From assembly GCF_027587195.1 (NCBI RefSeq), contig NZ_JAPDDP010000043.1:1-64000 (forward strand): a DNA stretch of 64,000 nt, written 5' to 3'. The translations under genes were made by a program, and so were the position numbers. This document shows positions 1 to 64,000 of the stretch, piece by piece. Source of the stretch: Solirubrobacter phytolaccae. Its GTDB lineage: Bacteria; Actinomycetota; Thermoleophilia; Solirubrobacterales; Solirubrobacteraceae. The notes under the pieces are model-generated. The model saw only the letters and a list, made by a program, of their open reading frames with translations, ran no database searches and was not told where the DNA came from. How positions within the stretch are numbered: position 1 is the first letter of the stretch; every line of letters begins with the position of its first letter.

Positions 1-2109
1 TCGACGCGTCCGGGCACCGGCGTGACCTCCACCTGAAGGGCTCGGGCCGGACGCCGTTCGCCCACGGCGATCGCCGGCTGCGCCCGCGTGCGGCAGCTGC
101 GCGAGGGCCTCGACGACGTCCTCGTGCGCGCCGCGGGCGGCGGCGAGCTCCGCGCGACCGAGCTGGACGTCGGCGACGTGGTTCTCGAAGACGGCCTCGG
201 GGACGGACAGGCGGTCCGCGGCGTCGAAGTCGCCGCGCAGGGCCGCGACGCTCACGGCCGCGAGGTACGCGGGCGCCTGTGCGGCGAGCTCGTCGGACTC
301 GAGCGCGAACGCGTGCGCGCGGGCGGCGAGCACCGCGGCGTCGTCCCAGCTCCCGGCGGCGAGCGCGGCCCTCGAGCGCGTCGCGTGCAAGCGGGCCGCC
401 ACCACGAGCGACCCGCCGGCCGGGCCGCCCACCGTCGCCTGCGCCGCCTGGGGCTCGTCGTCCGCGAGCAGGATCGTCGCACGGTGCGAGACGAGCACCC
501 CCTCGCTCCGCGCGGCGAGCGCGCGCGCCTCGTCGCGCCGCCCACTCCAGTACAGCCCGAGCATGAGCCAGCCGGCCGCGGGTCCGGGCGACGCCTCGAG
601 CGCGATCGCCCGCTCGGCCCAGTCGATCGCGTCCTGCGCCCGCAGCCGCAGCACGGCGAGGAACGCGGTCCGCTCGGCGACCCGCGCCGCGAGCACGCGG
701 TCAGCGCCCTCTTCGCCCGTCAGCGCCGACCAGGCGCGGCGCAGGCGGCGCTCCGCCTCTTCGCCGTGGCCCGTGCCGAGTGCGACGTAGGCCAGCGCGT
801 TGTCGAGCGCCGGGCCTGGTGCGAAGCCGTCCGTCGTGGTCGCGAGGGCGCGGGCGCGCGGGCTGTCGCCGGCGTACATCGCCGCTTCGATCGCGCCGAG
901 CACGCGGTGTTCGCGCGACGCGCGGTTCGCGCTCAGCTTCGCCGCCGCCTCCAGGGCCCAGACGGCGGGGCGCCACTGGCGGGCGGCGCCGCAGCGCGCG
1001 GCGTACGATTCCAGGTCGGCGGCGAGCGGCTCGTCCGGGCCCGGCTCGGCGGCCACGCGGTGGCGCAGCGCGCCCTCTTCGTCGCCGATCGCCGCGGCCG
1101 CCGCGGTGTGCAGTCGCGCGCGCCGGCCCGGGGCGAGGTCCTGGTAGACGGCGGCGCGGATCAGCGGGTGCACGAAGCGGACCTCGGCCTCGCCGCCCAG
1201 CTCGAGCAGGTGCTCGGCCACGGGCACGTCGAGCGCGTCGAACGGCGCGTCCACCGCGGCCACGCGCGCGACGAGACCCAGAGGCGCCCGCAAGCCGAGC
1301 ACGGCCGCGGCCTCGACCAGGCCGCGCGCGCCCTCTGGCAACGAGCGCAGCTGCGCGGTGACCACCTCCGCGAACGAGTGCGGGGCGGGCAACGTCGTGT
1401 AGGGGTCGCCCCAGGCGCCGGGCGGAACCTCGCGCAGCAGCGCCCGCGCGTGGAGCGGGTTGCCCGCGCTGTGCTCACGGAGCCGCCGGGCGCCGCGCGC
1501 CGACAGGACCACGCCGGTGCCGTGCGCGAGCTCGCCCACGTCGTCGGCGGTCAGCGGCTCGAGCAGCACGCCGCGCGCGGTCTTGCGGAGCCCGTCCGGC
1601 AGCCGCGCCGTCTCGCCGGCGCGCACGACCAGCACCACGAGCACGGCGTCGTGGACGAGCCGGCGCACGGTGAACAGCAGGGCGCGCAACGACTCCGCGT
1701 CCGCCCACTGCGTGTCGTCGACGACCACCACCGCCGGCTGCAGCGTCCCGAGCACGTCGAGCAGCAGCGAGCCGGCCTCGACGTGCCCGCCGGCGTCGGT
1801 CCTCCGCCCCGCGTGCCGCAGCAGCTGATCGGCGACCCCGAGCGCCACGCCGGTCTCGGACTCGTCCCCGCTGGCACGGAGCACGGCCACGTCGACCGAC
1901 GCCAGGAAGCGCTCGACGAGCGCCGTCTTGCCGATCCCGGGCTCCCCCTCGACCAGCACGGCACGCGGTGAACCCTCGCGCGCGACGGCCCACTCGTCGG
2001 CGAGCACGTCCAGGTCGCGCCGGCGGCCGACGAACGGTGCGAGGTCGTTCCCGGTGGTTCGTGCGCGAGTCAGACCTACACCCTCGCCGGAACGGGCACG
2101 GGTTGTCAA
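1..2109 (-). CDS. LuxR-family-type ATPase regulator, 3' part outside window
   Basis: The leftward frame reads a P-loop ATPase of the large LuxR/AAA regulator type. It begins near a conserved FVGRRRDLDVL segment, followed by a Walker A loop (EGEPGIGKTALVERF) and a Walker B-like VVVVDDTQWAD. Long alanine/leucine-rich helical repeats of the TPR kind follow. The protein runs off the left edge, so any C-terminal LuxR HTH cannot be seen. It resembles the complete regulator at 51490-54198 in architecture. The start is unclear: the conserved part begins around 2055, no good ribosome site is visible, and the TTG at 2109 or CTG at 2073 are the candidates in frame. It is divergent from the GH106-type gene, so it may be that gene's regulator, which is inference from position only. 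Confidence 0.75.
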   Translation of the reverse strand, partial: MTTRARSGEGVGLTRARTTGNDLAPFVGRRRDLDVLADEWAVAREGSPRAVLVEGEPGIGKTALVERFLASVDVAVLRASGDESETGVALGVADQLLRHAGRRTDAGGHVEAGSLLLDVLGTLQPAVVVVDDTQWADAESLRALLFTVRRLVHDAVLVVLVVRAGETARLPDGLRKTARGVLLEPLTADDVGELAHGTGVVLSARGARRLREHSAGNPLHARALLREVPPGAWGDPYTTLPAPHSFAEVVTAQLRSLPEGARGLVEAAAVLGLRAPLGLVARVAAVDAPFDALDVPVAEHLLELGGEAEVRFVHPLIRAAVYQDLAPGRRARLHTAAAAAIGDEEGALRHRVAAEPGPDEPLAADLESYAARCGAARQWRPAVWALEAAAKLSANRASREHRVLGAIEAAMYAGDSPRARALATTTDGFAPGPALDNALAYVALGTGHGEEAERRLRRAWSALTGEEGADRVLAARVAERTAFLAVLRLRAQDAIDWAERAIALEASPGPAAGWLMLGLYWSGRRDEARALAARSEGVLVSHRATILLADDEPQAAQATVGGPAGGSLVVAARLHATRSRAALAAGSWDDAAVLAARAHAFALESDELAAQAPAYLAAVSVAALRGDFDAADRLSVPEAVFENHVADVQLGRAELAAARGAHEDVVEALAQLPHAGAAGDRRGRTASGPSPSGGGHAGARTRR

Positions 2110-2275
2110 CGCGCCCGTAGACGAGCCGCCGCCGACCCGCAGACGAAGCGCGTCAGGTCGAGGGCAACCCCGGTAGCGAACGCAGCGCGTGCGTTGGCAC
2201 GCTCTCGTGGTCTGGTGCGGTCGGTTGTGGTCGAACCGTGCACCGGAGGAGTGGTACACGCACTAGGAGGAGAGC

Positions 2276-5200
2276 ATGAGAGGCAACACACGCCGGCGCG
2301 TCACGCTGACGGCCGCGTTGGTGCTGGTGACGGGCGGTGTGGCCGCCTTCAGCGTACTGCCGAGCCAGGCCGCGGACGACGCGACCGCCCAGGTCAACTA
2401 CTGGCGGGGCCTGAACCCCGTCACGGCGCTCACGAGCGACACGTTCAAGACGCCACCGGCCACCGATCACCCGTGGGTGCGCTGGAACTGGCCGCCCGCC
2501 GCGGTGACGATCCCGCAGCTGGAGGCCGAGCTCGAGCAGCTGCACGCCGCCGGCATCCGCGGCGTCGAGATCGGCCAGGGCGGCAACCCCACCAACGAGC
2601 AGCTCACCGCGATCCTCAAGAAGGCGAACGCGCTCGGCATCACGGTCGGGGTCAAGTACGCCGGCGGCGCGCCCGCGACCGGCAGCTGGGTCAACACCAA
2701 CGACTACACGCGCAAGACGCTCAACAACAGCCGGACCACGGTCAACGGCGGTGAGACGTTCACGGGCGCGTTGCCCGGCACCGGCACGATCGTCGCCGTC
2801 CAGGCCTTCCGCTGCACCGCCACCCCGTGCCCGACGACCGGCGCGCGTGAGCTCGACCGCACCAGCCAGATCGACCTCACCTCCCAGCTCACCGGCACCA
2901 ACACGGACGGCTTCTTCAAGGGCACGACCGCGGGCAGCCTGACGTGGACCGCCCCCGCCGGCGGCCAGTGGCTGATCGTCACCTTCCGCGCCGCCGCGCT
3001 GCAGGTCGCCCCCGAGGTGCTGAGCAAGGAGGGCACCGACGCCCTCATCGCCGGCTACGAGGCGCTGTGGACGCCGGAGCTCAAACAGCTCCTCAAGCAG
3101 AACCGCTCCGACCTGTTCGTCGACTCGCACGTGACCGACCCGTGGGGCACCGCGACCGACCTCTGGAGCTCGAATATCGAAGCGGACTTCCAGACCCGCG
3201 CCGGCTACGCCCTCAAGCCCGACCTCGCCGCGCTCTTCTACACCGACTTCAGCTACGCCGACAAGACGGACGAGCGCATCCGCACCGACTTCTACCAGGT
3301 GCGCAACGACCTCTTCATCGAGAACCGGATCACCCGCTTCCAGGACTGGGCGGCGAGCAACGGGCTCGCGCTCAGACTCCAGAACGAGGACCCCGTGGTC
3401 GGCGGCGCGGAGCCGCCCTACCAGGACCAGATCGACGTCGCCTACCACCAGCAGCGGCCCGAGTTCGAGTCGCTCTCCGGCGCCGACCAGATCGACATCT
3501 ACCGGCCGTTCGCGTCCGCCAACCACTGGAACGGCAACCCCTGGTACAGCACCGAGTGCTGCGCGGTCAGCGGCGGCAACTACCTCGAGACGCTGCAGGA
3601 CGTGCAGGTGCGGATGAACAAGGAGTTCGCCGCCGGCATCACCAAGCTCGTCTACCACATCTACCCCACCGACTACGCGACCACGAGCACGTACCCGGGC
3701 TACTCGAACTTCGGCCCGACGAGCTTCTCCGGCAGCTGGGGTCCGCGCAACCCGAACTGGACCGCGGACGCGCCCGCCGTCAACACGTGGATGGCCCGCA
3801 ACCAGCAGGTGCTCACGCAGGGCAAGGCGGACATGGACGTCGCCGTCTACCTGCACTCGTTCGAGTATCCGAACCTCACCAACGTCAACACCGACGGCTC
3901 CTACTACGGCAACAAGCAGTGGGACGACACGGGCCTCGAGCGCGCGGGCTACACGTGGGACTACCTGAACCCGCGGCTGCTCTCCACCCCGGAGGCGAAG
4001 GTCCGCGATGGCATCCTCGCGCCCGACGGTCCCTCCTACGGCGCGCTCCTGATCAACAGCGAGATCAACACGCCGAGCCATCCGGTGAAGACGTCGATGC
4101 CGATCGCCACCGCCCAGCGCATTTTCGCCCTCGCGAAGGACGGGCTGAAGGTCGTGATCGTCGGCAAGGCGCCCGACCGGGTCGAGGGCAAGGTCGGCTC
4201 GGACGCGGCCCTGCGCGCGATCATCACCGAGCTGCTCGCCCAGCCGACCGTCTCGCAGGTGGCGAACGAGGCGGCCGTGCCCGCCAAGCTGGCGCAGCTC
4301 GGCGTCCGCCCGGACGCGCAAGCCGCGCAGGCGTCCAACCTCGTCAGCGTCCACCGCGCCGACGACAGCACCGCCACGGACTACTACTTCCTCTACAACC
4401 AGGGCGCCGACGTGATCGACACGGCGACCTCGCGCAACAACGTGTTCGAGGACCCGGCGACCTGCCGCGTGCTCACGACCGTCGTCAACCGCTGCGTCGG
4501 GTCCGGCGCCGCGTTCGACCAGAGCGTGACCCTGAAGGGCACGGGCACGCCCTACCTGCTGGACACCGACTCGGGCGAGATCACGCCGATCGCGCAGTAC
4601 ACCACGGGCACCGGAACCGTCACCGTGCGCGTGAAGCTCGCGCGCGACGAGTCGACCGTGATCGCCCTCACCCGCCAGGCCGGCCGCTTCGGGGCCGCGC
4701 CCTCGCTGCACATCGTCGACACCAGCGCGAAGGACGCCGCGGTCGTCGGCGGCAGCCTCGTCGTTCGCGACACCAAGCCCGGCACCTACACCGCGACGCT
4801 GTCCGACGGTCGCACCGGCACCGGCACGATCGGCGCCGTGCCCGCCGCGATCGACCTCACGGGCGCCACCTGGCAGCTCGCCGCGGAGGACTGGAAGCCG
4901 GCGAACCCGCTCGGCACCACGGGCCAGGCCGGCTCGGCGGTCACGAAGGACGTCGTGAACGTGACGCTGAACGGGCTGAAGGCGTGGCCGGACATCCCGC
5001 AGCTCACCAGCGCGTCCGGCGTCGGCACCTACACCACGACCGTGAACCTGCCGGCCGCCGTGCCGAGCGCGATCCTCAGCCTCGGCCAAGCCGTGGACAC
5101 GATCAAGGTCACGGTCAACGGCACCGAGGTCGCGGTCGACCAGATCAGCGCGACCGCGGACATCGGCCCGGCGCTGAAGGCGGGCGCGAACACGCTGGTC

Positions 5201-5707
5201 GTCCGCGTCGCGACCACGCTCAACAACCGGCTCGCGCAGCTGTTCCCGGCGTCGGCCAACCGCGGCCACACGCAGAACTCCGGGCTGGTCGGGCCGGTCA
5301 CGCTCACCCCGTACGGTGAGGCCGCCGTCTACTCGCGCACGGACGTCCCCGGCACCGTGGGCGGCACCGTCCCGGCCACGCTCGCGCTCTCGCTGAAGGG
5401 CCCGGCGACGTTCGGCACGTTCACGCCGGGCGTCGAGAAGGAGTACACGGCGACCACCAGCGCCACCGTCATCTCCACCGCGGGCGACGCGACGCTGAGC
5501 GTCTCCGATCCCGGCCACCTCACCAATGGCGCGTTCACGCTCCCGGAGCCGCTGCGCGTGGAGCTCGCCAAGACCACGTGGACCGCGCCCGTGTCCAACG
5601 AGGAGGTGGGCATCACGTTCAAGCAGCTGGTGAAGCGCACCGATCCGCTGCGAACGGGCAGCTACAGCAGGACGGTCACGTTCACGCTGTCCACCACGAC
5701 CCCGTAA
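2276..5707 (+). CDS. Secreted GH106-type alpha-L-rhamnosidase-like glycoside hydrolase
   Basis: The 1143-residue protein starts with a Sec signal peptide (basic MRGNTRRR, hydrophobic core, likely cut after SQA near residue 32). The N-terminal catalytic part carries GH106-like features: the FKTPP...WVRWNWPP opening, the AAGIRGVEIGQ strand, the DSHV...WSSNIEADFQTRAGY block near residue 285-315, and the later EFESLSGAD, FASANHW and YSTECC segments. Beta-rich domains follow from about residue 830, including a sugar-binding-like sandwich. About 1100 residues is usual for this family. GH106 enzymes release L-rhamnose from plant pectic polysaccharides and glycans, so the protein probably acts outside the cell. 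A strong ribosome site, AGGAGGAG at 2265-2272, fixes the ATG. The divergent LuxR-type gene is a candidate regulator. Substrate is not readable from sequence; related unclassified clan members cannot be excluded. Confidence 0.75.
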   Translation: MRGNTRRRVTLTAALVLVTGGVAAFSVLPSQAADDATAQVNYWRGLNPVTALTSDTFKTPPATDHPWVRWNWPPAAVTIPQLEAELEQLHAAGIRGVEIGQGGNPTNEQLTAILKKANALGITVGVKYAGGAPATGSWVNTNDYTRKTLNNSRTTVNGGETFTGALPGTGTIVAVQAFRCTATPCPTTGARELDRTSQIDLTSQLTGTNTDGFFKGTTAGSLTWTAPAGGQWLIVTFRAAALQVAPEVLSKEGTDALIAGYEALWTPELKQLLKQNRSDLFVDSHVTDPWGTATDLWSSNIEADFQTRAGYALKPDLAALFYTDFSYADKTDERIRTDFYQVRNDLFIENRITRFQDWAASNGLALRLQNEDPVVGGAEPPYQDQIDVAYHQQRPEFESLSGADQIDIYRPFASANHWNGNPWYSTECCAVSGGNYLETLQDVQVRMNKEFAAGITKLVYHIYPTDYATTSTYPGYSNFGPTSFSGSWGPRNPNWTADAPAVNTWMARNQQVLTQGKADMDVAVYLHSFEYPNLTNVNTDGSYYGNKQWDDTGLERAGYTWDYLNPRLLSTPEAKVRDGILAPDGPSYGALLINSEINTPSHPVKTSMPIATAQRIFALAKDGLKVVIVGKAPDRVEGKVGSDAALRAIITELLAQPTVSQVANEAAVPAKLAQLGVRPDAQAAQASNLVSVHRADDSTATDYYFLYNQGADVIDTATSRNNVFEDPATCRVLTTVVNRCVGSGAAFDQSVTLKGTGTPYLLDTDSGEITPIAQYTTGTGTVTVRVKLARDESTVIALTRQAGRFGAAPSLHIVDTSAKDAAVVGGSLVVRDTKPGTYTATLSDGRTGTGTIGAVPAAIDLTGATWQLAAEDWKPANPLGTTGQAGSAVTKDVVNVTLNGLKAWPDIPQLTSASGVGTYTTTVNLPAAVPSAILSLGQAVDTIKVTVNGTEVAVDQISATADIGPALKAGANTLVVRVATTLNNRLAQLFPASANRGHTQNSGLVGPVTLTPYGEAAVYSRTDVPGTVGGTVPATLALSLKGPATFGTFTPGVEKEYTATTSATVISTAGDATLSVSDPGHLTNGAFTLPEPLRVELAKTTWTAPVSNEEVGITFKQLVKRTDPLRTGSYSRTVTFTLSTTTP

Positions 5708-5731
5708 GCACGCAGCCGTCGGCAGTCGCGG

Positions 5732-6625
5732 TCAGCCGCGGCTGCCGACGCGCTCGGGCCGGTTGAGCGTCTCGGGCGGCGGGACGCCCTCGCCCAGCTC
5801 CTTCTCGCGCTCGACCTCGGCGTTGATCTCGGCGCCGAACAGCAGCGCGACGTTCGTCAGCCAGAGCCAGAACACGAGCACGATCGCGCCGGCGAAGGCG
5901 CCGTAGATCGCGCCCGCGTTCGCGACCCGCGTGATGTAGAGCGAGAAGCCGTAGGACGCCAGCACCCACAGCAGCACGGCGATCGCGGCACCGGGCGTGA
6001 CCCAGCGGAACGAGCGGTGCTGCACGTCCGGCGTGACGTAGTACAGGAACGAGAACACGAGGGTCGCGACCAGCGCGGCGCCCGGCCAGCGCGCGATGTT
6101 CCAGACGCGGGCGACGTCCTCGCCGAACCCCGCGAACCCGAGCAGGTCCTGAGCGAAGCCGCCGCCGACGAAGACGAGCACCAGGCTGACGAGGATCAGC
6201 GCCATCAGCACGACGGTCGAGAGCACGTCGACGGTCTTGCGACGCAGGAAGCTGCGGCCGTTGGAGACGTCGAAGACGACGTTCAACGCGCGGCGCGCGG
6301 CTTCGAGCACCCCGGTGGTGCCGTACAGGGCGAGCACGGCGCTCACCACGAGCGTCGTGACGGCGGTGCCCTTGGCCTGCAGCGCCTGGCGCAGCGAGCT
6401 GTCGAGCGGCTGCAGCAGCGAGGACGGCACGACGTCGCGCAGGTAGCCGAGGATCGCGTCGTAGGTCGCCGGGTACTGCCCGACCAGGCCGAGCAGCGAC
6501 AGCGCCAGCAGCAGCGCCGGGAACAGCGACATCAGCGAGTAGTACGTCAACGCTGCCGCGTGATGCGTCATCTGGTCGTCGTAGAACGACTTGAGCGTCC
6601 GCTTGGTGATGGACCAGATGCGCAT
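5732..6625 (-). CDS. YihY/BrkB-family inner membrane protein
   Basis: The protein has 297 residues and about six hydrophobic segments, with the family opening FYDDQMTHHAAALTYYSLMSLFPALLL. It also shows the characteristic FNAVFDV-like region (ARRALNVVFDVSNGRSFLRRK), and ends with IYGAFAGAIVLVFWLWLTNVALLFGAEINAE followed by a charged cytoplasmic tail. These match the YihY/BrkB family, once misnamed ribonuclease BN. Members are integral membrane proteins of uncertain, possibly transport-related, role. It lies 42 bases downstream of the PRC-barrel/DUF2382 gene and may be the last gene of that leftward group. No strong ribosome site precedes the ATG. Confidence 0.9.
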   Translation of the reverse strand: MRIWSITKRTLKSFYDDQMTHHAAALTYYSLMSLFPALLLALSLLGLVGQYPATYDAILGYLRDVVPSSLLQPLDSSLRQALQAKGTAVTTLVVSAVLALYGTTGVLEAARRALNVVFDVSNGRSFLRRKTVDVLSTVVLMALILVSLVLVFVGGGFAQDLLGFAGFGEDVARVWNIARWPGAALVATLVFSFLYYVTPDVQHRSFRWVTPGAAIAVLLWVLASYGFSLYITRVANAGAIYGAFAGAIVLVFWLWLTNVALLFGAEINAEVEREKELGEGVPPPETLNRPERVGSRG

Positions 6626-6667
6626 ATGCGAGTGCGGCGAGCCTAGACGGCCCGCCGCATCGATGTT

Positions 6668-7447
6668 CTACTTGCGGGAGTCGTCCACGTCGACGCGCTC
6701 GGAGCGGACCGTGTCGGACACGGTCTTCTCCTCCGTCGTGACGTCCTTGTCGAGGCGCACGCGCTCCTTGGCGACGGCCTGCTTGTCGACGACGACCTCC
6801 TCCTCGTGGAGCACGACCTCGTGCTCCTCCTCGGAGATGGCCGGGCCGGCGTTGGCGTCGCCGCGGTTGGCGTCGGTGATCGGCTCGCGCTCGAGGCGGA
6901 CCTCTTCGCGACGGACGGGGACGGTCTTCGTGACCTCTTCCTCGACCACGTACTTCTTCAGGCGCACCTTGCCGGCTTCGCGCTCGGTGGTGCCGACGCG
7001 CAGCTCCTCCTCGGAGCGGGTCATCGCCTCGTCGGTGTTCGGGCCGCTCGTGTCCTGGCCCGGGCCGCCGCGCTCGTCGGTCGTCGTCGAGCGTCCGCTG
7101 CCGGAGGTGCTCACGCCCGCATCGCCGTCGTTGCCGCCGCGACCGTAGTGGCGGTAGAGCGCGTCCTCCTCCTGCGAGGAGAGCGCGCCGTCGGGATCGA
7201 CCTTCGGGGCATCCTTGACGGTGGCCTTCTCGAACGGGACGCTGACGCCGTTCTCGTTGGCCGTGGCGTCCTGGATCGGGACGAAGGACTGCTTGGTGCC
7301 GAACATGCCGGTGGTCACGAGGGCCCACTCGGGCGCGTCGCTGTCGGTGTCGAGGTAGATCTCCTCGATCTTGCCGATCTTGTCGCCGCTCGAGTCGAGC
7401 AGATCCTGGCCGCGCCAGCTGAGGATGTCCTGGGTGGTGGTGGCCAT
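6668..7447 (-). CDS. PRC-barrel and DUF2382 domain stress protein
   Basis: The 259-residue protein has an N-terminal PRC-barrel (residues about 8-75, LSWRGQDLLDSSGDKIGKIEEIYLD), a low-complexity Gly/Ser/Thr linker (about 100-140), and a C-terminal DUF2382 domain of alternating Glu/Val/Arg strands (about 148-255, KYVVEEEVTKTVPVRREEVRLER). The domain pair is common in actinobacteria and cyanobacteria and is often linked to desiccation or general stress; its biochemical role is not established. The start is fixed by GGAGG seven bases before the ATG at 7447. A longer in-frame extension overlaps the upstream gene and has no coding character. The gene follows the small membrane protein gene by 23 bases, so they are probably co-transcribed. 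Confidence 0.9.
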   Translation of the reverse strand: MATTTQDILSWRGQDLLDSSGDKIGKIEEIYLDTDSDAPEWALVTTGMFGTKQSFVPIQDATANENGVSVPFEKATVKDAPKVDPDGALSSQEEDALYRHYGRGGNDGDAGVSTSGSGRSTTTDERGGPGQDTSGPNTDEAMTRSEEELRVGTTEREAGKVRLKKYVVEEEVTKTVPVRREEVRLEREPITDANRGDANAGPAISEEEHEVVLHEEEVVVDKQAVAKERVRLDKDVTTEEKTVSDTVRSERVDVDDSRK

Positions 7448-7470
7448 GGTGGCCTCCTCTGTGTTGTGGG

Positions 7471-8076
7471 TCACGCCAGGCCGACCTTGTCGACCTTGCG
7501 ATGGAAATGGGTGCCGGCCTTGCCGCCGGCGAACGCGGCCAGCAACGTGCCCAGCAGGACCGCGGCGAGCGCGATCAAACCGGCGGTGGTCAGGGAGCCC
7601 TCGCCTACGGGGATGCGCGGGAGGTTGAGGTCCGAGAGCACGTTGTACTCGGCGCCGAAGAGCGCGCCGGCGACCGCCAGCGCGACCGTGACGACAAGAC
7701 CGATGAGCCACACGCCGAGTCCCTGGCGCGGGCCGTTGAAACGGGCCATGCGGCCGGCGACATAGCCGCCGCAGTAGTACGCGGCCAGCAGGATCACGAG
7801 CAGCAGCACGCCACCGACGATCCCGATCGTGGTCGCGTTGTCGGACGCGTCGGCGGTGTCCGCCGACGTGAGGCCGACGGCCGCGCCGGTCGCCGCGACC
7901 AGGGCGAGCAGCAACGTGGCGAAGCCGACCGCGACGAGCCAGCCGAAGCAGTCCGCGCCCCACGAGAAGCCGCCGAACTCCTCACGCTGCTGCTGGACGA
8001 CGTTCTTGCGCGTCGGCCGGGCGTTGGGCGTGTCGCTCTCGGCGACGGCGCCCTTGCGGGTGTCGATCGAAGCCAT
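7471..8076 (-). CDS. Small four-helix-type membrane protein, unknown function
   Basis: The 201-residue protein has a polar cytoplasmic N-terminus (about 35 residues, RPTRKNVVQQQREEFGG), then about four hydrophobic helices at roughly 40-70, 84-105, 120-145 and 160-185. It ends with a short basic tail (GGKAGTHFHRKVDKVGLA). A YYCGGYVAGRMARFNGPRQG segment after the second helix is typical of small actinobacterial membrane proteins of the TIGR04086-like kind, but I do not recognise a defined function. It sits two bases downstream of the TM-helix channel-like gene and 23 bases upstream of the PRC-barrel gene. A role in envelope stress is inference from neighbours. Confidence 0.85.
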   Translation of the reverse strand: MASIDTRKGAVAESDTPNARPTRKNVVQQQREEFGGFSWGADCFGWLVAVGFATLLLALVAATGAAVGLTSADTADASDNATTIGIVGGVLLLVILLAAYYCGGYVAGRMARFNGPRQGLGVWLIGLVVTVALAVAGALFGAEYNVLSDLNLPRIPVGEGSLTTAGLIALAAVLLGTLLAAFAGGKAGTHFHRKVDKVGLA

Positions 8077-8078
8077 GG

Positions 8079-8882
8079 TCAGACCGCCGGCGCGACGGCC
8101 GCGGGGCCGTTGCCGTCGGCGCGACGAGCGGCTTCGTCCTTGACGCGGCTCGCGTCGTCCTGGGCGCGCTCCTTGCCCACGCGCATGTCGTGCTTGACCT
8201 GGCCGCGCTGCTCCTGGCCCTTGTCGTAGGCGTCGGCGAGCATGCGGCCGGCAACCTCGCGGCCGCCGAGGCCGAACGCGAGCGCCATCGCGAGGAAGAC
8301 GCCGCCGATGAGCGCGGCGTAGGTGATCGTGACGATCTCCGACGCGATCTCGAGCTGGTTGAGGATCATGAACGTGGCGATCGCCATGACCAGCACGGGG
8401 ACGACCGACCCGACGACCTTGCCGGTGGGCGTGTCGCCCATCGTGCGGGCGACGAGCCCGCCGACGGCCGCGGCGATGACGCCGGCCACGACGAAGATCA
8501 GGATCGCGGCGACGACGTTCGGCAGGTACGCCGCGATCGTGGCGACGAAGTCCGTCAACGCGCCGATCCCGAGCTGCGATACCGCGATCGAGATGACGCC
8601 GAGGAAGATGAACCAGAACGCGATCGCGGCGATCACGCGGCTCGGCTTCAGGTCAGGTGCGACCTTGTTCACGTACTGCCCGGTTGAACCGTTGTGCAGG
8701 GCGCGGTCGAGGCCGACGCTGTCCAGGACCTTGGTCAGAAGGCCCTTGACGACGCGGGCGACGATGAAGCCGATGCCGAGGATCAGCAGGAAGCCGAGCA
8801 GCCGCGGCAGAAAGCCGACGAGGCTGTCGAGGCCCTGCTGGATCGAGTCGCTGACCTGAACGGCAGCGGTGAGCGTGGACAT
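8079..8882 (-). CDS. Mechanosensitive-channel-related TM-helix repeat protein
   Basis: The 267-residue protein has an N-terminal segment (VSDSIQQGLDSLVGFLPRLLGFLLILGIGFIVARVV) followed by about four more helices in two repeats of the conserved TM helix found in small MscS-related proteins. A conserved YLPNVVAAILIFVVAGVIAAAVGGLVA and an AFGLGGREVAGRMLADAYDKG pore-like segment stand near residues 135 and 210. The C-terminus is charged and probably cytoplasmic. It lacks the long beta and alpha-beta vestibule of full MscS channels, so a tension-gated pore role is only suggested. The ATG at 8882 was chosen because AGAGGGA lies just upstream and the hydrophobic repeat begins there. It is the first gene of the leftward group ending at BrkB. 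Confidence 0.85.
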   Translation of the reverse strand: MSTLTAAVQVSDSIQQGLDSLVGFLPRLLGFLLILGIGFIVARVVKGLLTKVLDSVGLDRALHNGSTGQYVNKVAPDLKPSRVIAAIAFWFIFLGVISIAVSQLGIGALTDFVATIAAYLPNVVAAILIFVVAGVIAAAVGGLVARTMGDTPTGKVVGSVVPVLVMAIATFMILNQLEIASEIVTITYAALIGGVFLAMALAFGLGGREVAGRMLADAYDKGQEQRGQVKHDMRVGKERAQDDASRVKDEAARRADGNGPAAVAPAV

Positions 8883-8950
8883 GAAGTCCCTCTCTGGAAG
8901 AAGTGCGAGGTGCAGCACGCCGGGGCGAACGCTGCTCTCGAACTTTCTCC

Positions 8951-8985
8951 TTTGCCGTCGCAAGTGAAACAGCGCCTGCGGCAAA
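8951..8985. promoter_or_regulatory. Imperfect inverted repeat TTTGCCG...CGGCAAA in divergent intergenic region
   Basis: TTTGCCG at 8951-8957 and its exact reverse complement CGGCAAA at 8979-8985 are separated by 21 bases. They lie between the channel-like gene (start 8882) and the TetR-SpoIIE fusion gene (start 9061). It may be an operator or a hairpin; no protein can be assigned from sequence alone. Confidence 0.35.
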
Positions 8986-9034
8986 TCTGACACCAGAAGC
9001 AGCATCTGCAACAACGCGTCACGTTTAGTCGCAG

Positions 9035-9048
9035 CTCTCCCGGGAGAG
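9035..9048. promoter_or_regulatory. 14-bp perfect palindrome CTCTCCCGGGAGAG, candidate TetR-type operator
   Basis: The sequence reads the same on both strands over 14 bases and ends 12 bases before the ATG of the gene encoding a TetR-type HTH. TetR-family proteins usually bind palindromes next to their own genes, so autoregulation is plausible. It also overlaps the untranslated leader, so an RNA hairpin effect is an alternative. Confidence 0.4.
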
Positions 9049-9060
9049 AATGCTGAGGAG

Positions 9061-10452
9061 ATGCGCACCGATGCCGCCAACAACGCGGAGCGGGTCCTGC
9101 AGAGCACGATCACGCTGCTGCGGACCGAGCCCGAGGCCAGCCTGGAGGAGATCGCGGCCGCCGCGGGGGTCTCGCGCGCCACGGTCTACCGCCGCTTCGG
9201 GTCCCGCGCGGAGCTGGTCGACACGGCACGCCGCCGCGCGGCCGAGAGCGCCGACGCCAACCAGACCGACGCGCTGCGCCCGCCTGGGGAGCTCGCCGGC
9301 GGCCCCACCCCGCTCGACGTCACCGAGGTCCTCAACAAGGTCCCGCCACACTTGCTCGGCGACCAGATCGTCTCGGAGGCCCAGCGGCTCGCGGGCGTCA
9401 CGTCCGTCGCCCTGTACCTGATCGACCTCGAAGGCACGCACCTGCTGCGGCTGGCGGGCTCGGAGGAGTTCCCGGAGACGCTCGGCCTGCCACTCGCGGT
9501 CGGTCCGGAGCTCCCACGCGAAGGGTTGCTGGCGCTGCGCCGGCGGATCGCGGACGAGCTGCCGGGCAGCGTGCTGGCCCCGCTGTCCCTGCGCGGCCGG
9601 ACGCTCGGGATCCTGCTCGCCGTCGACGCGCCCGAGCACGCGCTCGTCGCGCTCGCGCGCCAGGCCGCGGCGTCGCTGGCGCTGGCCGACGACTACACGG
9701 ACGTGTTCGACATCGCGCGTCGGCGCAAAGAGACCAGCCCGGCCGCGGAGGTCCAGCAGAACCTGCTGCCGCCCCGGATCGCGCGCATCACGGGCGCGCT
9801 GGTCGTCGGCAACGTGCTTCCCGGCTACGAGATCGGCGGCGACTGGTTCGACTACGTCGAGAACCGCGACGGCGCCTGGCTCGGCGTGGCCGACAGCATG
9901 GGCTCGGGCACGACCGCGGCCGCCCTCGGCGCCGTGGCGCTCGGCGCGTTCCGGGCCAAGCGCAAGGTCACCGGCGACCTGGAGGCCGCCGTGCTCGCCA
10001 TCCACGAGACCATCCGCGAGGTCGCCATCGAGGGCGCGTTCGTGAACGCCACGATCGCTCGCTGGCACGCGCCGTCGAGCGCGTTCACCTGGATCACGTG
10101 CGGCGAGCAGCGGCCGTTGCTCATCACCGAGCGGGGCGAGCTGCGCGCGATGGAGAGCGAGACCTACGAGAGCCTCGGGCTAGGCCCGGCCAAGCGCTCG
10201 TTCGCGGTGTCACGCCGCCGCCTCGCTCCCGGCGAGCGGCTGCTGCTCGTCTCCGACGGCGTGCTCGACCGGCGCACCCGCGACGGCGGCACGTTCGGCA
10301 CCGACGGCGTGCGCGCGGCCATCCGCGGCGTCGCCGACGCCGCGCCGGCGGAGACCGTCCGCGCGCTCGAGGACGCGATCACGGCCGCCTCGGCCGACCG
10401 CCTCGAGGACGACGCGACGATCGTGGTCCTTGCCCCCACGAGCCGCAGGTGA
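9061..10452 (+). CDS. TetR-type HTH fused to GAF-like region and SpoIIE/PP2C phosphatase
   Basis: The 463-residue protein starts with a TetR N-terminal DNA-binding domain (residues about 8-55; LEEIAAAAGVSRATVYRRFGSRAEL). A GAF-like sensor follows (about 95-220, QRLAGVTSVALYLIDLEGTHLLRLAG). The C-terminus is a SpoIIE/RsbU PP2C phosphatase (about 235-460) with the EVQQNLLPP entry, GGDWFDYVE metal-binding Asp, a DSMGSGTTAAALGA motif, LLLVSDGVLDRR and a terminal EDDATIVVL metal site. RsbU-type phosphatases normally dephosphorylate anti-sigma antagonists in partner-switching pathways. Joining one to a TetR HTH in a single chain is unusual: the TetR ligand domain has been replaced. GAGGAG lies directly before the ATG, and a perfect palindrome lies just upstream. 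The stop overlaps the start of the next small gene (TGATG). Confidence 0.85.
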   Translation: MRTDAANNAERVLQSTITLLRTEPEASLEEIAAAAGVSRATVYRRFGSRAELVDTARRRAAESADANQTDALRPPGELAGGPTPLDVTEVLNKVPPHLLGDQIVSEAQRLAGVTSVALYLIDLEGTHLLRLAGSEEFPETLGLPLAVGPELPREGLLALRRRIADELPGSVLAPLSLRGRTLGILLAVDAPEHALVALARQAAASLALADDYTDVFDIARRRKETSPAAEVQQNLLPPRIARITGALVVGNVLPGYEIGGDWFDYVENRDGAWLGVADSMGSGTTAAALGAVALGAFRAKRKVTGDLEAAVLAIHETIREVAIEGAFVNATIARWHAPSSAFTWITCGEQRPLLITERGELRAMESETYESLGLGPAKRSFAVSRRRLAPGERLLLVSDGVLDRRTRDGGTFGTDGVRAAIRGVADAAPAETVRALEDAITAASADRLEDDATIVVLAPTSRR

Positions 10453-10727
10453 TGCGGCGCATGCGCTTCCCCTGGCGCCGCCGGCCGCCCGTGCCGGTGG
10501 CCACGCCGGTCCCGGCCGCCGCGAAGCCGCGGCCCGTCCCCGCGGCACCCGCCGACTTCGGCGACCTCGAAGCTCAGGCGCGTTACCACCGCGACCGGCT
10601 CGGCCTCTACCGCGCCCGTATGCACGGCCCGCACGCCACGAGCGTGGGGCGCCTGGAGGAGCTCGAGCGGGCGTCCGCCCAGGCCGACGAGCGGCTCAAG
10701 ACCGCCCGGCGGCTCGGCCACCCCTAG
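10452..10727 (+). CDS. Small basic hypothetical protein
   Basis: The 91-residue protein begins with an Arg- and Pro-rich stretch (MRRMRFPWRRRPPVPVATPVP, about 35 residues). A helical segment follows with DLEAQARYHRDRLGLYRARMHGP and EELERASAQADERLKTA. The start ATG overlaps the stop of the TetR-SpoIIE gene in a TGATG arrangement, so translation is probably coupled. Its stop shares CTAG with the convergent desaturase gene. I do not recognise a family. A role together with the phosphatase is inference from coupling. Confidence 0.6.
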   Translation: MRRMRFPWRRRPPVPVATPVPAAAKPRPVPAAPADFGDLEAQARYHRDRLGLYRARMHGPHATSVGRLEELERASAQADERLKTARRLGHP

Positions 10728-11659
10728 CTCCCGTACCGCTGCTCCTGGCGCTCGCGCGAGATCCGCTGCACGTCCCACGCGAGGCCCGTGGCCTCGAGTG
10801 CGCGGATCAGCAGCGCCGACGGGTCGACCTCCCAGACGCGCAGCCCGTGCGCGGCGGAGGTCGGGAACGCGTGGTGGTTGTTGTGCCACGCCTCCCCCAT
10901 CGACGGCAGCGCGAGCCAGGCGAGGTTGCGCGACTCGTCGCTGGTGGCGAACCGGCGGCGCCCGAACGTGTGGCAGAGCGAGTTGATCGAGAACGTGACG
11001 TGGTGCAGCACCGCCATCCGCACCGCGCCGCCCCACAGCAGCCCGCTCAGGCCGGCGGCGAGCGTCCCGCCGAGCGCGAAGCCGAGCGCGAACGGCAGCG
11101 CGAAGCCCAGGATCACCCACAGCAGGAACGTGCGGTCGACGAAGCGCAGCGCGGGATCGGCGAGCAGGTCGGGCGCGTAGCGCGAGCGCTTGCCGCGCTG
11201 GTCGTGCACGAACAGCCAGCCCATGTGCGCGTGCACCAGGCCGGCGAGCGTGCCGCGCCAGCCGCCGCCGTGGCCGACGTGCGGGCTGTGCGGGTCGCCC
11301 TCCTGGTCGCTGAAGGCGTGGTGCTTGCGGTGGTCGGCGACCCACGAGATCACGGGACCTTCGACGGCGCCGGACCCGCACACGGAGAGCGTCACCCGGA
11401 CCCAGCGCTTGGTCTTGAAGCTGCGGTGCGTGAGGTGGCGGTGGTACCCGACGGTGACGCCGAGCGCCGTGGCGACGTAGAACACGACGAACAGCACGAC
11501 GTCGAGGACGCTGAGCATGCTGCCCCACGACTGCCAGACGGCGACGCCCAGCGCCACGAACGGCAGCACCGTGGCGCTCCCGGTGACGATCCGGTCGACC
11601 GTCTCGTGCTTGACGGGCTCGACGTCGTCGCGGGGCGGGCTGATGGTTACGCCGGACAT
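10724..11659 (-). CDS. Membrane acyl-CoA/fatty acid desaturase
   Basis: The 311-residue protein has hydrophobic segments and the three histidine boxes of membrane-bound desaturases in order: HRHLTH, HRKHH and HNNHH. The spacing and the WGSMLSVLDVVLFVVFYVATALGVTVGYHR start match the delta-9 stearoyl-CoA/OLE1-like group. Such enzymes use di-iron, oxygen and an electron donor to introduce a cis double bond into acyl chains. The ATG at 11659 is preceded by GGAGGTG. A longer in-frame start at 11743 lacks such a site. There is no electron-donor gene next to it. The position of the double bond is a family-level guess. Confidence 0.9.
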   Translation of the reverse strand: MSGVTISPPRDDVEPVKHETVDRIVTGSATVLPFVALGVAVWQSWGSMLSVLDVVLFVVFYVATALGVTVGYHRHLTHRSFKTKRWVRVTLSVCGSGAVEGPVISWVADHRKHHAFSDQEGDPHSPHVGHGGGWRGTLAGLVHAHMGWLFVHDQRGKRSRYAPDLLADPALRFVDRTFLLWVILGFALPFALGFALGGTLAAGLSGLLWGGAVRMAVLHHVTFSINSLCHTFGRRRFATSDESRNLAWLALPSMGEAWHNNHHAFPTSAAHGLRVWEVDPSALLIRALEATGLAWDVQRISRERQEQRYGS

Positions 11660-11802
11660 CCGGCACCTCCGAGAACGAGAATCTACGGTTCTTCGGAAGT
11701 CAGACGGCGCAGTCTGGCGACGTCGTCGCGCGATGCCCTCCACCGTCGAGTCTAGACCTCATGCCGGGTCAGCGATCCTCCGGCGACGGTTACTCGTGCA
11801 GG

Positions 11803-11887
11803 GCGCGGGTAGGAACACCCGCGCGGGGTTGGCGCGACCCCGCGATTCGCCACTTCCAGGCCTATAGATCGGAGCCTCGTCTGAGGC
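11803..11887 (+). promoter_or_regulatory. Leader region with overlapping alternative hairpins before GGDEF-EAL gene
   Basis: Two perfect 8-bp stems share bases. GCGCGGGT (11803-11810) pairs with ACCCGCGC (11817-11824) around a 6-base loop. CGCGGGGT (11822-11829) pairs with ACCCCGCG (11837-11844) around a 7-base loop. Because 11822-11824 belong to both, only one can form at a time. A third stem GCCTC/GAGGC (11874-11878 with 11883-11887) lies close to the likely GTG start at 11902. This could be an attenuator-like leader, but high GC makes chance stems common, and the segment could be an N-terminal extension of the protein if the ATG at 11761 is used. Confidence 0.3.
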
Positions 11888-11901
11888 CTTCTCCCGGCGG
11901 C

Positions 11902-13650
11902 GTGCTCATCCGCGCCGAGCACGCCGCAATCGAGCACGACCTCGACCGGCTGCCGTCCCCCCAGGCGACGGTCGACGGCATGGCCTTGACGCGGTTGACC
12001 CGGCTGGCCGGGAACCTGCTCGGCGTTCCGGTGCAGCTCGTGTCGCGGCTCGTGACCGTCGACACCGCCGAGCCGACGTACTCGAGCCATCTGTGCGCCC
12101 ACGTGGTCGAGTCCGGTGCGCCGCTGATCGTCGAGGACAGCCGCCGCTCGCCGCTCGCCGCGATCCGGGCGGCCAAGCCCAACGCGTACGCCGGGCTGCC
12201 GCTGACGCTGCGCGACGGGCACACGGTCGGCGCGCTGTGCGCGAGCGACAGCACCCCGCGGGCCTGGTCGTCCGCCGACCTGGAGGTGCTGGGCGACCTC
12301 GCGGCCGTCGCGGTCGACATGCTGCAGACCCGCCACGCCGACCGCGCCCGCGAGGGACGCGACGCCCTGACCGGCCTGCCCAGCCGGTCGCTGTTCGCCG
12401 AGCTCACGCGGAACGCGCTGGCCGAGACCGCGCGCACGCACGTCACGGGCGCGATGCTGGCCGTGGGGCTCGACGGCTTCCGGCTCGTCAACGACGCGTT
12501 CGGGCACGACACCGGCGACGCCGTGCTGGTCGCCGTCGCCCAGCGCCTGGCCGCCGGGCTGCGCGGCGAGGGCGCCGTGTGCCGTGTCGGCGGCGACGAG
12601 TTCCTGCTGCTGTGCGAAGGCCTGGACGACGATGCCGACGGCGCCCGGCTTGCAGAGCGCGTGCACCACGAGCTCACCAGCGTCCCGATCGCGGCCGGCG
12701 GGGACGCGATCCTGATCCGCGCGACGGTCGGCGTCGCGCTCGCCGACACGCCCATCCCCGCCGAGCAGCTGATCGACGCCGCGCTCGAGGCGCTCATCCG
12801 CCGCAAGGCCGGAGCCCTCACCGCGACCGGCGCTCCCGACCCCGAGCGGCGCGGGCGCGCCGCGGCGCGGCTGCGGGTCCACCACGCGCTGGCCGGCGCC
12901 CACGAGCGCGGCGAGTTCCACCTCGCCTACCAGCCGCTGTTCGACATCCGCACCGGCGAGCTCGCCAGCCTCGAGGCGCTGCTGCGCTGGACGCACCCGG
13001 ACCTGGGCCGGATCGCCCCCGACGACTTCGTCCCCGCCGCCGAGCGCTCCGGCGCGATCGTGGCGATCGGCGAGTGGACGATCGCCCAGGCCGCCCGCGA
13101 CCTCGCCCGCTGGCGCGCGAACCCGGCGACGCGTGAGCTGACCGTCGCGGTCAACCTCGCCCCCACCCAGCTGCGCACCGCCGGCCTGCCCGGCGTCGTG
13201 CGCGAGGCGCTGGAGGACAACGGGCTGCCCGGCGGCGCGCTCACCCTCGAGATCACCGAGCGCGTCCTGCTCGACGACCGCTCCGGCTACGCCCGCGCGA
13301 TGCACCGGCTGCGTGACCTCGGCGCCCGGATCGCGCTCGACGACTTCGGCACCGGCTACTCCGCGCTCGGCTACCTCACGAGCTTCCCGTTCGACACGAT
13401 CAAGCTCGACCGCTCGTTCGTGGCGGCCCTCGACGGCGATCCGCGCGCGGAGGCGCTCGTCGAGGCGATCACGACGATGGCCACCAAGCTCGGCCTGAGC
13501 ACCGTCGCCGAAGGCGTCGAGACCGCCGCGCAGCTCGAGTGCGTCGCGCAGCTCGGCTGCGACCTCGCGCAGGGCTATCACCTCGCCCGCCCGCTCACGG
13601 CGACCGCCCTCGACGAGCGCGCGAGCTTCCGGCCCGGCGCGACCCGCTGA
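11902..13650 (+). CDS. GAF-GGDEF-EAL cyclic-di-GMP turnover protein
   Basis: The 582-residue protein carries a GAF domain (about 10-145, HLCAHVVESGAPLIVEDSR), a GGDEF domain opened by DALTGLPSR with the active-site motif G230-G231-D232-E233-F234, and an EAL domain with E358-A359-L360, DDFGTGYSAL and KLDRSF. Both catalytic motifs are intact, so it could both make and break cyclic-di-GMP; which activity dominates cannot be told. No transmembrane segment is seen, so it is cytoplasmic. The start is uncertain. An ATG at 11761 gives 47 more residues of low coding character, so I prefer the GTG at 11902. The desaturase is divergent. The HD-GYP protein at 16675 is a second cyclic-di-GMP enzyme nearby. 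Confidence 0.9.
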   Translation: MLIRAEHAAIEHDLDRLPSPQATVDGMALTRLTRLAGNLLGVPVQLVSRLVTVDTAEPTYSSHLCAHVVESGAPLIVEDSRRSPLAAIRAAKPNAYAGLPLTLRDGHTVGALCASDSTPRAWSSADLEVLGDLAAVAVDMLQTRHADRAREGRDALTGLPSRSLFAELTRNALAETARTHVTGAMLAVGLDGFRLVNDAFGHDTGDAVLVAVAQRLAAGLRGEGAVCRVGGDEFLLLCEGLDDDADGARLAERVHHELTSVPIAAGGDAILIRATVGVALADTPIPAEQLIDAALEALIRRKAGALTATGAPDPERRGRAAARLRVHHALAGAHERGEFHLAYQPLFDIRTGELASLEALLRWTHPDLGRIAPDDFVPAAERSGAIVAIGEWTIAQAARDLARWRANPATRELTVAVNLAPTQLRTAGLPGVVREALEDNGLPGGALTLEITERVLLDDRSGYARAMHRLRDLGARIALDDFGTGYSALGYLTSFPFDTIKLDRSFVAALDGDPRAEALVEAITTMATKLGLSTVAEGVETAAQLECVAQLGCDLAQGYHLARPLTATALDERASFRPGATR

Positions 13651-13752
13651 AAAGAGGCTCGCGCGCCGGCCGAAAAGCCCTTAGCATTCGGGACGGAGGG
13701 AAGTCGCGCGGGCCAGGACGCGCTCCATGACAATCATCTGGAGGACTGATCT

Positions 13753-15027
13753 ATGCGATCAGTGGGGTGGGCAGCCACAGGCTGTCTGGTGCTCGCGTTC
13801 GGCGTCGCGGCGTGCGGCGAGGACGACAACGGGGGTGGCGAAGCCACGCCGGCCGGCGGCGGGGAGGCCGCGGGCAAGAGCCTGACGATCTACTCGTCGG
13901 TACCGCTGCAGGGCGCGTCGCGGGTGCAGAGCGAGGCGCTCGTGAACGGCGCCAAGCTGGCGCTCGAGCAGGTGGGCGGCAAGGCCGGCCCGCACACGAT
14001 CAAGTACGAGTCGCTGGACGACTCGACGGCGCAGGCGGGCTCGTGGACGCCGGAGGCCGAGTCCGGCAACGCGCTCAAGGCCTCGCAGGACGACTCGACC
14101 GCGCTCTACATCGGCACGTTGAACTCGGGCGCGGCGAAGGTGTCGATCCCGATCCTCAACGAGGCGCAGATCCCGATGATCTCGCCCGCGAACACGTACG
14201 TGGGCCTGACCACCGACGACCCGGGCTCCGAGCCCGGCGAGCCGGACAAGTACTACCCGACGGGCGAGCGGACCTATACCCGCATCGTCCCGAAGGACAC
14301 GATCCAGGCGGCGGCGCTCGTGACGCTGATGAAGACCGAGGGCTGCACCAAGGTCGCGATGACCAACGACAAGGAGGTCTACGGCGCCGGCCTCGCGCGC
14401 GTGGTCGAGCTGTCCGCGAAGGAGCAGGGCCTGACGCTCACGGCCAATGACGCGATCGACAAGAACGCGTCCAACTACCGCTCGCTGGCGCAGAAGGCCA
14501 AGAAGGACGGCGCGGACTGCTTCCTGTACTCCGGGATCACGGCCAACAACGCGGTCCAGCAGTTCAAGGACTTCGCGTCGGCGCTGGGCCCGGACGCCAA
14601 GCTCTACGGGCCGGACGGCGTCGCCGAGACGGGCTTCGTGTCCGAGAAGGACGGCGGCATCCCGGCCGAGCTCAACGCGCAGGTCAAGGTCACGATCGCC
14701 ACGCTCTCGCCGGACCAGTACCCGCCCGAGGGCCAGGCGTTCTTCAAGGACTTCACGACCAAGTACGGGGTCGACAACCCGGACCCGTACGCGATCTACG
14801 GCTACGAGGCGATGAAGCTGGCGCTCGACGCGATCGAGCGCTCGGAGACCGGCGAGCGGCCCGACATCACGAAGGCGCTGTTCGCGACCAAGGAGCGCTC
14901 GTCGGTGCTCGGCACCTACTCGATCGACGAGAACGGTGACACCACGCTCACCGACTACGGCGTCTACGGCGTCGAGGACGGCGAGCTCAAGTTCGACCAG
15001 ACGATCAAGGCGGCGGCTCAGGGCTAG
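13753..15027 (+). CDS. Branched-chain amino-acid-type ABC transporter substrate-binding lipoprotein
   Basis: The 424-residue protein has a lipoprotein signal peptide with lipobox GVAAC (Cys near residue 22), then a Gly/Glu-rich linker. A periplasmic-binding-protein type I fold of the LivJ/Leu-Ile-Val class follows (YSSVPLQGASRVQSEALVNGAKLALEQVGG; later KVAMTNDKEVYGAGLA and YAIYGYEAMKLALDAIE). TGGAGGA lies ahead of the ATG. The protein would sit on the outer face of the cell membrane and deliver a small polar ligand to a permease. No permease or ATPase gene is next to it, so it is an orphan here. The ligand is unknown; amino acids, amides and aromatic acids are all seen in this class. Confidence 0.88.
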   Translation: MRSVGWAATGCLVLAFGVAACGEDDNGGGEATPAGGGEAAGKSLTIYSSVPLQGASRVQSEALVNGAKLALEQVGGKAGPHTIKYESLDDSTAQAGSWTPEAESGNALKASQDDSTALYIGTLNSGAAKVSIPILNEAQIPMISPANTYVGLTTDDPGSEPGEPDKYYPTGERTYTRIVPKDTIQAAALVTLMKTEGCTKVAMTNDKEVYGAGLARVVELSAKEQGLTLTANDAIDKNASNYRSLAQKAKKDGADCFLYSGITANNAVQQFKDFASALGPDAKLYGPDGVAETGFVSEKDGGIPAELNAQVKVTIATLSPDQYPPEGQAFFKDFTTKYGVDNPDPYAIYGYEAMKLALDAIERSETGERPDITKALFATKERSSVLGTYSIDENGDTTLTDYGVYGVEDGELKFDQTIKAAAQG

Positions 15028-15349
15028 CCGCTTCGCGCAGCGCGGTCTCCGCGCGGATCATCGAACGCAACTCGGCATAGTGGTCGAGCTGATCGTCGCG
15101 CTCCTGAGTCGGCGCGGAGTTGATCAGCTCGGCCATGAGCCGCACGACGGAGCGGTCCAGCGCGCGCAGCAGGTGCAGCACCAGGTCTGTATCGATCGCG
15201 TCGAGCAACAGCTCGCCGGTGCCCAACGCGTCGTCGAGCGCGTCCGGATCATCATCGAGGTAGGCCTGCGCGCCGCGCAGGACGTCGCGGTACGGGCCAT
15301 CGGTGCTGTACCAGATGACGTCGCGCGAGAACTCGATCAGGCCGGCCAT
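15005..15349 (-). CDS. Small helical hypothetical protein
   Basis: The 114-residue acidic protein reads MAGLIEFSRDVIWYSTDGPYRDVLRG and continues as predicted helices with many Asp/Leu pairs (DALDDALGTGELLLDAIDTDL). It has no signal, membrane segment or known motif. It overlaps the 3' end of the convergent binding-protein gene by 23 bases. It is divergent from the DUF457-like gene, only 55 bases away. The ATG at 15349 was chosen because upstream residues in frame are low-complexity Ala/Arg. I do not recognise the family; it could be a spurious frame, but its codon third-position GC bias fits coding. Confidence 0.55.
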   Translation of the reverse strand: MAGLIEFSRDVIWYSTDGPYRDVLRGAQAYLDDDPDALDDALGTGELLLDAIDTDLVLHLLRALDRSVVRLMAELINSAPTQERDDQLDHYAELRSMIRAETALREAASPEPPP

Positions 15350-15404
15350 GCGCCCGGCAGCTTGCCGGAATCCGGCCGACGTCGCGCGTAGGGTCCATCG
15401 CCCC

Positions 15405-15959
15405 GTGCGCGCGACCACCCACCAGATCGCCGGCGTCGGCCTCGCCGTCGTCGCCGCCGCGGCGCTCGAGGCGAGCACCGCGGACGCGGCCGTGCTCGTG
15501 GCCGGCGCGTGGCTTGGCTCTTTGCTCCCCGACGCCGACCGCGCGGGGAGCCGCATCTACCGCACGCGCCGCTTCGAGCGCCGCGCGTGGCCGCTGCGCA
15601 TCCTCGGCTGGTTCGCGCGGCTGCCGCTGCGCGCGCTCATCCTGCTCGGCCATCGCGGGCTCACGCATTCGCTGCTCGCGGTGGCGGCCGGCGCGGCGGC
15701 GGCGTTCGCGCTCGCCTCGCTGCTCGTCCCGTCGGTGGCGAGCGCGGCGGCCGCCGGAGTCGGGATCGGCTACCTCGCGCACGTCGCCGCGGACGCGTGC
15801 ACGCCGAGCGGCGTCCCGCTGCTCGCGCCGCTCTCGCGCCACCGCCACCACCTCCTCCCCCGCTCCGCCCGGATCCCGACGGGCAGCCTGCGCGAGCTTG
15901 CCGTCGCCGCCGTCCTCACCGCCGGCGCGGTCGCGGCGACGTTGCTGCTGACCGGCTGA
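15405..15959 (+). CDS. DUF457/YdjM-type membrane-bound metal-dependent hydrolase
   Basis: The 184-residue protein has several hydrophobic helices and the histidine-rich signature of the LexA-binding/YdjM (DUF457) family: an early THQIAG, ALDA-like SLLPDADRAGS, GHRGLTHS near residue 85 and YLAHVAADACTPSGVPLLAPLSRHRHH near 125-145. These His/Asp residues are thought to bind a metal in the membrane. The physiological substrate is not known for the family. The GTG at 15405 was chosen because the THQIAG motif follows at once; longer in-frame starts run through the divergent hypothetical gene. Confidence 0.8.
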   Translation: MRATTHQIAGVGLAVVAAAALEASTADAAVLVAGAWLGSLLPDADRAGSRIYRTRRFERRAWPLRILGWFARLPLRALILLGHRGLTHSLLAVAAGAAAAFALASLLVPSVASAAAAGVGIGYLAHVAADACTPSGVPLLAPLSRHRHHLLPRSARIPTGSLRELAVAAVLTAGAVAATLLLTG

Positions 15960-15975
15960 CTATCGTGATCCGTGC

Positions 15976-16569
15976 ATGGATCGCACGCGCGCGTCGGACA
16001 ATGAGCGTGAGCGTGCCGTCGACCTGCTGCGCGACGCGGCAGCCCACGGACGGATCACGATCGAGGAGCTCGACGAGCGCTGCGCGGCGGCTTACGGCGC
16101 GGTGACGCGCAGCGAGCTCGCGGTGCTGGTCGACGATCTGCCGAAGCCGCCCCCTCCGCCTCCCTCAGCCGTTCCGCGGCCCGCCCCGGCCCAGCCCGAG
16201 GCACAGGCGCCCGAGCGCAAGCGCCACGAGCCGTTCCCCAGATATCGCGCGCCCGCGCCTCCGCCGTGGGTCAAGCCGTGGCCCGACCTGCGCCCGTGGC
16301 TGCCGGGCTGGCAGATGTTCTCCGTGCTCTGGCACACGCCGGCCGATCCGCGCGATGCCGGCCGGTTGATCCACGCTCACGTCGTCCCGCTGTTCACGGA
16401 GGTCGGGTTCGTGATGGTGCACCGCGGCGAGGACAAGACGATGCTGCAGAACGACCGCGGCGACGTCGTCTGGATCGAGCTGGCCGTCCACGACGCCCAC
16501 ACCGAGACCCACGTGTGGGGCGTCGCACCCCGCGACGTGCGCCAGGGCTTGAAGCGGCTTGCTGCATAG
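15976..16569 (+). CDS. DUF1707 (SHOCT-like) domain protein
   Basis: The 197-residue protein opens with a typical DUF1707 domain (residues about 3-57; RASDNERERAVDLLRDAAAHGRITIEELDERCAAAYGAVTRSEL). A Pro-rich linker (about 58-100) separates it from a C-terminal segment of about 85 residues (MFSVLWHTPADPRDAGRLIH...ELAVHDAHTETHVWGVAP) that I do not recognise. DUF1707 is a short actinobacterial module, often at the N-terminus of membrane-associated or signalling proteins. No membrane helix is visible here. The gene starts 16 bases after the DUF457-like gene, so co-transcription is likely. Confidence 0.85.
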   Translation: MDRTRASDNERERAVDLLRDAAAHGRITIEELDERCAAAYGAVTRSELAVLVDDLPKPPPPPPSAVPRPAPAQPEAQAPERKRHEPFPRYRAPAPPPWVKPWPDLRPWLPGWQMFSVLWHTPADPRDAGRLIHAHVVPLFTEVGFVMVHRGEDKTMLQNDRGDVVWIELAVHDAHTETHVWGVAPRDVRQGLKRLAA

Positions 16570-16674
16570 AACCTTTCGCGGGATGGCTCGAACCCTTTCG
16601 TTTCGTCAGCGCGCCGACCATTCTCGGCGCGCCCGCTCAAGTTCCGGTGCGGCGCTGCCGATACTGCGCCCCGC

Positions 16675-17733
16675 ATGCAGCAGACGACCACGCCGGACCC
16701 GAGCCTCGAGCTCATCGGTCTTGTTCAGCGGCTCTCGTTGGCCCGCTCGCTCGCAGAGATCCAGTCGATCGTGCGCAGCGGCGCACGCCGGCTCACGGGT
16801 GCCGACGGCGCGACGTTCGTGCTCCGCGACGGCGACAAGTGCTTCTACGCGGACGAGGACGCGATCGAACCGTTGTGGAAAGGCCAGCGGTTCCCGCTCG
16901 GCCAGTGCATCTCCGGCTGGGCGATGAACAACCGCCGGTCGGTGGCGATCGAGGACATCTACGTCGACGACCGGATCCCGCACGCCGCGTATCGGCCGAC
17001 GTTCGTCAAGAGCCTGGCGATGGTCCCGATCCGCACGCTCGAACCGGTCGGCGCGATCGGCAACTACTGGGCCCACCAGCGCCAGCCGAGCGACCACGAG
17101 CTCGATCTGCTGCAGGCGCTCGCCGACTCCACCGCGGTCGCGATCGAGAACGTCCAGGTCTATGACCAGCTCGACGCCGCGCGCACCGAGACCCTGCAGT
17201 GCCTGGCCCGCGCCGCCGAGTACCGCGACGGCGCGACCCACGAGCACACCGAGCGCGTCGCCGGCCTCGCCGCCCAGCTGGCCACGGAGCTCGGCTGGAC
17301 CGCCGAGCGCGTGGAGCTGCTGCGGCTCGCCGCGCCCCTGCACGACATCGGCAAGCTCGCCGTCGCGGACGCCGTGCTGCTGAAGGCCGGCAAGCTCACC
17401 GACGAGGAGTTCGACCAGGTCAAGGAGCACGCCGAGGCCGGCGCCTCGATCCTCTCCGGCACGCACTCCGACGTGCTCCAGATGGGCCGCGAGATCGCCC
17501 GCACCCACCACGAGTGGTGGGACGGCAGCGGCTACCCGCACGGCCTGCGCGGCGCGGACATCCCCGACGCGGGGCGGATCGTCGCACTCGCCGACGTCTA
17601 CGACGCCCTGACCTCGCCGCGCCCCTACAAGGACGCGTGGACCCACGAGCAGGCCCGCGACGAGATCGTCCGCCTGCGCGGCCGCCACTTCGACCCGGCC
17701 GTGGTCGACGCGTTCCTGCGCCTGCGCCCGTAA
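16675..17733 (+). CDS. GAF and HD-GYP domain cyclic-di-GMP phosphodiesterase
   Basis: The 352-residue protein has an N-terminal GAF domain (about 12-160; RRLTGADGATFVLRDGDKCFY, GQCISGWAMNNRRSVAIEDIY) and a C-terminal HD-GYP domain (about 170-350) with HD at H223-D224 (LHDIGKLA) and GYP at G286-Y287-P288 (DGSGYPHGL). HD-GYP enzymes are metal-dependent phosphodiesterases that hydrolyse cyclic-di-GMP to GMP or pGpG. The GAF domain probably senses a ligand or redox state. The protein is cytoplasmic. With the GGDEF-EAL gene at 11902 it forms a local pair of second-messenger enzymes. It is convergent with the CHAT operon and only three bases separate the stops. Confidence 0.92.
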   Translation: MQQTTTPDPSLELIGLVQRLSLARSLAEIQSIVRSGARRLTGADGATFVLRDGDKCFYADEDAIEPLWKGQRFPLGQCISGWAMNNRRSVAIEDIYVDDRIPHAAYRPTFVKSLAMVPIRTLEPVGAIGNYWAHQRQPSDHELDLLQALADSTAVAIENVQVYDQLDAARTETLQCLARAAEYRDGATHEHTERVAGLAAQLATELGWTAERVELLRLAAPLHDIGKLAVADAVLLKAGKLTDEEFDQVKEHAEAGASILSGTHSDVLQMGREIARTHHEWWDGSGYPHGLRGADIPDAGRIVALADVYDALTSPRPYKDAWTHEQARDEIVRLRGRHFDPAVVDAFLRLRP

Positions 17734-17736
17734 GCG

Positions 17737-20700
17737 CTAGGGGAGCTTCGCGGTTCGCGTCACCACCGTCCGCTCCTCCACGCCGTCATACACGACCAGC
17801 CGGATCTCGGTTCCCGGCCGGTGCGCGCGAATGCGCAGGACGGTCTCGGCGGCGCCGGTGACCGGGATGCCGTCGATCGAACGGATCACCTCGCCAGGGC
17901 GCAGCCTCGCACCAGCGGCTGGACTGCCGTTCTCGACGCCGCCGACGCTCACGGGCTCCCCCGGAGCGCCGACGATGTGGACGCCGAGGTAGCCGCGCGT
18001 GAGGAGCATCTGGTCGATGTCGCGGGCGGAGGTCAGGGCCGTGCCGACCAGGAGGAGCACCACGAACGCCGCGCACCACAGCACGCGGCGGGCGGTCCGC
18101 AACCCTTTGAGTGGCGAGAGCGTCATATCGCTCCCCAGCCACTCGACGCGGGCGGCGTCGTAGTCGCCGAGCTTGAGCCCATCGCCTCCGGATTCGGCCT
18201 CCCGCCCCGCCCGGTCAAAGACCGCCTGGCCGAACCGCTCGACCTCGGGAGCGGCGTCGAGGAGAAAGCAGAGCTCGGCGAGCAGCGGCCACAGCGACAT
18301 CGACGTCCGTCCCGCGCACGCCGCTGCCGCGGCACTCGCCCGTACCGCCTCGAACACGGCCGGGGACAGCACGAGCGGCGCTCCCGAACCGACGCACACG
18401 ACGCGGTCGGGCGTATCCGTCGCCGGCTCTGAGACGTGCTTGACCGCCGCCCGAGCATCGGGCAGATCCCGAGCGATCGGATCGACGTCCACCGCCGCTT
18501 CGAGCACGTCCGCCGCGGACACCGTCGCCTGCGCGCGCGCCGCCGCGGCCCTCAAGACCCGGTCCAGCGCGAGGTCCGCCGGGGCGCGGAAGCGCACCGG
18601 CGCGACGTCCGACGCATGCTCGCGAGCCGTCGGCATCCCGTCGGCGTCCCAGTGCTGCGGTCGGTCCTTCCGGGGGCGTGACGCTGGGGCGACCGTGGAC
18701 CACACGGCCAGACAGGCCCAGTCCATCGGCGGCGCGTCCCGCCAGCGCTCGCGCTCGGCACCCGGAGGCGGCAGCACGGCCTCGCGGACCGCGAGTGAAA
18801 GGGAGGCTCCGGTCGGCAGCCTGGCCGCGACGGAGTGGAGCAGCCGAACCACGCCGGTGGCCGGCGTCGGGGTGACGGCGCCGACCACGGTGCGCGCCCC
18901 GTTCATCAGACACGCGATCGGGAAGCCGAACGGCTCCTCGCCCGCATTCACCTCACCCGCACCGATCCAGCAATTGCCCAGGATCACCGCCGGCGGCCAC
19001 GGTAGGCGAAGCGCCGAGATGGCCGACAGCGAGGCGTCACCCATCAGGATCACGTTGTCGGTCACGCTTCTCCCGGCCTGTCCGTGGGCCAGGATGACGG
19101 CGAGGTCGGGCCGGGGCAGGGTGCCGAGCGCCAGCTCGAACTCGGCGCGCGTCGCGCTGGAGCGCACCTCACCGACCCAGGCCGGCGCCGCCGCTCCCGC
19201 CAGGACCCGTTCGTCGACCTGCGTGACGATCACGCCCGAACCCCCACGCTCGTCGCCCACGTCCGCGCTGAGCAGGGTCAAGGACGGTGTCAGCTGGACG
19301 TCGGCAAGCTCGGCGAGCGCGACGCCGTCCACGTGCAAGCCCGGGAAGGGCAGGCTGGCCAACGGACCGTCCGGGACGATGACGAGGCATGCTCGCCCAC
19401 CGTCCCGGGCGGCGGACCGGAGCTCGTCCCCGAGCGTTTCCGGCAGGATGGACCGGGCGAGCGCCGTCCACAGGTCATCCCAGAGCGGAACGCCGAACGC
19501 CGCTTTCACGGCCGCGTGACGACGGTCCGTGATCGCGCTCAGCAGCTCGCTCGCATCACCGTCGTCGATGCGCGAGAAGAACGTCGCCTCGCCGAGCGTG
19601 GGCGAGATCAGGACGCCGCCCACGCTCCAGCCGGCCCCGTCGCGCGAGCAGTGGTAGACGAGCCCGACGCCCGAGCCGAGCGCGCGTCGCACCGCCGCCA
19701 GGTCCACGGCGTCCAGCAGCAGCGCGGCGTCGCGAGCGTGCGTGAACCGCTCGACCGCGGCGCTCCGCGCGTCCGCGGCGACCGCCGCGTCGCTCTCGCC
19801 CTCCGCGCGCGCCAACTGCTCCAGCAGCGCGTCCAGCTCGTCGTCGGTCGCGAGCGGGTCGCCACGCAGCGCGGCGCCGAGCGTGGTCCGATGGACCGAC
19901 TCGAGCAGCCACATCGCCAGCTCGCCCGCCTTCTCGCGGTGCCAGACGACGTCCGTCGCGAGGCGCTCGAACATGGTCGTGTAGAGCCGACGCAGGCTCT
20001 GCACCCATGCGCCACGGCTGGCTCCCTGTCGCAGCGGACCGCGTTCCCGCTCGATCACCTCGAAGGACACGCGCACGAGGTCGAGGGCGTGCGACTCATG
20101 CTCCGATGTCCCGGCCCCGGCACGCAACAGGTTGCCGGCCGCGCGCACCATGACGTCGGCGCTGCGCGTCCGATCCTTGATGAGCGCGAACTCCTCGTAC
20201 GCGTCCGTGTAGGCATCCGCGGCGTCCAGCAGCTCACCCCGAGCGTCGTGGATGGAGCCGATGGTCTCGAGCGCCAGCCCGCGCACGCGTTGCATTCGCA
20301 GGTGCTCGTCGAACGCGAGCTCCGTCAAGGGGTGAACGGTCACGGCGCGGACCACCTCGCAGAGCGCATACGCGCTTTCCCGTGCCCCCTCGGGGTCTCG
20401 CTCCCTGGATGTCCGGACGTGTTGGAGCAGCTCCAGGGCGACGGCAGCCGGTCGTCGCTGCCAGACGAGCCGTAGCCAGCGGCGCCCCGGGTCAGGGTCG
20501 GAAGGCGGGGCGTCGTCGAGCTCGGCGTGCAGCTGGGCCGCGAGCGAGCGGAGCGCCGGCGGCGTTCGACGCGCCACGGCCTCGGCCTGTGCGATCGCGT
20601 CGGCGGCATCCCGGTCGCGGCCGACGCTCTGCAGGAACAGCGCATAGGCCGAGAGCACCGCTGGCTCCCGCGCGACGCGCGAGCACGCCAGCGCGTCGCG

Positions 20701-21414
20701 GCTCAGCCGCTCGGCGTCGACGATCCCCGACCGAGCCAAGCAGTGCTCGATCGCACGGGCGCGCACGTACGCCTCGGATCGAGGGTCGCCGTGTCGGCTG
20801 AACACCCGCACCGCCTCGTCCAGGGCCGCTTCGACGCCCTCACCGCTCGTGTAGAAGGTGCCGTCCGGGATCACCGTCGCGCACCACCGCAGGACCCGAA
20901 CGCCGTTCAGCGACCGCAGGGCGCGCAACGACGGCCTGAACCCGGCCCTCGTCTCGCCCCGCAGCCGAGCCCGATCACGCCACCGCGGGAGCCGCACTAC
21001 GATCAGCAACGCAACGGCCAGCGGAGCGAAGCGGCCCACGACGGTGCCCGGCGTGTCCCACAGCTTCAGGAACGCCGTTAGGGCGATGAGTGCCCCGGCG
21101 AGCAGGAGCAGCACGACCCGCCGCGGCGGCGATCGGTCGTCGTCGAGCGCGGCGCCGAGACGGAGACACGCCAGGGCGACCGCGCCGGCAAGGAGCGCCG
21201 GGAACCAGATCTGTGCTCCCGTCGCCACGATGGCCGCGTCGCTCGACCTCAGCCGCCGGCCGACCGTCGGATCGAACGCGACGTCGTTGAACTGCGCTCC
21301 GAAGAGCACCGCGAGCACGACGAAGATGCCGACGACCACCAGGTCATCCGCCCAGCTGCGCGCCACCGCTACGACGCGGTATGTCCGCGCGTCGAGGAAG
21401 GCCGCCGCCGTCAT
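17737..21414 (-). CDS. Membrane TPR-CHAT protease with C-terminal transmembrane PDZ domain
   Basis: The 1225-residue protein has four N-terminal transmembrane helices (about 15-150), a long helical TPR-like region (about 170-560), and a CHAT (caspase-like clan CD) peptidase domain (about 620-960). The catalytic pair is visible as His777 (VILAHGQAG) and Cys815 (ILGNCWIGAG). The domain also has the LVIVPDGPLASLPFPGL and FGFPIACLMNGARTVVGAV strands typical of CHAT. A helical region resembling Clp-N repeats follows (about 985-1090). Then come a fifth membrane helix (about 1110-1127) and a C-terminal PDZ domain (about 1141-1217, GYLGVHI...NGSPAAGARLRPGEVIRSIDGIPV) of HtrA type. Topology would put CHAT inside and PDZ outside. 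It is the last gene of a tight operon; its ATG overlaps the stop of the upstream CHAT gene (ATGA). The long in-frame extension upstream of 21414 lies inside that gene and is rejected. Confidence 0.88.
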   Translation of the reverse strand: MTAAAFLDARTYRVVAVARSWADDLVVVGIFVVLAVLFGAQFNDVAFDPTVGRRLRSSDAAIVATGAQIWFPALLAGAVALACLRLGAALDDDRSPPRRVVLLLLAGALIALTAFLKLWDTPGTVVGRFAPLAVALLIVVRLPRWRDRARLRGETRAGFRPSLRALRSLNGVRVLRWCATVIPDGTFYTSGEGVEAALDEAVRVFSRHGDPRSEAYVRARAIEHCLARSGIVDAERLSRDALACSRVAREPAVLSAYALFLQSVGRDRDAADAIAQAEAVARRTPPALRSLAAQLHAELDDAPPSDPDPGRRWLRLVWQRRPAAVALELLQHVRTSRERDPEGARESAYALCEVVRAVTVHPLTELAFDEHLRMQRVRGLALETIGSIHDARGELLDAADAYTDAYEEFALIKDRTRSADVMVRAAGNLLRAGAGTSEHESHALDLVRVSFEVIERERGPLRQGASRGAWVQSLRRLYTTMFERLATDVVWHREKAGELAMWLLESVHRTTLGAALRGDPLATDDELDALLEQLARAEGESDAAVAADARSAAVERFTHARDAALLLDAVDLAAVRRALGSGVGLVYHCSRDGAGWSVGGVLISPTLGEATFFSRIDDGDASELLSAITDRRHAAVKAAFGVPLWDDLWTALARSILPETLGDELRSAARDGGRACLVIVPDGPLASLPFPGLHVDGVALAELADVQLTPSLTLLSADVGDERGGSGVIVTQVDERVLAGAAAPAWVGEVRSSATRAEFELALGTLPRPDLAVILAHGQAGRSVTDNVILMGDASLSAISALRLPWPPAVILGNCWIGAGEVNAGEEPFGFPIACLMNGARTVVGAVTPTPATGVVRLLHSVAARLPTGASLSLAVREAVLPPPGAERERWRDAPPMDWACLAVWSTVAPASRPRKDRPQHWDADGMPTAREHASDVAPVRFRAPADLALDRVLRAAAARAQATVSAADVLEAAVDVDPIARDLPDARAAVKHVSEPATDTPDRVVCVGSGAPLVLSPAVFEAVRASAAAAACAGRTSMSLWPLLAELCFLLDAAPEVERFGQAVFDRAGREAESGGDGLKLGDYDAARVEWLGSDMTLSPLKGLRTARRVLWCAAFVVLLLVGTALTSARDIDQMLLTRGYLGVHIVGAPGEPVSVGGVENGSPAAGARLRPGEVIRSIDGIPVTGAAETVLRIRAHRPGTEIRLVVYDGVEERTVVTRTAKLP

Positions 21415-24400
21415 GCCGGGAGGTCGCCGCGGAGCGGCAGCAACGAGATGCAGACCGCTCCGAGCCCGTCCGCCACGGAAGGCAGCTCCGTCGACCGCAG
21501 GTACGCGAGCTGCGCGGCTCGCAGCGCCGCCGCCGGCGGCTGCGCCCGGGCGAGGTCCGTGCCGACCCTGGCGTAGAGACGCACGGTGGTCGGAGCCGGA
21601 TCGTCGTCGGAGGCACCCGTGATCCGGACGACCGCCGCGATCACCGTGGTGGCGCCTCGCAGCATGCACGAGATCGGGAGGCCGAGCGGCTCTCCGCCCA
21701 GTCGCGGGTCGATCCGGCCGATGACGCAGGCCGCGAACACGACCCAATCGGGCCACCCGTGCGACAGCGCACCGCCTGCGGAGAGCCAGCGGTCGTCCGG
21801 GAACTGCACCCGCTGCTGCAGGCCGGTGCCCTCCCCGTGCGTGCCCAAGTAGGCGCCGCCGTGGACCTGGGCGTCCAACCCGTCGGTGAACGCGTCACGG
21901 GTCTCGGCCCTGACGACCGACAGGCGTTCACGCAGCAGATCGAGCACCGGCTCCGACGCGTGCGCCAGGACGCTGTCGCGGCCCGCGCGTCTCCTCCAGA
22001 CGCCCGATCCGGCGAGATCGTAGGCCGGGACCAGCTGGATGACGGCCCGCTCGGCCAGCGGACTTCCAGCCACCGAGAGCGCGGCCCACGGAACACCGGC
22101 GACGTAGCCGTCGGGCACGATCAACAGCCGCTCCGGACGGTCGGGGTCGGCCATGACGAGTCGGTCGCGCAGGCCCTCGGGGAGCAGCGCGTCCGCCAGT
22201 TGCTGCCAGACCGGCCCGGAGTCGTCCCACGGGTAGTGCAGCTCACCACCACTGAAGCCTCGGCCCGCACGAAGCCGGCTCACGGCATGCTCCGGCCCAT
22301 ATGCGGGCCGGTCCACCCGGTGGACGCGCGCGCCGCCTTCGGGACTCACCCACACGCACCAGGTCGCGCCTCCAGGGGCGACGTTGAACGCCAGGACGTG
22401 TCCGTTCGCGCGTGCCACGGCCCTCAGGTCCTCGGGGTGGACGGCACGCTCCCGGAAGACGGCGGCAGCGACGGCCGACATCTCGCTGGCGACGTCCGCG
22501 TGCCCGTTGCTGTCCACGTCGATGCCCCGCAGGCGGTCGGCGACCTCGCGTGGAAACGACAGGTCACGTTCACTGAGCATCTGTGAGATGGCGCTGCGTC
22601 GTAGCGACTCGACGAGCACTGCAGCCGTGATGCCGGCCGTCGCGACGCCCGCCTCGTCCGCGCGCTCGAGCGCGCCGAGGGCCTGCTCATAGACGTCCTG
22701 CCCCGCGACGATCATGGCCATCCGCCGCTCCGTGCTGCTGAGCTGCCCGCGCCGCTGCTCCAGCACCTCGGTCCCCGCGGCGATCTCCCCGACCGCAGCC
22801 TGGAAGCGCCGGCGCTCGGCCAGCGAGCATCCGAGCAGGATCCGCGCGACGGCGCGCCAGTACGGATCTCCCTGCGTGGAGAGCCGCCGCAGCGCGTCCC
22901 TGAGCTTCGTCTCGGCACGGTCCGGACGTCCGGACTCCAGCTGGATCCGGCCGGCGAGCACCATCGCCCGTCCCTGCGCGCTGGCCACGGCACGCGCCGT
23001 CTGCGCGTCGAGCTCCTCCAGCTCGAGGCCGGGCGACGCATCCAGGTGCATGTCCTCGAGCCGTCGCAGCGCCGCTTCCCGATCCTTGTCGGCGTACATC
23101 GCGGACGCGACCACCAGCTCACGGTCGATCATCTGCGCGAGACCCGTCGCGACGACCCGAGGCGGCGGATGCTCCCTGAGCACCTCAAGCGCCTCGGCCG
23201 ACTCGTCGAGGCGCGCGTGGGTCTCAGCCAGCGCCACGGCGATCTGCCGTGCCTGCGCCGTGCGCGCCTTCGCCTGCTTCAGCGCCAGCGCCAGCTGGTC
23301 GCGGCCGAGCGCGTCCTGGCCCAGCTGCACCTGCAGCATCCCGACGGCGTAGTGCCCCGTGACGGTGAACGCGTGGTTCGTCTCTCCGAGACGATCGAGG
23401 CGCTTCGCAGCGTCGTCGAGTTGCCCGGCTTCGAGCTGCCACAGCGCGATTCTCGCGTTGCAGTCGGCGACCAGCGAAGGGTTGGCAGCGGCTTTCGGGT
23501 CAGCCGCCAGGTCCTCCAGCATCTCGATCGCCAGCGGCACGCGGAATGCCGCCGCCGCTTCGTCGGCCGCCAGCCAGACGTCGCGCAACCGCCGGGGTGT
23601 CCTGCGCGGCGGCGCCCAGGGCTCTCGCTTCGGGCCGCTGACGATCCAGCGCTCGAGTGAGGCCCGGATCTGGTGCGACGCGATGCCGACGATGATCCCC
23701 ACCGCGATCGCCCCGGCGGACTCGGGACCGATGGCCACGTAGGCGACGGCCGCGACCACGGCGGCGCGGACGAACGGCACCTTGCGGCGCCCGATGAGCA
23801 CGGCCAGAAGCACCGCCACCACCATCGGCGGCGCGTACCGCAGCAGCTCGCCGTCGATTGGACCCACGGGCGCGGGCCCGACGACGAACGCCGCTGTGAG
23901 CGCGGCGAGCACGATTCCCAGCACCCTCGCCCCCGCGCCGACAACAAGGTCGAGCACGTACGACCGCTGCAGCTCGCCACCGAAGTGGATGCCCTCCGCT
24001 CTGTCACTCCAGCGCCCGGTCACCGCCGAGCGCACGACGCGGAGGCCCGTCCGGACCATCGTGACGGGCCGCATCTCGGCCCACGCCGCGGCCACGAGCT
24101 GCGCGGCGAACGCCCACAGCTCGTCCCGTTCCTGCGTGTTCGTCGCGATGGCCGTCCGGAGCCGGAGCTCGGCTTCGTCGTACGTCCCGCCCTCGAGGTC
24201 GAGGCCGTCCAGCACGTGACGGCGGGCAACCGCGATTCGCTCGAGCCCTCGACGCCGGCACCCCCGGTCCCCGAAGCCTCCGGCCGCCGCGAGGACCACT
24301 TCGGCCAGCACGGCGCGTACGACCAGCAGAGCGCCGGCGACCGGAGCGAGGACGGCCAGCCCGCCGGCCAGCACCACGGCCGCTCCCGGCAGGCGAAGGA

Positions 24401-25544
24401 GCCGCAGCCAGGCCACCGCGACGGTGAGACCGACGACGCCCACCGGCGCGTCGTCGACGACGGCCGCCGCCACGATCGCGCCGACCGCGAGCACGGGACG
24501 CCCGACCGCCCAGAGCAGGCGAAAGCCCCGCGGAAGTCCGTACCAGGGCTCGAGCGGACCGCCGCTCGCCGTCCGCGCGGCCACTGGGTCCGGCTTGACC
24601 CGCGCGAGCACCGGAGCGACCGGAGCTGGGCGCCGGTCTCGTTTCCACCAGGCCAGCGCACGGACCCCGTCCCGCAGCATGGACGCGAGGACGACGACCC
24701 ACACCCCCGCTTCGAGGAACCGCAGCCTGATGAGCCGCCCCCGCGTGAGCACGGCCAGCTCCTCTCTCGGGAGCAGCTCGTCGGTGCCCGGAGGGAGCTT
24801 CATCGCCAACTCCGTCCGCGTCACCAGACCGCGTGCGGCGGCGCTCTTGCCGAAGGTCTGGAAGCCGGCCAGCAGTTGGCTCTCCGAGAGCGGCAGCGCG
24901 TCCCGCAGGACGGCGGTCTCCACCCATTCGTGAGCGGCCGAGTGCACGACCAGCACCGCGGAACCGGCCAGCCCGTCCGGGGTCAAGCGGATGTCGGCGG
25001 TCCGCACGTAGGCGTCTGCCAGCGCCACCGCCTCGCACGCGAACCGGGTGCAGTCGCCGCCTCGCGGATCCGCGAGGATCCCGCCGTCGAACGCGGCCCG
25101 CCCCGGGTCGGCACCGAGATGACGTCCCCAGAGCTCCGGTGCCTCGCTTCGGGCGAGCGCCACCATGTGCCAGGTCGAGATCGGCTCGTCGCCGGCGACC
25201 GCACGCAACTGGGCGTGGAGGTCCGGCGGCAGGAGGGCGAACGCGGACGCGAGCACAGCCGGATCGGCCGTCGGCCGGCGCAGGATGAACAGCAGGAGCA
25301 GCGACTCGTGCGTCAGCGCGCTCGCCGCGGCGACGATCGCCACCGGCCACTCGCCCAAGATGAGCGCCACGAGCGCCAGCACGACCGAGGCGACAGCGCC
25401 TTGCGCGACGACGAACATCGCGACGAACGCGACGGCGGTACGGCGCAGGTCACCTTCGAGCGCGCCCGTCACCGTCAGGATCAGCAGCGCGATCTCGACG
25501 AGGATGAACACCCTGCCGGGGACCCGTGAGCGAGACGCGGTCAT
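21411..25544 (-). CDS. Polytopic membrane TPR-CHAT protease
   Basis: The 1377-residue protein has roughly ten or more hydrophobic segments spread over residues 10-600, broken by a soluble segment (about 110-300). A TPR-like helical solenoid follows (about 635-1000; AIEMLEDLAADPKAAANPS, ALKQAKARTAQARQIAVALAE). A CHAT peptidase domain occupies about 1060-1377. Catalytic residues are His1236 (YLGTHGEG) and Cys1273 (VFAACVIGR), with LLIVPDGYVAGVPWAAL and LGLPISCMLRGATTVIAAV matching the CHAT core. It starts 10 bases after the Clp-N-like gene and overlaps the next CHAT gene by four bases. CHAT enzymes are caspase relatives that cleave protein partners on activation. The substrate here is unknown; neighbouring gene products or the paralogous CHAT protein are candidates by inference. 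Confidence 0.88.
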   Translation of the reverse strand: MTASRSRVPGRVFILVEIALLILTVTGALEGDLRRTAVAFVAMFVVAQGAVASVVLALVALILGEWPVAIVAAASALTHESLLLLFILRRPTADPAVLASAFALLPPDLHAQLRAVAGDEPISTWHMVALARSEAPELWGRHLGADPGRAAFDGGILADPRGGDCTRFACEAVALADAYVRTADIRLTPDGLAGSAVLVVHSAAHEWVETAVLRDALPLSESQLLAGFQTFGKSAAARGLVTRTELAMKLPPGTDELLPREELAVLTRGRLIRLRFLEAGVWVVVLASMLRDGVRALAWWKRDRRPAPVAPVLARVKPDPVAARTASGGPLEPWYGLPRGFRLLWAVGRPVLAVGAIVAAAVVDDAPVGVVGLTVAVAWLRLLRLPGAAVVLAGGLAVLAPVAGALLVVRAVLAEVVLAAAGGFGDRGCRRRGLERIAVARRHVLDGLDLEGGTYDEAELRLRTAIATNTQERDELWAFAAQLVAAAWAEMRPVTMVRTGLRVVRSAVTGRWSDRAEGIHFGGELQRSYVLDLVVGAGARVLGIVLAALTAAFVVGPAPVGPIDGELLRYAPPMVVAVLLAVLIGRRKVPFVRAAVVAAVAYVAIGPESAGAIAVGIIVGIASHQIRASLERWIVSGPKREPWAPPRRTPRRLRDVWLAADEAAAAFRVPLAIEMLEDLAADPKAAANPSLVADCNARIALWQLEAGQLDDAAKRLDRLGETNHAFTVTGHYAVGMLQVQLGQDALGRDQLALALKQAKARTAQARQIAVALAETHARLDESAEALEVLREHPPPRVVATGLAQMIDRELVVASAMYADKDREAALRRLEDMHLDASPGLELEELDAQTARAVASAQGRAMVLAGRIQLESGRPDRAETKLRDALRRLSTQGDPYWRAVARILLGCSLAERRRFQAAVGEIAAGTEVLEQRRGQLSSTERRMAMIVAGQDVYEQALGALERADEAGVATAGITAAVLVESLRRSAISQMLSERDLSFPREVADRLRGIDVDSNGHADVASEMSAVAAAVFRERAVHPEDLRAVARANGHVLAFNVAPGGATWCVWVSPEGGARVHRVDRPAYGPEHAVSRLRAGRGFSGGELHYPWDDSGPVWQQLADALLPEGLRDRLVMADPDRPERLLIVPDGYVAGVPWAALSVAGSPLAERAVIQLVPAYDLAGSGVWRRRAGRDSVLAHASEPVLDLLRERLSVVRAETRDAFTDGLDAQVHGGAYLGTHGEGTGLQQRVQFPDDRWLSAGGALSHGWPDWVVFAACVIGRIDPRLGGEPLGLPISCMLRGATTVIAAVVRITGASDDDPAPTTVRLYARVGTDLARAQPPAAALRAAQLAYLRSTELPSVADGLGAVCISLLPLRGDLPA

Positions 25545-25553
25545 CAGCGTGCG

Positions 25554-26879
25554 TCAGACGACCGCTTCGTCGCGTCCGTCACGGATGCGCCGGACGCGGG
25601 CGCGCAGCGCCTGCTGCTTGCGGCTGACCGCACGCGAGCGCACGGTGAGCAGCCGCAGGGTGACGGAGCGGAGCTCTTTGGCGCTGAGACGCACACCGGT
25701 TCGGGCGTGCAGGGTGCGACGTTCAGCCGAGATCTGCAGCAGCTCGGCACCGAGCGAGACGAAATGCGCAAGCCCCGCGAGCGGCGAGACGAGCACGGCC
25801 AGCAGCGCAGCGATCACCGTCCCGGCCGCAGGTCCGCTCTGCGGGTGGCCCGACCACACGGGCCACAGGAACAGGAGCTTCCACCAGTCGCCGTCGTCGT
25901 CGAAGGCCGCCTTCACGACGAGCACCGACGTCGTGGTCGTGAGGACGGCGTTCAGGATCGACGTCCGGAACACGCGCTCGTCCCCACTCGCACCCTCGAC
26001 ACGACGCAGCCGGAACTCGGCCGTCTGGGCCACGAGCTCGTGGTTCGTCAGGCCGATCCGTCGCAGGGCCTCCCGCACGCGGGGTGAGTCGACCAGCGCC
26101 GCGGCGACGATCGTCTCGGCCGGGTCGGGATCGCTGACGCCGAACCGCCGGCGTGCTCGCTGCAGCACGGTGTCCGTGTCGACGTCCTCGAGCTCACGGA
26201 GCTCGTGGTCCATCGAACGCAGCTCCTCCGGGTCGAGGAGCATCGCGTCCAGCAGGTCGTGCAGATCCTCGTCGTCGTCCGCCTGCTCGACGGCTCCGGC
26301 AAGCATCAGCAGCGCGCCCGGTGGCTGCTCGACCCAGTCGTGGGTGCGCACCGCATCCGGTGTCCGGCTGGGTCCGGTGAGCGCCCCCGCCAGCCGCGAG
26401 CGTTTGGTGATCGTGGGATCGAACCCCTCGAGCTCGACGTCGAGCAGATCGTCCTGGACGAGCGCCAGGAGGTCTCCGTGCGTCAGGTCCGAGCCGTCCA
26501 GGAGCGCGCGGCTGGCGCCGGCCTCCCGGTCGGCGAGCAGGCCCAGGGCGAGCACGCCCGGGGGCACCGGGACGAGGTGGTAGTCGGCCGCGATCTCGAC
26601 GGCCTTGCGCAGACCGGCGGACGCCGAGTGCGTGAGCGGCACGCGGTGCCATGTCCCGTCCGGGCGCTGGTCGGGGTCCGGGAACCGCTCGATGTCCGCC
26701 TCGTCGACGAAGTTGCCCTTCAACTGGATGTCGTCCCACGCCCCGGTGACATCCGCGGTGATCAGGCCCACGATGATGTCGACCGTCGACAGCGGCCGCC
26801 CGCCTCGTCTCGCCGCGGCGAACTCCAAGCCGTTCACGGTGGACGTGGCGAGCAGGACGCCGTCCAGCGGGTCGCTCAC
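25554..26879 (-). CDS. Clp-N-repeat-like protein with C-terminal membrane segments
   Basis: The 441-residue protein has two stretches that look like the two repeats of a Clp ATPase N-terminal domain: residues about 4-45 (LEFAAARRGGRPLSTVDIIVGL) and about 80-150 (SASAGLRKAVEIAADYHLVPVPPGVLALGLLADREAG...DLLALVQDDLLDV). The middle is acidic (EDLHDLLDAMLLDPEELRSMDHELRELEDVDTD). Hydrophobic segments at about 305-330 and 355-385 suggest membrane anchoring, and the tail is strongly basic. There is no AAA ATPase, so it is not a Clp unfoldase. Clp-N modules bind substrates and partners, which suggests an adaptor role in the CHAT operon; that is inference. It overlaps the upstream gene by four bases. 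The Clp-N assignment is from pattern only. Confidence 0.7.
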   Translation of the reverse strand: MSDPLDGVLLATSTVNGLEFAAARRGGRPLSTVDIIVGLITADVTGAWDDIQLKGNFVDEADIERFPDPDQRPDGTWHRVPLTHSASAGLRKAVEIAADYHLVPVPPGVLALGLLADREAGASRALLDGSDLTHGDLLALVQDDLLDVELEGFDPTITKRSRLAGALTGPSRTPDAVRTHDWVEQPPGALLMLAGAVEQADDDEDLHDLLDAMLLDPEELRSMDHELRELEDVDTDTVLQRARRRFGVSDPDPAETIVAAALVDSPRVREALRRIGLTNHELVAQTAEFRLRRVEGASGDERVFRTSILNAVLTTTTSVLVVKAAFDDDGDWWKLLFLWPVWSGHPQSGPAAGTVIAALLAVLVSPLAGLAHFVSLGAELLQISAERRTLHARTGVRLSAKELRSVTLRLLTVRSRAVSRKQQALRARVRRIRDGRDEAVV

Positions 26880-27895
26880 GGTGCGAACACCGCCAGGAGC
26901 ACGGAGGTCGGTGGCTCCGGGTCGTTCCAGTCGACGACGAACTTGAGCCGCCCGCGGCCCGGCGGGACGGTCGCTTCGGTCGTCAGCGTCGCCTCGGACG
27001 AGTCGATCACGTGCAGGACGATCCGGCTCCCCGGCGCCGGCCGCCAGGTGCCAGAGATCCAGATGCGCAACGCTCCGTCGCCGACCACGGCCCGCGCGTC
27101 GGCGTTCTCGGCGAGGAGCTCCTCGGCACCGGGGGGCAACGACAGCTTCACGGGAACGCTGTCCTCGTCCTCCCCCAGGACCTCGATCGGCGTGAGTCGC
27201 GCTCCCACGATCGCGGTCGCGGCGGTGAGGCCCTCCGCGAGCCGCGACAGCCGCTCCCCGACGACCCCCAGGACGCGAACGGGCGGGGGTGCCGCGTCGG
27301 CGAGCTGCGCCCCCGCGGGCTCCGGCTCGGTCACCCAGCGCGCGGTCACCTCGACCCCGATCTCGCGTTCGGCGGCGAACTGGAGCAGGAGCCCGCGGAT
27401 CGCCTCGGTCCGGGGGTGCTCAGGTGCCGTCAGCTCGCGCAGCGTGAACCACGCGGCCTCGGTGGCGAACTGGAGCGCGTCGCGGGCGATCTCCTCGCTG
27501 TCGACGAACTCCCGCGCGTGGGTGCGCAGCCAGCGCAGGCCCGCCGGGGCATCAGCGGACGCCGTGCCCGAGATGGAGCCGGCCAGCGCCTCGGTCTCCG
27601 GATCGCGCATCACCAGGGCGCGCAGCTCGAAGCGGGCGGACCGTGAGTGCTGCGCCGCTCGACCGAGGTGCTCGAGCACGCGGTCGTCCAGCGGGCCGCC
27701 GAGCCCTTGCCGCCAGGCCGCGAACCATTGCCATTCCGCCAGCGCCAGCCAGCCCAGCTCCTCGCGCCCGATCTCGGCTTCGACGAGCCCGGCGAACACA
27801 GCATCGTCGGCGACGGCGGCCTGAAGGTCGATGGCGTAGTTCTCGTCGCTCGCGGCGCGCCGGATCAGCTCGGCCGCCACCGGAATCAGGCTCAT
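26876..27895 (-). CDS. Hypothetical protein of the CHAT operon, helical N-terminus and beta-rich C-terminus
   Basis: I do not recognise this 339-residue protein. Its first half is helical with many Glu, Ala, Trp and Leu residues (LVEAEIGREELGWLALAEWQWFAAWR; SARFELRALVM). A Glu-rich helical region follows (FVDSEEIARDALQFATEAAWFTLREL). The last 90 residues look like beta strands with GALRIWISGTWRPAPGSRIVLHVID and a terminal KFVVDWNDPEPPTSVLLAVFAP. No signal, membrane helix or catalytic motif is visible. It overlaps its neighbours on both sides by ATGA junctions, so it is translated with the CHAT operon. An adaptor or sensor role is inference from context. Confidence 0.75.
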   Translation of the reverse strand: MSLIPVAAELIRRAASDENYAIDLQAAVADDAVFAGLVEAEIGREELGWLALAEWQWFAAWRQGLGGPLDDRVLEHLGRAAQHSRSARFELRALVMRDPETEALAGSISGTASADAPAGLRWLRTHAREFVDSEEIARDALQFATEAAWFTLRELTAPEHPRTEAIRGLLLQFAAEREIGVEVTARWVTEPEPAGAQLADAAPPPVRVLGVVGERLSRLAEGLTAATAIVGARLTPIEVLGEDEDSVPVKLSLPPGAEELLAENADARAVVGDGALRIWISGTWRPAPGSRIVLHVIDSSEATLTTEATVPPGRGRLKFVVDWNDPEPPTSVLLAVFAP

Positions 27896-28659
27896 GACGG
27901 GACCCGCTCGATGGCCCCGGTGGCGTATGCGTGGCGCGCCCGGTCGGCCAAAGCCGTGACCGCGGGCGCGGCTCCGCTGATGCGCAGGTAGGGGGAACGC
28001 GTGAGCGCGGGCGCGTCGACGACGAAGTCCTCCTCCACGAGCAGCGTGAGCCGAGCGTCCTGGAAGCGGTTCGAGAACCCCAGCGCCAACGTCCCGGTCG
28101 GGGTCCAGTCGCTGACGGCGAGCCAGGTGTCCGTCCGGTTCGTGTACCAGCCGAGCGCGTCCACCTCGTCGGGTGTGAAGAGGACGACGTCGATCTGGAA
28201 CTGCTCCCGAAACAGGTTCCGCAGCTTGTGCAGCCAGAGGTTCGTGTGCACCGTCAGCACGGCATCGCGATAGGCGGGCTGCACCCGCAACCAGCGCAGG
28301 TAGAGCTCGCGATTGGCCGGGTCACGCGCGTCGAACGCGCGCCATCCCGCCGGGTCGAAACGCGCGAGGACGCCGGCCCGGCCGTAGATCGCCGTGGAGA
28401 GCGGCTCCTCGACGCCGGTGACGTAGACGCCACGCCCCCAGGTGTAGTTGTCCTGGCCGATGTACAACCCGCCGTTGGGGCCGCGATAGGCGCCGGCCCA
28501 CCGGGACCCGACGTACTTGACGACGAGCGGTGAAGCGCCGCCTCCCGGGTGCTCCAGGTTCGCCGACACGAAGTCGTCCCACGCGGGAGCGGAGGCCGCG
28601 ATCGCATCGTCGATCCGCGTGCGGAGCGCTCGCGGCAGGAGTGCCGCGCCCGCGGTCAT
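27892..28659 (-). CDS. First gene of CHAT operon; unrecognised protein with possible ADP-ribosyltransferase-like segment
   Basis: The 255-residue protein has no signal or membrane helix. Residues about 48-93 (YRGPNGGLYIGQDNY, GRGVYVTGVEEPLSTAIYG) recall the GxYF(T/A)...S...Y strand-helix of ADP-ribosyltransferase/PARP folds or RES-type NAD-using toxins. The usual catalytic set (H-Y-E or R-S-E) is not confidently placed, so this is only a resemblance. Later blocks include YLRWLRVQPAYRDAVLTVHTNLWLHKLRNLF and DVVLFTPDEVDALGWYTNRTDTWLAVSDW. The ATG at 28659 is an estimate: no clear ribosome site precedes it and the frame remains open upstream. It overlaps the next gene by four bases. An effector or sensor role in the CHAT cassette is inference. 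Confidence 0.65.
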   Translation of the reverse strand: MTAGAALLPRALRTRIDDAIAASAPAWDDFVSANLEHPGGGASPLVVKYVGSRWAGAYRGPNGGLYIGQDNYTWGRGVYVTGVEEPLSTAIYGRAGVLARFDPAGWRAFDARDPANRELYLRWLRVQPAYRDAVLTVHTNLWLHKLRNLFREQFQIDVVLFTPDEVDALGWYTNRTDTWLAVSDWTPTGTLALGFSNRFQDARLTLLVEEDFVVDAPALTRSPYLRISGAAPAVTALADRARHAYATGAIERVPS

Positions 28660-28746
28660 GCGGGATGGGACCAGCACGAGCAGCGACGAGACGACAGCAC
28701 CAACCTCTTCCCTCCGTGGAACACTGAGCCAGTCTTGAGCGCGAGG

Positions 28747-28775
28747 ACTGTAAACGGTCGGTACGCGCAAGGCAA
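28747..28775 (-). promoter_or_regulatory. Candidate sigma70-type promoter of the CHAT operon
   Basis: Reading leftward, TTGCCT (28775-28770) and TACAGT (28752-28747) are separated by exactly 17 bases. Each matches four of six bases of the TTGACA/TATAAT consensus. The start of transcription would fall near 28740, about 80 bases before the first gene of the operon. The same interval must also hold the promoter of the divergent YqeY-like gene. Confidence 0.4.
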
Positions 28776-28800
28776 GCGCGATCCGGCTATACCGAGTGCC

Positions 28801-29175
28801 TTGAAGCTCCTCGAACCCCAAGCGCTCCGTGACGCGCTCCGCGCCGACCTGAGAACCGCCATGAAGGCGCGCGACAAGGAGACGACGTCGGCGCTGCGGA
28901 CCGCGCTCGCCGCGATCGACAACGCCGAGGCGGTCGTCGCGCCCGACCACGTCGAGGCGCCGAGCAGTGAGCACGTCGCCGGCGCGCGGGCGGGCGTCGG
29001 CTCGACCGAGGCCGAGCGCCGCGCGCTGTCGCTCGACGACGTGCACACGCTCCTGCAGGCGCAGATCGACGAGCGCGCGCAAGAGGCGGACCGCTACGAC
29101 GCGCTCGGCCAGGCCGATGCCGCCGTGCGGCTCCGGCGCGAGGCCGACGCGCTCCGCGGCTACGTCCCCCGCTAG
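28801..29175 (+). CDS. YqeY/GatB-tail-like protein
   Basis: The 124-residue protein matches the YqeY opening: LRADLRTAMKARDKETTSALRTALAAIDNAE near residues 12-45. It ends with the helical part LTLDDVHTLLQAQIDERAQEADRYDALGQADAAVRLRREADALRGY (L-S in place of L-T at its start). YqeY domains are related to the tRNA-binding tail of GatB and are thought to bind tRNA; a direct enzymatic role is not known. Full YqeY proteins are about 150 residues, so this is a short member. The TTG at 28801 best fits the family start, with an ATA-containing TATACC box 8 bases ahead that could give a nearly leaderless message. It shares CTAG with the convergent lipoprotein stop. Confidence 0.7.
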   Translation: MKLLEPQALRDALRADLRTAMKARDKETTSALRTALAAIDNAEAVVAPDHVEAPSSEHVAGARAGVGSTEAERRALSLDDVHTLLQAQIDERAQEADRYDALGQADAAVRLRREADALRGYVPR

Positions 29176-29738
29176 GAGGTCTCGGCGTCCTGGTTGCTCG
29201 GGTCCCCGCCCGGGGCGTAGGGCGCGGCGCAGTCCAGCACCTTCGCCGCGATCGCCGCGCCCGCGAGCTCGTCGGCGCCCTCCGTGACGAGCCCGTGGAT
29301 CCCGTCCAGCTCCTGGACCGACGCATCGCGGCCGATCGCGCGGCCGAGCTCCTCGAGGTACCCCACGTTCCGGCCCCAACTGCTGAGGAACGCGTCGTAC
29401 GGCTTGTCGAGGCCCGGCTTGACCAGCGCGCGCAGCTCCGGGAACGCCTTCGCCATCGTCGCGTGCCGGAGCTCCCACGCCTTGCCGTTGGCCTCGCGGA
29501 AGCGGTCGCGCTCACGCGCCGACTGCGCGCGGTTGCCGTCCTCGAACGACTGGTCGATCTGCTTCCCGGCGCGGTCCATGGCCGGCTGCGCGTCCTCGCA
29601 CACGGCGTTGGCCTTCTCCGTGAGCTCGACGCGGTCGACAGTGGGCGGCCGCGTGGTCTCCGGCGCGGGGGTCTGCTCGGCCTGTCCGCACGCAGCGAAG
29701 GCCACGGCGCAGACCACGGGGATCAAGAAGCGGTGCAC
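29172..29738 (-). CDS. Putative lipoprotein, helical, unknown function
   Basis: The 188-residue protein has a short signal peptide with a lipobox-like AFAAC (Cys near residue 17), then a Pro/Thr linker. The mature helical protein is rich in charged residues (LTEKANAVCEDAQPAMDRAGKQIDQSFEDGNRAQSARERDRF; ALVKPGLDKPYDAFLSSWGRNVGYLEELGRAIG). Two further Cys residues (VCEDA and LDCAAPY) could form a disulphide. Similar small actinobacterial lipoproteins exist, but no function is known to me. The GTG at 29738 is chosen because it gives a correct signal-peptide length. It lies 55 bases downstream of the HTH gene on the same strand. Confidence 0.7.
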   Translation of the reverse strand: MHRFLIPVVCAVAFAACGQAEQTPAPETTRPPTVDRVELTEKANAVCEDAQPAMDRAGKQIDQSFEDGNRAQSARERDRFREANGKAWELRHATMAKAFPELRALVKPGLDKPYDAFLSSWGRNVGYLEELGRAIGRDASVQELDGIHGLVTEGADELAGAAIAAKVLDCAAPYAPGGDPSNQDAETS

Positions 29739-29793
29739 GCACGTCGAAGTACCCGCGCAGCGCTCATTTAGTACTTGCGGGCCGCCGGCGTGT

Positions 29794-31059
29794 CTACCTG
29801 CCGCTCGCGACGTGCGGCAAAATGCGTTCGATGTCGGCGTCTTGAGGACGTCGAGCATGGGCTCGCCCCACGGTGGTGCCCGCGAGCAACGCGATCGCGT
29901 GAAGGTCCTCGTCGGACGGTTCGACGTCGGGAACGGTCTTGGGCACCCCATCGGGCGGCTTGAAGTGCCCCAGCCGTCCACCGGGAAACGGACCGAGTCG
30001 TTCCGTCGCCAGATCGAGCGCCGCGACGAGCGGCTCTTGAATTCGCTCACGGTCGGGATCGAGCCGCAGGTGAGCTGCCGTAGTCCACTCGGCGAACGCT
30101 GCGTCACCCGAGTCCAGCACAGGTGCCTGCTCAGGATGATCCAACGATCGACGAAGCGCGGTCGCCCCCTCGGTGAGCGCGCGGATGGCGATCTCACGAT
30201 CTTCATCTGATTCGGCGAGATCAGGCAGCAACCTATGGACGGACTCGTAGAGTTCCGGATCGCCTTCAAGCAGTCCCGCGACGAACGCGTCGAGAGCCCC
30301 GGAGCGCGTTGCCGGTGGAATCACAGCAGCGACCCGCATCGCGGTCGCGGGAAGGTCCACGTCATCGCGCAGCCGTTGCCACGCTGCGGCGGCCTGATTC
30401 ATCGCGTCGACGAGATCGCTCGCGGGAAGAGCGACCGCGAGCTCCGGTGCCGTTTGCGCTCGCAGCGTCCCGACCGGAAGCACTGCGGTCCGCTCGCCGA
30501 ATCGGGCACGGGCCGCTCGCTCCAACCCAGCGGCCTCGAGCGAGTCGATCTCGAAGTACACCGCCCAGTCGCGTCCGCGCGGCCGGCTTTCGCGGGCGAT
30601 CTGCGCCGTCAACCGCTCGAGCCCTAGAGGACCAAGCAAGACGAACTGCTGAAGGTCCTCGCCATAGCCAGCCGCGGCGAGCAGCAGGCTGTCATCCGAC
30701 GCGAGCCGTCGGACCGACTCAGCGACCGCGACTTCGGGCACTCCCAGCCGCTCCGCGAGCACGGTCACCGACGCGCCACCCATCGCCGCGATTGTCGCGA
30801 CCACGAGATCGTCGAGTCCTTCGACGCCGTGAGAGGAGGTGCGGTTGAGCACGTCGTACACCCCGGGACGCGTCATGCCCGTGAGCTCTGCGATCCGAAC
30901 GACCGGAATACCGCCGCTCCTCGCGGCGCGAATAGCCACACGTAACCGCTCTGCGGCGACCCGCGCGCGCTCCTCGTCGCGGCGTGCTTGCTCCAGCTGC
31001 ACCTGCAGATGCTGACGGCCGATTGCGCGCTGTTCATCTCTGGGCAATCCCGAGGCCAC
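29794..31059 (-). CDS. HTH regulator-like protein of unknown family
   Basis: The 421-residue protein begins with a charged coiled-coil-like helix (QHLQVQLEQARRDEERARVAAERLRVAIRAARSGG) and a helix-turn-helix at about 52-72 (VVRIAELTGMTRPGVYDVLNR). A second winged-helix-like stretch follows (ASVTVLAERLGVPEVAVAESVRRLASDDSLLL). The remaining 290 residues contain RDWAVYFEIDSLEAAGLERAARARFGERTAVLPVG and a Pro-rich C-terminus, which I do not recognise. The GTG at 31059 has no ribosome site but lies 9 bases after a TAAAGT box on the same strand, which fits a leaderless message. It is divergent from the GNAT gene, 56 bases away, so it may control it. Confidence 0.6.
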   Translation of the reverse strand: MASGLPRDEQRAIGRQHLQVQLEQARRDEERARVAAERLRVAIRAARSGGIPVVRIAELTGMTRPGVYDVLNRTSSHGVEGLDDLVVATIAAMGGASVTVLAERLGVPEVAVAESVRRLASDDSLLLAAAGYGEDLQQFVLLGPLGLERLTAQIARESRPRGRDWAVYFEIDSLEAAGLERAARARFGERTAVLPVGTLRAQTAPELAVALPASDLVDAMNQAAAAWQRLRDDVDLPATAMRVAAVIPPATRSGALDAFVAGLLEGDPELYESVHRLLPDLAESDEDREIAIRALTEGATALRRSLDHPEQAPVLDSGDAAFAEWTTAAHLRLDPDRERIQEPLVAALDLATERLGPFPGGRLGHFKPPDGVPKTVPDVEPSDEDLHAIALLAGTTVGRAHARRPQDADIERILPHVASGR

Positions 31060-31115
31060 GTCAAGTCACTTTACACGAAAGACGCTCTCTCTATGCATGT
31101 TATGCTGCACCGACA
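31060..31115. promoter_or_regulatory. Short divergent promoter region between HTH and GNAT genes
   Basis: This 56-base interval is much richer in A and T than its surroundings and holds TTACAC (31071), TATGCA (31092) and TATGCT (31101) rightward and TAAAGT leftward (31073-31068). Neither downstream start codon has a Shine-Dalgarno sequence, so both messages may be leaderless or nearly so. Box assignments are approximate. Confidence 0.35.
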
Positions 31116-31670
31116 ATGGCCGAGGACCACCGCGCTGAAGAGGACACGGGGCAGCGGTTCCCCGGCGTCCACTGGGTTCGCTGGAACCATGCGGCGGCCG
31201 AACGGTACCCCGAGCTCGAGCAGGCGATCGAGCGCTTCGATCCCGGTCCACGTCCCGCCGCTCAGGCCTCGGCCACTTGGCTCCGCGAGCAGGGTCTCAA
31301 CGGCGAGTCGATCCCGTATCTGCTGATCGAAGACGGCAAGCTCCTCGGGTTCTACGCGCTGACCGCCGGACAGGTCGAGCTCAGCGGTGGCCATCGCAAG
31401 CGCTTGGGCCTCGCTCGGCCGACGCAAGGTGCCGTTCTCTTGACGCAGCTCGCGAAGAGCGCCGCGCACGAGGTCGATGGCGGCCGACTCGTCGAGGATG
31501 CGATCGGCGTCGCCTCGGAGCTCGCTCAACGGATGGGCGCCACAGTCCTCGCCGTCGACCCGTTCGATGAAGCAACCGACCAGATGTGGCAGAAACGCTT
31601 CCAGCTCCGCCCGTCACGGACAGCGGTGCCCGGCCACCCGGAGCTGAAGCGACTCTACGCTCCGCTCTAG
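31116..31670 (+). CDS. GNAT-family N-acetyltransferase
   Basis: The 184-residue protein shows the GNAT fold order: beta-strand pair (YLLIEDGKLLGFYALTAGQVELS), an acetyl-CoA-binding motif A-like stretch (LGLARPTQGAVLLTQLAKS), a helix (LVEDAIGVASELAQRMGATVLAVDPFDEATDQMW) and the closing QKRFQLRPS...LKRLYAPL. This resembles small GNAT enzymes of which some act as toxins that acetylate aminoacyl-tRNA, always with an RHH antitoxin. Here an RHH-like gene follows tail-to-tail. A toxin role is inference. The ATG at 31116 is chosen over longer starts because upstream sequence has promoter character and encodes no conserved residues. Confidence 0.75.
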   Translation: MAEDHRAEEDTGQRFPGVHWVRWNHAAAERYPELEQAIERFDPGPRPAAQASATWLREQGLNGESIPYLLIEDGKLLGFYALTAGQVELSGGHRKRLGLARPTQGAVLLTQLAKSAAHEVDGGRLVEDAIGVASELAQRMGATVLAVDPFDEATDQMWQKRFQLRPSRTAVPGHPELKRLYAPL

Positions 31671-32017
31671 AGCTCGTGACGGCGACCCGCGCTGCGGGAC
31701 GCCTCAACGGCACGCCGAGCAGCGGCCACCGCCTCGATGACCGCCTCATCCTGTTGCGCGGCGGCGAGATCATCCGCATCGACGACCAGATCCGTCGCAT
31801 GTGCGTCTTGCACGAAGTCGACGAGCTCGTCGAGGGACCCATCCCGCACAAGGGCCGCCGCCTTCTCGAGATCGGAAGCGAAGTCATCTCGGTGCCGCTC
31901 GAGGTACTCGCTCCACGCCGCGGCGAGCAACTCCGCGGGCTGGTTGCCGCACAGCTTGGCGAGACGGCTCACCTGCTGATGAACCTCGGCCGGGACGCGA
32001 ATCGGGATAGTGCTCAT
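31667..32017 (-). CDS. RHH-like small protein, possible antitoxin
   Basis: The 116-residue protein begins MSTIPIRVPAEVHQQVSRLAKLCG, a strand followed by a helix as in ribbon-helix-helix DNA-binding proteins. The second helix is AELLAAAWSEYLERHRDDFASDLEKAAALV. The tail is acidic and then basic (DEAVIEAVAAARRAVEASRSAGRRHEL). It is convergent with the GNAT gene, and the two stops share CTAG. Antitoxins of GNAT toxins are RHH proteins, but normally are encoded upstream in the same operon, so pairing here is unproven. The ATG at 32017 fits the RHH start; an in-frame extension to 32125 is not supported. Confidence 0.6.
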   Translation of the reverse strand: MSTIPIRVPAEVHQQVSRLAKLCGNQPAELLAAAWSEYLERHRDDFASDLEKAAALVRDGSLDELVDFVQDAHATDLVVDADDLAAAQQDEAVIEAVAAARRAVEASRSAGRRHEL

Positions 32018-32111
32018 GGAATGCGGGGTCGTCACGAAGACCTGTTGACACGATGCCGACGTGTAACGCTGTAACAGCATTCTAACACGAGCTGCCGCGC
32101 CGTCACCTGCG

Positions 32112-32546
32112 TCACGACGCGTCATGGTCGCGCGCCTCGAGGATGATCCGCGTGCGCGTGCCGGTCACGTCCGGCTTGGCGCGCAGGTGCGCGAGGACCT
32201 CCTGGAGGTGGCCGATGTCGCGGACCCGCACGTGCAGGACTGCGTCGAGGTCACCCGCGACGGCGTAGGCGGCCATCACGGGCGCGACGCCGTCCGCCGC
32301 CTTCCAGATGTCCTCCATCCGGGCGGTGCCGGCGAACTTGAGGTCGATGAAGGCCTGCAGCTCCAGGCCGAGCTTGCCGCGGTTGACCATCGCGACGTAG
32401 CCCTGGATGACGCCGTCGCTCTCCAGGCGCTCGACGCGGCGCTTGACCGCGGCCGTCGACAGGCCGACGACGCGCCCGAGGGACGCGTACGAGCGGCGGC
32501 CGTCCTCGCGGAGGAGGCTTACGATTCGCTCGTCGACGTCGTCCAC
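32112..32546 (-). CDS. Lrp/AsnC-family transcriptional regulator
   Basis: The 144-residue protein has the Lrp N-terminal HTH (DERIVSLLREDGRRSYASLGRVVGLSTAAVKRRVERLESDGVI, residues about 5-50) and the C-terminal RAM ligand-binding domain (about 65-140, ending EVLAHLRAKPDVTGTRTRIIL). Lrp regulators usually bind amino acids and control their transport or metabolism. The GTG at 32546 lies inside the end of the EamA exporter gene (28-base overlap), so the two are co-transcribed, and the exporter is the likely regulated partner. Confidence 0.92.
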   Translation of the reverse strand: MDDVDERIVSLLREDGRRSYASLGRVVGLSTAAVKRRVERLESDGVIQGYVAMVNRGKLGLELQAFIDLKFAGTARMEDIWKAADGVAPVMAAYAVAGDLDAVLHVRVRDIGHLQEVLAHLRAKPDVTGTRTRIILEARDHDAS

Positions 32547-33430
32547 GTGAGGCGGCTTCGGAGCGCGGGCAGGCGCAGGGTTCCGGTGGTCATGGCGATG
32601 CCCGCGAAGACTACGACGAGGCCGAGCAGCTCCCGGAGGGAAAGCACCTCGCCGGCGACGAGCGCGGCCAGCAGCATGGCCACGGGCGGGTTCGCGTAGG
32701 TGACCAGCAGCGCGGTCTCCGGGCCGGCGCTGCGCACGAGCGCGCACCACAGCACGAGGCCGAGGCCGATGTTGGCGGCGCCGAGCACGGCGAGCGCCGC
32801 GATCGAGCCGGTGGGCGGCACGGCGTCCGGAACGTCGGCGAGCAACAGCAGCACCCCGACCGGCAGCGCCGGCAGGCTCGCCGCGAGCGCGATCGCCTCG
32901 GGTCGGACGTCCGCGAACCAGGTCCGGATCGTGCGCGCGCCGATCGCGTAACACGCCGAGGCGGCGAGGAGCGCGAGCACGGCCGTGAGGCTCCCGGCGC
33001 TGCCGCCGCCGGTCGCGACGACCACACCCGCGAAGCCGACCAGCGCGCCGACGACCGCACGCCACGGCAGCCGCTCACCCGCGAGGACGCCGAAGGCGAG
33101 GCCGAAGATCGGCGCGGGCGCGACAAGGATCGCGGCCATGCCCGAGGACACGTCCGTGATCGCCAGCGCGATCAACGTGAGCGGGACGCCGGTCAGGGAA
33201 GCGGCGAGCGCGAGCGACGGCGCGGGGCGCGCCGCGATCACTCGCAGCGCCTGGCGCAAGTGGCCCCGCGCCGCCGCGAACACCCACGCCACCAGCACGG
33301 TCAGGAGGATCTCGACGGCGATGAGGGACGCCGGCGAGAAGCCGTCACGCGCGACCTGCGTCGGCAGATAGGAACTGCCGCGCAGGAGGGCGACGGCGAC
33401 CAGCAGGGCGAGGGCGCTTCGGCTCAGCAC
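32519..33430 (-). CDS. EamA/DMT-family transporter
   Basis: The 303-residue protein has ten hydrophobic helices in two EamA repeats (first: ALLVAVALLRGSSYLPTQVARDGFSPASLIAVE; second: ACYAIGARTIRTWFADVRPEAIALAA, ending ETALLVTYANPPVAMLLAALVAGEVLSLRELLGLVVVFAGIAM). DMT exporters expel amino acids, nucleotides or other small metabolites. The adjoining Lrp gene suggests an amino acid or related metabolite. The GTG at 33430 gives a normal family N-terminus; a longer ATG start at 33490 adds 20 basic residues including cysteines that I consider unlikely. Confidence 0.9.
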   Translation of the reverse strand: MLSRSALALLVAVALLRGSSYLPTQVARDGFSPASLIAVEILLTVLVAWVFAAARGHLRQALRVIAARPAPSLALAASLTGVPLTLIALAITDVSSGMAAILVAPAPIFGLAFGVLAGERLPWRAVVGALVGFAGVVVATGGGSAGSLTAVLALLAASACYAIGARTIRTWFADVRPEAIALAASLPALPVGVLLLLADVPDAVPPTGSIAALAVLGAANIGLGLVLWCALVRSAGPETALLVTYANPPVAMLLAALVAGEVLSLRELLGLVVVFAGIAMTTGTLRLPALRSRLTWTTSTSES

Positions 33431-33619
33431 CCCTCGACAACTGACGCACCGCCGCGGCGCTCTCAAGCACGACCGAACAAAGTCGCGCACACTCGCAAGA
33501 AGGTTGCGTTCTAGGACCGCTCCGACGACAGGAGTTTGCGCGCGGCCCCGTCAACTTTCGCGTTCAGCTTTGGCGCGCAGCTGCCGATCCTCGGTGAGCG
33601 ACCGCACACGACTCGCCCG

Positions 33620-35589
<1,970 letters not shown>

Positions 35590-35596
<7 letters not shown>

Positions 35597-35621
35597 CAAT
35601 CTAGTCGACAGCGCTTACGGT
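35590..35621 (+). promoter_or_regulatory. Promoter with two overlapping GT-N2-AC operator-like sites (likely GntR/FCD target)
   Basis: TTGACA (35593-35598) and TACGGT (35616-35621) are separated by exactly 17 bases, a good vegetative promoter for the aromatic-uptake operon. TTGTTGACAA (35590-35599, palindromic TTGT-N2-ACAA) and TAGTCGACAG (35602-35611, core GT-CG-AC) share a GT-N2-AC core and lie 12 bases apart, covering the promoter from the -35 box into the spacer. FCD-type GntR repressors typically bind such cores. The fifth gene of the operon encodes one, so negative autoregulation is likely. Confidence 0.6.
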
Positions 35622-35656
35622 TCGCTCTCCCCGGCAACGAAGAGGAGAGATCGTCA

Positions 35657-36652
35657 GTGCCACTCAAGGGAATGCGCCTCGTCGCGACGCTTGCGGCTAC
35701 CGCCGCGCTCACGGTCGCCGCGTGCGGCGGGAGCGATGAGGAGACCCCGGCGTCGCCGAGCGGCGCCTCGACCGGCGAGTCCAAGCCGGTCACGCTGAAG
35801 GTCGGCGTCCTCCCCATCGGCGACCTCGCACCGCTGTACCTGGGCATGGACCAGGGCTTCTTCAAGGAGGAGAACCTGACGATCGAGCCGGCCGTCGCCG
35901 AGGGCGGTGCCGCGGTCGTCCCGGCCGTCATGTCCGGCGACAACCAGATCGGCTTCTCGAACGTCACCTCGATCATGAACGCCGTGGCGCAGAACCTGCC
36001 GCTGAAGCCGATCGCCGCCGGCGTCAACGGCGCCGCGACCGAGGAAGAGGCGTGGGACGCGCTGCTCGCGCCCAAGGGCGGCGTGACCGACCTCAAGCAG
36101 CTCGAAGGCAAGAAGGTCTCGGTCAACACGCTCAAGAACCTGCCGGAGGTCGCCGTCCGCAACAGCCTCGAGAAGGCGGGCGTGGACGTCTCCAAGGTCG
36201 AGTTCGTCGAGATCCCGTTCCCGGACGTGCCCGCCGCGCTGGAGGCCAAGCGCGTGGACGCGGCGTTCGCGGTCGAGCCGTTCGTCGGCGCGTCCGTCGC
36301 CGCCGGCGCGACCAAGCTCGCCGAGCCCTTCGAGGAGCTCGCCCCGAACCTGACGATCGCCGAGTACTTCACGACCGAGCAGTACGCGTCCGAGAACGCC
36401 GACGTCGTCGAGCGCTTCACGCGCGCCATGAACAAGTCGCTGGACTTCGCCCAGAGCAACCCCGACGAGGTCCGCCGGATCATCACGACCTACACCAAGA
36501 CCCCGCAGGAGGCCGCCGACAAGATGGCGCTGCCGACCTGGAGCGCGGAGGTCAACGGCGACGCGATGGCCACGCTCGTCGAGGCGTCCAAGAAGTACGG
36601 TGTGCTCAAGGGCGACGTCGACGTGGACCGCTTCGTGAACCTGGGCTCGTGA
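35657..36652 (+). CDS. ABC transporter substrate-binding lipoprotein, NMT1/SsuA-like
   Basis: The 331-residue protein has a lipoprotein signal peptide with lipobox LTVAAC (Cys near residue 23). A PBP type II fold of the NMT1/THI5/SsuA class follows (VGVLPIGDLAPLYLGMDQGFFKEENLTIEPAVAEGG; later AFAVEPFVGASVAAGATKL). It starts with GTG at 35657 after GAAGAGGAGAGA. It is the first gene of the operon and feeds the permeases and ATPase that follow. SsuA-class proteins bind sulphonates, taurine, thiamine precursors, nitrate or aromatic acids. The downstream enzymes suggest an aromatic carboxylate, which is inference. Confidence 0.9.
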   Translation: MPLKGMRLVATLAATAALTVAACGGSDEETPASPSGASTGESKPVTLKVGVLPIGDLAPLYLGMDQGFFKEENLTIEPAVAEGGAAVVPAVMSGDNQIGFSNVTSIMNAVAQNLPLKPIAAGVNGAATEEEAWDALLAPKGGVTDLKQLEGKKVSVNTLKNLPEVAVRNSLEKAGVDVSKVEFVEIPFPDVPAALEAKRVDAAFAVEPFVGASVAAGATKLAEPFEELAPNLTIAEYFTTEQYASENADVVERFTRAMNKSLDFAQSNPDEVRRIITTYTKTPQEAADKMALPTWSAEVNGDAMATLVEASKKYGVLKGDVDVDRFVNLGS

Positions 36653-37425
36653 AGCCGCGCATCCCATACGCTGCGCAGCCGTGGGTCGGCGTGCTGGCCG
36701 TGCTCGTGCTGATCGAGCTCGTCGTGCGCGTCGGCCTGTTGCCGAGCCGGTACTTCCCGCCGATGACGGAGACGTTCGCGGCGCTCGTCGGCCAGCTCGG
36801 GGAGTCCGGGTACTGGACCGCGATCGCCCACACCCTCGAGGGGTGGGCGATCGGGCTGGGCATCGCGATCGTGATCGCGGTGCCGCTCGGCCTCGCGCTC
36901 GGCTTCAACGACTACCTGTACCGCGCCGCGCGACCGATCATCGAGTTCCTGCGGCCGGTCCCGTCGGTCGCGCTGATCCCGCTCGCGATCCTGATCTACG
37001 GCACCGGGCTGCAGAGCAAGGTGTTCCTGGTCGCGTTCGCGTCGGTCTGGCCGCTGCTGATCCAGACGATCTACGGCGCGCGCGACCTCGACCCGATCCA
37101 GCTCGAGACCGCGCGGTCGTTCCGGATCAGCCGCAGGGACCGGGTGCTGCGCGTGACGCTGATGGGCGCGGTGCCCTACATCGCCACGGGCCTGCGGATC
37201 TCCTCCGCCACGGCGCTGATCCTCGCCATCACGGCCGAGCTGATCATCGGCTCGGCGGGCCTCGGTCGCGAGATCAACATCGCCCGCCAAGGCGGCGCGA
37301 ACGACCTCATGTACGCGCTGATCATCACCACCGGCCTGATTGGCTGGGGACTGAACACGCTCTTCAGCCGCGGCGAGCGGCGCGTGCTGCACTGGCATCC
37401 CTCGCACCGGGCGGTGGTGGCATGA
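36649..37425 (+). CDS. ABC transporter permease, SsuC/TauC-like (first)
   Basis: The 258-residue protein has six or so membrane helices and the BPD permease loop (ARSFRISRRDRVLRVTLMGAVPYIATGLRI, the EAA motif that contacts the ATPase). The start is a GTG overlapping the binding-protein stop in GTGA, so translation is coupled. The sequence is clearly related to, but different from, the next gene, so this importer seems to use two different permease subunits, which is less usual for the SsuABC class. Substrate: see the binding protein. Confidence 0.9.
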   Translation: MKPRIPYAAQPWVGVLAVLVLIELVVRVGLLPSRYFPPMTETFAALVGQLGESGYWTAIAHTLEGWAIGLGIAIVIAVPLGLALGFNDYLYRAARPIIEFLRPVPSVALIPLAILIYGTGLQSKVFLVAFASVWPLLIQTIYGARDLDPIQLETARSFRISRRDRVLRVTLMGAVPYIATGLRISSATALILAITAELIIGSAGLGREINIARQGGANDLMYALIITTGLIGWGLNTLFSRGERRVLHWHPSHRAVVA

Positions 37426-38186
37426 ACGCCAAGAAGCTCGCGCTCGAGATCGTCACGCCGCTCCTCGTCATCGCGCTCATCTGGTGGTGGACGAGCGGCG
37501 CGGAGAGCTACTACTACCCGCCGCTCGGCGACATCTTCCGCGCGTTCGCCGACACCTGGGTGTTCGAGCGCTTCAGCGCGGACGTGCTGCCGAGCCTCGG
37601 CCGCCTCGCCGCGGGCTACGTCATCGCCGCCGTCCTCGGAATCGCGCTGGGCGTCGTCCTCGGCCGCCAGCCGACGCTGCGGCGGATGGCCACGCCGATC
37701 GTCGAGTTCCTGCGCGCGATCCCCGCGCCGGCGCTGATCCCGTTCGCGATCCTCGTGCTCGGCGTCGAGAACGACGCCAAGATCTTCCTGATCGCGGTCG
37801 TGTGCGTGTTCCCGATCCTGCTGAACACGATCGACGGCGTCGCCGGCGTGGAGCCGACCTTGCTGGACACCACGCGCGTCTATCGGATCGGGCGACTGGA
37901 CCGGCTGCGTTACGTGGTCCTCCCCGCCGCCGCACCGCAGATCTTCGCCGGCCTGCGCACGAGCCTGAGCCTGTCGCTGATCCTGATGGTGATCAGCGAG
38001 ATGGTCGCTTCCAGCAACGGCATCGGCTACTTCATCCTGCAGTCCCAGCGCTCGTTCGCCATCACCGAGATGTGGTCGGGCATCCTCCTGCTCGGCCTGC
38101 TCGGGTACCTGTTCAACGCCGTCTTCACGCTCGTCGAGCGCCGCGTCCTCGCGTGGCACATCGGCGCGCGCGCCGGAGCCCAGTAG
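37422..38186 (+). CDS. ABC transporter permease, SsuC/TauC-like (second)
   Basis: The 254-residue protein has about six membrane helices and the EAA loop (DTTRVYRIGRLDRLRYVVLPAAAPQIFAGLRTS). The start ATG overlaps the upstream permease stop by four bases (ATGA). It probably pairs with the previous permease to form the membrane channel. Helical spacing matches SsuC/TauC-like permeases of about 250 residues. The tail (ERRVLAWHIGARAGAQ) is cytoplasmic. Confidence 0.9.
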   Translation: MNAKKLALEIVTPLLVIALIWWWTSGAESYYYPPLGDIFRAFADTWVFERFSADVLPSLGRLAAGYVIAAVLGIALGVVLGRQPTLRRMATPIVEFLRAIPAPALIPFAILVLGVENDAKIFLIAVVCVFPILLNTIDGVAGVEPTLLDTTRVYRIGRLDRLRYVVLPAAAPQIFAGLRTSLSLSLILMVISEMVASSNGIGYFILQSQRSFAITEMWSGILLLGLLGYLFNAVFTLVERRVLAWHIGARAGAQ

Positions 38187-38972
38187 ATGCTCAGAGTCGA
38201 CCACCTCAGCAAGACCTACGGCAGCGGGGCCACGGCCACGCAGGCCATCAAGGACCTCTCGTTCGAGATCCAGGCGGGCGAGTTCGTCTGCATCGTCGGC
38301 CCGTCCGGCTGCGGCAAGACGACGCTGCTGAAGACGATGTCGGGCCTGCTGGAGCCGACGAGCGGCACGGTCGAGCTGGGCGGCAAGCGCGTCACCGGCC
38401 CGCCCGAGCAGATGGCGCTCGTCTTCCAGGACTACAGCCGCTCGCTGTACCCGTGGATGACGGTCGCCGCGAACGTGGAGTTCCCGCTGCGCAAGCGCGG
38501 TTCGAAGACCGAGCGGCGCGGCGCGGTCGCGCAGGCGCTGGAGTCGGTGGGCCTCGACGGGTTCGGCGACAAGTACCCGTGGCAGCTGTCGGGCGGGATG
38601 CAGCAGCGCGTCGCGATCGCGCGCGGGCTCGCGTACCGGCCGGAGATCCTGCTGATGGACGAGCCGTTCGCGTCCGTCGACGCCCAGACGCGCGCCGACC
38701 TCGAGGACCTCGTGCTGAAGATCCGCCACGACTACGGCGTGACGATCCTGTTCGTCACGCATGACATCGACGAGTCGGTGTACCTCGCCGACCGCGTCGT
38801 GATCCTCTCCCAGCGCCCGACCGTGGTGCAGGAGACGCTCGACGTGCCGCTCCCGCGCCCGCGTGACCAAGTCGCGACGAAGGAGCTGCCGGAGTTCGCG
38901 CACCTGCGTGCCCACGTGTACCGGGCGATCAAGCGTCCCGACAGCGTGGCGGCTCCCGCGGGCGTGGCATGA
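38187..38972 (+). CDS. ABC transporter ATP-binding protein, SsuB/TauB-like
   Basis: The 261-residue ATPase has Walker A GPSGCGKTT, a Q-loop (ALVFQDYSRSLYPWM), signature LSGGMQQR, Walker B ILLMDEPFASVD and the H-loop FVTHDIDE. This is a full set of nucleotide-binding motifs of a nitrate/sulphonate/taurine-type importer. It starts at the base after the permease stop. The protein sits on the cytoplasmic face and powers the two permeases. The next gene starts four bases before its end. Confidence 0.94.
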   Translation: MLRVDHLSKTYGSGATATQAIKDLSFEIQAGEFVCIVGPSGCGKTTLLKTMSGLLEPTSGTVELGGKRVTGPPEQMALVFQDYSRSLYPWMTVAANVEFPLRKRGSKTERRGAVAQALESVGLDGFGDKYPWQLSGGMQQRVAIARGLAYRPEILLMDEPFASVDAQTRADLEDLVLKIRHDYGVTILFVTHDIDESVYLADRVVILSQRPTVVQETLDVPLPRPRDQVATKELPEFAHLRAHVYRAIKRPDSVAAPAGVA

Positions 38973-39604
38973 GCGCCTACGGCGCGTTGCACACGGCGAT
39001 CGTCGCGGGCGAGCTCTCGCCCGGAGAACGGCTGGTCGAGGAGGAGCTGGCCGAGCGGCTCGGCGTCAGCCGCGGCGCGGTCCGGGAGGCGATCCTGCGG
39101 CTCGGCCACGACGGGCTCGTGGTCCGCGAGCGCAACCGCGGCGCGCGCGTGCGGCGGTTCACGCTGGACGAGGCGATCGAGATCCTCGAGGCGCGCGCGG
39201 CCTTGGAGTCGCTCGCGGCGGGCTACGCGGCGCTGCGGCGCACGGAGGACGAGGCGCGCGAGCTGGAGGCGCTCGCGAACGAGATGCGGGCGCTGCACGC
39301 CGACGGCGAGCTGCTCGCGATGTCCGAGCGCAACGCGGTCATGCACCGCCGGATCCTCGAGGTCAGCGCGCACCGGGTCTCGCGCGACATCTGCGCGCGC
39401 CTGAACTCGCAGATGGTGCGCTTCCAGTTCCGCACCGTGCTCGCGCCGGGCCGCTCGGACCGGTCGATGGCCGAGCACCAGCGGATCGTCGAGGCGATCA
39501 GCGCCGGTGACCGCCTCGGCGCGGAGGCCGCGATGCGCGAGCACCTCACCAACGTCAGCGCCGCGCTCGTCGAGATTGCCGCCCCCGACCTGATCCGTGC
39601 CTGA
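38969..39604 (+). CDS. GntR-family transcriptional regulator with FCD domain
   Basis: The 211-residue protein has an N-terminal winged helix (YGALHTAIVAGELSPGERLVEEELAERLGVSRGAVREAILRLGHDGLV, residues about 3-55). A C-terminal all-helical FCD ligand-binding domain follows (about 65-205) with the metal/ligand His residues of the family in MHRRILEVSAHR and EHQRIVEAI. GntR/FCD proteins are usually repressors released by organic acids. It is inside the catabolic operon, overlapping the ATPase gene by four bases, so it probably controls the operon, whose promoter carries two GT-N2-AC sites. Confidence 0.92.
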   Translation: MSAYGALHTAIVAGELSPGERLVEEELAERLGVSRGAVREAILRLGHDGLVVRERNRGARVRRFTLDEAIEILEARAALESLAAGYAALRRTEDEARELEALANEMRALHADGELLAMSERNAVMHRRILEVSAHRVSRDICARLNSQMVRFQFRTVLAPGRSDRSMAEHQRIVEAISAGDRLGAEAAMREHLTNVSAALVEIAAPDLIRA

Positions 39605-40508
39605 CCATCCCGTCCCGTCCGCCCGCGCGCGCGAGCTCGTGCGCGGTGGGTTCGACCCGTACGTGCACGCCGCGCCGGACTTCGCGCCGCGCCGGATCAC
39701 CGACCTGGAGCTCGCGGCGCGCTGTGTCGAGCTCGGGCTGTCGGGGTTCGGGTTGACGTCGCACTACACGGCGACGGCGGAGCGGGCCGCGGTGGTCAAC
39801 GCGGCGGTGGGGGCTTCGCTCGCCGTCGGCTCGATCGTGCTCAACCACGCGGTCGGCGGGCTCAACGCGACCGCGGTCGAGGTGGCCGCGCGGCAGGGCG
39901 CGCGGTTCGTGTGGCTGCCGACGGTCAGCGCGACGGGCGAGGTCGCGAAGGTCGAGAGCGCGAACGGCAACGTGCCGGTGTGGGTGCAGTTCGAACGGGA
40001 GCTGCGGGCGGCGGGCGCGAAGCCGGGCGCGGTGCCGGTGCTGGACTCCGGCGGCGCGCCGCTGCCGGCGCTCCTCGCGGTGCTGGACGTCGTCGCGCGT
40101 CGCGGGCTCGTGCTCGCGACCGGGCATCTCTCCCGTGCCGAGGTGTTCGGCGTCGTCGACGCGGCGGTGGCGGCGGGCGTCGAGACGATCGTCGTCACCA
40201 ACCCGGAGTTCCCGTCGCACAAGCTCAGCCCGGACGACCAGGTCGCGCTGGCTGCGCGCGGGGCCTTCTTCCAGCGCGCTCTGACGACGCCCTACACCGG
40301 CAAGTGCACGTGGGAGGAGCTGTTCGCCGCCACGCGTGCGGTCGGTGCGGCGCGCACGGTCTGGAGCAGCGACCTCGGGCAAGTGTTCAACCCGCCGGTC
40401 GAGGACGGCTTGGCCCTGTTGGCCGACCGTCACCTCGAAGCCGGCTTCAGCGAGGGGGAGGTCCGGATCATGGCCGTCGAGAACACGAGGAGGCTGGCGG
40501 GTGCCTAA
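39597..40508 (+). CDS. DUF6282-type amidohydrolase-like protein
   Basis: The 303-residue protein resembles the DUF6282 group, distant amidohydrolase-superfamily proteins: an N-terminal RGGFDPYVHAAPDF block, GFGLTSHYTATAERAAVVNAA, a VLNHAVGGLN stretch, LATGHLSRAEVFGVVDAA and a late WSSDLGQVFNPPVEDGL. In typical members the first block holds an HxH metal pair; here it reads YxH (YVH), so one ligand is replaced. This may alter or weaken metal binding. In the operon it lies between the GntR gene (8-base overlap) and the hydratase, where a lactonase-type hydrolysis of a ring-cleavage lactone (the LigI step) would fit, but that is inference. It starts with GTG. Confidence 0.75.
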   Translation: MPDHPVPSARARELVRGGFDPYVHAAPDFAPRRITDLELAARCVELGLSGFGLTSHYTATAERAAVVNAAVGASLAVGSIVLNHAVGGLNATAVEVAARQGARFVWLPTVSATGEVAKVESANGNVPVWVQFERELRAAGAKPGAVPVLDSGGAPLPALLAVLDVVARRGLVLATGHLSRAEVFGVVDAAVAAGVETIVVTNPEFPSHKLSPDDQVALAARGAFFQRALTTPYTGKCTWEELFAATRAVGAARTVWSSDLGQVFNPPVEDGLALLADRHLEAGFSEGEVRIMAVENTRRLAGA

Positions 40509-41214
40509 GCGCGTCCAGGTGATCGGCGCGCACTCGGCGGACTTCGTCTGGCGCGCGGGCGGCGCCGTGGCCAAGGCGGTCGCGCTCGGGGGCGTGGCCG
40601 AGGTGATCGCGCTGTCCTACGGCGAGCGGGGTGAGTCCGGCGAGCTGTGGAAGCAGGAGGGCCAGACGCTCGAGAACGTCAAGCGGCTGCGGCACGCGGA
40701 GGCGTCGGCGGCCGCGGGCCATCTGGGCGCGTCCTTCCGCTGCCTGGACTTCGGCGACTACCCGCTGCAGATCGACGGCGAGCGGCTGCTGGCGATCGCG
40801 GACGTGATCCGCGAGTTCGCGCCCGACGTGCTGATCACGCACACCTCCGTCGACCCGTTCAACCCGGATCACCCGGTGGCGTTCGGCGCCGTGGATCGGG
40901 CGCGGTCGTTGGCCGCGGGCGCGGGCGTGCCGAGCGCGTTCGGGACGATCAAGCCGCCGCAGCTGTTCCTGTTCGAGCCCCACCAGCCCGAGCTGTGCGC
41001 GTTCACGCCGACCGTGCACGTGGACATCACCAGCGTCTGGGACCAGAAGGTCGCCGCGATGGCTGAGATGCAGGCGCAGCAGTACCTGCAGACCTACTAC
41101 GCGCAGCGCGGCGAGCAACGCGGCAACCACGCGCGGCGGGCCTCTGGCCGGAGTGAGGTCCGGTACGGCGAGTCGTTCATGCGGGTGCTCCCGCAGGTCG
41201 TGGAGGAGCTATGA
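40501..41214 (+). CDS. PIG-L-fold hydrolase/hydratase like 4-oxalomesaconate hydratase
   Basis: The 237-residue protein is of the PIG-L/LmbE fold but has the AHSADFVWRAGGAVAKA opening and the SYGERGESGELW segment that mark GalB-type 4-oxalomesaconate hydratases instead of the HPDD opening of deacetylases. A VDPFNPDHPVAFGAV block supplies a His ligand. GalB adds water to 4-oxalomesaconate to give 4-carboxy-4-hydroxy-2-oxoadipate in the gallate and protocatechuate meta-cleavage pathways. The next gene encodes a matching aldolase. The GTG start at 40501 overlaps the previous gene by 8 bases. The specific substrate is an inference from residue pattern and neighbours; a deacetylase remains the alternative. 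Confidence 0.72.
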   Translation: MPKRVQVIGAHSADFVWRAGGAVAKAVALGGVAEVIALSYGERGESGELWKQEGQTLENVKRLRHAEASAAAGHLGASFRCLDFGDYPLQIDGERLLAIADVIREFAPDVLITHTSVDPFNPDHPVAFGAVDRARSLAAGAGVPSAFGTIKPPQLFLFEPHQPELCAFTPTVHVDITSVWDQKVAAMAEMQAQQYLQTYYAQRGEQRGNHARRASGRSEVRYGESFMRVLPQVVEEL

Positions 41215-41819
41215 GCAGCAAGGAGCTGGCGCGGCTCGGGGCCGCGACCGTCTACGAGGCGTCCGGCCGTTGCGGCCTGGTCGATGCGGAGTTCAAGCAG
41301 CTCGTGCCGCGCTCGCGCGCGTGCGGGCCGGCGCGCACCGTGCGCTGCGGGCAGGACGACAACCTGATGGTCCACGCCGCGATGACGCGGCTCCAGCCCG
41401 GCGAGGTGCTCGTGCTGACGATGCCCGAGCCGCGGCCGGTCGCGCTGCTCGGCGATCTGCTGCTCACGCAGGCCGCCGCCCGGGGCGCGGTGGCCGTGCT
41501 CGTCGACGCCGCCATCCGTGACGCGGAGGAGCTGTCGGAGATGACCGTTCCGGTGTGGGCGCGGTGGATCCGCTCGCGGGGCGCCGCGAAGGACGTGGTC
41601 GGCGAGCTGGACGTGCCGGTCGTCGTCGGCGGCTGCACGATCAACCCCGGTGACCTCGTGGTGCTCGACGCGGACGGCGTGACCGTCGTGGAGGCCGCGC
41701 GCGAGGAGGAGGTGCTGGCCGCGTCGCTCGAGCGCGAGGCGAAGGAACGCGTCAAGCGCGCGAAGCTCGAGGCCGGCGCGCTCTCCTGGCACCTCGACGG
41801 CTTGGACGCGCGTGTCTGA
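41211..41819 (+). CDS. LigK/RraA-like 4-carboxy-4-hydroxy-2-oxoadipate aldolase-type protein
   Basis: The 202-residue protein belongs to the RraA-like class II pyruvate aldolase family. The AAIRDAEEL block holds the conserved Arg-Asp pair used in the aldolase active site, preceded by VAVLVD, and the GDLVVLDADGVTVV motif is present. LigK-type members split 4-carboxy-4-hydroxy-2-oxoadipate into oxaloacetate and pyruvate, or decarboxylate oxaloacetate. The hydratase encoded just before makes exactly that substrate, and the two genes overlap by four bases. Family members acting as ribonuclease regulators lack this context. It is about 20 residues shorter than many homologues. Confidence 0.78.
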   Translation: MSSKELARLGAATVYEASGRCGLVDAEFKQLVPRSRACGPARTVRCGQDDNLMVHAAMTRLQPGEVLVLTMPEPRPVALLGDLLLTQAAARGAVAVLVDAAIRDAEELSEMTVPVWARWIRSRGAAKDVVGELDVPVVVGGCTINPGDLVVLDADGVTVVEAAREEEVLAASLEREAKERVKRAKLEAGALSWHLDGLDARV

Positions 41820-42747
41820 GCTCGCGCACCTCGGTCCGGTCGAGCTGTTCACACCGCGCTTCGACGCGAGCCTGGCGTTCTTCGTCGACATCCTCGGGAT
41901 GGATGTGGTCGAGCAGATCGGGCCGTCGACCTACCTGCGCGGCTGGGGCGACTACCAGCCGTGGTCGGTCAAGCTGACGGCGTCCGAGACGAGCGGGATG
42001 GGCGTGCTCGGGCTGCGCGCGTGGAGCGTCGAGGCGTTGGAGCGCCGGGTGGCCGCGGTCGAAGCCACCGGGCTCGGGCTCGGCTGGACCGACGGCGACC
42101 TCGGCCGCGGGGCTTCGTATCGCTTCACCGACCCCGACGGCCACGTCTTCGAGCTGTACTACGAGTGCGATCGCTATGTCGCGCCCGAGGGGCTCCGGCC
42201 CGCGCACAAGAACGTGCCCGGCCGCTACACCGGCCGGGGCTGCGCGATCAAGCGCCTCGACCACATCAACCTCCTCGCCGCGGACGTGCGCGCGAACCGC
42301 GAGTTCTGCGTCGAGCAGCTCGACTACCGCTTGTATGAGCGCATCGAGCTCAATGACGGGTCAGAGGCCGGCGCCTGGATGAGCGCGACGATCGCCGCCC
42401 ACGAGCTGATCTACACCCGCGACGCGCACGGAGCGAGCGGACGGCTGCACCACGTGGCGCTGTGGGTGGACACGCGCGAGGAGTGCTTGCGCGCCGCCGA
42501 CATCTGGGTGGATGCCGGCATCGAGATCGAGGCCGCGCCGTCCAAGCACGCGATCGCGCAGGGCTTCTTCCTCTACGGCATCGAGCCGGGTGGCAACCGG
42601 GTCGAGGTCACCACCGGCGGGCGCTTCGTCTACGCGCCCGACGAGCCGGTCGTGGTCTGGACCGAGGCCGAGCGCGCGAAGGGCCAGGCGTGGGGCGTGA
42701 AGACCGTCGAGTCCTTCCACACCTACGGGACGCCGCCGGTCGAGTAG
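41812..42747 (+). CDS. Type I extradiol (catechol 2,3-dioxygenase-like) ring-cleavage dioxygenase
   Basis: The 311-residue protein has two VOC (glyoxalase-fold) domains, residues about 8-135 and 150-280, like catechol 2,3-dioxygenase. The C-terminal domain has three metal ligands in place: His in RLDHINLL, His in RLHHVALW and Glu in GGNRVEV. It also has the conserved Tyr near FFLYGIEPGGN. Such Fe(II) enzymes open catechol rings between or next to the hydroxyls. The gene closes the operon, overlapping the aldolase gene by eight bases, so it probably provides the ring-cleavage substrate for the downstream hydratase and aldolase. The GTG at 41812 is used. Known gallate and protocatechuate 4,5-dioxygenases belong to a different (LigB-type) family, so this assignment of substrate is open. 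Confidence 0.82.
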   Translation: MSELAHLGPVELFTPRFDASLAFFVDILGMDVVEQIGPSTYLRGWGDYQPWSVKLTASETSGMGVLGLRAWSVEALERRVAAVEATGLGLGWTDGDLGRGASYRFTDPDGHVFELYYECDRYVAPEGLRPAHKNVPGRYTGRGCAIKRLDHINLLAADVRANREFCVEQLDYRLYERIELNDGSEAGAWMSATIAAHELIYTRDAHGASGRLHHVALWVDTREECLRAADIWVDAGIEIEAAPSKHAIAQGFFLYGIEPGGNRVEVTTGGRFVYAPDEPVVVWTEAERAKGQAWGVKTVESFHTYGTPPVE

Positions 42748-43613
42748 GCGGCTTTGACGAGAACCTCGAGCGTGAGCGCGACGGAGCGTCGCGTCAGCGC
42801 CTCCTCGCGGTGCAGCACGAGCAGCTGGCGGTAGGCGACGGGGTCGAGCGGGGCGAGCGCGACCGTGCCCGGCGGGGCCGTGACGAACGACGGAAGGATC
42901 GTCACGCCCAGGCCGCGGTGGACGGCGTAGAGCAGCGACTCGTGGCTGAACAGGCGGCCCGCGAAGCGCGGCTCGAAGCCCGCGCGCCGGCAGCGGCGGA
43001 CGATGTGCTGCTCGAGCTCGGTGCCGTCGAGGAGCCAGGCGGCTTCGCGCAGGTCATTCAGGTCGCCGGTGGACGTCGTGCCGGGCGGGAGCACGAGCTG
43101 CAGCTCGTCGCGCGCGAGCGGCACCGACCGCAAGTGCGGCGTGTGCGGGAACGTGCCGTCGCCGAAGTCGGCCACGATCGCGAGGTCCACCTCCCCACGT
43201 TCGAGCGCCGGGACGTTCTCGGCGGGCTCGAGCTCGGCCAGCTGGACCGTGATGCCGGGGTGCTGGTGGCCGACCTGCGCGGCCGCGTCGATCACGAACG
43301 CGCGCATCGCGCTCGTGAAGGCGGAGACGCGCACCGCGCCGGCGGGCGCTTCCTGCAGCGCGCGCAGCGCCTCCTCGGCGGCGTCGATGCGCTCGAGGAT
43401 CACGCGCGCGTGGCCGGCGAGCGCGACGCCCGCCTCCGTGAGTGCGACCGTGCGGCCGTGGCGTTCGATGAGCGCCGCGCCGCTCTCCCGCTCCAGCGCC
43501 GCCAGCTGCTGGGACACGGCGGACGGGCTCATCGAGGCGGCGTGGGCCACCGCCCGGACGGTGCCGAGGCTTTCGAGCTGGATCAGCAGGCGGAGGCGGC
43601 GTGGGTCGAGCAC
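42723..43613 (-). CDS. LysR-family regulator, DgdR-like position
   Basis: The 296-residue protein has the LysR N-terminal winged helix (RRLRLLIQLESLGTVRAVAHAASMSPSAVSQQLAALERESGAALIERHGRTVALTEAG, residues about 5-65) and a substrate-binding effector domain (AGAVRVSAFTSAMRAFVIDAAAQ...GLGVTILPSFV). It is divergent from the dialkylglycine decarboxylase-like gene. In Burkholderia the LysR protein DgdR is divergent from dgdA and represses it, so this is a likely counterpart. The gene ends within the last 25 bases of the convergent dioxygenase gene. Confidence 0.9.
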   Translation of the reverse strand: MLDPRRLRLLIQLESLGTVRAVAHAASMSPSAVSQQLAALERESGAALIERHGRTVALTEAGVALAGHARVILERIDAAEEALRALQEAPAGAVRVSAFTSAMRAFVIDAAAQVGHQHPGITVQLAELEPAENVPALERGEVDLAIVADFGDGTFPHTPHLRSVPLARDELQLVLPPGTTSTGDLNDLREAAWLLDGTELEQHIVRRCRRAGFEPRFAGRLFSHESLLYAVHRGLGVTILPSFVTAPPGTVALAPLDPVAYRQLLVLHREEALTRRSVALTLEVLVKAAYSTGGVP

Positions 43614-43625
43614 TGTGCAGCTCGA

Positions 43626-43633
43626 CTGTACAG
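43626..43633. promoter_or_regulatory. Short palindrome CTGTACAG between divergent LysR and decarboxylase genes
   Basis: CTGTACAG sits in the 74-base interval between the two divergent starts (43613 and 43688). LysR proteins bind interrupted palindromes (T-N11-A) here; the flanks GCTCGACTGTACAGCGAG extend the dyad imperfectly. It is a candidate regulatory site only. Confidence 0.35.
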
Positions 43634-43687
43634 CGAGGGCAGAAAATGTCGCTGGTCCTTCACGATCGCGCGGAGTACCTTCGCTCC

Positions 43688-45016
43688 ATGAGTGTGCTTG
43701 CCGAGACCGGGCTGGACCCGGCGTTCTGGTCCGACGTCGATCGTCACGTCATCCGCTACAACCCGACCTTCGTGCCGACGATCGTCGAGCGCGCGGAGGG
43801 CAGCCTGCTCTACACGAGCGACGGGCGCGAGCTGATCGACTTCACCTCGGGCCAGATGAGCTCGATCCTCGGCCACTCGCACCCGGCGATCACGGCCACG
43901 ATCCGCGAGGCCGCGGGCACGCTGGACCACCTGTTCAGCGGCATGCTCTCCCGTCCGGTCGTCGAGCTCTCGCGCCGCCTGGCCGAGTCGCTGCCGGACC
44001 CGCTGAACAAGGCGATGCTGCTGACCACGGGCGCCGAGGTCAACGAGGCCGCGCTGCGCCTGGCGAAGCTCGTCACCGGCAAGCACGAGATCGTCGCCTT
44101 CAGCCGGAGTTGGCACGGCATGACGCTGGGCGCGTCCAACGCGACCTACAGCGCCGGCCGCAAGGGCTACGGGCCCGCCGCGCCCGGCAACTTCGCGCTG
44201 CTCACGCCGGACCCGTACCGTCCGGACGTGGTCGACGCCGACGGCCAGCTCGATTGGCGCCGTCAGCTCGACATGGGCTTCGCGCTCATCGACGCGCAGT
44301 CCACGGGCGCCCTCGCCGCGTGCATCGTCGAGCCGATCCTCTCGTCCGCCGGCATCGTCGTCCCGCCGGCCGGCTACTTCCGCGCGCTCCGCGAGCACTG
44401 CGACCGCCGCGGCATGCTCCTGATCTTCGACGAGGCCCAGACCGCCCTCTACCGCACGGGCGACCGCTACGGCTTCGAGCGCGACGGCGTCACGCCGGAC
44501 ATCATCACCATGTCCAAGACCCTCGGCGCGGGCCTGCCTTTGGCCGCCGTGGTGACCACGGACGAGATCGAGGCCGCCGCCTACGAGCGCGGCTACCTCT
44601 TCTACACGACCCACATCTCCGACCCGCTCGTCGCCTCGGTCGGCAACACCGTGCTCGACGTGCTGGAGGACGACGGCGTCGGCGCGGGCGTGGCCGCCAA
44701 GGGCGAGATCCTCGCGAACGGCCTCCGCGCGCTCCAGGAGCGCCACCCGGTGGTCGGCGACGTGCGCGGCCGCGGCCTCATGCAGGGCCTCGAGATCGTC
44801 CTCGACCGCGAGACCAAGGAAGCCTCCCCCGCCCTCGGCACCGCGGTGACCGACCGCTGCCTCGAGCTTGGCCTGCACATGAACATCGTCAACCTGCCCG
44901 AGCTGTCCGGCACGTTCCGGATCGCCCCGGCGCTGACGACCCCCGACGAGCAACTGCGCCTCGGCCTCGAGATCCTCGACCAAGCGCTGTCGGAGGTCGC
45001 ACCGCGCTTCGTGTAG
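43688..45016 (+). CDS. dgdA: 2,2-Dialkylglycine decarboxylase-like class III PLP enzyme
   Basis: The 442-residue protein aligns closely in motif order with 2,2-dialkylglycine decarboxylase, an enzyme of 433 residues that decarboxylates and transaminates alpha,alpha-dialkyl amino acids such as 2-aminoisobutyrate. Shared blocks are IDFTSGQMSSILGHSHP, LDHLFSGMLSRPVVELS, TTGAEVNEAALRLAKLVTGKHEIV, SWHGMTLGASNATYSAGRKG, the PLP-binding GMLLIFDEAQTALYRTG, and YLFYTTHISDPL. The Schiff-base Lys is Lys277 (TMSKTLGAGLPLA), close to position 272 of the known enzyme. Start: the ATG at 43688 gives the family length; the ATG at 43646 adds 14 residues and has a slightly better ribosome site. The divergent LysR gene supports the assignment, since dgdR lies there in Burkholderia. 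Confidence 0.85.
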   Translation: MSVLAETGLDPAFWSDVDRHVIRYNPTFVPTIVERAEGSLLYTSDGRELIDFTSGQMSSILGHSHPAITATIREAAGTLDHLFSGMLSRPVVELSRRLAESLPDPLNKAMLLTTGAEVNEAALRLAKLVTGKHEIVAFSRSWHGMTLGASNATYSAGRKGYGPAAPGNFALLTPDPYRPDVVDADGQLDWRRQLDMGFALIDAQSTGALAACIVEPILSSAGIVVPPAGYFRALREHCDRRGMLLIFDEAQTALYRTGDRYGFERDGVTPDIITMSKTLGAGLPLAAVVTTDEIEAAAYERGYLFYTTHISDPLVASVGNTVLDVLEDDGVGAGVAAKGEILANGLRALQERHPVVGDVRGRGLMQGLEIVLDRETKEASPALGTAVTDRCLELGLHMNIVNLPELSGTFRIAPALTTPDEQLRLGLEILDQALSEVAPRFV

Positions 45017-45020
45017 TCCC

Positions 45021-45082
45021 CCCAGGGGGGTGACGAACAAAAGCGTCCTCTTATGGACCGTTTTGTTCCACACCCCCTTGGG
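45021..45082. terminator. Long inverted repeat between convergent genes, probable bidirectional terminator
   Basis: Arms 45021-45042 and 45061-45082 are 22 bases each and complementary in 19 positions (CCCAGGGGGGTG...GAACAAAA against TTTTGTTC...CACCCCCTTGGG) with an 18-base loop. They lie just after the decarboxylase stop at 45016; the right arm falls in the end of the small gene transcribed the other way. AAAA/TTTT flanks the loop rather than the base, so it is not a classic T-tract terminator, but the stem would stop or protect both messages. Confidence 0.5.
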
Positions 45083-45266
45083 ACCCACGGCGCTGCGGCG
45101 GCTGGCCTCCGCCGAAGTTGCCGCCCGGGCCGCCGCGGTCGTTGTCCTGCGACGAGGACGAGCCGAAGGACGAGTGGTTGGACGCGTCGGCGACGAAGGC
45201 GCCGCCGGCGAGCGCGATGGCCGCGGCCACCGCGCCGATGAGGAGGGTGCGAGGGGTGCGCTGCAT
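45051..45266 (-). CDS. Small secreted or membrane-anchored Gly/Ser-rich protein
   Basis: The 71-residue protein has an N-terminal hydrophobic signal or anchor (TLLIGAVAAAIALAGGAFVA, residues about 7-27). A low-complexity tail follows (SSFGSSSSQDNDRGGPGGNFGGGQPPQRRG) with no recognised domain. Its ATG is directly next to the stop of the GT39 gene (45267), so they are co-transcribed and probably coupled. The tail's Gly-rich composition echoes the Gly-rich loop of that glycosyltransferase, so a joint role at the outer face of the membrane is conceivable but unproven. Confidence 0.6.
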   Translation of the reverse strand: MQRTPRTLLIGAVAAAIALAGGAFVADASNHSSFGSSSSQDNDRGGPGGNFGGGQPPQRRGSQGGVEQNGP

Positions 45267-47150
45267 CTAGATCGTGACCTTGTAGAGGGTGCCGTTGCTG
45301 GTGTCGATGTCGGTGACGGCCGTGCCGTGGGCGGTGACCCACTCGGTGATCTCGGAGGAGCCGCCGCCGCCCGGGCCGCCGCGACCGCCGCCGCCTTCGC
45401 TGACGAGGACGTACTGGAGCTCGCCGCCGGAGACCATCGCCTGCAGCTGCTCGAGGGTCGGGGCGTTGTCGGAACCGGAGAAGCCGCCCATGGTCACGAC
45501 CGCCTTGCCCGTGGCGAGGATGATCGGCGCGGCGGTCTGCGAGCCGGAGACCGCGACGAGGTACTTCGCGGAGCCCTGGTTCGCGACGAGGTAGTCGGTG
45601 AGCGCGGTCGAGGTCGACTGCTGGCCGCCGCCCATGCCACCGCCGCCGAAGCCCCCGCCGCCCGGGCCGCCGGACGTCGTGGTCGGGCTCGCCGTCACGT
45701 TGTTGCCGTTGAGCGCCTGCCCGGAGGTGACGACCGCGTACGAAGCGGGGCCGGCGCCGACGGCGATGATCGCCGCCACCGCGGTCACGGCGAGCGCACG
45801 GCGCGGAAGGAGCGCCGGGACACGCAGGGCAGCCACGCCGTAGAGCGCGATCGCGGTCGCGACCGGGATCGCCGTCCGCAGCCACGGCGCGAAGTCCGGG
45901 GAGCGGGCGAGCACGGCGACCGCGACCCACGCGGACAGCGTCAGGCCGACCGCCAGCGCGACCGCGCCCGGCCAGGAGCGCCGCGCCCACCCGGCCAGCA
46001 TCGGCAGGCCGACACCGGCGAGCACCGCGACCGCGGGCGCCAGCGCGCTCACGTAGTACGGATGGAACGTCCCTTCCTGGCGGCTGAAGATCACGAAGTG
46101 CACGAGCGCCCAGACGCCGAAGAGCACGAAGAGCGCGCGGCGACCGTCGGTGCGCGGCTTGCCGCGTGACAGCCACAGGCCACCGCCGAGCGAGACGACC
46201 GCGAGCGGCAGCAGCCAGGCGATCTGCCCGCCGACCTGCGAGTTGAACATCCGCAGCCAGCCCGCCGCGCCGCCGAAGGACGCGCCTCCACCGCCGCCGC
46301 CCTGACCGAACAGGCGGCCGAAGCCGTTGTAGCCGAAGATCAGGTCCCACGCGGAGCCGTCGGTCGAGCCGCCGATGTACGGCGCCGATCCCGGCCACAG
46401 CGTCACGGCGAGCGGCCAGGCGGCGCTCACCACGACCATCGCCACACCGGCGAGCAACAGCTGCCGGATCCGCACGGCCAGCCGCGGCTGCCCCGCCAGC
46501 AGGTACACGGCACCGAGCGCCGGGACGACCATCCAGCCCTGGAGCATCTTGGTCATGAACGCGAGCCCGACGACGGCCCCGGCGCCCATCAGCGTGAGCG
46601 TTCGGCCCGACTGGACCGCCCGCACGACGAGGTAGGCCGACAGCACGAGCAACAGCACGAGCAGCGCGTCCGGGTTGTTCACCCGGCCGATCGCGATCGA
46701 GACGGGTGAGATCGCCAGCGCGCCCGCGGCCAGCAGCGCCGGGCCCGGCCCGGCGAGTCGCTTCACGGTCGCGTGCAGCACGCCGACCGAGGCCACGGCG
46801 CACAGCGCCTGCGGCAGCAGCATCGAGAACGACGAGAAGCCGAAGATCCGACCCGAAAGACCCATCAGCCAGATCGAGAGCGGCGGCTTGTCAACGGTGA
46901 TGAACGAACCCGGGTCGATCGCCCCGAAGAACCACGCTTTCCACGACACCGTCGCCGACTTCACGGCCGCGGCGTAGTACGTGTTCGACATGCCGGAGCG
47001 CGTCAGCCCCCACCCGACCAGCACGGCGGCGAGCAGCAGCACCGCGTAGAACCCCGGTCGAGCCCAGGCGGGAGCGGACGGCGGCGGCTGCGACGAGCGA
47101 GCCGGACGAGGCGGCGCCGACGCGGCGGGCCGATCAATGACGGTTGACAT
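45267..47150 (-). CDS. GT39/ArnT-like membrane glycosyltransferase
   Basis: The 627-residue protein has a Pro/Ala-rich cytoplasmic start and about eleven to thirteen membrane helices. The first extracellular loop carries the GT-C signature (NTYYAAAVKSATVSWKAWFFGAIDPGSFITVDKPP), as in ArnT and bacterial mannosyltransferases that use lipid-linked sugars. After the helices comes an extracytoplasmic domain (about 480-627) interrupted by long Gly-rich inserts (SGGPGGGGFGGGGMGGG). Such enzymes glycosylate lipids, cell-wall polymers or proteins outside the membrane. The donor is not known. The ATG at 47150 is preceded by GGTGAGG; longer in-frame starts lie in the divergent HEAT gene. Confidence 0.88.
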   Translation of the reverse strand: MSTVIDRPAASAPPRPARSSQPPPSAPAWARPGFYAVLLLAAVLVGWGLTRSGMSNTYYAAAVKSATVSWKAWFFGAIDPGSFITVDKPPLSIWLMGLSGRIFGFSSFSMLLPQALCAVASVGVLHATVKRLAGPGPALLAAGALAISPVSIAIGRVNNPDALLVLLLVLSAYLVVRAVQSGRTLTLMGAGAVVGLAFMTKMLQGWMVVPALGAVYLLAGQPRLAVRIRQLLLAGVAMVVVSAAWPLAVTLWPGSAPYIGGSTDGSAWDLIFGYNGFGRLFGQGGGGGGASFGGAAGWLRMFNSQVGGQIAWLLPLAVVSLGGGLWLSRGKPRTDGRRALFVLFGVWALVHFVIFSRQEGTFHPYYVSALAPAVAVLAGVGLPMLAGWARRSWPGAVALAVGLTLSAWVAVAVLARSPDFAPWLRTAIPVATAIALYGVAALRVPALLPRRALAVTAVAAIIAVGAGPASYAVVTSGQALNGNNVTASPTTTSGGPGGGGFGGGGMGGGQQSTSTALTDYLVANQGSAKYLVAVSGSQTAAPIILATGKAVVTMGGFSGSDNAPTLEQLQAMVSGGELQYVLVSEGGGGRGGPGGGGSSEITEWVTAHGTAVTDIDTSNGTLYKVTI

Positions 47151-47235
47151 GGCCTCACCATCGACCCGGAGGGTTCGAACCGCCTGGGCGCACCCTGGGC
47201 ACTTGCTGAGAGCCGGCGGTAGGATCGCGCGCCGC

Positions 47236-47955
47236 ATGACCGTCGCCGAGCTCATCGACCGCGCCCTCACGCTCGACAGCGACGACTACTGGGAGGTCGT
47301 CAGCGAGCTGCAGGCCCGCAACGACGCGGAGACTTACGCCGCCGCGGTCGAGCTCACGCGGGACGCCAACCCTGACCGTCGCAAGCTCGGGGTCGACATC
47401 CTGTCCCAGCTCGGCGCCACGCGCAGCGACGAAGACCGGCCGTACCGCGGGCCCAGCGTCGACCTGCTGCTCGAGCGGATCGCGACCGAGCCGCACCCGC
47501 ACGTGATCGCGTCGATCCTCAACGCGTTCGGCCCGCTCCACGACCCGCGCACGATCGGGCCGACCGTCGCGTTCGCCTCCCACCCCGACGAGCACATCCG
47601 CCTCGCCGTCGTGCACGGGCTCTTCCAGCACGACGACGACCGCGTCGTCGACACGCTGCTCGCCCTGATGGAAGACCCCGACGACGACGTGCGCGACTGG
47701 GCGACGTTCGAGCTCGGCTCGATCAACACCCGCGACACCCCGCAGGTGCGCGAAGCCCTCGCGGCCCGTCTCACCGACCGCTACGTCGACGTCCGTCACG
47801 AAGCGATCGCCGGCCTCGCCCTTCGCGCCGACCCGCGCGGCCTCGCACCCCTGATCGAGGACTACGAGGACGGCTGGGAAGGCCCGCTGATCGATGAGGC
47901 CGGCGAGGCTTACGTCGAGGCCGGCCTCATCGCCGAGTGGCCGCCGCCGGAGTGA
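47236..47955 (+). CDS. HEAT-repeat protein
   Basis: The 239-residue soluble protein is made of repeated pairs of helices of the HEAT/PBS-lyase type. Examples are LGVDILSQLGATR, DLLLERIATEPHPHVIASILNAFGPLHDPRTIGPTVAFASHPDEHIRLAVVHGLFQH, DLLALMEDPDDDVRDWATFELGSI and EALAARLTDRYVDVRHEAIAGLALRADPRGLAPLIEDYE. HEAT arrays bind other proteins; they are not enzymes by themselves. No partner is obvious. The ATG at 47236 starts a hydrophilic lead-in (MTVAELIDRALTLDSDDYWEVVSELQ), and the longer frame is in the promoter region of the GT39 gene. Confidence 0.85.
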   Translation: MTVAELIDRALTLDSDDYWEVVSELQARNDAETYAAAVELTRDANPDRRKLGVDILSQLGATRSDEDRPYRGPSVDLLLERIATEPHPHVIASILNAFGPLHDPRTIGPTVAFASHPDEHIRLAVVHGLFQHDDDRVVDTLLALMEDPDDDVRDWATFELGSINTRDTPQVREALAARLTDRYVDVRHEAIAGLALRADPRGLAPLIEDYEDGWEGPLIDEAGEAYVEAGLIAEWPPPE

Positions 47956-47959
47956 CCGG

Positions 47960-48739
47960 CTAGGCCTGCAGGAAGCTGCTGCAGGCCGACGGGTCGCCGG
48001 ACTCGAAGCCCGTGCTCCACGCCTGCTCGCGCTCCTCCGGCGTGCCGTGGTGACCGGGGTTGCCGGCGTCGAAGTCGCCGACGGCGAGCGCGGCGTCCAG
48101 CGCCTCCTGCACGTCGCCGTCCTCGAGGCGGTTCTCGTCGTAGGCGCTCTTGGCCCACGTGCCGGCGTAGCAGTCGGCCTGGAGCTCGAACGCGGACGTC
48201 GGCAGCTGCGAGCCGTACTTGTCGAACAGCCCGAGCTCGTCCTGGATCTGGTGCCCGTACTCGTGGGCGACGATGTACGCGACCGCGAAGTCACCCGCCG
48301 TCCCGCCGTAGCCCTGCGAGCTGCCCGGCAGCGCGTGGTTGAGCTCGCCGTCGTAGATCTTCGACGCGAACGCCTCGGAGATCGAGATCGTGTCGTCGGC
48401 CGAGCAGTACGCGGCGATGTCGTCGCCGGACGTGCCGCCGCTCGAGTCCGTGCACGCGCTCGCCGCCGACTGGCCCGCCGGGATCCACTGGTAGGTGACC
48501 CGCGGCTCGGGCAGGCCCTGCTCCGCGAACACCTTCGTCCAGTAGGCGTCGACGTCCTGCGTGACCCCCGTCAGGAAGTCGGTCATCGTCGTGGGCTGCG
48601 CCTCCTGCGCGGAGCCGAGCACCAGCCCGTGGGCGTCCGCGGAGCGCGCGGGTTGCTCGGCCTTCGCGGTGCCGAGGTGCACGGCTGCACCGCCCGCGAC
48701 CAACACGCCCACGGCGAGCACGCCGATCAGCTTCTTCAT
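47960..48739 (-). CDS. Secreted neutral zinc metallopeptidase (YpfJ-like)
   Basis: The 259-residue protein has a signal peptide (MKKLIGVLAVGVLVAGGAAVHLGTAKA) and a metallopeptidase core with the zinc motif HEYGHQIQ near residue 162. LQADCYAGTWAKSAY follows, which supplies further metal or fold residues. The end is rich in CSS. This matches the YpfJ-type neutral zinc peptidases of actinobacteria. The ATG at 48739 is supported by AGGAGA upstream. Its target is not known. It is convergent with the HEAT-repeat gene, with four bases between. Confidence 0.85.
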   Translation of the reverse strand: MKKLIGVLAVGVLVAGGAAVHLGTAKAEQPARSADAHGLVLGSAQEAQPTTMTDFLTGVTQDVDAYWTKVFAEQGLPEPRVTYQWIPAGQSAASACTDSSGGTSGDDIAAYCSADDTISISEAFASKIYDGELNHALPGSSQGYGGTAGDFAVAYIVAHEYGHQIQDELGLFDKYGSQLPTSAFELQADCYAGTWAKSAYDENRLEDGDVQEALDAALAVGDFDAGNPGHHGTPEEREQAWSTGFESGDPSACSSFLQA

Positions 48740-49022
48740 TGAGGTTCTCCTAGCGTCATTCAAGAGGTGATGACAACCAGTGAGCCATCACCGTCTAAGA
48801 CTTGTCGGAGAACCGGCTAAGGATCACCTCAGCGCGCCGCGCTCGACCGGCCGTCGCCCCGTTACCGACCGGTGGTCGATTGCAACCGACCCCCGGGCGC
48901 ATCACCATGACTCTCGTCGGTCGTCGCAATCTCTCTCCTCCTGCGGCGGACGGCTGAGCTTGACGCGGCGGGTCGGACTTTCATGTCCGGCCCGTCGTGT
49001 CGATCCGACTAGCCTCGTCGGC
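48740..49022. other. 283-base intergenic region between metallopeptidase and SnoaL-like genes
   Basis: Near the metallopeptidase end, GGTGATG (48766-48772) and CATCACC (48786-48792) form a 7-base inverted repeat, and a further GATCACC stands at 48817. This could be the operator of the leftward gene. A TTGACG lies at about 48960 on the rightward strand, and a TAGCCT box at 49011 precedes the SnoaL-like ATG, but neither pairs well with a second element. No open frame with coding character is visible. Confidence 0.4.
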
Positions 49023-49400
49023 ATGGTGGATCTGCATCCGGCGATGACCGGACATCTCGAGGCGGTCACGCAGGACGCGGAGCGGTTGCGCGAGCTGTGG
49101 GCGCCCGACGGCGTGCTGGAGTTCCCGTACGCGTCCGGCGAGATGACCTCGCGCATCGAGGGCGTCGAGCGGCTCGTGGCGTACTTCGGTGGCGCGCGCC
49201 GCTGGGGCGGCTGGACGTTCGAAGGCGTGCGGACCGTCGAGGACCCCGCGCGGCGGCTGTACGTCGCCGAGCTCCACGCCACCGCCGAATGGGTCGAGAC
49301 GGGAAAGCCGTACGTGCAGGACTACGTGATCTGGATGACGTTGGACGAGGACGGGCGCATTCAGAGCTGGCGGGAGTACTGGGACAAAGACCGGGTCTGA
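49023..49400 (+). CDS. SnoaL-like (NTF2-fold) protein
   Basis: The 125-residue protein has the NTF2/SnoaL layout: a helix lead-in (TGHLEAVTQDAERLRELWAPDGVLEFP), paired strands (SRIEGVERLVAYFGGARRWGGWTFEGVRTVEDPARRLYVAELHATAEWV) and a final strand (VQDYVIWMTLDEDGRIQSWREYWDKDRV). These small proteins act as isomerases, cyclases, hydratases or pure binding proteins. No catalytic residues can be named. Its 3' end overlaps the convergent LtrA-like gene by 40 bases. Confidence 0.8.
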   Translation: MVDLHPAMTGHLEAVTQDAERLRELWAPDGVLEFPYASGEMTSRIEGVERLVAYFGGARRWGGWTFEGVRTVEDPARRLYVAELHATAEWVETGKPYVQDYVIWMTLDEDGRIQSWREYWDKDRV

Positions 49401-50590
49401 CGGACCGGTTCCCAGGCGACGAGCAGCGCCAGGAGCGCCGTGACCATCGCGCTCAGGATGAGCGCGCTCACCTGCCCGCCGATCGGGACGAGCGCCAGCA
49501 ATGCCGCGCTCACCGCCAGCCCCGGCCGGTTGTGCGCGCCCGTCATGCGCCACCGGAACAGGCTCTCGCCCGCCAGGTAGAGCGCGGGACCGCCGAGCAC
49601 GGCCGCGAGGGCGACGCCGTGCAGTGCGTGGTCCGGATGGGCGATCAGCAGGTCCACGCCGACCGCGGTGGCGATGATGCCGCCGACGATCGGGAGGTGC
49701 CCGTAGGTGTACGCGTCCCGCGCGTAGCGGCCGGGGTCCTCGCAGCTGGCCATCGTCGCGCTCGCCCGCTCGGCGGTCGCGCCGAAGTACACCCACCACA
49801 TCGCCGCGATCTGGGCGAACGCGAGCGCGAGGCACAGCAGCACGGTCGGCGAGAGACCCGCCGCCGAGGCGGTCGCGCCCGTGACGACGATCGACTCGCC
49901 CAGCGCGATGATGATGAAGAGCTGGCAACGCTCGGCGAAGTGCCCGCCCTCGATGTCGTAGTCGGAGGTGCCGGCGTGGCCGCGACCGGGCCGCCAGTAG
50001 CCGGCGATCGGCGCGGCGAGCTCGAGCAGGAGCGCCGGGATCCACAGCAGCAGCCGCTGCTCGCCGTCGACGGCGGCGCCCGCGAGCCAGAGCACGCCCG
50101 ATGCGACGCTCCAGAGCACCAGCCGCTCGTAGATGTCGCGCACCGCGTGCCCGCGCGGGAGCAGCAGCGCCGCCGCGAGGTTGCGGCCGACCTGCAGCGC
50201 GACGTAGGCGCCCGCGAACTGCCAGCCGTGCTCGTCCAGCGCGCCCGGCAACGCGGCGGCCATCAGCAGGCTCGCGAGCATCGCCAGGGCCAGCACGCCG
50301 CGCACGCGGGGCGAGGACGGGTCGAACCAGTTGGCCATCCACGTCGTGTAGATCCACGCCCACCAGACGACGAGCAGCAGGAACGCGGCGCTCGCCACGC
50401 GCGCGAACGTCAGGTCGTCGACGACCATGTGCGAGAGCTGCGTGACGGCGAAGACGTAGACGAGGTCGAAGAACAGCTCGACGGTCGTGACGGGCTGCGC
50501 CCCGCCGACGCCACGCGGGCGCAGGTGAGGGATCGGCGGCGCTGCCGCCACCGGGCGGTCAGCGACCGCCGAGGAACCCGGCAAGGGCAT
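49361..50590 (-). CDS. LtrA-family (low temperature requirement A) membrane protein
   Basis: The 409-residue protein has about eleven hydrophobic helices. The first helix region carries the family mark VTTVELFFDLVYVFAVTQLSHMVVDD; later comes FAERCQLFIIIALGESIVVTGATA. LtrA proteins were named from cold growth of Listeria, but their molecular function is unknown. A strong ribosome site, GGAGG, precedes the ATG at 50590. The start lies within the end of the upstream hydrolase gene (32-base overlap), so the two are co-transcribed. The 3' end overlaps the convergent SnoaL-like gene by 40 bases. Confidence 0.9.
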   Translation of the reverse strand: MPLPGSSAVADRPVAAAPPIPHLRPRGVGGAQPVTTVELFFDLVYVFAVTQLSHMVVDDLTFARVASAAFLLLVVWWAWIYTTWMANWFDPSSPRVRGVLALAMLASLLMAAALPGALDEHGWQFAGAYVALQVGRNLAAALLLPRGHAVRDIYERLVLWSVASGVLWLAGAAVDGEQRLLLWIPALLLELAAPIAGYWRPGRGHAGTSDYDIEGGHFAERCQLFIIIALGESIVVTGATASAAGLSPTVLLCLALAFAQIAAMWWVYFGATAERASATMASCEDPGRYARDAYTYGHLPIVGGIIATAVGVDLLIAHPDHALHGVALAAVLGGPALYLAGESLFRWRMTGAHNRPGLAVSAALLALVPIGGQVSALILSAMVTALLALLVAWEPVRQTRSLSQYSRQL

Positions 50591-51449
50591 CGGCGACCTC
50601 CTGCGGTCGGTCTTCGACGAGGAAATGGCTCGCGTCCAGCCCGTGGCCGCTGACCTCCCGCGCCCACGGCCGCCAGACCTCGAGCACGTCGCCGTACAGG
50701 CGCGGGAGGGCGCCGCGCGCGCTCCAGAGCGCGAGCAGCGGGCACTCGATCCGCCGCGTCCCGCGGTCGGCGTCGTCGTGGGCGCGGTCGATCCCGGCGC
50801 CGGCGCGGTAGTCCTCGCAGATCGCCTCCACGGTGCCCGGGTCGTCAAGGATGCGGCGGTACGCCGCCATCAGCTCGTCGGGATACCGGCCAGGCTCGCG
50901 CCCCAGCCCGAGCGCGCGGACGTGCAGGTCGAAGAACGCGTCCGGGTCGCCGGCGATCAGGCGCTCGGGGAGTGGCGCGGGCTGCGCGAGGAACGCCCAG
51001 TGCCAGTACGTGAGGGCCAGCTGCGCGTCGGCGCGGGCCCACACGTCGCCCGTCGGCACGACGTCGAAGACGCCGGCCGCACGCACGCGGTCGGGATGGT
51101 CGAGCGCCATGCGGTACGCGACGCGGCCGCCACGATCGTGCCCGGCGACCGCGAAGCGCTCGTGGCCGAGGGCGGCCATGGCCTGCACCTGGTCGAGCGC
51201 GAGCGCGCGCTTGGAGTGCGGGGCGTGGTCGGCGGCGGGCACGGGCCGCAGCGACGCGCCGTAGCCGGCGAGGTCGGTCGCCACGACCGTGAACCGCTCG
51301 GCGAGGCGCGCCGCCGCGGCGTGCCACATGCGGTGCGTCTGCGGATAGCCGTGCAGGAGCAGCAGCGGCGGCCCGCTCCCGCCCACCCGCGCGAAGATCA
51401 CGCCACGGTCGGTGTGCAGCTCATGCTGGGCGAAGTCGTCGAAGGTCAT
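50559..51449 (-). CDS. Haloacetate dehalogenase-like alpha/beta hydrolase
   Basis: The 296-residue protein is an alpha/beta hydrolase with an Asp nucleophile (Asp105 in AGHDRGGRVAY), acid Asp129 (VFDVVPT) and His275 (DASHFLVEDRP). Carboxylate-binding Arg106 and Arg109 match fluoroacetate dehalogenase DRGAR, and the halide-pocket trio His150, Trp151 (TYWHWAFLAQPAPLPERL) and Tyr214 (CEDYRAGAG) is present. Fluoroacetate dehalogenases cleave C-F and C-Cl bonds of haloacetates. Epoxide hydrolases use the same Asp but lack these Arg/His/Trp/Tyr, so the haloacetate class is favoured. Its physiological substrate is not proven. The ATG at 51449 has no strong ribosome site in view. Confidence 0.8.
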   Translation of the reverse strand: MTFDDFAQHELHTDRGVIFARVGGSGPPLLLLHGYPQTHRMWHAAAARLAERFTVVATDLAGYGASLRPVPAADHAPHSKRALALDQVQAMAALGHERFAVAGHDRGGRVAYRMALDHPDRVRAAGVFDVVPTGDVWARADAQLALTYWHWAFLAQPAPLPERLIAGDPDAFFDLHVRALGLGREPGRYPDELMAAYRRILDDPGTVEAICEDYRAGAGIDRAHDDADRGTRRIECPLLALWSARGALPRLYGDVLEVWRPWAREVSGHGLDASHFLVEDRPQEVADALAGFLGGR

Positions 51450-51489
51450 CCATCAGCTGATGACCGGACAGCCGCGCGAGTCGTGACAG

Positions 51490-54198
51490 TCAGACGGCGC
51501 GGGCGAGCTCTTTGCGCGAGGCCACGTCGAGCTTGAGGAAGACCTTGCGCAGGTGGTACTCGACCGTGCGCGGGCTGATGAACAGCTGGGCGCCGATCTC
51601 CGGGTTCGTGAGCCCGTCACGGGCCATCCGGGCGATCTGCGCCTCCTGCGGGGTGAGCGCGTCCCGCGTCGCCGGCGCCCGGCCGCGCAGCGTCTCCCCC
51701 GTGGCGACGAGCTCCCGCCGCGCGCGCTCCGCGAACGCCTCGGCGCCGATCCGGCTGAACGTGTCGTGGGCGGCGCGCAGCTGCTCGCGCGCGTCGATCC
51801 GCCGGCTCTCGCGCCGCAGCCACTCGCCGTAGACGAGCTGCGCCCGCGCCAGGTGCTGCGCCACGTGGCCGCGACCGAGCCGCTCGATCGCCTCCGTGTA
51901 CAGCGCGTCCGCCGCCGGGCCCGTGCTGACCAGCGCGCGCGAGCGGGCTTCGACGCCGAGCGCCCAGTCGGTCTGGTCGGCCTGCATGCGTTCGCTGAGC
52001 CGTGCGAGCGCCGTGGCGGCGACTTCCGGACGGTCGGTGCGGACGGCCGCTTCGACCAGCTCCACCAACACCAGGGTGAACAGCGCGAGCTCGCCGTGCG
52101 CGCAGGCCTGCTCGGCGGCCACGCGCGCCTCCTCGTAGCGGCCGAGGCCGTTCAGGAGCACCGCCTGCGCGTAGCCGACCATGCTCAGCGCCATGCCCTG
52201 GCCGCGCTCGGTCGCGTCCTCGCGGATGACCTCGATCAGCGCCGTCGCGCGCGCCTCATCCCCGCGCTGCGCGGCGAGCACCGCCTCCGGGTGGATCAGC
52301 GCCGCGGTGCCGGTCGCCTGCGTGATCGCCGAGGCCTCCTCCATCAGCGTCGACGCGGCCTCGAACTGCGCGTCGTGCATGTACACGCCGGCCATGTAGG
52401 TGGCGGCGATCGGCAGCACGCTGAGCGCGCCGGCCTCGCGCGCCAGGCGCACACCGCGCCGCGCCAGCACGTCCCAGGTGGCCTCGTCGAACAGGTCCGC
52501 GGCGACCCGGCACGCGAGCCAGAGCCAGCGGTTGCTGTCGGCGGCGTCCTCCTCCCGGAACGCGGCGAGCGCGACCCGCAGCGGCGCGACGCCCGCCGCG
52601 AACCCCTCGGTGACCCGCACCGCCAGGCCGTCCAGGAGCAGGTCGTGCGGGCGCGGCGGGCTCGCCGCCGGAGCGGTCCGTACGACCTCCCGCACACCGG
52701 CCGCGTCGTCGAGGTGGCCGGAGAAGATCGCCGCGCCGAGCGCTTCCAGGCACGTCTCGCGCGCGAGCGCGGCGTCCAGCGGAGCGAGCCGCCGCGCGGC
52801 GGCCAGCAGCAACGGCGTCGCGTCGCTGCCGCGCCGGAGCACGAACGCGATCTGCGCGCGCAACCGCTGCAGACGGGCGCGCTGGAGGTCGTCGAGCGGC
52901 GCCAGCGCGGCGTTCGCGAGCAGCGTGTCCGCCGCTTCCGGCGCGCCCGCCTCGAGCTTGGCCTGCGCGGCCGCGAGCGCGCGTTCCCCGCGCCGCACCG
53001 GATCGGGCGTGAGGTCCGCCGCGCGCTCCAGGAACGCCGCGGCCGCCGCGACACCGCCGCGGGCCTGCGCGCGATCCGCGGAGCGCTCCAGCTCGTCCGC
53101 GACCGCCGCGTCGGGCCCCGACGCGGCCTGCGCGAGATGCCACGCGCGCCGGTCGGGATCGGTCCGCGGATCGGTCGCGGCCGCCAGCGCGCGATGCACG
53201 TCCCGGCGCTCGTCCGGGGTCGCGGCCCAGTACGCCGCCGCCCGCACCAGCGGGTGCCGGAAGCGCGCGCGGACCCCCAGCTCGAGCAACCCGGCCGCCT
53301 CGGCCGGTCCTCCCGCGTCGCCCCCGAGCCCCAGCCGCTCGGCCACGCGCCACAGCAACGCGACGTCGCCGACGGGCTCGGCCGCCGCGATCAGCAACAG
53401 CCGCCGCGTGTCCTCGGGGAGCGCCTGCACTCGCGAGGAGAACGTCTGCTGCAGCCGGCTCGTCAGCGGCCGCGCGTTCGGGAGCCCGAAGCCGCCCGCG
53501 AGCTCCGCCGGCGTCATCCCGCGCGGCAGCTCCAGCAGCGCGAGCGGGTTGCCACGCGTCTCGGCGAGGATCCGGTCGCGCACCCGCTCGTCCAGCCGCC
53601 CCGGCACCGCGGACGCCAGCAGCCGCCGCGCGTCGGCGTCCCCAAGGCCTTCGACGGTGAGCTCCGGCAGCCCCGCGAGCTCGCTGACCTCCAGCGGCGC
53701 GCGGACCGCGAACACCATCGCGATCCGCTCCGCCAGCAGCCGCCGGGCGACGAACGCCAGCGTCTGCGCGGACGCGTGGTCGAGCCACTGGGCGTCGTCG
53801 ATCAGGCACACCAGCGGCTCCGCCTCGGCCGTCTCCGCCAGCAGGCTGAGCACCGCCAGAGCGACCAGGAACCGATCGGGCGGCTCCCCGCTCCGCAGCC
53901 CGAACGCGACCCGCAGCGCGTCCCGCTGCGGTCCCGGCAGCCCGTCCACGCCGTCGAGCAGCGGCGCGCACAGCTGGTGCAACCCGGCGAACGCGAGCTC
54001 CATCTCGGACTCCACGCCGGCGGCCCGCGCGACCCGGAACCCGGAGGCCTGCTCGGCCACGTACTCGAGCAGCACGGACTTCCCGACGCCCGCCTCCCCG
54101 CGCAGCACCTGCACCCCGCTCTCGCCGGTACGCACGCGGCGGAGCTGCTGGTCCAGCACGGCGCACTCCGCGTCCCGGCCTCGGAGCGAAGTCGACAT
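51490..54198 (-). CDS. Large LuxR-family transcriptional regulator with AAA ATPase domain
   Basis: The 902-residue protein has an N-terminal ATPase (Walker A RGEAGVGKSVLLEYV near 35; Walker B VCLIDDAQWLD near 125) and a long TPR-like helical region (about 250-820). The C-terminal LuxR HTH (about 845-902) reads LTPQEAQIARMARDGLTNPEIGAQLFISPRTVEYHLRKVF. Such regulators (MalT/LAL group) bind an inducer in the TPR part and activate promoters using ATP. The target is not known; it is 40 bases upstream of the dehalogenase and LtrA genes on the same strand, and those are candidates. Start ATG at 54198: the GGAGG just ahead is close, with no spacer, so the start is probable, not certain. Confidence 0.9.
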   Translation of the reverse strand: MSTSLRGRDAECAVLDQQLRRVRTGESGVQVLRGEAGVGKSVLLEYVAEQASGFRVARAAGVESEMELAFAGLHQLCAPLLDGVDGLPGPQRDALRVAFGLRSGEPPDRFLVALAVLSLLAETAEAEPLVCLIDDAQWLDHASAQTLAFVARRLLAERIAMVFAVRAPLEVSELAGLPELTVEGLGDADARRLLASAVPGRLDERVRDRILAETRGNPLALLELPRGMTPAELAGGFGLPNARPLTSRLQQTFSSRVQALPEDTRRLLLIAAAEPVGDVALLWRVAERLGLGGDAGGPAEAAGLLELGVRARFRHPLVRAAAYWAATPDERRDVHRALAAATDPRTDPDRRAWHLAQAASGPDAAVADELERSADRAQARGGVAAAAAFLERAADLTPDPVRRGERALAAAQAKLEAGAPEAADTLLANAALAPLDDLQRARLQRLRAQIAFVLRRGSDATPLLLAAARRLAPLDAALARETCLEALGAAIFSGHLDDAAGVREVVRTAPAASPPRPHDLLLDGLAVRVTEGFAAGVAPLRVALAAFREEDAADSNRWLWLACRVAADLFDEATWDVLARRGVRLAREAGALSVLPIAATYMAGVYMHDAQFEAASTLMEEASAITQATGTAALIHPEAVLAAQRGDEARATALIEVIREDATERGQGMALSMVGYAQAVLLNGLGRYEEARVAAEQACAHGELALFTLVLVELVEAAVRTDRPEVAATALARLSERMQADQTDWALGVEARSRALVSTGPAADALYTEAIERLGRGHVAQHLARAQLVYGEWLRRESRRIDAREQLRAAHDTFSRIGAEAFAERARRELVATGETLRGRAPATRDALTPQEAQIARMARDGLTNPEIGAQLFISPRTVEYHLRKVFLKLDVASRKELARAV

Positions 54199-54258
54199 CC
54201 TCCGCCACCCTACCGGCGAGCGATGTCGAGAACCTGACGGCGGCTCCGTCCCAGAGAC

Positions 54259-54633
54259 ATGAGCATGCAACCGCACGAGATCGCCGAGGTCCTGAGCCGG
54301 CCGTACAGCCAGGAGCTGCTGGCCCGCGACGTCACCCGCCTGGCCTACGTCGCCACGGACGGCACGCCGCGCTGCGTCCCGATCGCCTTCGCCTGGAGCG
54401 GGACGGAGCTCGTCCTGTGCACGAGCAAGAACGCGCCGAAGCTGCCGGCGCTGCGGGCGCATCCCACCGTCGCGCTGACGATCGACACCGAGGTGCACCC
54501 GCCCAAGATCCTGCTCATCCGCGGCGAGGTCGAGTTGGACGAGGTCGACGCCAAGCTGATCGACTTCGAGACCACGCTGCCCACCGCCGTCGAGGAACTG
54601 GTGCGCGAGCGCGAAGCTCGCCAGAACGCGTAA
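54259..54633 (+). CDS. PPOX/FMN-binding split-barrel family protein
   Basis: The 124-residue protein has the split-barrel layout of the pyridoxamine-phosphate oxidase superfamily: RDVTRLAYVATDGTPRCVPIAFAWSGTELVLCTSKNAPKLPALRAHPTVALTIDTE and a closing RGEVELDEVDAKLIDFETT. Actinobacterial members often use F420 or FMN to reduce small molecules. The cofactor cannot be read here. Its stop lies 15 bases before the YCII gene, so it is in the same operon. A partner role with YCII and the sigma factor is inference from position. Confidence 0.82.
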   Translation: MSMQPHEIAEVLSRPYSQELLARDVTRLAYVATDGTPRCVPIAFAWSGTELVLCTSKNAPKLPALRAHPTVALTIDTEVHPPKILLIRGEVELDEVDAKLIDFETTLPTAVEELVREREARQNA

Positions 54634-54647
54634 GAGGAGAGAACCTG

Positions 54648-55055
54648 ATGCCCAAGTACCTGCTGCTCAAGCACTACCGTGGCGCGCCGGCGCCGCCGCA
54701 CAACGTGGCGATGGACGAGTGGACGCCGGAGGAGTTCTCGGCCCACGTGCAGTACATGCGCGACTTCGCCGCCCGGATCCAGGAGAGCGGCGAGTGGGTC
54801 GACCACCAGGCGCTCTCGCCGGAGGGCACCTGGGTGCGCTCCGACGGCGAAGGGCGCCCGCCGATCACGGACGGGCCGTTCGCGGAGACCAAGGACCTGA
54901 TCGCCGGCTGGATGGTGATCGACGTCGACAGCTACGAGCGCGCGCTGGAGCTGGCGGGCGAGCTGTCGGCGGCGCCCGGCGCGGGCGGCAAGCCGATCCA
55001 CGAGTGGCTGGAGCTGCGCCCGTTCATGCGCGAGCCGGACACCATCACCGAGTGA
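54648..55055 (+). CDS. YCII/DGPF-domain protein
   Basis: The 135-residue protein matches the YCII-related family: MPKYLLLKHYRG start, EEFSAHVQYMRDFAARIQESGEWVDHQALSPEGTWVR, the diagnostic DGPFAETKDLIAGWMVIDVDS and the closing KPIHEWLELRPFM. ECF42 sigma factors are almost always next to a gene of this type, and the protein is thought to affect the sigma factor by an unknown mechanism. AGAGGAGAGA lies before the ATG. Its stop overlaps the sigma-factor GTG (GTGA). Confidence 0.9.
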   Translation: MPKYLLLKHYRGAPAPPHNVAMDEWTPEEFSAHVQYMRDFAARIQESGEWVDHQALSPEGTWVRSDGEGRPPITDGPFAETKDLIAGWMVIDVDSYERALELAGELSAAPGAGGKPIHEWLELRPFMREPDTITE

Positions 55056-56194
55056 CGCCCGTCGACGAGGCGCTCCTGCGCGAGCTCACGCCCGCGGTGA
55101 TCGGCGTCGTGGTCCGCCGCGGCGCCGACTTCGCGGCGGCCGAGGACGCCGTGCAGGAGGCTTTGGTCGAGGCCGTGCGCGTGTGGCCGGACGACCCGCC
55201 GCAGGACGCCAAGGGCTGGCTCGTCACCGTGGCCTGGCGCAAGTTCCTGGACGCCGTCCGGGCGGACAGCGCGCGGCGGGCACGGGAGGAGCGCGTCGAC
55301 GCCGAGCCCACCCCGGCCGCGGGTGAGCTCGTGGACGACACGCTCCAGGTCTACTTCCTGTGCGCGCATCCGTCGCTCACGCCGGCCTCCGCGGTCGCGC
55401 TGACCCTGCGCGCGGTCGGCGGGCTCACGACCCGGCAGATCGCGCAGGCCTACCTGGTGCCGGAGGCGACCATGGCCCAGCGCATCAGCCGGGCCAAGCG
55501 CACCGTGGCCGACGTGCGCTTCACGCAGGCCGGTGACCTGGGAACGGTGCTGCGCGTGCTCTACCTCGTGTTCAACGAGGGCTACTCGGGCGACGTGGAC
55601 CTCGCCGCCGAGGCGATCCGGCTCACCCGCCAGCTGGCGGTCCGGACCAAGGACGAGGAGGTCGCGGGCCTGCTCGCGCTGATGCTCCTGCACCACGCCC
55701 GCCGCCCGGCGCGGACCGCCGCCGACGGCCAGCTGGTCACGCTCGCCGAGCAGGACCGCGGCCGCTGGGACACGCGCCTGATCGCCGAGGGCGTCGACAT
55801 CCTCCAGGCCGCGCTCGCCCGCGACCGGCTCGGCGAGTTCCAGGCCCAGGCGGCGATCGCCGCGCTCCACGCCGACGCCCAGACCGCCGCGGAGACCGAC
55901 TGGCCGCAGATCGTCGAGTGGTACGACGAGCTGGTCCGGCTGACCGACAGCCCGGTGGCGCGCCTAAACCGTGCCGTCGCGGTCGGTGAGGCGGAGAGCC
56001 CGCAGGCCGGCCTGAAGGCCCTCACCGCGCTCGACCCGGACCTGCCGCGCTACGCCGCGGTCGGCGCCTACCTGCACGAGCGCGCCGGCGATCTCGCGAC
56101 CGCCGCGCGGCTGTACGCCGAAGCCGCCCGCGCCGCGCCCAGCGTCCCCGAGCGCGACCACCTCACCCGCCAGGTCGCCCGGCTCCGACGCTAA
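55052..56194 (+). CDS. ECF42-group RNA polymerase sigma factor
   Basis: The 380-residue protein has sigma region 2 (GADFAAAEDAVQEALVEAVRVWPDDPPQDAKGWLVTVAWRKFLDAVRADSARR, residues about 25-80) and region 4 (VALTLRAVGGLTTRQIAQAYLVPEATMAQRISRAKRTVA, about 110-150). The long C-terminal extension (DUF6596-like: VLYLVFNEGYSG...LARDRLGEFQAQAAIAALHADAQTAAETDWPQIVEWYDEL..., tetratricopeptide-like) marks the ECF42 group, which has no classical anti-sigma factor. It would direct transcription of its own stress regulon; the YCII gene just before is its usual partner. Its GTG start is coupled to the YCII stop. Its end is convergent with the SpoIIE protein and shares four bases. Confidence 0.92.
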   Translation: MTPVDEALLRELTPAVIGVVVRRGADFAAAEDAVQEALVEAVRVWPDDPPQDAKGWLVTVAWRKFLDAVRADSARRAREERVDAEPTPAAGELVDDTLQVYFLCAHPSLTPASAVALTLRAVGGLTTRQIAQAYLVPEATMAQRISRAKRTVADVRFTQAGDLGTVLRVLYLVFNEGYSGDVDLAAEAIRLTRQLAVRTKDEEVAGLLALMLLHHARRPARTAADGQLVTLAEQDRGRWDTRLIAEGVDILQAALARDRLGEFQAQAAIAALHADAQTAAETDWPQIVEWYDELVRLTDSPVARLNRAVAVGEAESPQAGLKALTALDPDLPRYAAVGAYLHERAGDLATAARLYAEAARAAPSVPERDHLTRQVARLRR

Positions 56195-58647
56195 GCGCCG
56201 TTGCGGTCGATCTCGAACCAGACGCACAGGTCGGTGCCGCCGTCCATCCCCCAGCGGCTGCTGAGCTGATCGACGAGCAGCAGGCCGAACCCGCCCGGCT
56301 CGTCGACCGCCGACGGCGTGCGCGGCTCGAACGCCCCACCGCGGCTGGAGACCTCGGCGCGCAGCTGCTGGTCGGCCGCGGCGACGTGCACGAGCACCCG
56401 CTCGCCCGCGTCCGCGGCGCCGCCGTGCACGACCGCGTTGTTGACCAGCTCGGTGATGACGATCAGCAGGTCGTCGAGCTCCGGGTCGGAGGCGACGCCG
56501 GCCAGCGTGTCGGCGACGACGCCTCGGGCCGCCGCGCTGGCCTGCAGGCCGCCGGGCAGCTCGACCGCCGCCGAGCGCAGCTTCTCGTACGGCCACGCGC
56601 CGACCCGCAGCTGCCGGGCCAGCAGGTCCGTGCGGCGGCGCGGGAACGGCTCGGCCGCGGGACGCCGGCGCGCGCCGTCACGGCGCAGCACGAGCAGCGT
56701 CACGTCGTCCTCGACGTCGGGGTTCGAGAGCGTCCCGGCGAGCACCGCGTCGCACAGCGGGTCGATCGCGTCGGGGGCCGCGATGGTCGCCGCGCCGAGG
56801 CGCTCGAAGCCGACGTCGAGCGTCTCGCGGCGCACCTCGACCAGCCCGTCGGAGTAGAGCACGAGCGTCCCGCCGGGCTCCAGCCACGCGGAACCCTCGG
56901 TGAAGACCGGGTCGTCGAGGGCGCCGAGCGGCGCGCCGGAGGCCTCGCGCAGCCACGTCGCGCCGCCGTCGGCGTCGACGATCAGCGCGGGCGGATGGCC
57001 GGCCTTCGCGTAGTGGACCTCACCCGTGGCGGTGTCCACCGCGACCAGGGAGAGCGTCGTCATGCCGCGGTCGCGCAGGCCCAGCTGGAACGCGTTCAGC
57101 CGCGTGAGCAGCGAGGCCGGCGAGTGGCCGTCCAGCGCGTAGGCCCGCAGCGCGCTGCGCAGCTGCCCCATCGAGGATGCCGCGGCGATCCCGCGCCCGG
57201 CGACGTCGCCGACCACGAGCAGCAGCCGGCCGTCGGGCTGGACGAGCGCGTCGTACCAGTCGCCGCCGACCGAGCCGTCCCCGGCCGCGAAGTAGCGGGC
57301 CGCGCTCGCGTAGCCGGGCACCTCCGGCAGCTTCGCGGGCAGCAGGCTGCGCTGGAGCTCCTCGGCGATGCTCCGCTCGCGCTGGTAGAGCCGGGCGCGC
57401 TGGATGCCGATCGCGGCGCGGTCGGCCGCGAGCCGCAGCAGCCCGCGGTGATCCTCCGAGAATGAGCGCGCGAACAGCGTGCCGACGTGCAGCGCGCCGA
57501 TCGTCTTGCCGTCCACGATCAGCGGGGCCTCGAGCGTCGACGCGACCGCGCCCGCGAGCAGCGACTTGAGCTGGATGCCCTCCTGCTCACCGGTCGGCTC
57601 GGCGGCGGGACGCGACCGCCGGCGCACGGGCGCGGCGGTCTCCCCCGTGCTCGCGGCCTGGTAGACGACCGCGGTGCCGTCGTCCTCCTCGAGCAGGACG
57701 GCGGCGGTGTCGGCCTCGAGCTCCTCGACGATCCGGCGCAGCAGCTCGCGCACGAGCTCGTCGAACGCGAGCGTGCCCAGGGCGGCATCGCTGATGCGCT
57801 GGATCGAGCGCTGGCGCTCCGCCATCCGCTCGGCCGCGACGCGCGCGGCCTGCTCGCGCGTGCGCTCGGCGCGTTCGGCCTCCGCGCGCAGGCGCTCACG
57901 CTGGTCCTGGACCTGCACGACGATCACGTCCGACATGCCGGCGCCCGGGCGGGCGCGCGAGCAGCTGATCAGGCACGGGATCGCCTCGCCGTCGGGACCG
58001 AGCAGACGCGCCTCGAGCTCGACCGTGGCGGCCCCAGCGGCGAGCAGCGCGATCGTCTCCTGCCCGGAGTCGACGTCGTCGGGGTGCAGGAAGTCGTCGA
58101 GCCGGCGGTCGCGCAGGTCGGCCGGCCGGTGGTCGAGCAGCGTCGCGAGCACGCGGTTGGCCTCGTCCACGCGGCCCTCCAGGTCCAGCCGCGCCATGCC
58201 GATCGGCGCGTCCTCGAACGCGGCCCGCAGGATCGCCTCGCTGCGCGCCGCCGCGCGTGACTTGGCGTCCAGCTCCAGGAAGACCGCGACCTTCGAGCGC
58301 AGGATCCCGGGGTCGTAGGGCTTGAAGACGTAGTCCACCGCGCCGGCCGAGTAGCCGCGGAAGACGTGGTGCTGCTCCTTGCTGATCGCGGTGACGAAGA
58401 TGATCGGCAGCGTCCGCGTGCGTGCGCGGCTCTTGATCAGCTCGGCGGTCTCGAACCCGTCCATGCCCGGCATCTGGACGTCGAGCAGCATGACCGCGAA
58501 GTCCTGGTGCAGCAGCGCCTTCAGCGCCTCCTCGCCCGACATCGCCGAGACGAGCCGGCACGGCAGCGGCTCGAGCACCGCGCGCAGCGCGATCAGGTTC
58601 TCCTCGCGGTCGTCGACGAGCAGCACCGCCGGGACGTCAAGCGGCAT
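56191..58647 (-). CDS. Receiver-PAS-GAF-SpoIIE/PP2C-HATPase signalling protein
   Basis: The 818-residue protein has an N-terminal receiver (residues about 7-125; phosphate-accepting Asp56 in LLDVQMPGMDG; VFKPYDP with the switch Lys), a PAS region (about 140-240; AFEDAPIGMARLDLEGRVDEANRV), a GAF domain (about 275-425; TLFARSFSEDHRGLLRL), a SpoIIE/RsbU phosphatase (about 430-670; EELQRSLLPAKLPEVPGY, GGDWYDALVQPDGRLLLVVGDVAGRGIAAA, LVLYSDGLVEVR, DDVTLLVL) and a C-terminal RsbW/SpoIIAB-type HATPase (about 690-815; ELVNNAVVHGG, GGFGLLLVDQLSSRWG). The protein can thus be phosphorylated, dephosphorylate a partner, and act as an anti-sigma-type kinase, all in one chain. It is probably the output of the hybrid kinase operon. 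It overlaps the CheB gene by 11 bases. Confidence 0.92.
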   Translation of the reverse strand: MPLDVPAVLLVDDREENLIALRAVLEPLPCRLVSAMSGEEALKALLHQDFAVMLLDVQMPGMDGFETAELIKSRARTRTLPIIFVTAISKEQHHVFRGYSAGAVDYVFKPYDPGILRSKVAVFLELDAKSRAAARSEAILRAAFEDAPIGMARLDLEGRVDEANRVLATLLDHRPADLRDRRLDDFLHPDDVDSGQETIALLAAGAATVELEARLLGPDGEAIPCLISCSRARPGAGMSDVIVVQVQDQRERLRAEAERAERTREQAARVAAERMAERQRSIQRISDAALGTLAFDELVRELLRRIVEELEADTAAVLLEEDDGTAVVYQAASTGETAAPVRRRSRPAAEPTGEQEGIQLKSLLAGAVASTLEAPLIVDGKTIGALHVGTLFARSFSEDHRGLLRLAADRAAIGIQRARLYQRERSIAEELQRSLLPAKLPEVPGYASAARYFAAGDGSVGGDWYDALVQPDGRLLLVVGDVAGRGIAAASSMGQLRSALRAYALDGHSPASLLTRLNAFQLGLRDRGMTTLSLVAVDTATGEVHYAKAGHPPALIVDADGGATWLREASGAPLGALDDPVFTEGSAWLEPGGTLVLYSDGLVEVRRETLDVGFERLGAATIAAPDAIDPLCDAVLAGTLSNPDVEDDVTLLVLRRDGARRRPAAEPFPRRRTDLLARQLRVGAWPYEKLRSAAVELPGGLQASAAARGVVADTLAGVASDPELDDLLIVITELVNNAVVHGGAADAGERVLVHVAAADQQLRAEVSSRGGAFEPRTPSAVDEPGGFGLLLVDQLSSRWGMDGGTDLCVWFEIDRNGA

Positions 58648-59221
58648 GCGGCGCCTCCCCGTCGGCGAGTTGGACGAGCAGCGGGGCGATCTCCGACAGC
58701 TCGGCGACGGCCTGCGGCGCGGCCGAGGAGCGCGCCGCCGCGGGCATCGTCGCCACCAGCGCCGTCTCGGGGTTCTGGACGATCGCGAAGCCGCCGCGCC
58801 GGCGCACCGCGGCCAGGCCGACCGCGCCGTCGTCGTTGGCGCCGGTCAGCACGACGCCGATCACGCCGGCGCCAAGGGCGTCCGCGGCCGACTCGAGCGT
58901 GACGTCGATCGACGGCCGGCTGAAGCGCACGTGTGCCTCGGTCGACAGCTCCAGGTGGTCGGGCTCGACGAGCACGTGGTAGCCCGCCGGCGCGACGAGC
59001 ACGCCCGCGCCCGCGAGCGTGTCCTTGTCCTCGACCTCGCGGACCGGCAGCGGCCCGCGGCGGTCGAGCAGCCCGGCCAGCAGGTCCCCGGTGTCCTCCG
59101 CGCGGTGCTGGACGATGAGCACGGGCACGGCGAAGTCGCCGGGCAGGCCCGCAAGGATCTCCCCGACGGCCTGCAGGCCGCCCCAGGAGGCACCGATGAC
59201 GATCAGCCGACGATCCGTCAT
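58637..59221 (-). CDS. CheB-type methylesterase domain protein without receiver
   Basis: The 194-residue protein is the C-terminal methylesterase domain of CheB alone. The catalytic triad is visible as Ser12 (VIGASWGG), His39 (LIVQHRAED) and Asp131 (LTGANDDGAVG). Standard CheB has a receiver domain that restrains this activity; here it is missing. CheB removes methyl groups from glutamates on chemoreceptors, but none is encoded in the window. It overlaps the CheR gene by four bases and the SpoIIE gene by 11. A target other than a chemoreceptor, such as the HAMP-array kinase, is possible by inference. Confidence 0.9.
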   Translation of the reverse strand: MTDRRLIVIGASWGGLQAVGEILAGLPGDFAVPVLIVQHRAEDTGDLLAGLLDRRGPLPVREVEDKDTLAGAGVLVAPAGYHVLVEPDHLELSTEAHVRFSRPSIDVTLESAADALGAGVIGVVLTGANDDGAVGLAAVRRRGGFAIVQNPETALVATMPAAARSSAAPQAVAELSEIAPLLVQLADGEAPHAA

Positions 59222-60040
59222 GACCGCCGATAGATCCTCTCAGCTTCCACGACGGGCTCGTAGCGCTCCTCGATCGCGGTGCCGCGTAGCGTCTCCTTGC
59301 GGCCCAGCGCGAGCACCCCGCGGCGCGGCAGGCTCTCGTCGAAGAGCCCGAGCACGCGGTCCTGCAGATCGCGCCCGAAGTAGATCAGCACGTTGCGGCA
59401 GATCACGAGGTTGAACTCGTTGAACGAGCCGTCGGTGGCGAGATTGTGCTGGGCGAACACGACCGTGCGCAGCAGGTCGGGGTCGAACACGGCCTGGTCG
59501 CCGGTGACGGCGTAGTAGCCGCTGAAGGAGTCCGTCCCGCCCGCCGCGAGGTAGTTGCGCGTGTAGTCGCGCACCTTCTCGAGCGCGAACCCGCCGGTGC
59601 GCGCGCGGGCGAGCACGTCGGCGTCCATGTCGGTCGCGTAGATCCGCGAGCGGTCGAGCATGCCCTCCTCGTGCAGCGCGATCGCGATCGACATCACCTC
59701 CTCCCCGGTCGAGCAGCCCGCGACCCAGACGCGCACGAACGGGTGCGTGCGCAGCTCCGGGAACACGTCGCGGCGCAGCGCCTGGTGAAAGGTCGGGTCG
59801 CGGAACATCGCGGTGACGTTGATCGACAGGTCCGCGAGGAGCCGCTCCAGGCAGTGCGGGTCGTGCAACACCCGCTCCTGGAGCCCCGACAGCGACCGCA
59901 GGCCCTCCAGGTCCGCGCGCCGCCACAACCGCCGCCGCAACGACGCGCGGGCGTAGCCGCGGAAGTCGTAGCCGTAGCGGCGGTAGACGGCCTCGAGCAG
60001 CAGCTCGAGCTCGAGCTCCTCGAGCTCCCGGTCGTGATGA

Positions 60041-60054
<14 letters not shown>
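59218..60054 (-). CDS. CheR-type methyltransferase
   Basis: The 278-residue protein has the CheR N-terminal helical domain ([36 protein letters not shown]) and the SAM-binding domain with [42 protein letters not shown], a Asp in [13 protein letters not shown] and [12 protein letters not shown]. It adds methyl groups to glutamates of receptor-like proteins. It is translated next to the HAMP-array kinase (14-base overlap) and the CheB gene (4-base overlap). The partner protein is not certain; the neighbouring kinase carries receptor-like HAMP coils. Confidence 0.93.

Positions 60055-64000
<3,946 letters not shown>

What the first reader, a model, noticed from the sequence alone, without database searches (positions are those of the whole stretch)
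9061..10452. TetR DNA-binding domain fused to GAF and SpoIIE phosphatase
Seen: a clean TetR HTH at 8-55, a GAF-like middle and a PP2C phosphatase with metal motifs in one frame. Known: SpoIIE/RsbU phosphatases act in sigma-factor partner switching and normally do not bind DNA. Inference: this protein may couple a ligand to both a promoter and a phosphorylation switch.
Basis: partly seen in the sequence, partly recalled or inferred. Interest (0 to 1): 0.6.

Follow-up and report, generated by a model that had tools for sequence, protein, structure and literature searches.

The report
DNA-binding stress phosphatase with own operator
A soil bacterium and its relatives make one protein that joins a repressor-type DNA-binding head to a sensor and to a protein phosphatase of the kind that switches on stress responses, and a conserved DNA site beside many of these genes suggests that it acts on a promoter as well as on a phosphorylation switch.

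Summary
The fusion is real. The 463-aa ORF at 9061-10452 has a TetR-type HTH (aa 1-69), a GAF-fold domain (95-217) and a SpoIIE/RsbU-type PP2C domain (218-463). It is not a frame error: by hand count, 47 of 63 match rows, in 37 of 121 family genomes, start at query residue 1-2. A quick tree fits one origin; I saw the fusion almost only in Thermoleophilia. In relative L012 the site precedes a STAS gene; in one relative an unlinked site lies at BrkB and PRC/DUF2382 genes; in a fusion-less genome the best site abuts an ordinary TetR gene with a similar HTH. Best reading: a one-component regulator that binds its own divergent promoter and dephosphorylates STAS antagonists. DNA binding, phosphatase activity and ligand are untested; about half of the genes lack the full palindrome. 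My searches of an open-access library found no paper on this fusion. New variant of a known kind.

The parts
9061..10452 (+). TetR HTH - GAF - SpoIIE/PP2C fusion gene, 463 aa
   Evidence: relatives
9061..9267 (+). TetR-type HTH with long fourth helix (aa 1-69)
   Evidence: Pfam TetR_N; fold match to KstR-DNA 5ua2 Z 11.9; recognition-segment residues kept
9268..9342 (+). Low-confidence linker (aa 70-94); the long relatives carry a further segment and a PAS domain here
   Evidence: pLDDT below 50 at 67-70 and 72-93; PAS_4 above cut-off in 4 of 5 long forms scanned
9343..9711 (+). GAF-fold sensor domain (aa 95-217)
   Evidence: Foldseek/VIA match to DevS GAF-B; Pfam GAF below cut-off
9712..10449 (+). 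Linker helix and SpoIIE/RsbU-type PP2C domain (aa 218-463)
   Evidence: Pfam SpoIIE 98 bits; 3ke6 Z 21.9; conserved Asp residues
9004..9026 (.). Candidate operator ATCTGCAACAACGCGTCACGTTT, the window's imperfect copy of AAnYGRGACAnnnTGTCYCRnTT
   Evidence: EM motif; leave-one-out score 19.1; the only site scoring 10 or more in the 64 kb window, 20.4 with the full matrix
8079..8882 (-). MscS-like membrane protein (MS_channel_1st_1), first gene of the divergent gene set
   Evidence: an MS_channel_1st_1 gene is also divergent from the own-genome paralogue (L095) and from the fusion in L001 and L112
7471..8076 (-). Membrane-looking protein without Pfam match, second gene of the divergent set
6668..7474 (-). 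PRC-barrel/DUF2382 protein; this domain pair is divergent from the fusion in six other neighbourhoods
   Evidence: one of two DUF2382 matches in the own genome
5732..6625 (-). BrkB/YihY membrane protein, end of the divergent set

Best explanation
This is a single-chain signalling protein of the general-stress / partner-switching type. Its TetR HTH binds a palindromic operator in the promoter region that its own gene shares with a divergent envelope/stress (or STAS) gene and so regulates both. Its SpoIIE/RsbU-type phosphatase dephosphorylates a STAS anti-anti-sigma factor. The GAF domain carries the signal; dimerisation through the GAF domain and helical linkers would stand in for the missing TetR C-terminal domain. 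Shown here: the fusion, its conservation, the conserved palindrome in many members, the gene neighbourhood. Inferred: that this HTH binds that palindrome, that the phosphatase is active on STAS proteins, and that a GAF signal coordinates the two.
For: Fusion conserved and, on a quick tree of the GAF-PP2C part, one change between TetR-bearing and TetR-less rows (support 67). Palindromic EM on 44 upstream regions: log-likelihood 139.1 at width 21 against 45.1-53.5 for 6 shuffled sets; in a 25-sequence subset 180.8 at width 25 against 46.1-55.3 for 4 shuffled sets. Leave-one-out: 18 of 25 score 12 or more, against 14 of 295 control upstream regions, 10 of the 14 being the same shared intergenic regions read from the divergent gene. 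Column-permuted matrices find on average 0.4 sites of 15 or more (maximum 6 in 200) in 20 neighbourhoods, the real matrix 14, 12 of them upstream of the fusion. Divergent upstream neighbour in 25 of 27 fusion genes against 64 of 244 other genes. Neighbour families by Pfam. Operator between fusion and STAS gene in L097 and L099 (divergent) and L012 (downstream). Unlinked site at BrkB and PRC/DUF2382 genes in G045. In fusion-less G040 the best of 7 pattern sites, 21.3, lies just upstream of a 193-aa TetR_N gene whose HTH is 52% identical to this one over 52 residues. Sigma-70 genes beside fusions in L097, L113 and L114.
Against: No binding or enzyme data. The window's own site is imperfect (leave-one-out 19.1); the six fusion-less genomes reach 16.6-21.3 with their best pattern sites (64 ranked), so genome-wide the window's site does not stand out by itself. 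Many members lack the full palindrome: 7 of 25 in group B score below 12 leave-one-out, and 18 of 19 in group A score below 12 with the group B matrix; of the 20 neighbourhoods L095-L114, 10 have no site of 15 or more at the fusion. Group A shows an excess of half-sites in other spacings instead. No excess of sites in whole genomes: 16 in G000 against 22 for the reversed pattern; lower than or about equal to the control in all 6 fusion genomes. No STAS or sigma gene next to the fusion in the window; ten own-genome STAS-like loci fetched (L140-L149) carry no site of 12 or more. The own genome has 25 SpoIIE matches and 20 matches to the L012 STAS protein, so the substrate is open. That the neighbours are stress genes is partly recall; my one literature search on DUF2382 (listing only) did not settle it.
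Confidence: 0.64

Rival explanations
1. Phosphatase only: an RsbU-type phosphatase whose TetR HTH is a captured dimerisation or protein-docking module that no longer binds DNA; the palindrome belongs to another regulator.
For: No TetR C-terminal domain; the window has R where 32 of 33 members have H at position 45; dN/dS is highest in the HTH (0.22); about half of the members lack the full palindrome.
Against: R39, T41, R44, F46 and R49 are 33/33. The site is also there where the upstream gene is codirectional (L106, 21.4 at 7850), so it is not a mark of the divergent gene alone; the other codirectional case, L109, has none of 15 or more. The same site type abuts an ordinary TetR_N gene with a similar HTH. 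Of 12 relatives scored without an HTH in the frame, none reaches 12 (best 11.7, L069); one of them, L087, is a cut long form, and the stretches were anchored on the match start, not on a mapped gene start.
Confidence: 0.18
2. DNA-binding regulator with a dead phosphatase: the PP2C domain serves as a dimerisation or signal module and the output is transcription only.
For: The usual His of the DxxGHG motif is not present (DSMGSG here; the usual motif is recalled); one member, L088, has lost D278 and D450.
Against: The metal-type Asp residues are kept in 32-33 of 33; STAS genes adjoin the fusion in L012, L097 and L099; purifying selection on PP2C.
Confidence: 0.14
3. Frame error or assembly chimera joining two genes.
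For: None found for the window gene.
Against: HTH-bearing matches in 37 of 121 family genomes by hand count and in named isolate and MAG contigs; dN/dS well below 1 on both sides of the junction.
Confidence: 0.01
4. The palindrome is a sigma-factor promoter element or terminator-like inverted repeat rather than an operator.
For: It sits about 55-220 nt upstream of the HTH start; in L012 it follows a stop codon.
Against: It is a symmetric 23-bp motif with a fixed 3-bp centre (gap 3: 21 of 44 against a shuffle mean of 4.0), unlike a two-box promoter; no T-run follows it in L012.
Confidence: 0.06

Closest known systems
RsbU / RsbP / SpoIIE PPM (PP2C) phosphatases of partner switching (e.g. Rv1364c RsbU domain, 3ke6)
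   Same: Same catalytic fold and conserved Asp pattern; sensor domain joined to PP2C by a helical linker; STAS or sigma genes near several members.
   Different: Carries an N-terminal TetR-type DNA-binding domain; many of the genes have an operator-like palindrome in a divergent promoter region.
TetR family regulators (e.g. KstR, 5ua2)
   Same: HTH fold and recognition-segment signature; palindromic site in a divergent intergenic region.
   Different: No TetR C-terminal domain recognised; GAF plus phosphatase instead.
IclR-type one-component regulators (HTH + GAF-like domain; 7dqb and 5h1a appear)
   Same: HTH followed by a GAF-fold effector domain (for IclR recalled).
   Different: TetR-type HTH rather than winged HTH, and an added PP2C output.
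Zf-ribbon PP2C proteins named in PMC12088040 (passage seen)
   Same: PP2C with a putative DNA-binding module.
   Different: Different DNA-binding fold; no operator mentioned in that passage.

Membership tests
SpoIIE/RsbU-type PP2C phosphatase (PF07228) | Pfam SpoIIE domain above curated cut-off | tested here: met
   98 bits against 25; 10 of 10 relatives scanned
SpoIIE/RsbU-type PP2C phosphatase (PF07228) | PP2C fold and conserved metal-type Asp residues | tested here: met
   3ke6 Z 21.9, 6k4e Z 21.3; D261, D278, D450, D451 33/33, D399 32/33; L088 is an exception outside that set
SpoIIE/RsbU-type PP2C phosphatase (PF07228) | Dephosphorylates a STAS anti-anti-sigma factor | not testable with these tools
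   Only adjacency of STAS genes in L012, L097, L099, and 3.3 kb away in L104
TetR family regulator | N-terminal TetR HTH | tested here: met
   TetR_N 36.4 bits against 24; 5ua2 Z 11.9, rmsd 1.4, 69 aligned
TetR family regulator | TetR C-terminal ligand-binding/dimerisation domain after the HTH | tested here: not met
   aa 95-217 match GAF folds; no TetR C-terminal family. Long relatives have an extra segment between HTH and PAS that I did not assign
TetR family regulator | Palindromic operator in own, often divergent, promoter region | tested here: inconclusive
   A conserved palindrome by sequence in many but not all members; binding not tested
Partner-switching module | STAS antagonist, RsbW-like kinase and SigB/F-like sigma factor as partners | tested here: inconclusive
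   Own genome: 64 HATPase_c_2 matches, many of them probably histidine kinases, and 20 STAS matches; sigma genes adjoin the fusion only in other genomes; the true partners are unknown
GAF domain | Pfam GAF above cut-off | tested here: not met
   14.9 against 22.4 bits; the fold comparison nevertheless finds GAF
One-component regulator | Input and DNA-binding output in one chain | tested here: inconclusive
   Domain layout fits; neither ligand nor DNA binding is shown

The most novel reading that the evidence does not exclude
An operator-gated phosphatase: the operator DNA is itself an allosteric ligand. When the HTH pair sits on the palindrome, the linker geometry holds the PP2C domains in one state; leaving the DNA (on a GAF signal) switches them to the other. 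The same protein would then set both how much STAS antagonist (or stress operon) is made and whether it is phosphorylated. It would give the coiled-coil-linker model of PPM control (PMC12143880, abstract and passages seen) a DNA input.
Probability: 0.25. Interest if true: 0.85.

Novelty: new variant of a known kind. Interest (0 to 1): 0.62.

Why it matters
SpoIIE/RsbU phosphatases normally act one step away from DNA: they free a sigma factor through STAS and RsbW-like proteins. A conserved version with its own DNA-binding head and an operator-like site would merge two main bacterial ways of switching genes, one-component repressors and sigma-factor partner switching, in one chain. The work names a testable operator, a testable set of target genes and, in L012, L097 and L099, a testable substrate gene, in a bacterial class for which my searches found no study of SpoIIE signalling (for Solirubrobacter: no paper).

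Tried and rejected
The perfect palindrome CTCTCCCGGGAGAG at 9035-9048 looked like an operator but is absent from L001 and L040: rejected as chance.

Frame error or pseudogene in the window: rejected. Seven of the 47 HTH-bearing rows are marked with one stop inside. In L053, L062, L109, L113 and L114 the stop is at the end of the gene; G048:C409 was not read; in L091 (G012) the frame runs out of homology inside the PP2C domain.

Large regulon: pattern matches in six fusion genomes are not above the reversed-pattern control (16/22, 13/20, 13/21, 12/15, 11/10, 9/12). Context of lesser sites: G061:C269 lies upstream of another TetR gene with a TetR_C domain; G000:C4 overlaps an open frame; G059:C1:4665570 lies inside one.

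SigB-type promoter (GTTT-N13-17-GGGWW): 1 of 27 fusion genes; 3 of about 25 divergent neighbours against 3 of about 268 others. Weak, post hoc, not used for the verdict.

Groups A and B of upstream regions were chosen by eye after a first look; the 44-sequence run does not depend on that. Left out of the 44: L039, L041, L059 (near copies), L009 and L011 (no usable HTH start in the match), L021-L028 (other SpoIIE proteins), and L109, L113, L114, fetched later; these last three have no site of 15 or more. Leave-one-out started from the matrix trained on all 25 and was then re-estimated without the held-out row. Shuffled EM runs had fewer seeds (60 against 150; 25 against 90). In some searches I ranked only part of the listed sites, picked by eye; ranks all 74 and 64.

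Fold search with the full model was filled by PP2C rows, hence the second model, of aa 1-217.

Full report
WHAT IS THERE. The frame 9061-10452 (+) reads 463 codons without a stop. Pfam gives TetR_N (26-54, 36.4 bits, cut-off 24) and SpoIIE (270-457, 98 bits, cut-off 25); GAF is below its cut-off (14.9 against 22.4). A model of the full chain has mean pLDDT 68.9; a model of aa 1-217 has 77.4. In the latter, aa 1-69 match TetR regulators, best the KstR-DNA complex 5ua2 (Z 11.9, rmsd 1.4, 69 aligned), and aa 95-216 match GAF domains, e.g. DevS GAF-B 2vjw/2vks (Z 10.7, rmsd 3.1-3.2). The C-terminal part matches Rv1364c RsbU-RsbW 3ke6 (Z 21.9, rmsd 3.1, 215 aligned) and other PP2Cs.

IS IT A REAL FUSION. 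A search of 121 family genomes gives 43 with a match at 1e-30. By hand count of that table, 47 of 63 match rows, in 37 genomes, begin at query residue 1 or 2, i.e. include the HTH; some are cut at contig ends, and one (L091) loses its frame inside PP2C. In a class-wide sample 18 of 199 genomes match at 1e-40, with HTH-bearing rows in four family codes (f1, f2, f3, f6). In a phylum-wide sample 53 of 396 match at 1e-20; every listed row outside the own family starts at residue 48 or later, i.e. GAF-SpoIIE without this HTH. Only up to four candidates per genome were scored there, and a very different TetR-SpoIIE protein would have been missed. TetR_N and SpoIIE pass their cut-offs in 10 of 10 relatives scanned. 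Among 33 aligned fusion proteins R39, T41, R44, F46, R49 and D261, D278, D450, D451 do not vary and D399 varies once; a second set with other subclades keeps R39 in 14 of 14 and the Asp residues except in L088. Window against L001 gives dN/dS 0.22, 0.02, 0.04 and 0.14 for HTH, linker, GAF and PP2C. A quick maximum-likelihood tree of the GAF-PP2C part (59 rows) needs one change between TetR-bearing and TetR-less rows (support 67; long branches flagged), which fits one fusion event but does not prove it. A long form (about 690 aa; L005, L006, L008, L010, L011) has an extra segment after the HTH and a PAS domain (PAS_4 in 4 of 5). The window genome also has a paralogue, 52% identical, on contig C55.

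THE OPERATOR. I took 230 nt upstream of the HTH start from 44 fusion genes. The spaced word GACA-N3-TGTC (one mismatch allowed) is in 21 of 44, against a shuffle mean of 4.0 (maximum 8 in 30 rounds); no other gap from 0 to 7 exceeds 9 of 44. A palindromic EM finds actGgGACAnnnTGTCcCagt at width 21 with a log-likelihood of 139.1, against 45.1-53.5 in six shuffled sets. In 25 sequences (group B, including the window) the width-25 score is 180.8 against 46.1-55.3. The other 19 (group A) have only a weak palindrome of another shape (70.9 against about 43), and 18 of them score below 12 with the group B matrix, but they hold a strong excess of half-sites GRGACA/TGTCYC: 35 against a shuffle mean of 5.5, maximum 13 in 200; two or more half-sites in 74% of 19 against 1.2% of 253 control upstream regions. 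Their spacings differ. In group B leave-one-out scores reach 12 in 18 of 25; 14 of 295 control upstream regions do so, and 10 of those 14 are the very intergenic regions shared with the fusion gene. In the 20 neighbourhoods L095-L114 there are 14 sites of 15 or more, 12 of them upstream of the fusion, in 10 of the 20 loci; 10 loci have none there. Column-permuted matrices find on average 0.4 such sites (maximum 6 in 200). In the window the only site scoring 10 or more is 9004-9026 (20.4; leave-one-out 19.1). Of 12 relatives scored without an HTH in the frame none reaches 12 (best 11.7); one of them, L087, is a cut long form.

THE NEIGHBOURHOOD. My own gene calls on 27 neighbourhoods put a divergent gene upstream of the fusion in 25; L106 and L109 are codirectional. 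Other genes of the same loci have a divergent upstream neighbour in 64 of 244 cases. The upstream neighbour is MscS-like in 4 (window, L001, L095, L112); PRC/DUF2382 in 6 (L006, L098, L101, L105, L108, L110); DUF3618, BrkB, Holin-X or an unassigned gene that precedes such genes in 6 (L003, L004, L005, L008, L107, L111); MpsC in 3 (L100, L102, L103); STAS in 2 (L097, L099); DUF892 in 1 (L096); an unassigned gene followed by PRC/DUF2382 in 1 (L104). L113 (sulphate permease with a STAS domain) and L114 (doubtful call) are outside this set but have sigma-70 genes downstream of the fusion. That these families are envelope and general-stress genes is my reading, partly from recall. In the window the divergent set 8882-5732 (-) is MscS-like, an unassigned protein, PRC/DUF2382 and BrkB, with gaps of 2, -4 and 42 nt; one of two DUF2382 matches of the genome is here.

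LINK TO PARTNER SWITCHING. In L097 and L099 the operator lies between the fusion and a divergent STAS gene. In L012, the 72%-identical relative, a perfect inverted repeat of the same type (score 23.3) lies between the fusion's stop and a following STAS gene, while no good site lies upstream of that fusion. In G045 an unlinked site (20.7) lies between a BrkB and a PRC/DUF2382 gene, overlapping the longest possible start of the BrkB frame, and another (18.3) precedes a gene set that includes Holin-X and DUF3618. The own genome has 25 SpoIIE matches, 64 HATPase_c_2 matches, many of them probably histidine kinases, and 20 matches to the L012 STAS protein; the ten of these STAS loci fetched carry no site of 12 or more. 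So the substrate in the window's own organism is open.

WHY THE HTH IS THE LIKELY READER OF THE SITE. In five of six fusion-bearing genomes the best of all listed pattern sites is the one at a fusion gene (23.1-26.5; in G000 the paralogue's, with the window's second at 20.4); in G033 it is not (best 17.7). The matrix was trained on those sites, so this is not independent. In six family genomes without a fusion match the best sites score 16.6-21.3 (64 ranked). The highest, in G040, lies a few bases upstream of a 193-aa TetR_N gene (46.3 bits) whose HTH is 52% identical over 52 residues to the window's and has the SRxTVYR segment. Ten TetR-like matches of the own genome without R at position 39 have no site (best 5.6). 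Against this: a TetR with K there (G061:C269) has a similar site (19.7), and the five other fusion-less genomes reach 16.6-19.9 by what I take for chance.

HOW IT MOST LIKELY WORKS. Inferred: a dimer held by GAF and linker helices binds the operator through two HTHs; a signal at the GAF domain changes both operator occupancy and PP2C activity. PMC12143880 (abstract and passages seen) describes activation of PPM phosphatases through coiled-coil linkers and links this to GAF, PAS and receiver sensors; PMC11418112 (abstract and introduction seen) states that such phosphatases act on STAS anti-anti-sigma factors. Whether DNA binding itself gates the phosphatase is the boldest reading that these data leave open.

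PRIOR ART. Searches of the open-access library for TetR with SpoIIE, PP2C, RsbU, one-component, partner switching and Solirubrobacter listed no paper whose title or abstract start describes such a fusion (listings only, plus passages of PMC2887360 and PMC12088040). Subscription papers are mostly not held, so this is not proof of absence. The fusion itself would be visible to anyone scanning domains; what looks new is the conserved operator-like site and its link to stress and STAS genes.

Noticed in passing
window 56191-58647 (-): A second SpoIIE protein in the window: receiver, PAS, GAF, SpoIIE and HATPase_c_2 domains in one 818-aa chain, i.e. phosphatase and RsbW-like domain together.
   Followed up: partly
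window 11902-13650 (+) and L095:10706-12463: A GAF-GGDEF-EAL gene lies downstream of the fusion; a gene of the same BLAST cluster lies near the own-genome paralogue too.
   Followed up: partly
L096:4995-6071 (-): A TetR-less SpoIIE relative sits about 1.2 kb from the fusion gene in G045, with a DUF892 gene between.
   Followed up: partly
L097:10413-10949 (+): A 178-aa sigma-70 protein with region 2 and 3 matches but no region 4 match, beside STAS and Holin-X/DUF3618-type genes.
   Followed up: no
L100, L102, L103 (divergent gene); L104:10343-10756 and 11656-11979: MpsC (PF10057) genes recur next to or near fusion genes.
   Followed up: no
L100:6389 and 6502; L103:8103 and 8217: Two operator-like sites about 113 bp apart in the same divergent intergenic region, as if one per promoter.
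   Followed up: no
L010: A long-form fusion in a MAG labelled Egibacteraceae, outside Thermoleophilia; gene transfer or misbinning not resolved.
   Followed up: no
L136:4568 (G061:C269): A near-perfect GAGACG-N3-CGTCTC palindrome between an SDR-like gene and an ordinary TetR gene (TetR_N and TetR_C_11).
   Followed up: partly
L088 and L091: Two fusion genes look degenerate in the phosphatase: L088 lacks two of the conserved Asp residues, and L091's frame runs out inside the domain.
   Followed up: no

Follow-up and report, generated by a model that had tools for sequence, protein, structure and literature searches.

A CHAT-family protein with a predicted outside PDZ domain in a putative membrane-associated conflict operon of Solirubrobacter phytolaccae

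Closest described systems and the Solirubrobacter locus

A CHAT protease can be under allosteric control and cleave a partner, as in Csx29-Csx30 (PMC10028731), and in published conflict systems a peptidase stands beside sensor or effector tails that vary and in some cases comprise a transmembrane (TM) helix and an extracellular domain (PMC7159879, PMC8195603). The EACC1 systems, which are prevalent in actinobacteria and for which membrane sensing and proteolytic deployment have been proposed, have a partner whose variable C-terminus can be a TM helix with an extracellular domain, a periplasmic binding protein (Kaur et al. 2020, PMC7159879). In EACC2-caspase proteins, the variable C-termini include a PDZ domain, or a TM helix with an extracellular CHASE2 domain (PMC8195603). 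The CATRA ternary systems, a name used in PMC8195603 and PMC12657218, are conflict systems described as depending on a caspase.

The locus described here lies on a stretch of 64,000 nucleotides, hereafter the window, which comprises positions 1-64,000 (forward strand) of contig NZ_JAPDDP010000043.1 from Solirubrobacter phytolaccae (GCF_027587195.1). Five genes on the minus strand form an operon spanning 28659 to 17737 and are listed in operon order, with P0001 as the last gene:

27892..28659, minus strand: P0006, variable first gene, 255 aa, an orphan and candidate effector
26876..27895, minus strand: P0004, accessory protein, 339 aa, with the C-terminal ~185 aa conserved in a Thermoleophilaceae operon
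25554..26879, minus strand: P0003, Clp-N-like domain plus two TM helices, 441 aa, with profile similarity to ClpC-type N-domains
21411..25544, minus strand: P0002, multi-TM TPR-like CHAT protein without a PDZ domain, 1377 aa (PF12770, E 1.2e-10)
17737..21414, minus strand: P0001, CHAT-TM-PDZ protein, 1225 aa, a single uninterrupted ORF

Like the EACC1 two-gene membrane systems, P0001 has a caspase-superfamily peptidase on a membrane-associated protein (PMC7159879), but there the caspase occupies the N-terminus and is coupled to a one-TM EACC1 protein, whereas the CHAT domain of P0001 follows four TM helices and a TPR-like region and the protein ends in a PDZ tail. Pfam searches found no EACC1 or EACC2 component in the operon, no TRADD-N component was recognised there, and P0004 has no TM helix by hydropathy. 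The PDZ domain of EACC2-caspase proteins is described as intracellular (PMC8195603), whereas that of P0001 is predicted to lie outside. The GAP1-N2 GTPase systems share the membrane layout of P0001, with four TM helices at the N-terminus and a single one at the C-terminus, sometimes followed by a PDZ domain (PMC7159879), but their cytosolic core is a GTPase instead of a CHAT protease. Csx29 of the Cas7-11 CRISPR system likewise combines TPRs with a CHAT domain bearing the His/Cys dyad, but belongs to an RNA-guided complex and has no TM helix or PDZ domain (PMC10028731).

The original prediction for P0001 compared it to DegS, the logic of which it was thought to reverse. The PDZ type is common to P0001 and DegS/HtrA. 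In DegS, the trypsin-fold protease and the PDZ domain lie on one side, which makes the analogy a loose and weak one. Pfam finds no trypsin domain in P0001, and the outer membrane, the source of the proteins that give the DegS signal, is not expected in an actinobacterium of this class, judging from taxonomy.

Domain architecture and predicted topology of P0001

P0001 starts with four TM helices (residues 25-142) and a TPR-like/helical region (143-560), which lead into the CHAT region (~561-912); this is followed by a linker (913-1105), a fifth TM helix (TM5, 1111-1129) and the HtrA-type PDZ domain (1139-1219). The parts that carry the argument are as follows:

18679..19734, minus strand: CHAT region of P0001, residues ~561-912, PF12770, predicted catalytic His777 and Cys815
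18028..18084, minus strand: TM5 of P0001, residues 1111-1129, mean hydrophobicity 2.15 (GES)
17740..18000, minus strand: PDZ domain of P0001, residues ~1139-1225, found by Pfam and predicted outside

The originally predicted CHAT domain is borne out by the Pfam match to PF12770 (E 9.4e-16, 58.5 bits; curated cut-off 24). In an alignment of P0001 with 11 further CHAT domains, six of them also from the S. phytolaccae genome itself, His777 (in LAHG) and Cys815 (in LGNC) fall on the His/Cys dyad (12/12). By profile and intact dyad, P0001 is assigned to the CHAT family, and peptidase activity is predicted. A profile of the CHAT family searched against the PDB returned just TPR-like noise and no solved CHAT structure. 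Two CHAT proteins of the S. phytolaccae genome (L061 and L062) have long C-terminal regions that look NTPase-like by eye (GKS/GKT motif).

The PDZ tail matches both PF13180 (31.1 bits, cut-off 27) and PF00595 (27.9 bits, cut-off 23.2), with E-values of 2.9e-7 and 3.1e-6, and its GYLGV start and SPAAGARLRPGEVI core are present as first described. Among the 28 nearest PDZ matches examined in genomes of the same order, 23 belong to HtrA-like proteases, their ORFs carrying a GNSGG-type trypsin motif. The profile scores above cut-off, the proximity to HtrA PDZ domains and the GYLGV carboxylate-loop motif together identify the domain by sequence as HtrA-type. AlphaFold2 models from single sequences are of low confidence, with a mean pLDDT of 43 for residues 915-1225 and 58 for residues 1129-1225, and are given no weight for or against the fold or the topology. 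The codon-position GC is even across all P0001 domains from end to end, so the PDZ tail carries no sign of a frameshift, frame break or read-through artefact. In a related genome, a short protein with a TM helix and a PDZ domain (L016:1501-1872, a 219-aa frame) lacks the trypsin motif; TM-PDZ tails thus occur apart from HtrA in that genome.

Hydropathy places hydrophobic helices at residues 25-43, 66-84, 100-118, ~124-142 and 1111-1129, in agreement with the four N-terminal helices and the one near 1110-1127 proposed before. TM5 is the strongest of these (2.15) and TM4 the weakest (1.24). Lys and Arg residues number 3 in the N-tail, 3 in loop 1, 4 in loop 2 and 0 in loop 3, with 7 in the first 20 residues past TM4, 4 in the last 20 before TM5 and 1 between TM5 and the PDZ domain. 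Under positive-inside scoring, the PDZ domain is outside in all eight top-ranked helix combinations, and the charge bias fits. Called from hydropathy and charge only, the topology with the CHAT domain inside and the PDZ domain outside, as originally proposed, is the favoured one.

The helical stretch behind the CHAT domain (~915-1105) had also been taken as Clp-N-like, which does not hold up. Comparison of residues 915-1105 with Clp-N profiles by hhalign gives E-values of 0.54 and 0.73, and shuffled versions scored equally or better in 372/2000 and 205/2000 cases. We therefore reject a Clp-N domain inside P0001 and treat residues 913-1105 as a linker of unassigned fold.

The operon and its relatives

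A genuine Clp-N-like domain sits in the neighbouring P0003. This gene, the second CHAT gene and the operon as a whole were overlooked by the original prediction. The genes are joined by 4-base overlaps or, in one place, a 9-base gap, and the start ATG of P0001 overlaps the end of P0002 (ATGA). P0002 is a distant paralogue of P0001 (31% identity over 434 aligned positions). Both CHAT domains have intact His/Cys dyads, and the linker, TM5 and PDZ tail are confined to P0001, for which the best reading is a CHAT copy that has diverged and ends in a membrane-crossing PDZ.

Within the operon proteins, only CHAT and PDZ exceed the Pfam cut-offs, PADLOC defence models gave insignificant matches only, and no sigma or anti-sigma factor was recognised by Pfam. 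P0003 has no Pfam Clp_N match; the profile of its five-member family aligns to the ClpC N-domain with an hhalign E-value of 6.2e-7 over 136 columns, and genome searches with a profile of P0003 and a homologue matched the N-termini of Clp ATPases. Between its two TM helices, P0003 has a conserved DWWK...SGP region. P0006 has no match in Pfam, PHROGs, the PDB, viral contigs, plasmids or genomes. By eye it resembles ADP-ribosyltransferases (GRGVYVT..STAIYG), a likeness that no search backs.

A homologous operon without a PDZ copy is present in a Thermoleophilaceae MAG (JAEMSX010000014.1; L041, the contig of L031), where an unrelated first gene is accompanied by a P0004 homologue, a TPR protein, a P0003 homologue (P0009, 37% identity) and a P0002 homologue (P0010, 30% identity over 1359 positions). 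The P0004 homologues align locally with a z of 14 (0/300 shuffles), and the N-terminal ~155 aa are not conserved. Alignment shows no homology of P0006 to the first gene of the MAG operon. The first gene of G054, P0007, looks nucleotidyltransferase-like only on inspection by eye; neither the Pfam nor the PDB search supports this, and we rejected the assignment.

In Pseudonocardia oroxyli (L042), a P0003 homologue (E 1.4e-13) precedes a CHAT protein that matches P0001 with E 4.8e-20, and this pair adjoins genes for a CATRA-trypsin protein, CATASP, another CHAT and another CATRA protein. The cluster (L042:3618-18980) reads CATRA-trypsin (with a sub-threshold EAD1 match), CATASP, Clp-N-TM, CHAT, second CHAT and CATRA-TM. 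CATRA and CATASP genes stand beside the Pseudonocardia Clp-N/CHAT pair only; neither has a Pfam match in the window operon, and CATRA-N is missing from the S. phytolaccae genome and from the Thermoleophilaceae MAG. P0003 and these homologues adjoin a membrane CHAT gene in 3/3 loci (the window, the MAG and P. oroxyli), and no P0003-type partner was found in viral contigs. A NACHT NTPase with several TM helices (L053:1987-5109, minus strand) carries a C-terminal Clp-N-like domain of the P0003 family, in a genome of the same family as the Pseudonocardia relative, which hints at the P0003-type domain serving as an adaptor in conflict proteins. Actinospica durhamensis (L043) has a short CHAT frame.

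The operon has a GC3 of 0.86-0.91, compared with about 0.95-0.97 in several flanking genes, and the Clp-N partner P0003 is absent from six congeners; the lower GC3 and this absence are as expected for an acquired DNA module. At the operon flank, a frame on the plus strand (28549-29175) has a YqeY-like match of only 34 residues against a family length of 143, and this flank was not found in the congeners.

No second CHAT-TM-PDZ protein was found among 232 genomes of the order, 399 of the class, contig scans and plasmids. As the surveys cover a sample of genomes and short exact patterns were used for the contig scans, absence of the architecture elsewhere is not proven. Two candidates were rejected, the 1115-aa PDZ frame of G085 being an HtrA and the CHAT protein of G190 an ordinary TPR-CHAT. 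Since the architecture was seen once among the genomes sampled, conservation cannot back a function for the PDZ tail.

Possible roles of the outside PDZ domain

We give an even chance to the reading that the five genes are a membrane-associated conflict operon with two CHAT proteases at its core and the PDZ domain of P0001 as an outside input arm; in outline, the operon resembles a system for self-defence or cell death. The CHAT domain of P0001 would face the cytoplasm, and the PDZ domain outside would bind an envelope partner or the exposed ends of peptides. Its occupancy would reach the CHAT domain by way of TM5 and the linker, or would gather the CHAT proteins. Active CHAT would then cut a partner from the operon (P0003, P0004, the second CHAT protein or the product of the first gene), and the cleavage would free an effector that damages the cell or arrests it, for which P0006 is a candidate. 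P0001 would be a copy specialised for input, gained by an operon with one CHAT gene like that of the Thermoleophilaceae MAG. The steady CHAT, Clp-N and P0004 parts, the swapped first gene, the sporadic distribution and the conflict-gene neighbours of one relative fit a conflict module. The original proposal that the PDZ domain senses outside and switches the CHAT domain is plausible, published caspase-TM-extracellular fusions being a parallel. The full scenario, in which it senses the C-termini of peptides that stem from a phage, a competitor or damaged envelope proteins, and switches the cytosolic CHAT domain through TM5 with release of an effector, is tentative, and we consider it rather improbable.

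The PDZ domain may also be a mere anchor or scaffold, keeping P0001 at a site by binding an envelope or membrane protein at its C-terminus and carrying no signal, with activation coming from inside through the TPR-like region, P0003 or P0002. We regard this as possible, if on balance doubtful: PDZ domains are commonly scaffolds and related CHAT proteins do without one, but HtrA-type PDZ domains usually regulate proteolysis, cytosolic partners would be out of reach for a PDZ domain placed outside, and the linker and TM5 are peculiar to the P0001 copy. Activation from within its complex is the case for the TPR-CHAT protein Csx29 (PMC10028731), in keeping with such an internal switch. Csx29 also cleaves a sigma-factor inhibitor (PMC10028731), which makes a transcriptional output possible for a CHAT protease and, together with the HtrA quality-control proteases as the nearest PDZ relatives and the Clp-N-like domain of P0003, typical of Clp unfoldases, would suit envelope proteostasis or stress signalling. 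Here the PDZ domain would detect misfolded extracytoplasmic proteins and the CHAT domain would cut a cytosolic regulator, with no killing. Such a role is unlikely given the sporadic distribution and absence from congeners, the replaced first gene of the related operon, the conflict genes adjoining the Pseudonocardia homologue and the operon's want of a recognisable sigma or anti-sigma factor. A wrong topology call would place the CHAT and PDZ domains on the same side, with the PDZ domain presenting substrates to the CHAT domain as in HtrA. The call is drawn from hydropathy and charge and includes the weak TM4, but same-sidedness would require that TM5, the strongest helix, which separates the two domains, does not cross, and it runs counter to all eight best helix combinations; we hold it to be highly improbable.

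Caspase with an intracellular PDZ domain, caspase with a TM helix and a periplasmic binding protein or CHASE2 domain, and GTPase with four TM helices, a further TM helix and a PDZ domain have been published. A CHAT domain joined through a TM helix to an outside PDZ domain was absent from the literature searched and from the genomes sampled; the parts are known individually, and their combination in P0001 appears to be new. The Clp-N/CHAT pair is common to Thermoleophilia and Pseudonocardia and is combined with a first gene that can be exchanged. It is a candidate for a membrane-associated conflict module of which no description was found in the literature searched.

To our knowledge, the triggers of bacterial CHAT/caspase conflict systems are mostly unknown. 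The ligand type of PDZ domains, peptide C-termini, is well understood, and a CHAT protease wired across the membrane to a PDZ domain would open the question of the trigger to direct testing. In Csx29, the well-studied case, it is RNA within the cell that is sensed (PMC10028731). If the outside-in reading is true, P0001 would correspond, as a single bacterial protein, to a death receptor coupled to a caspase.
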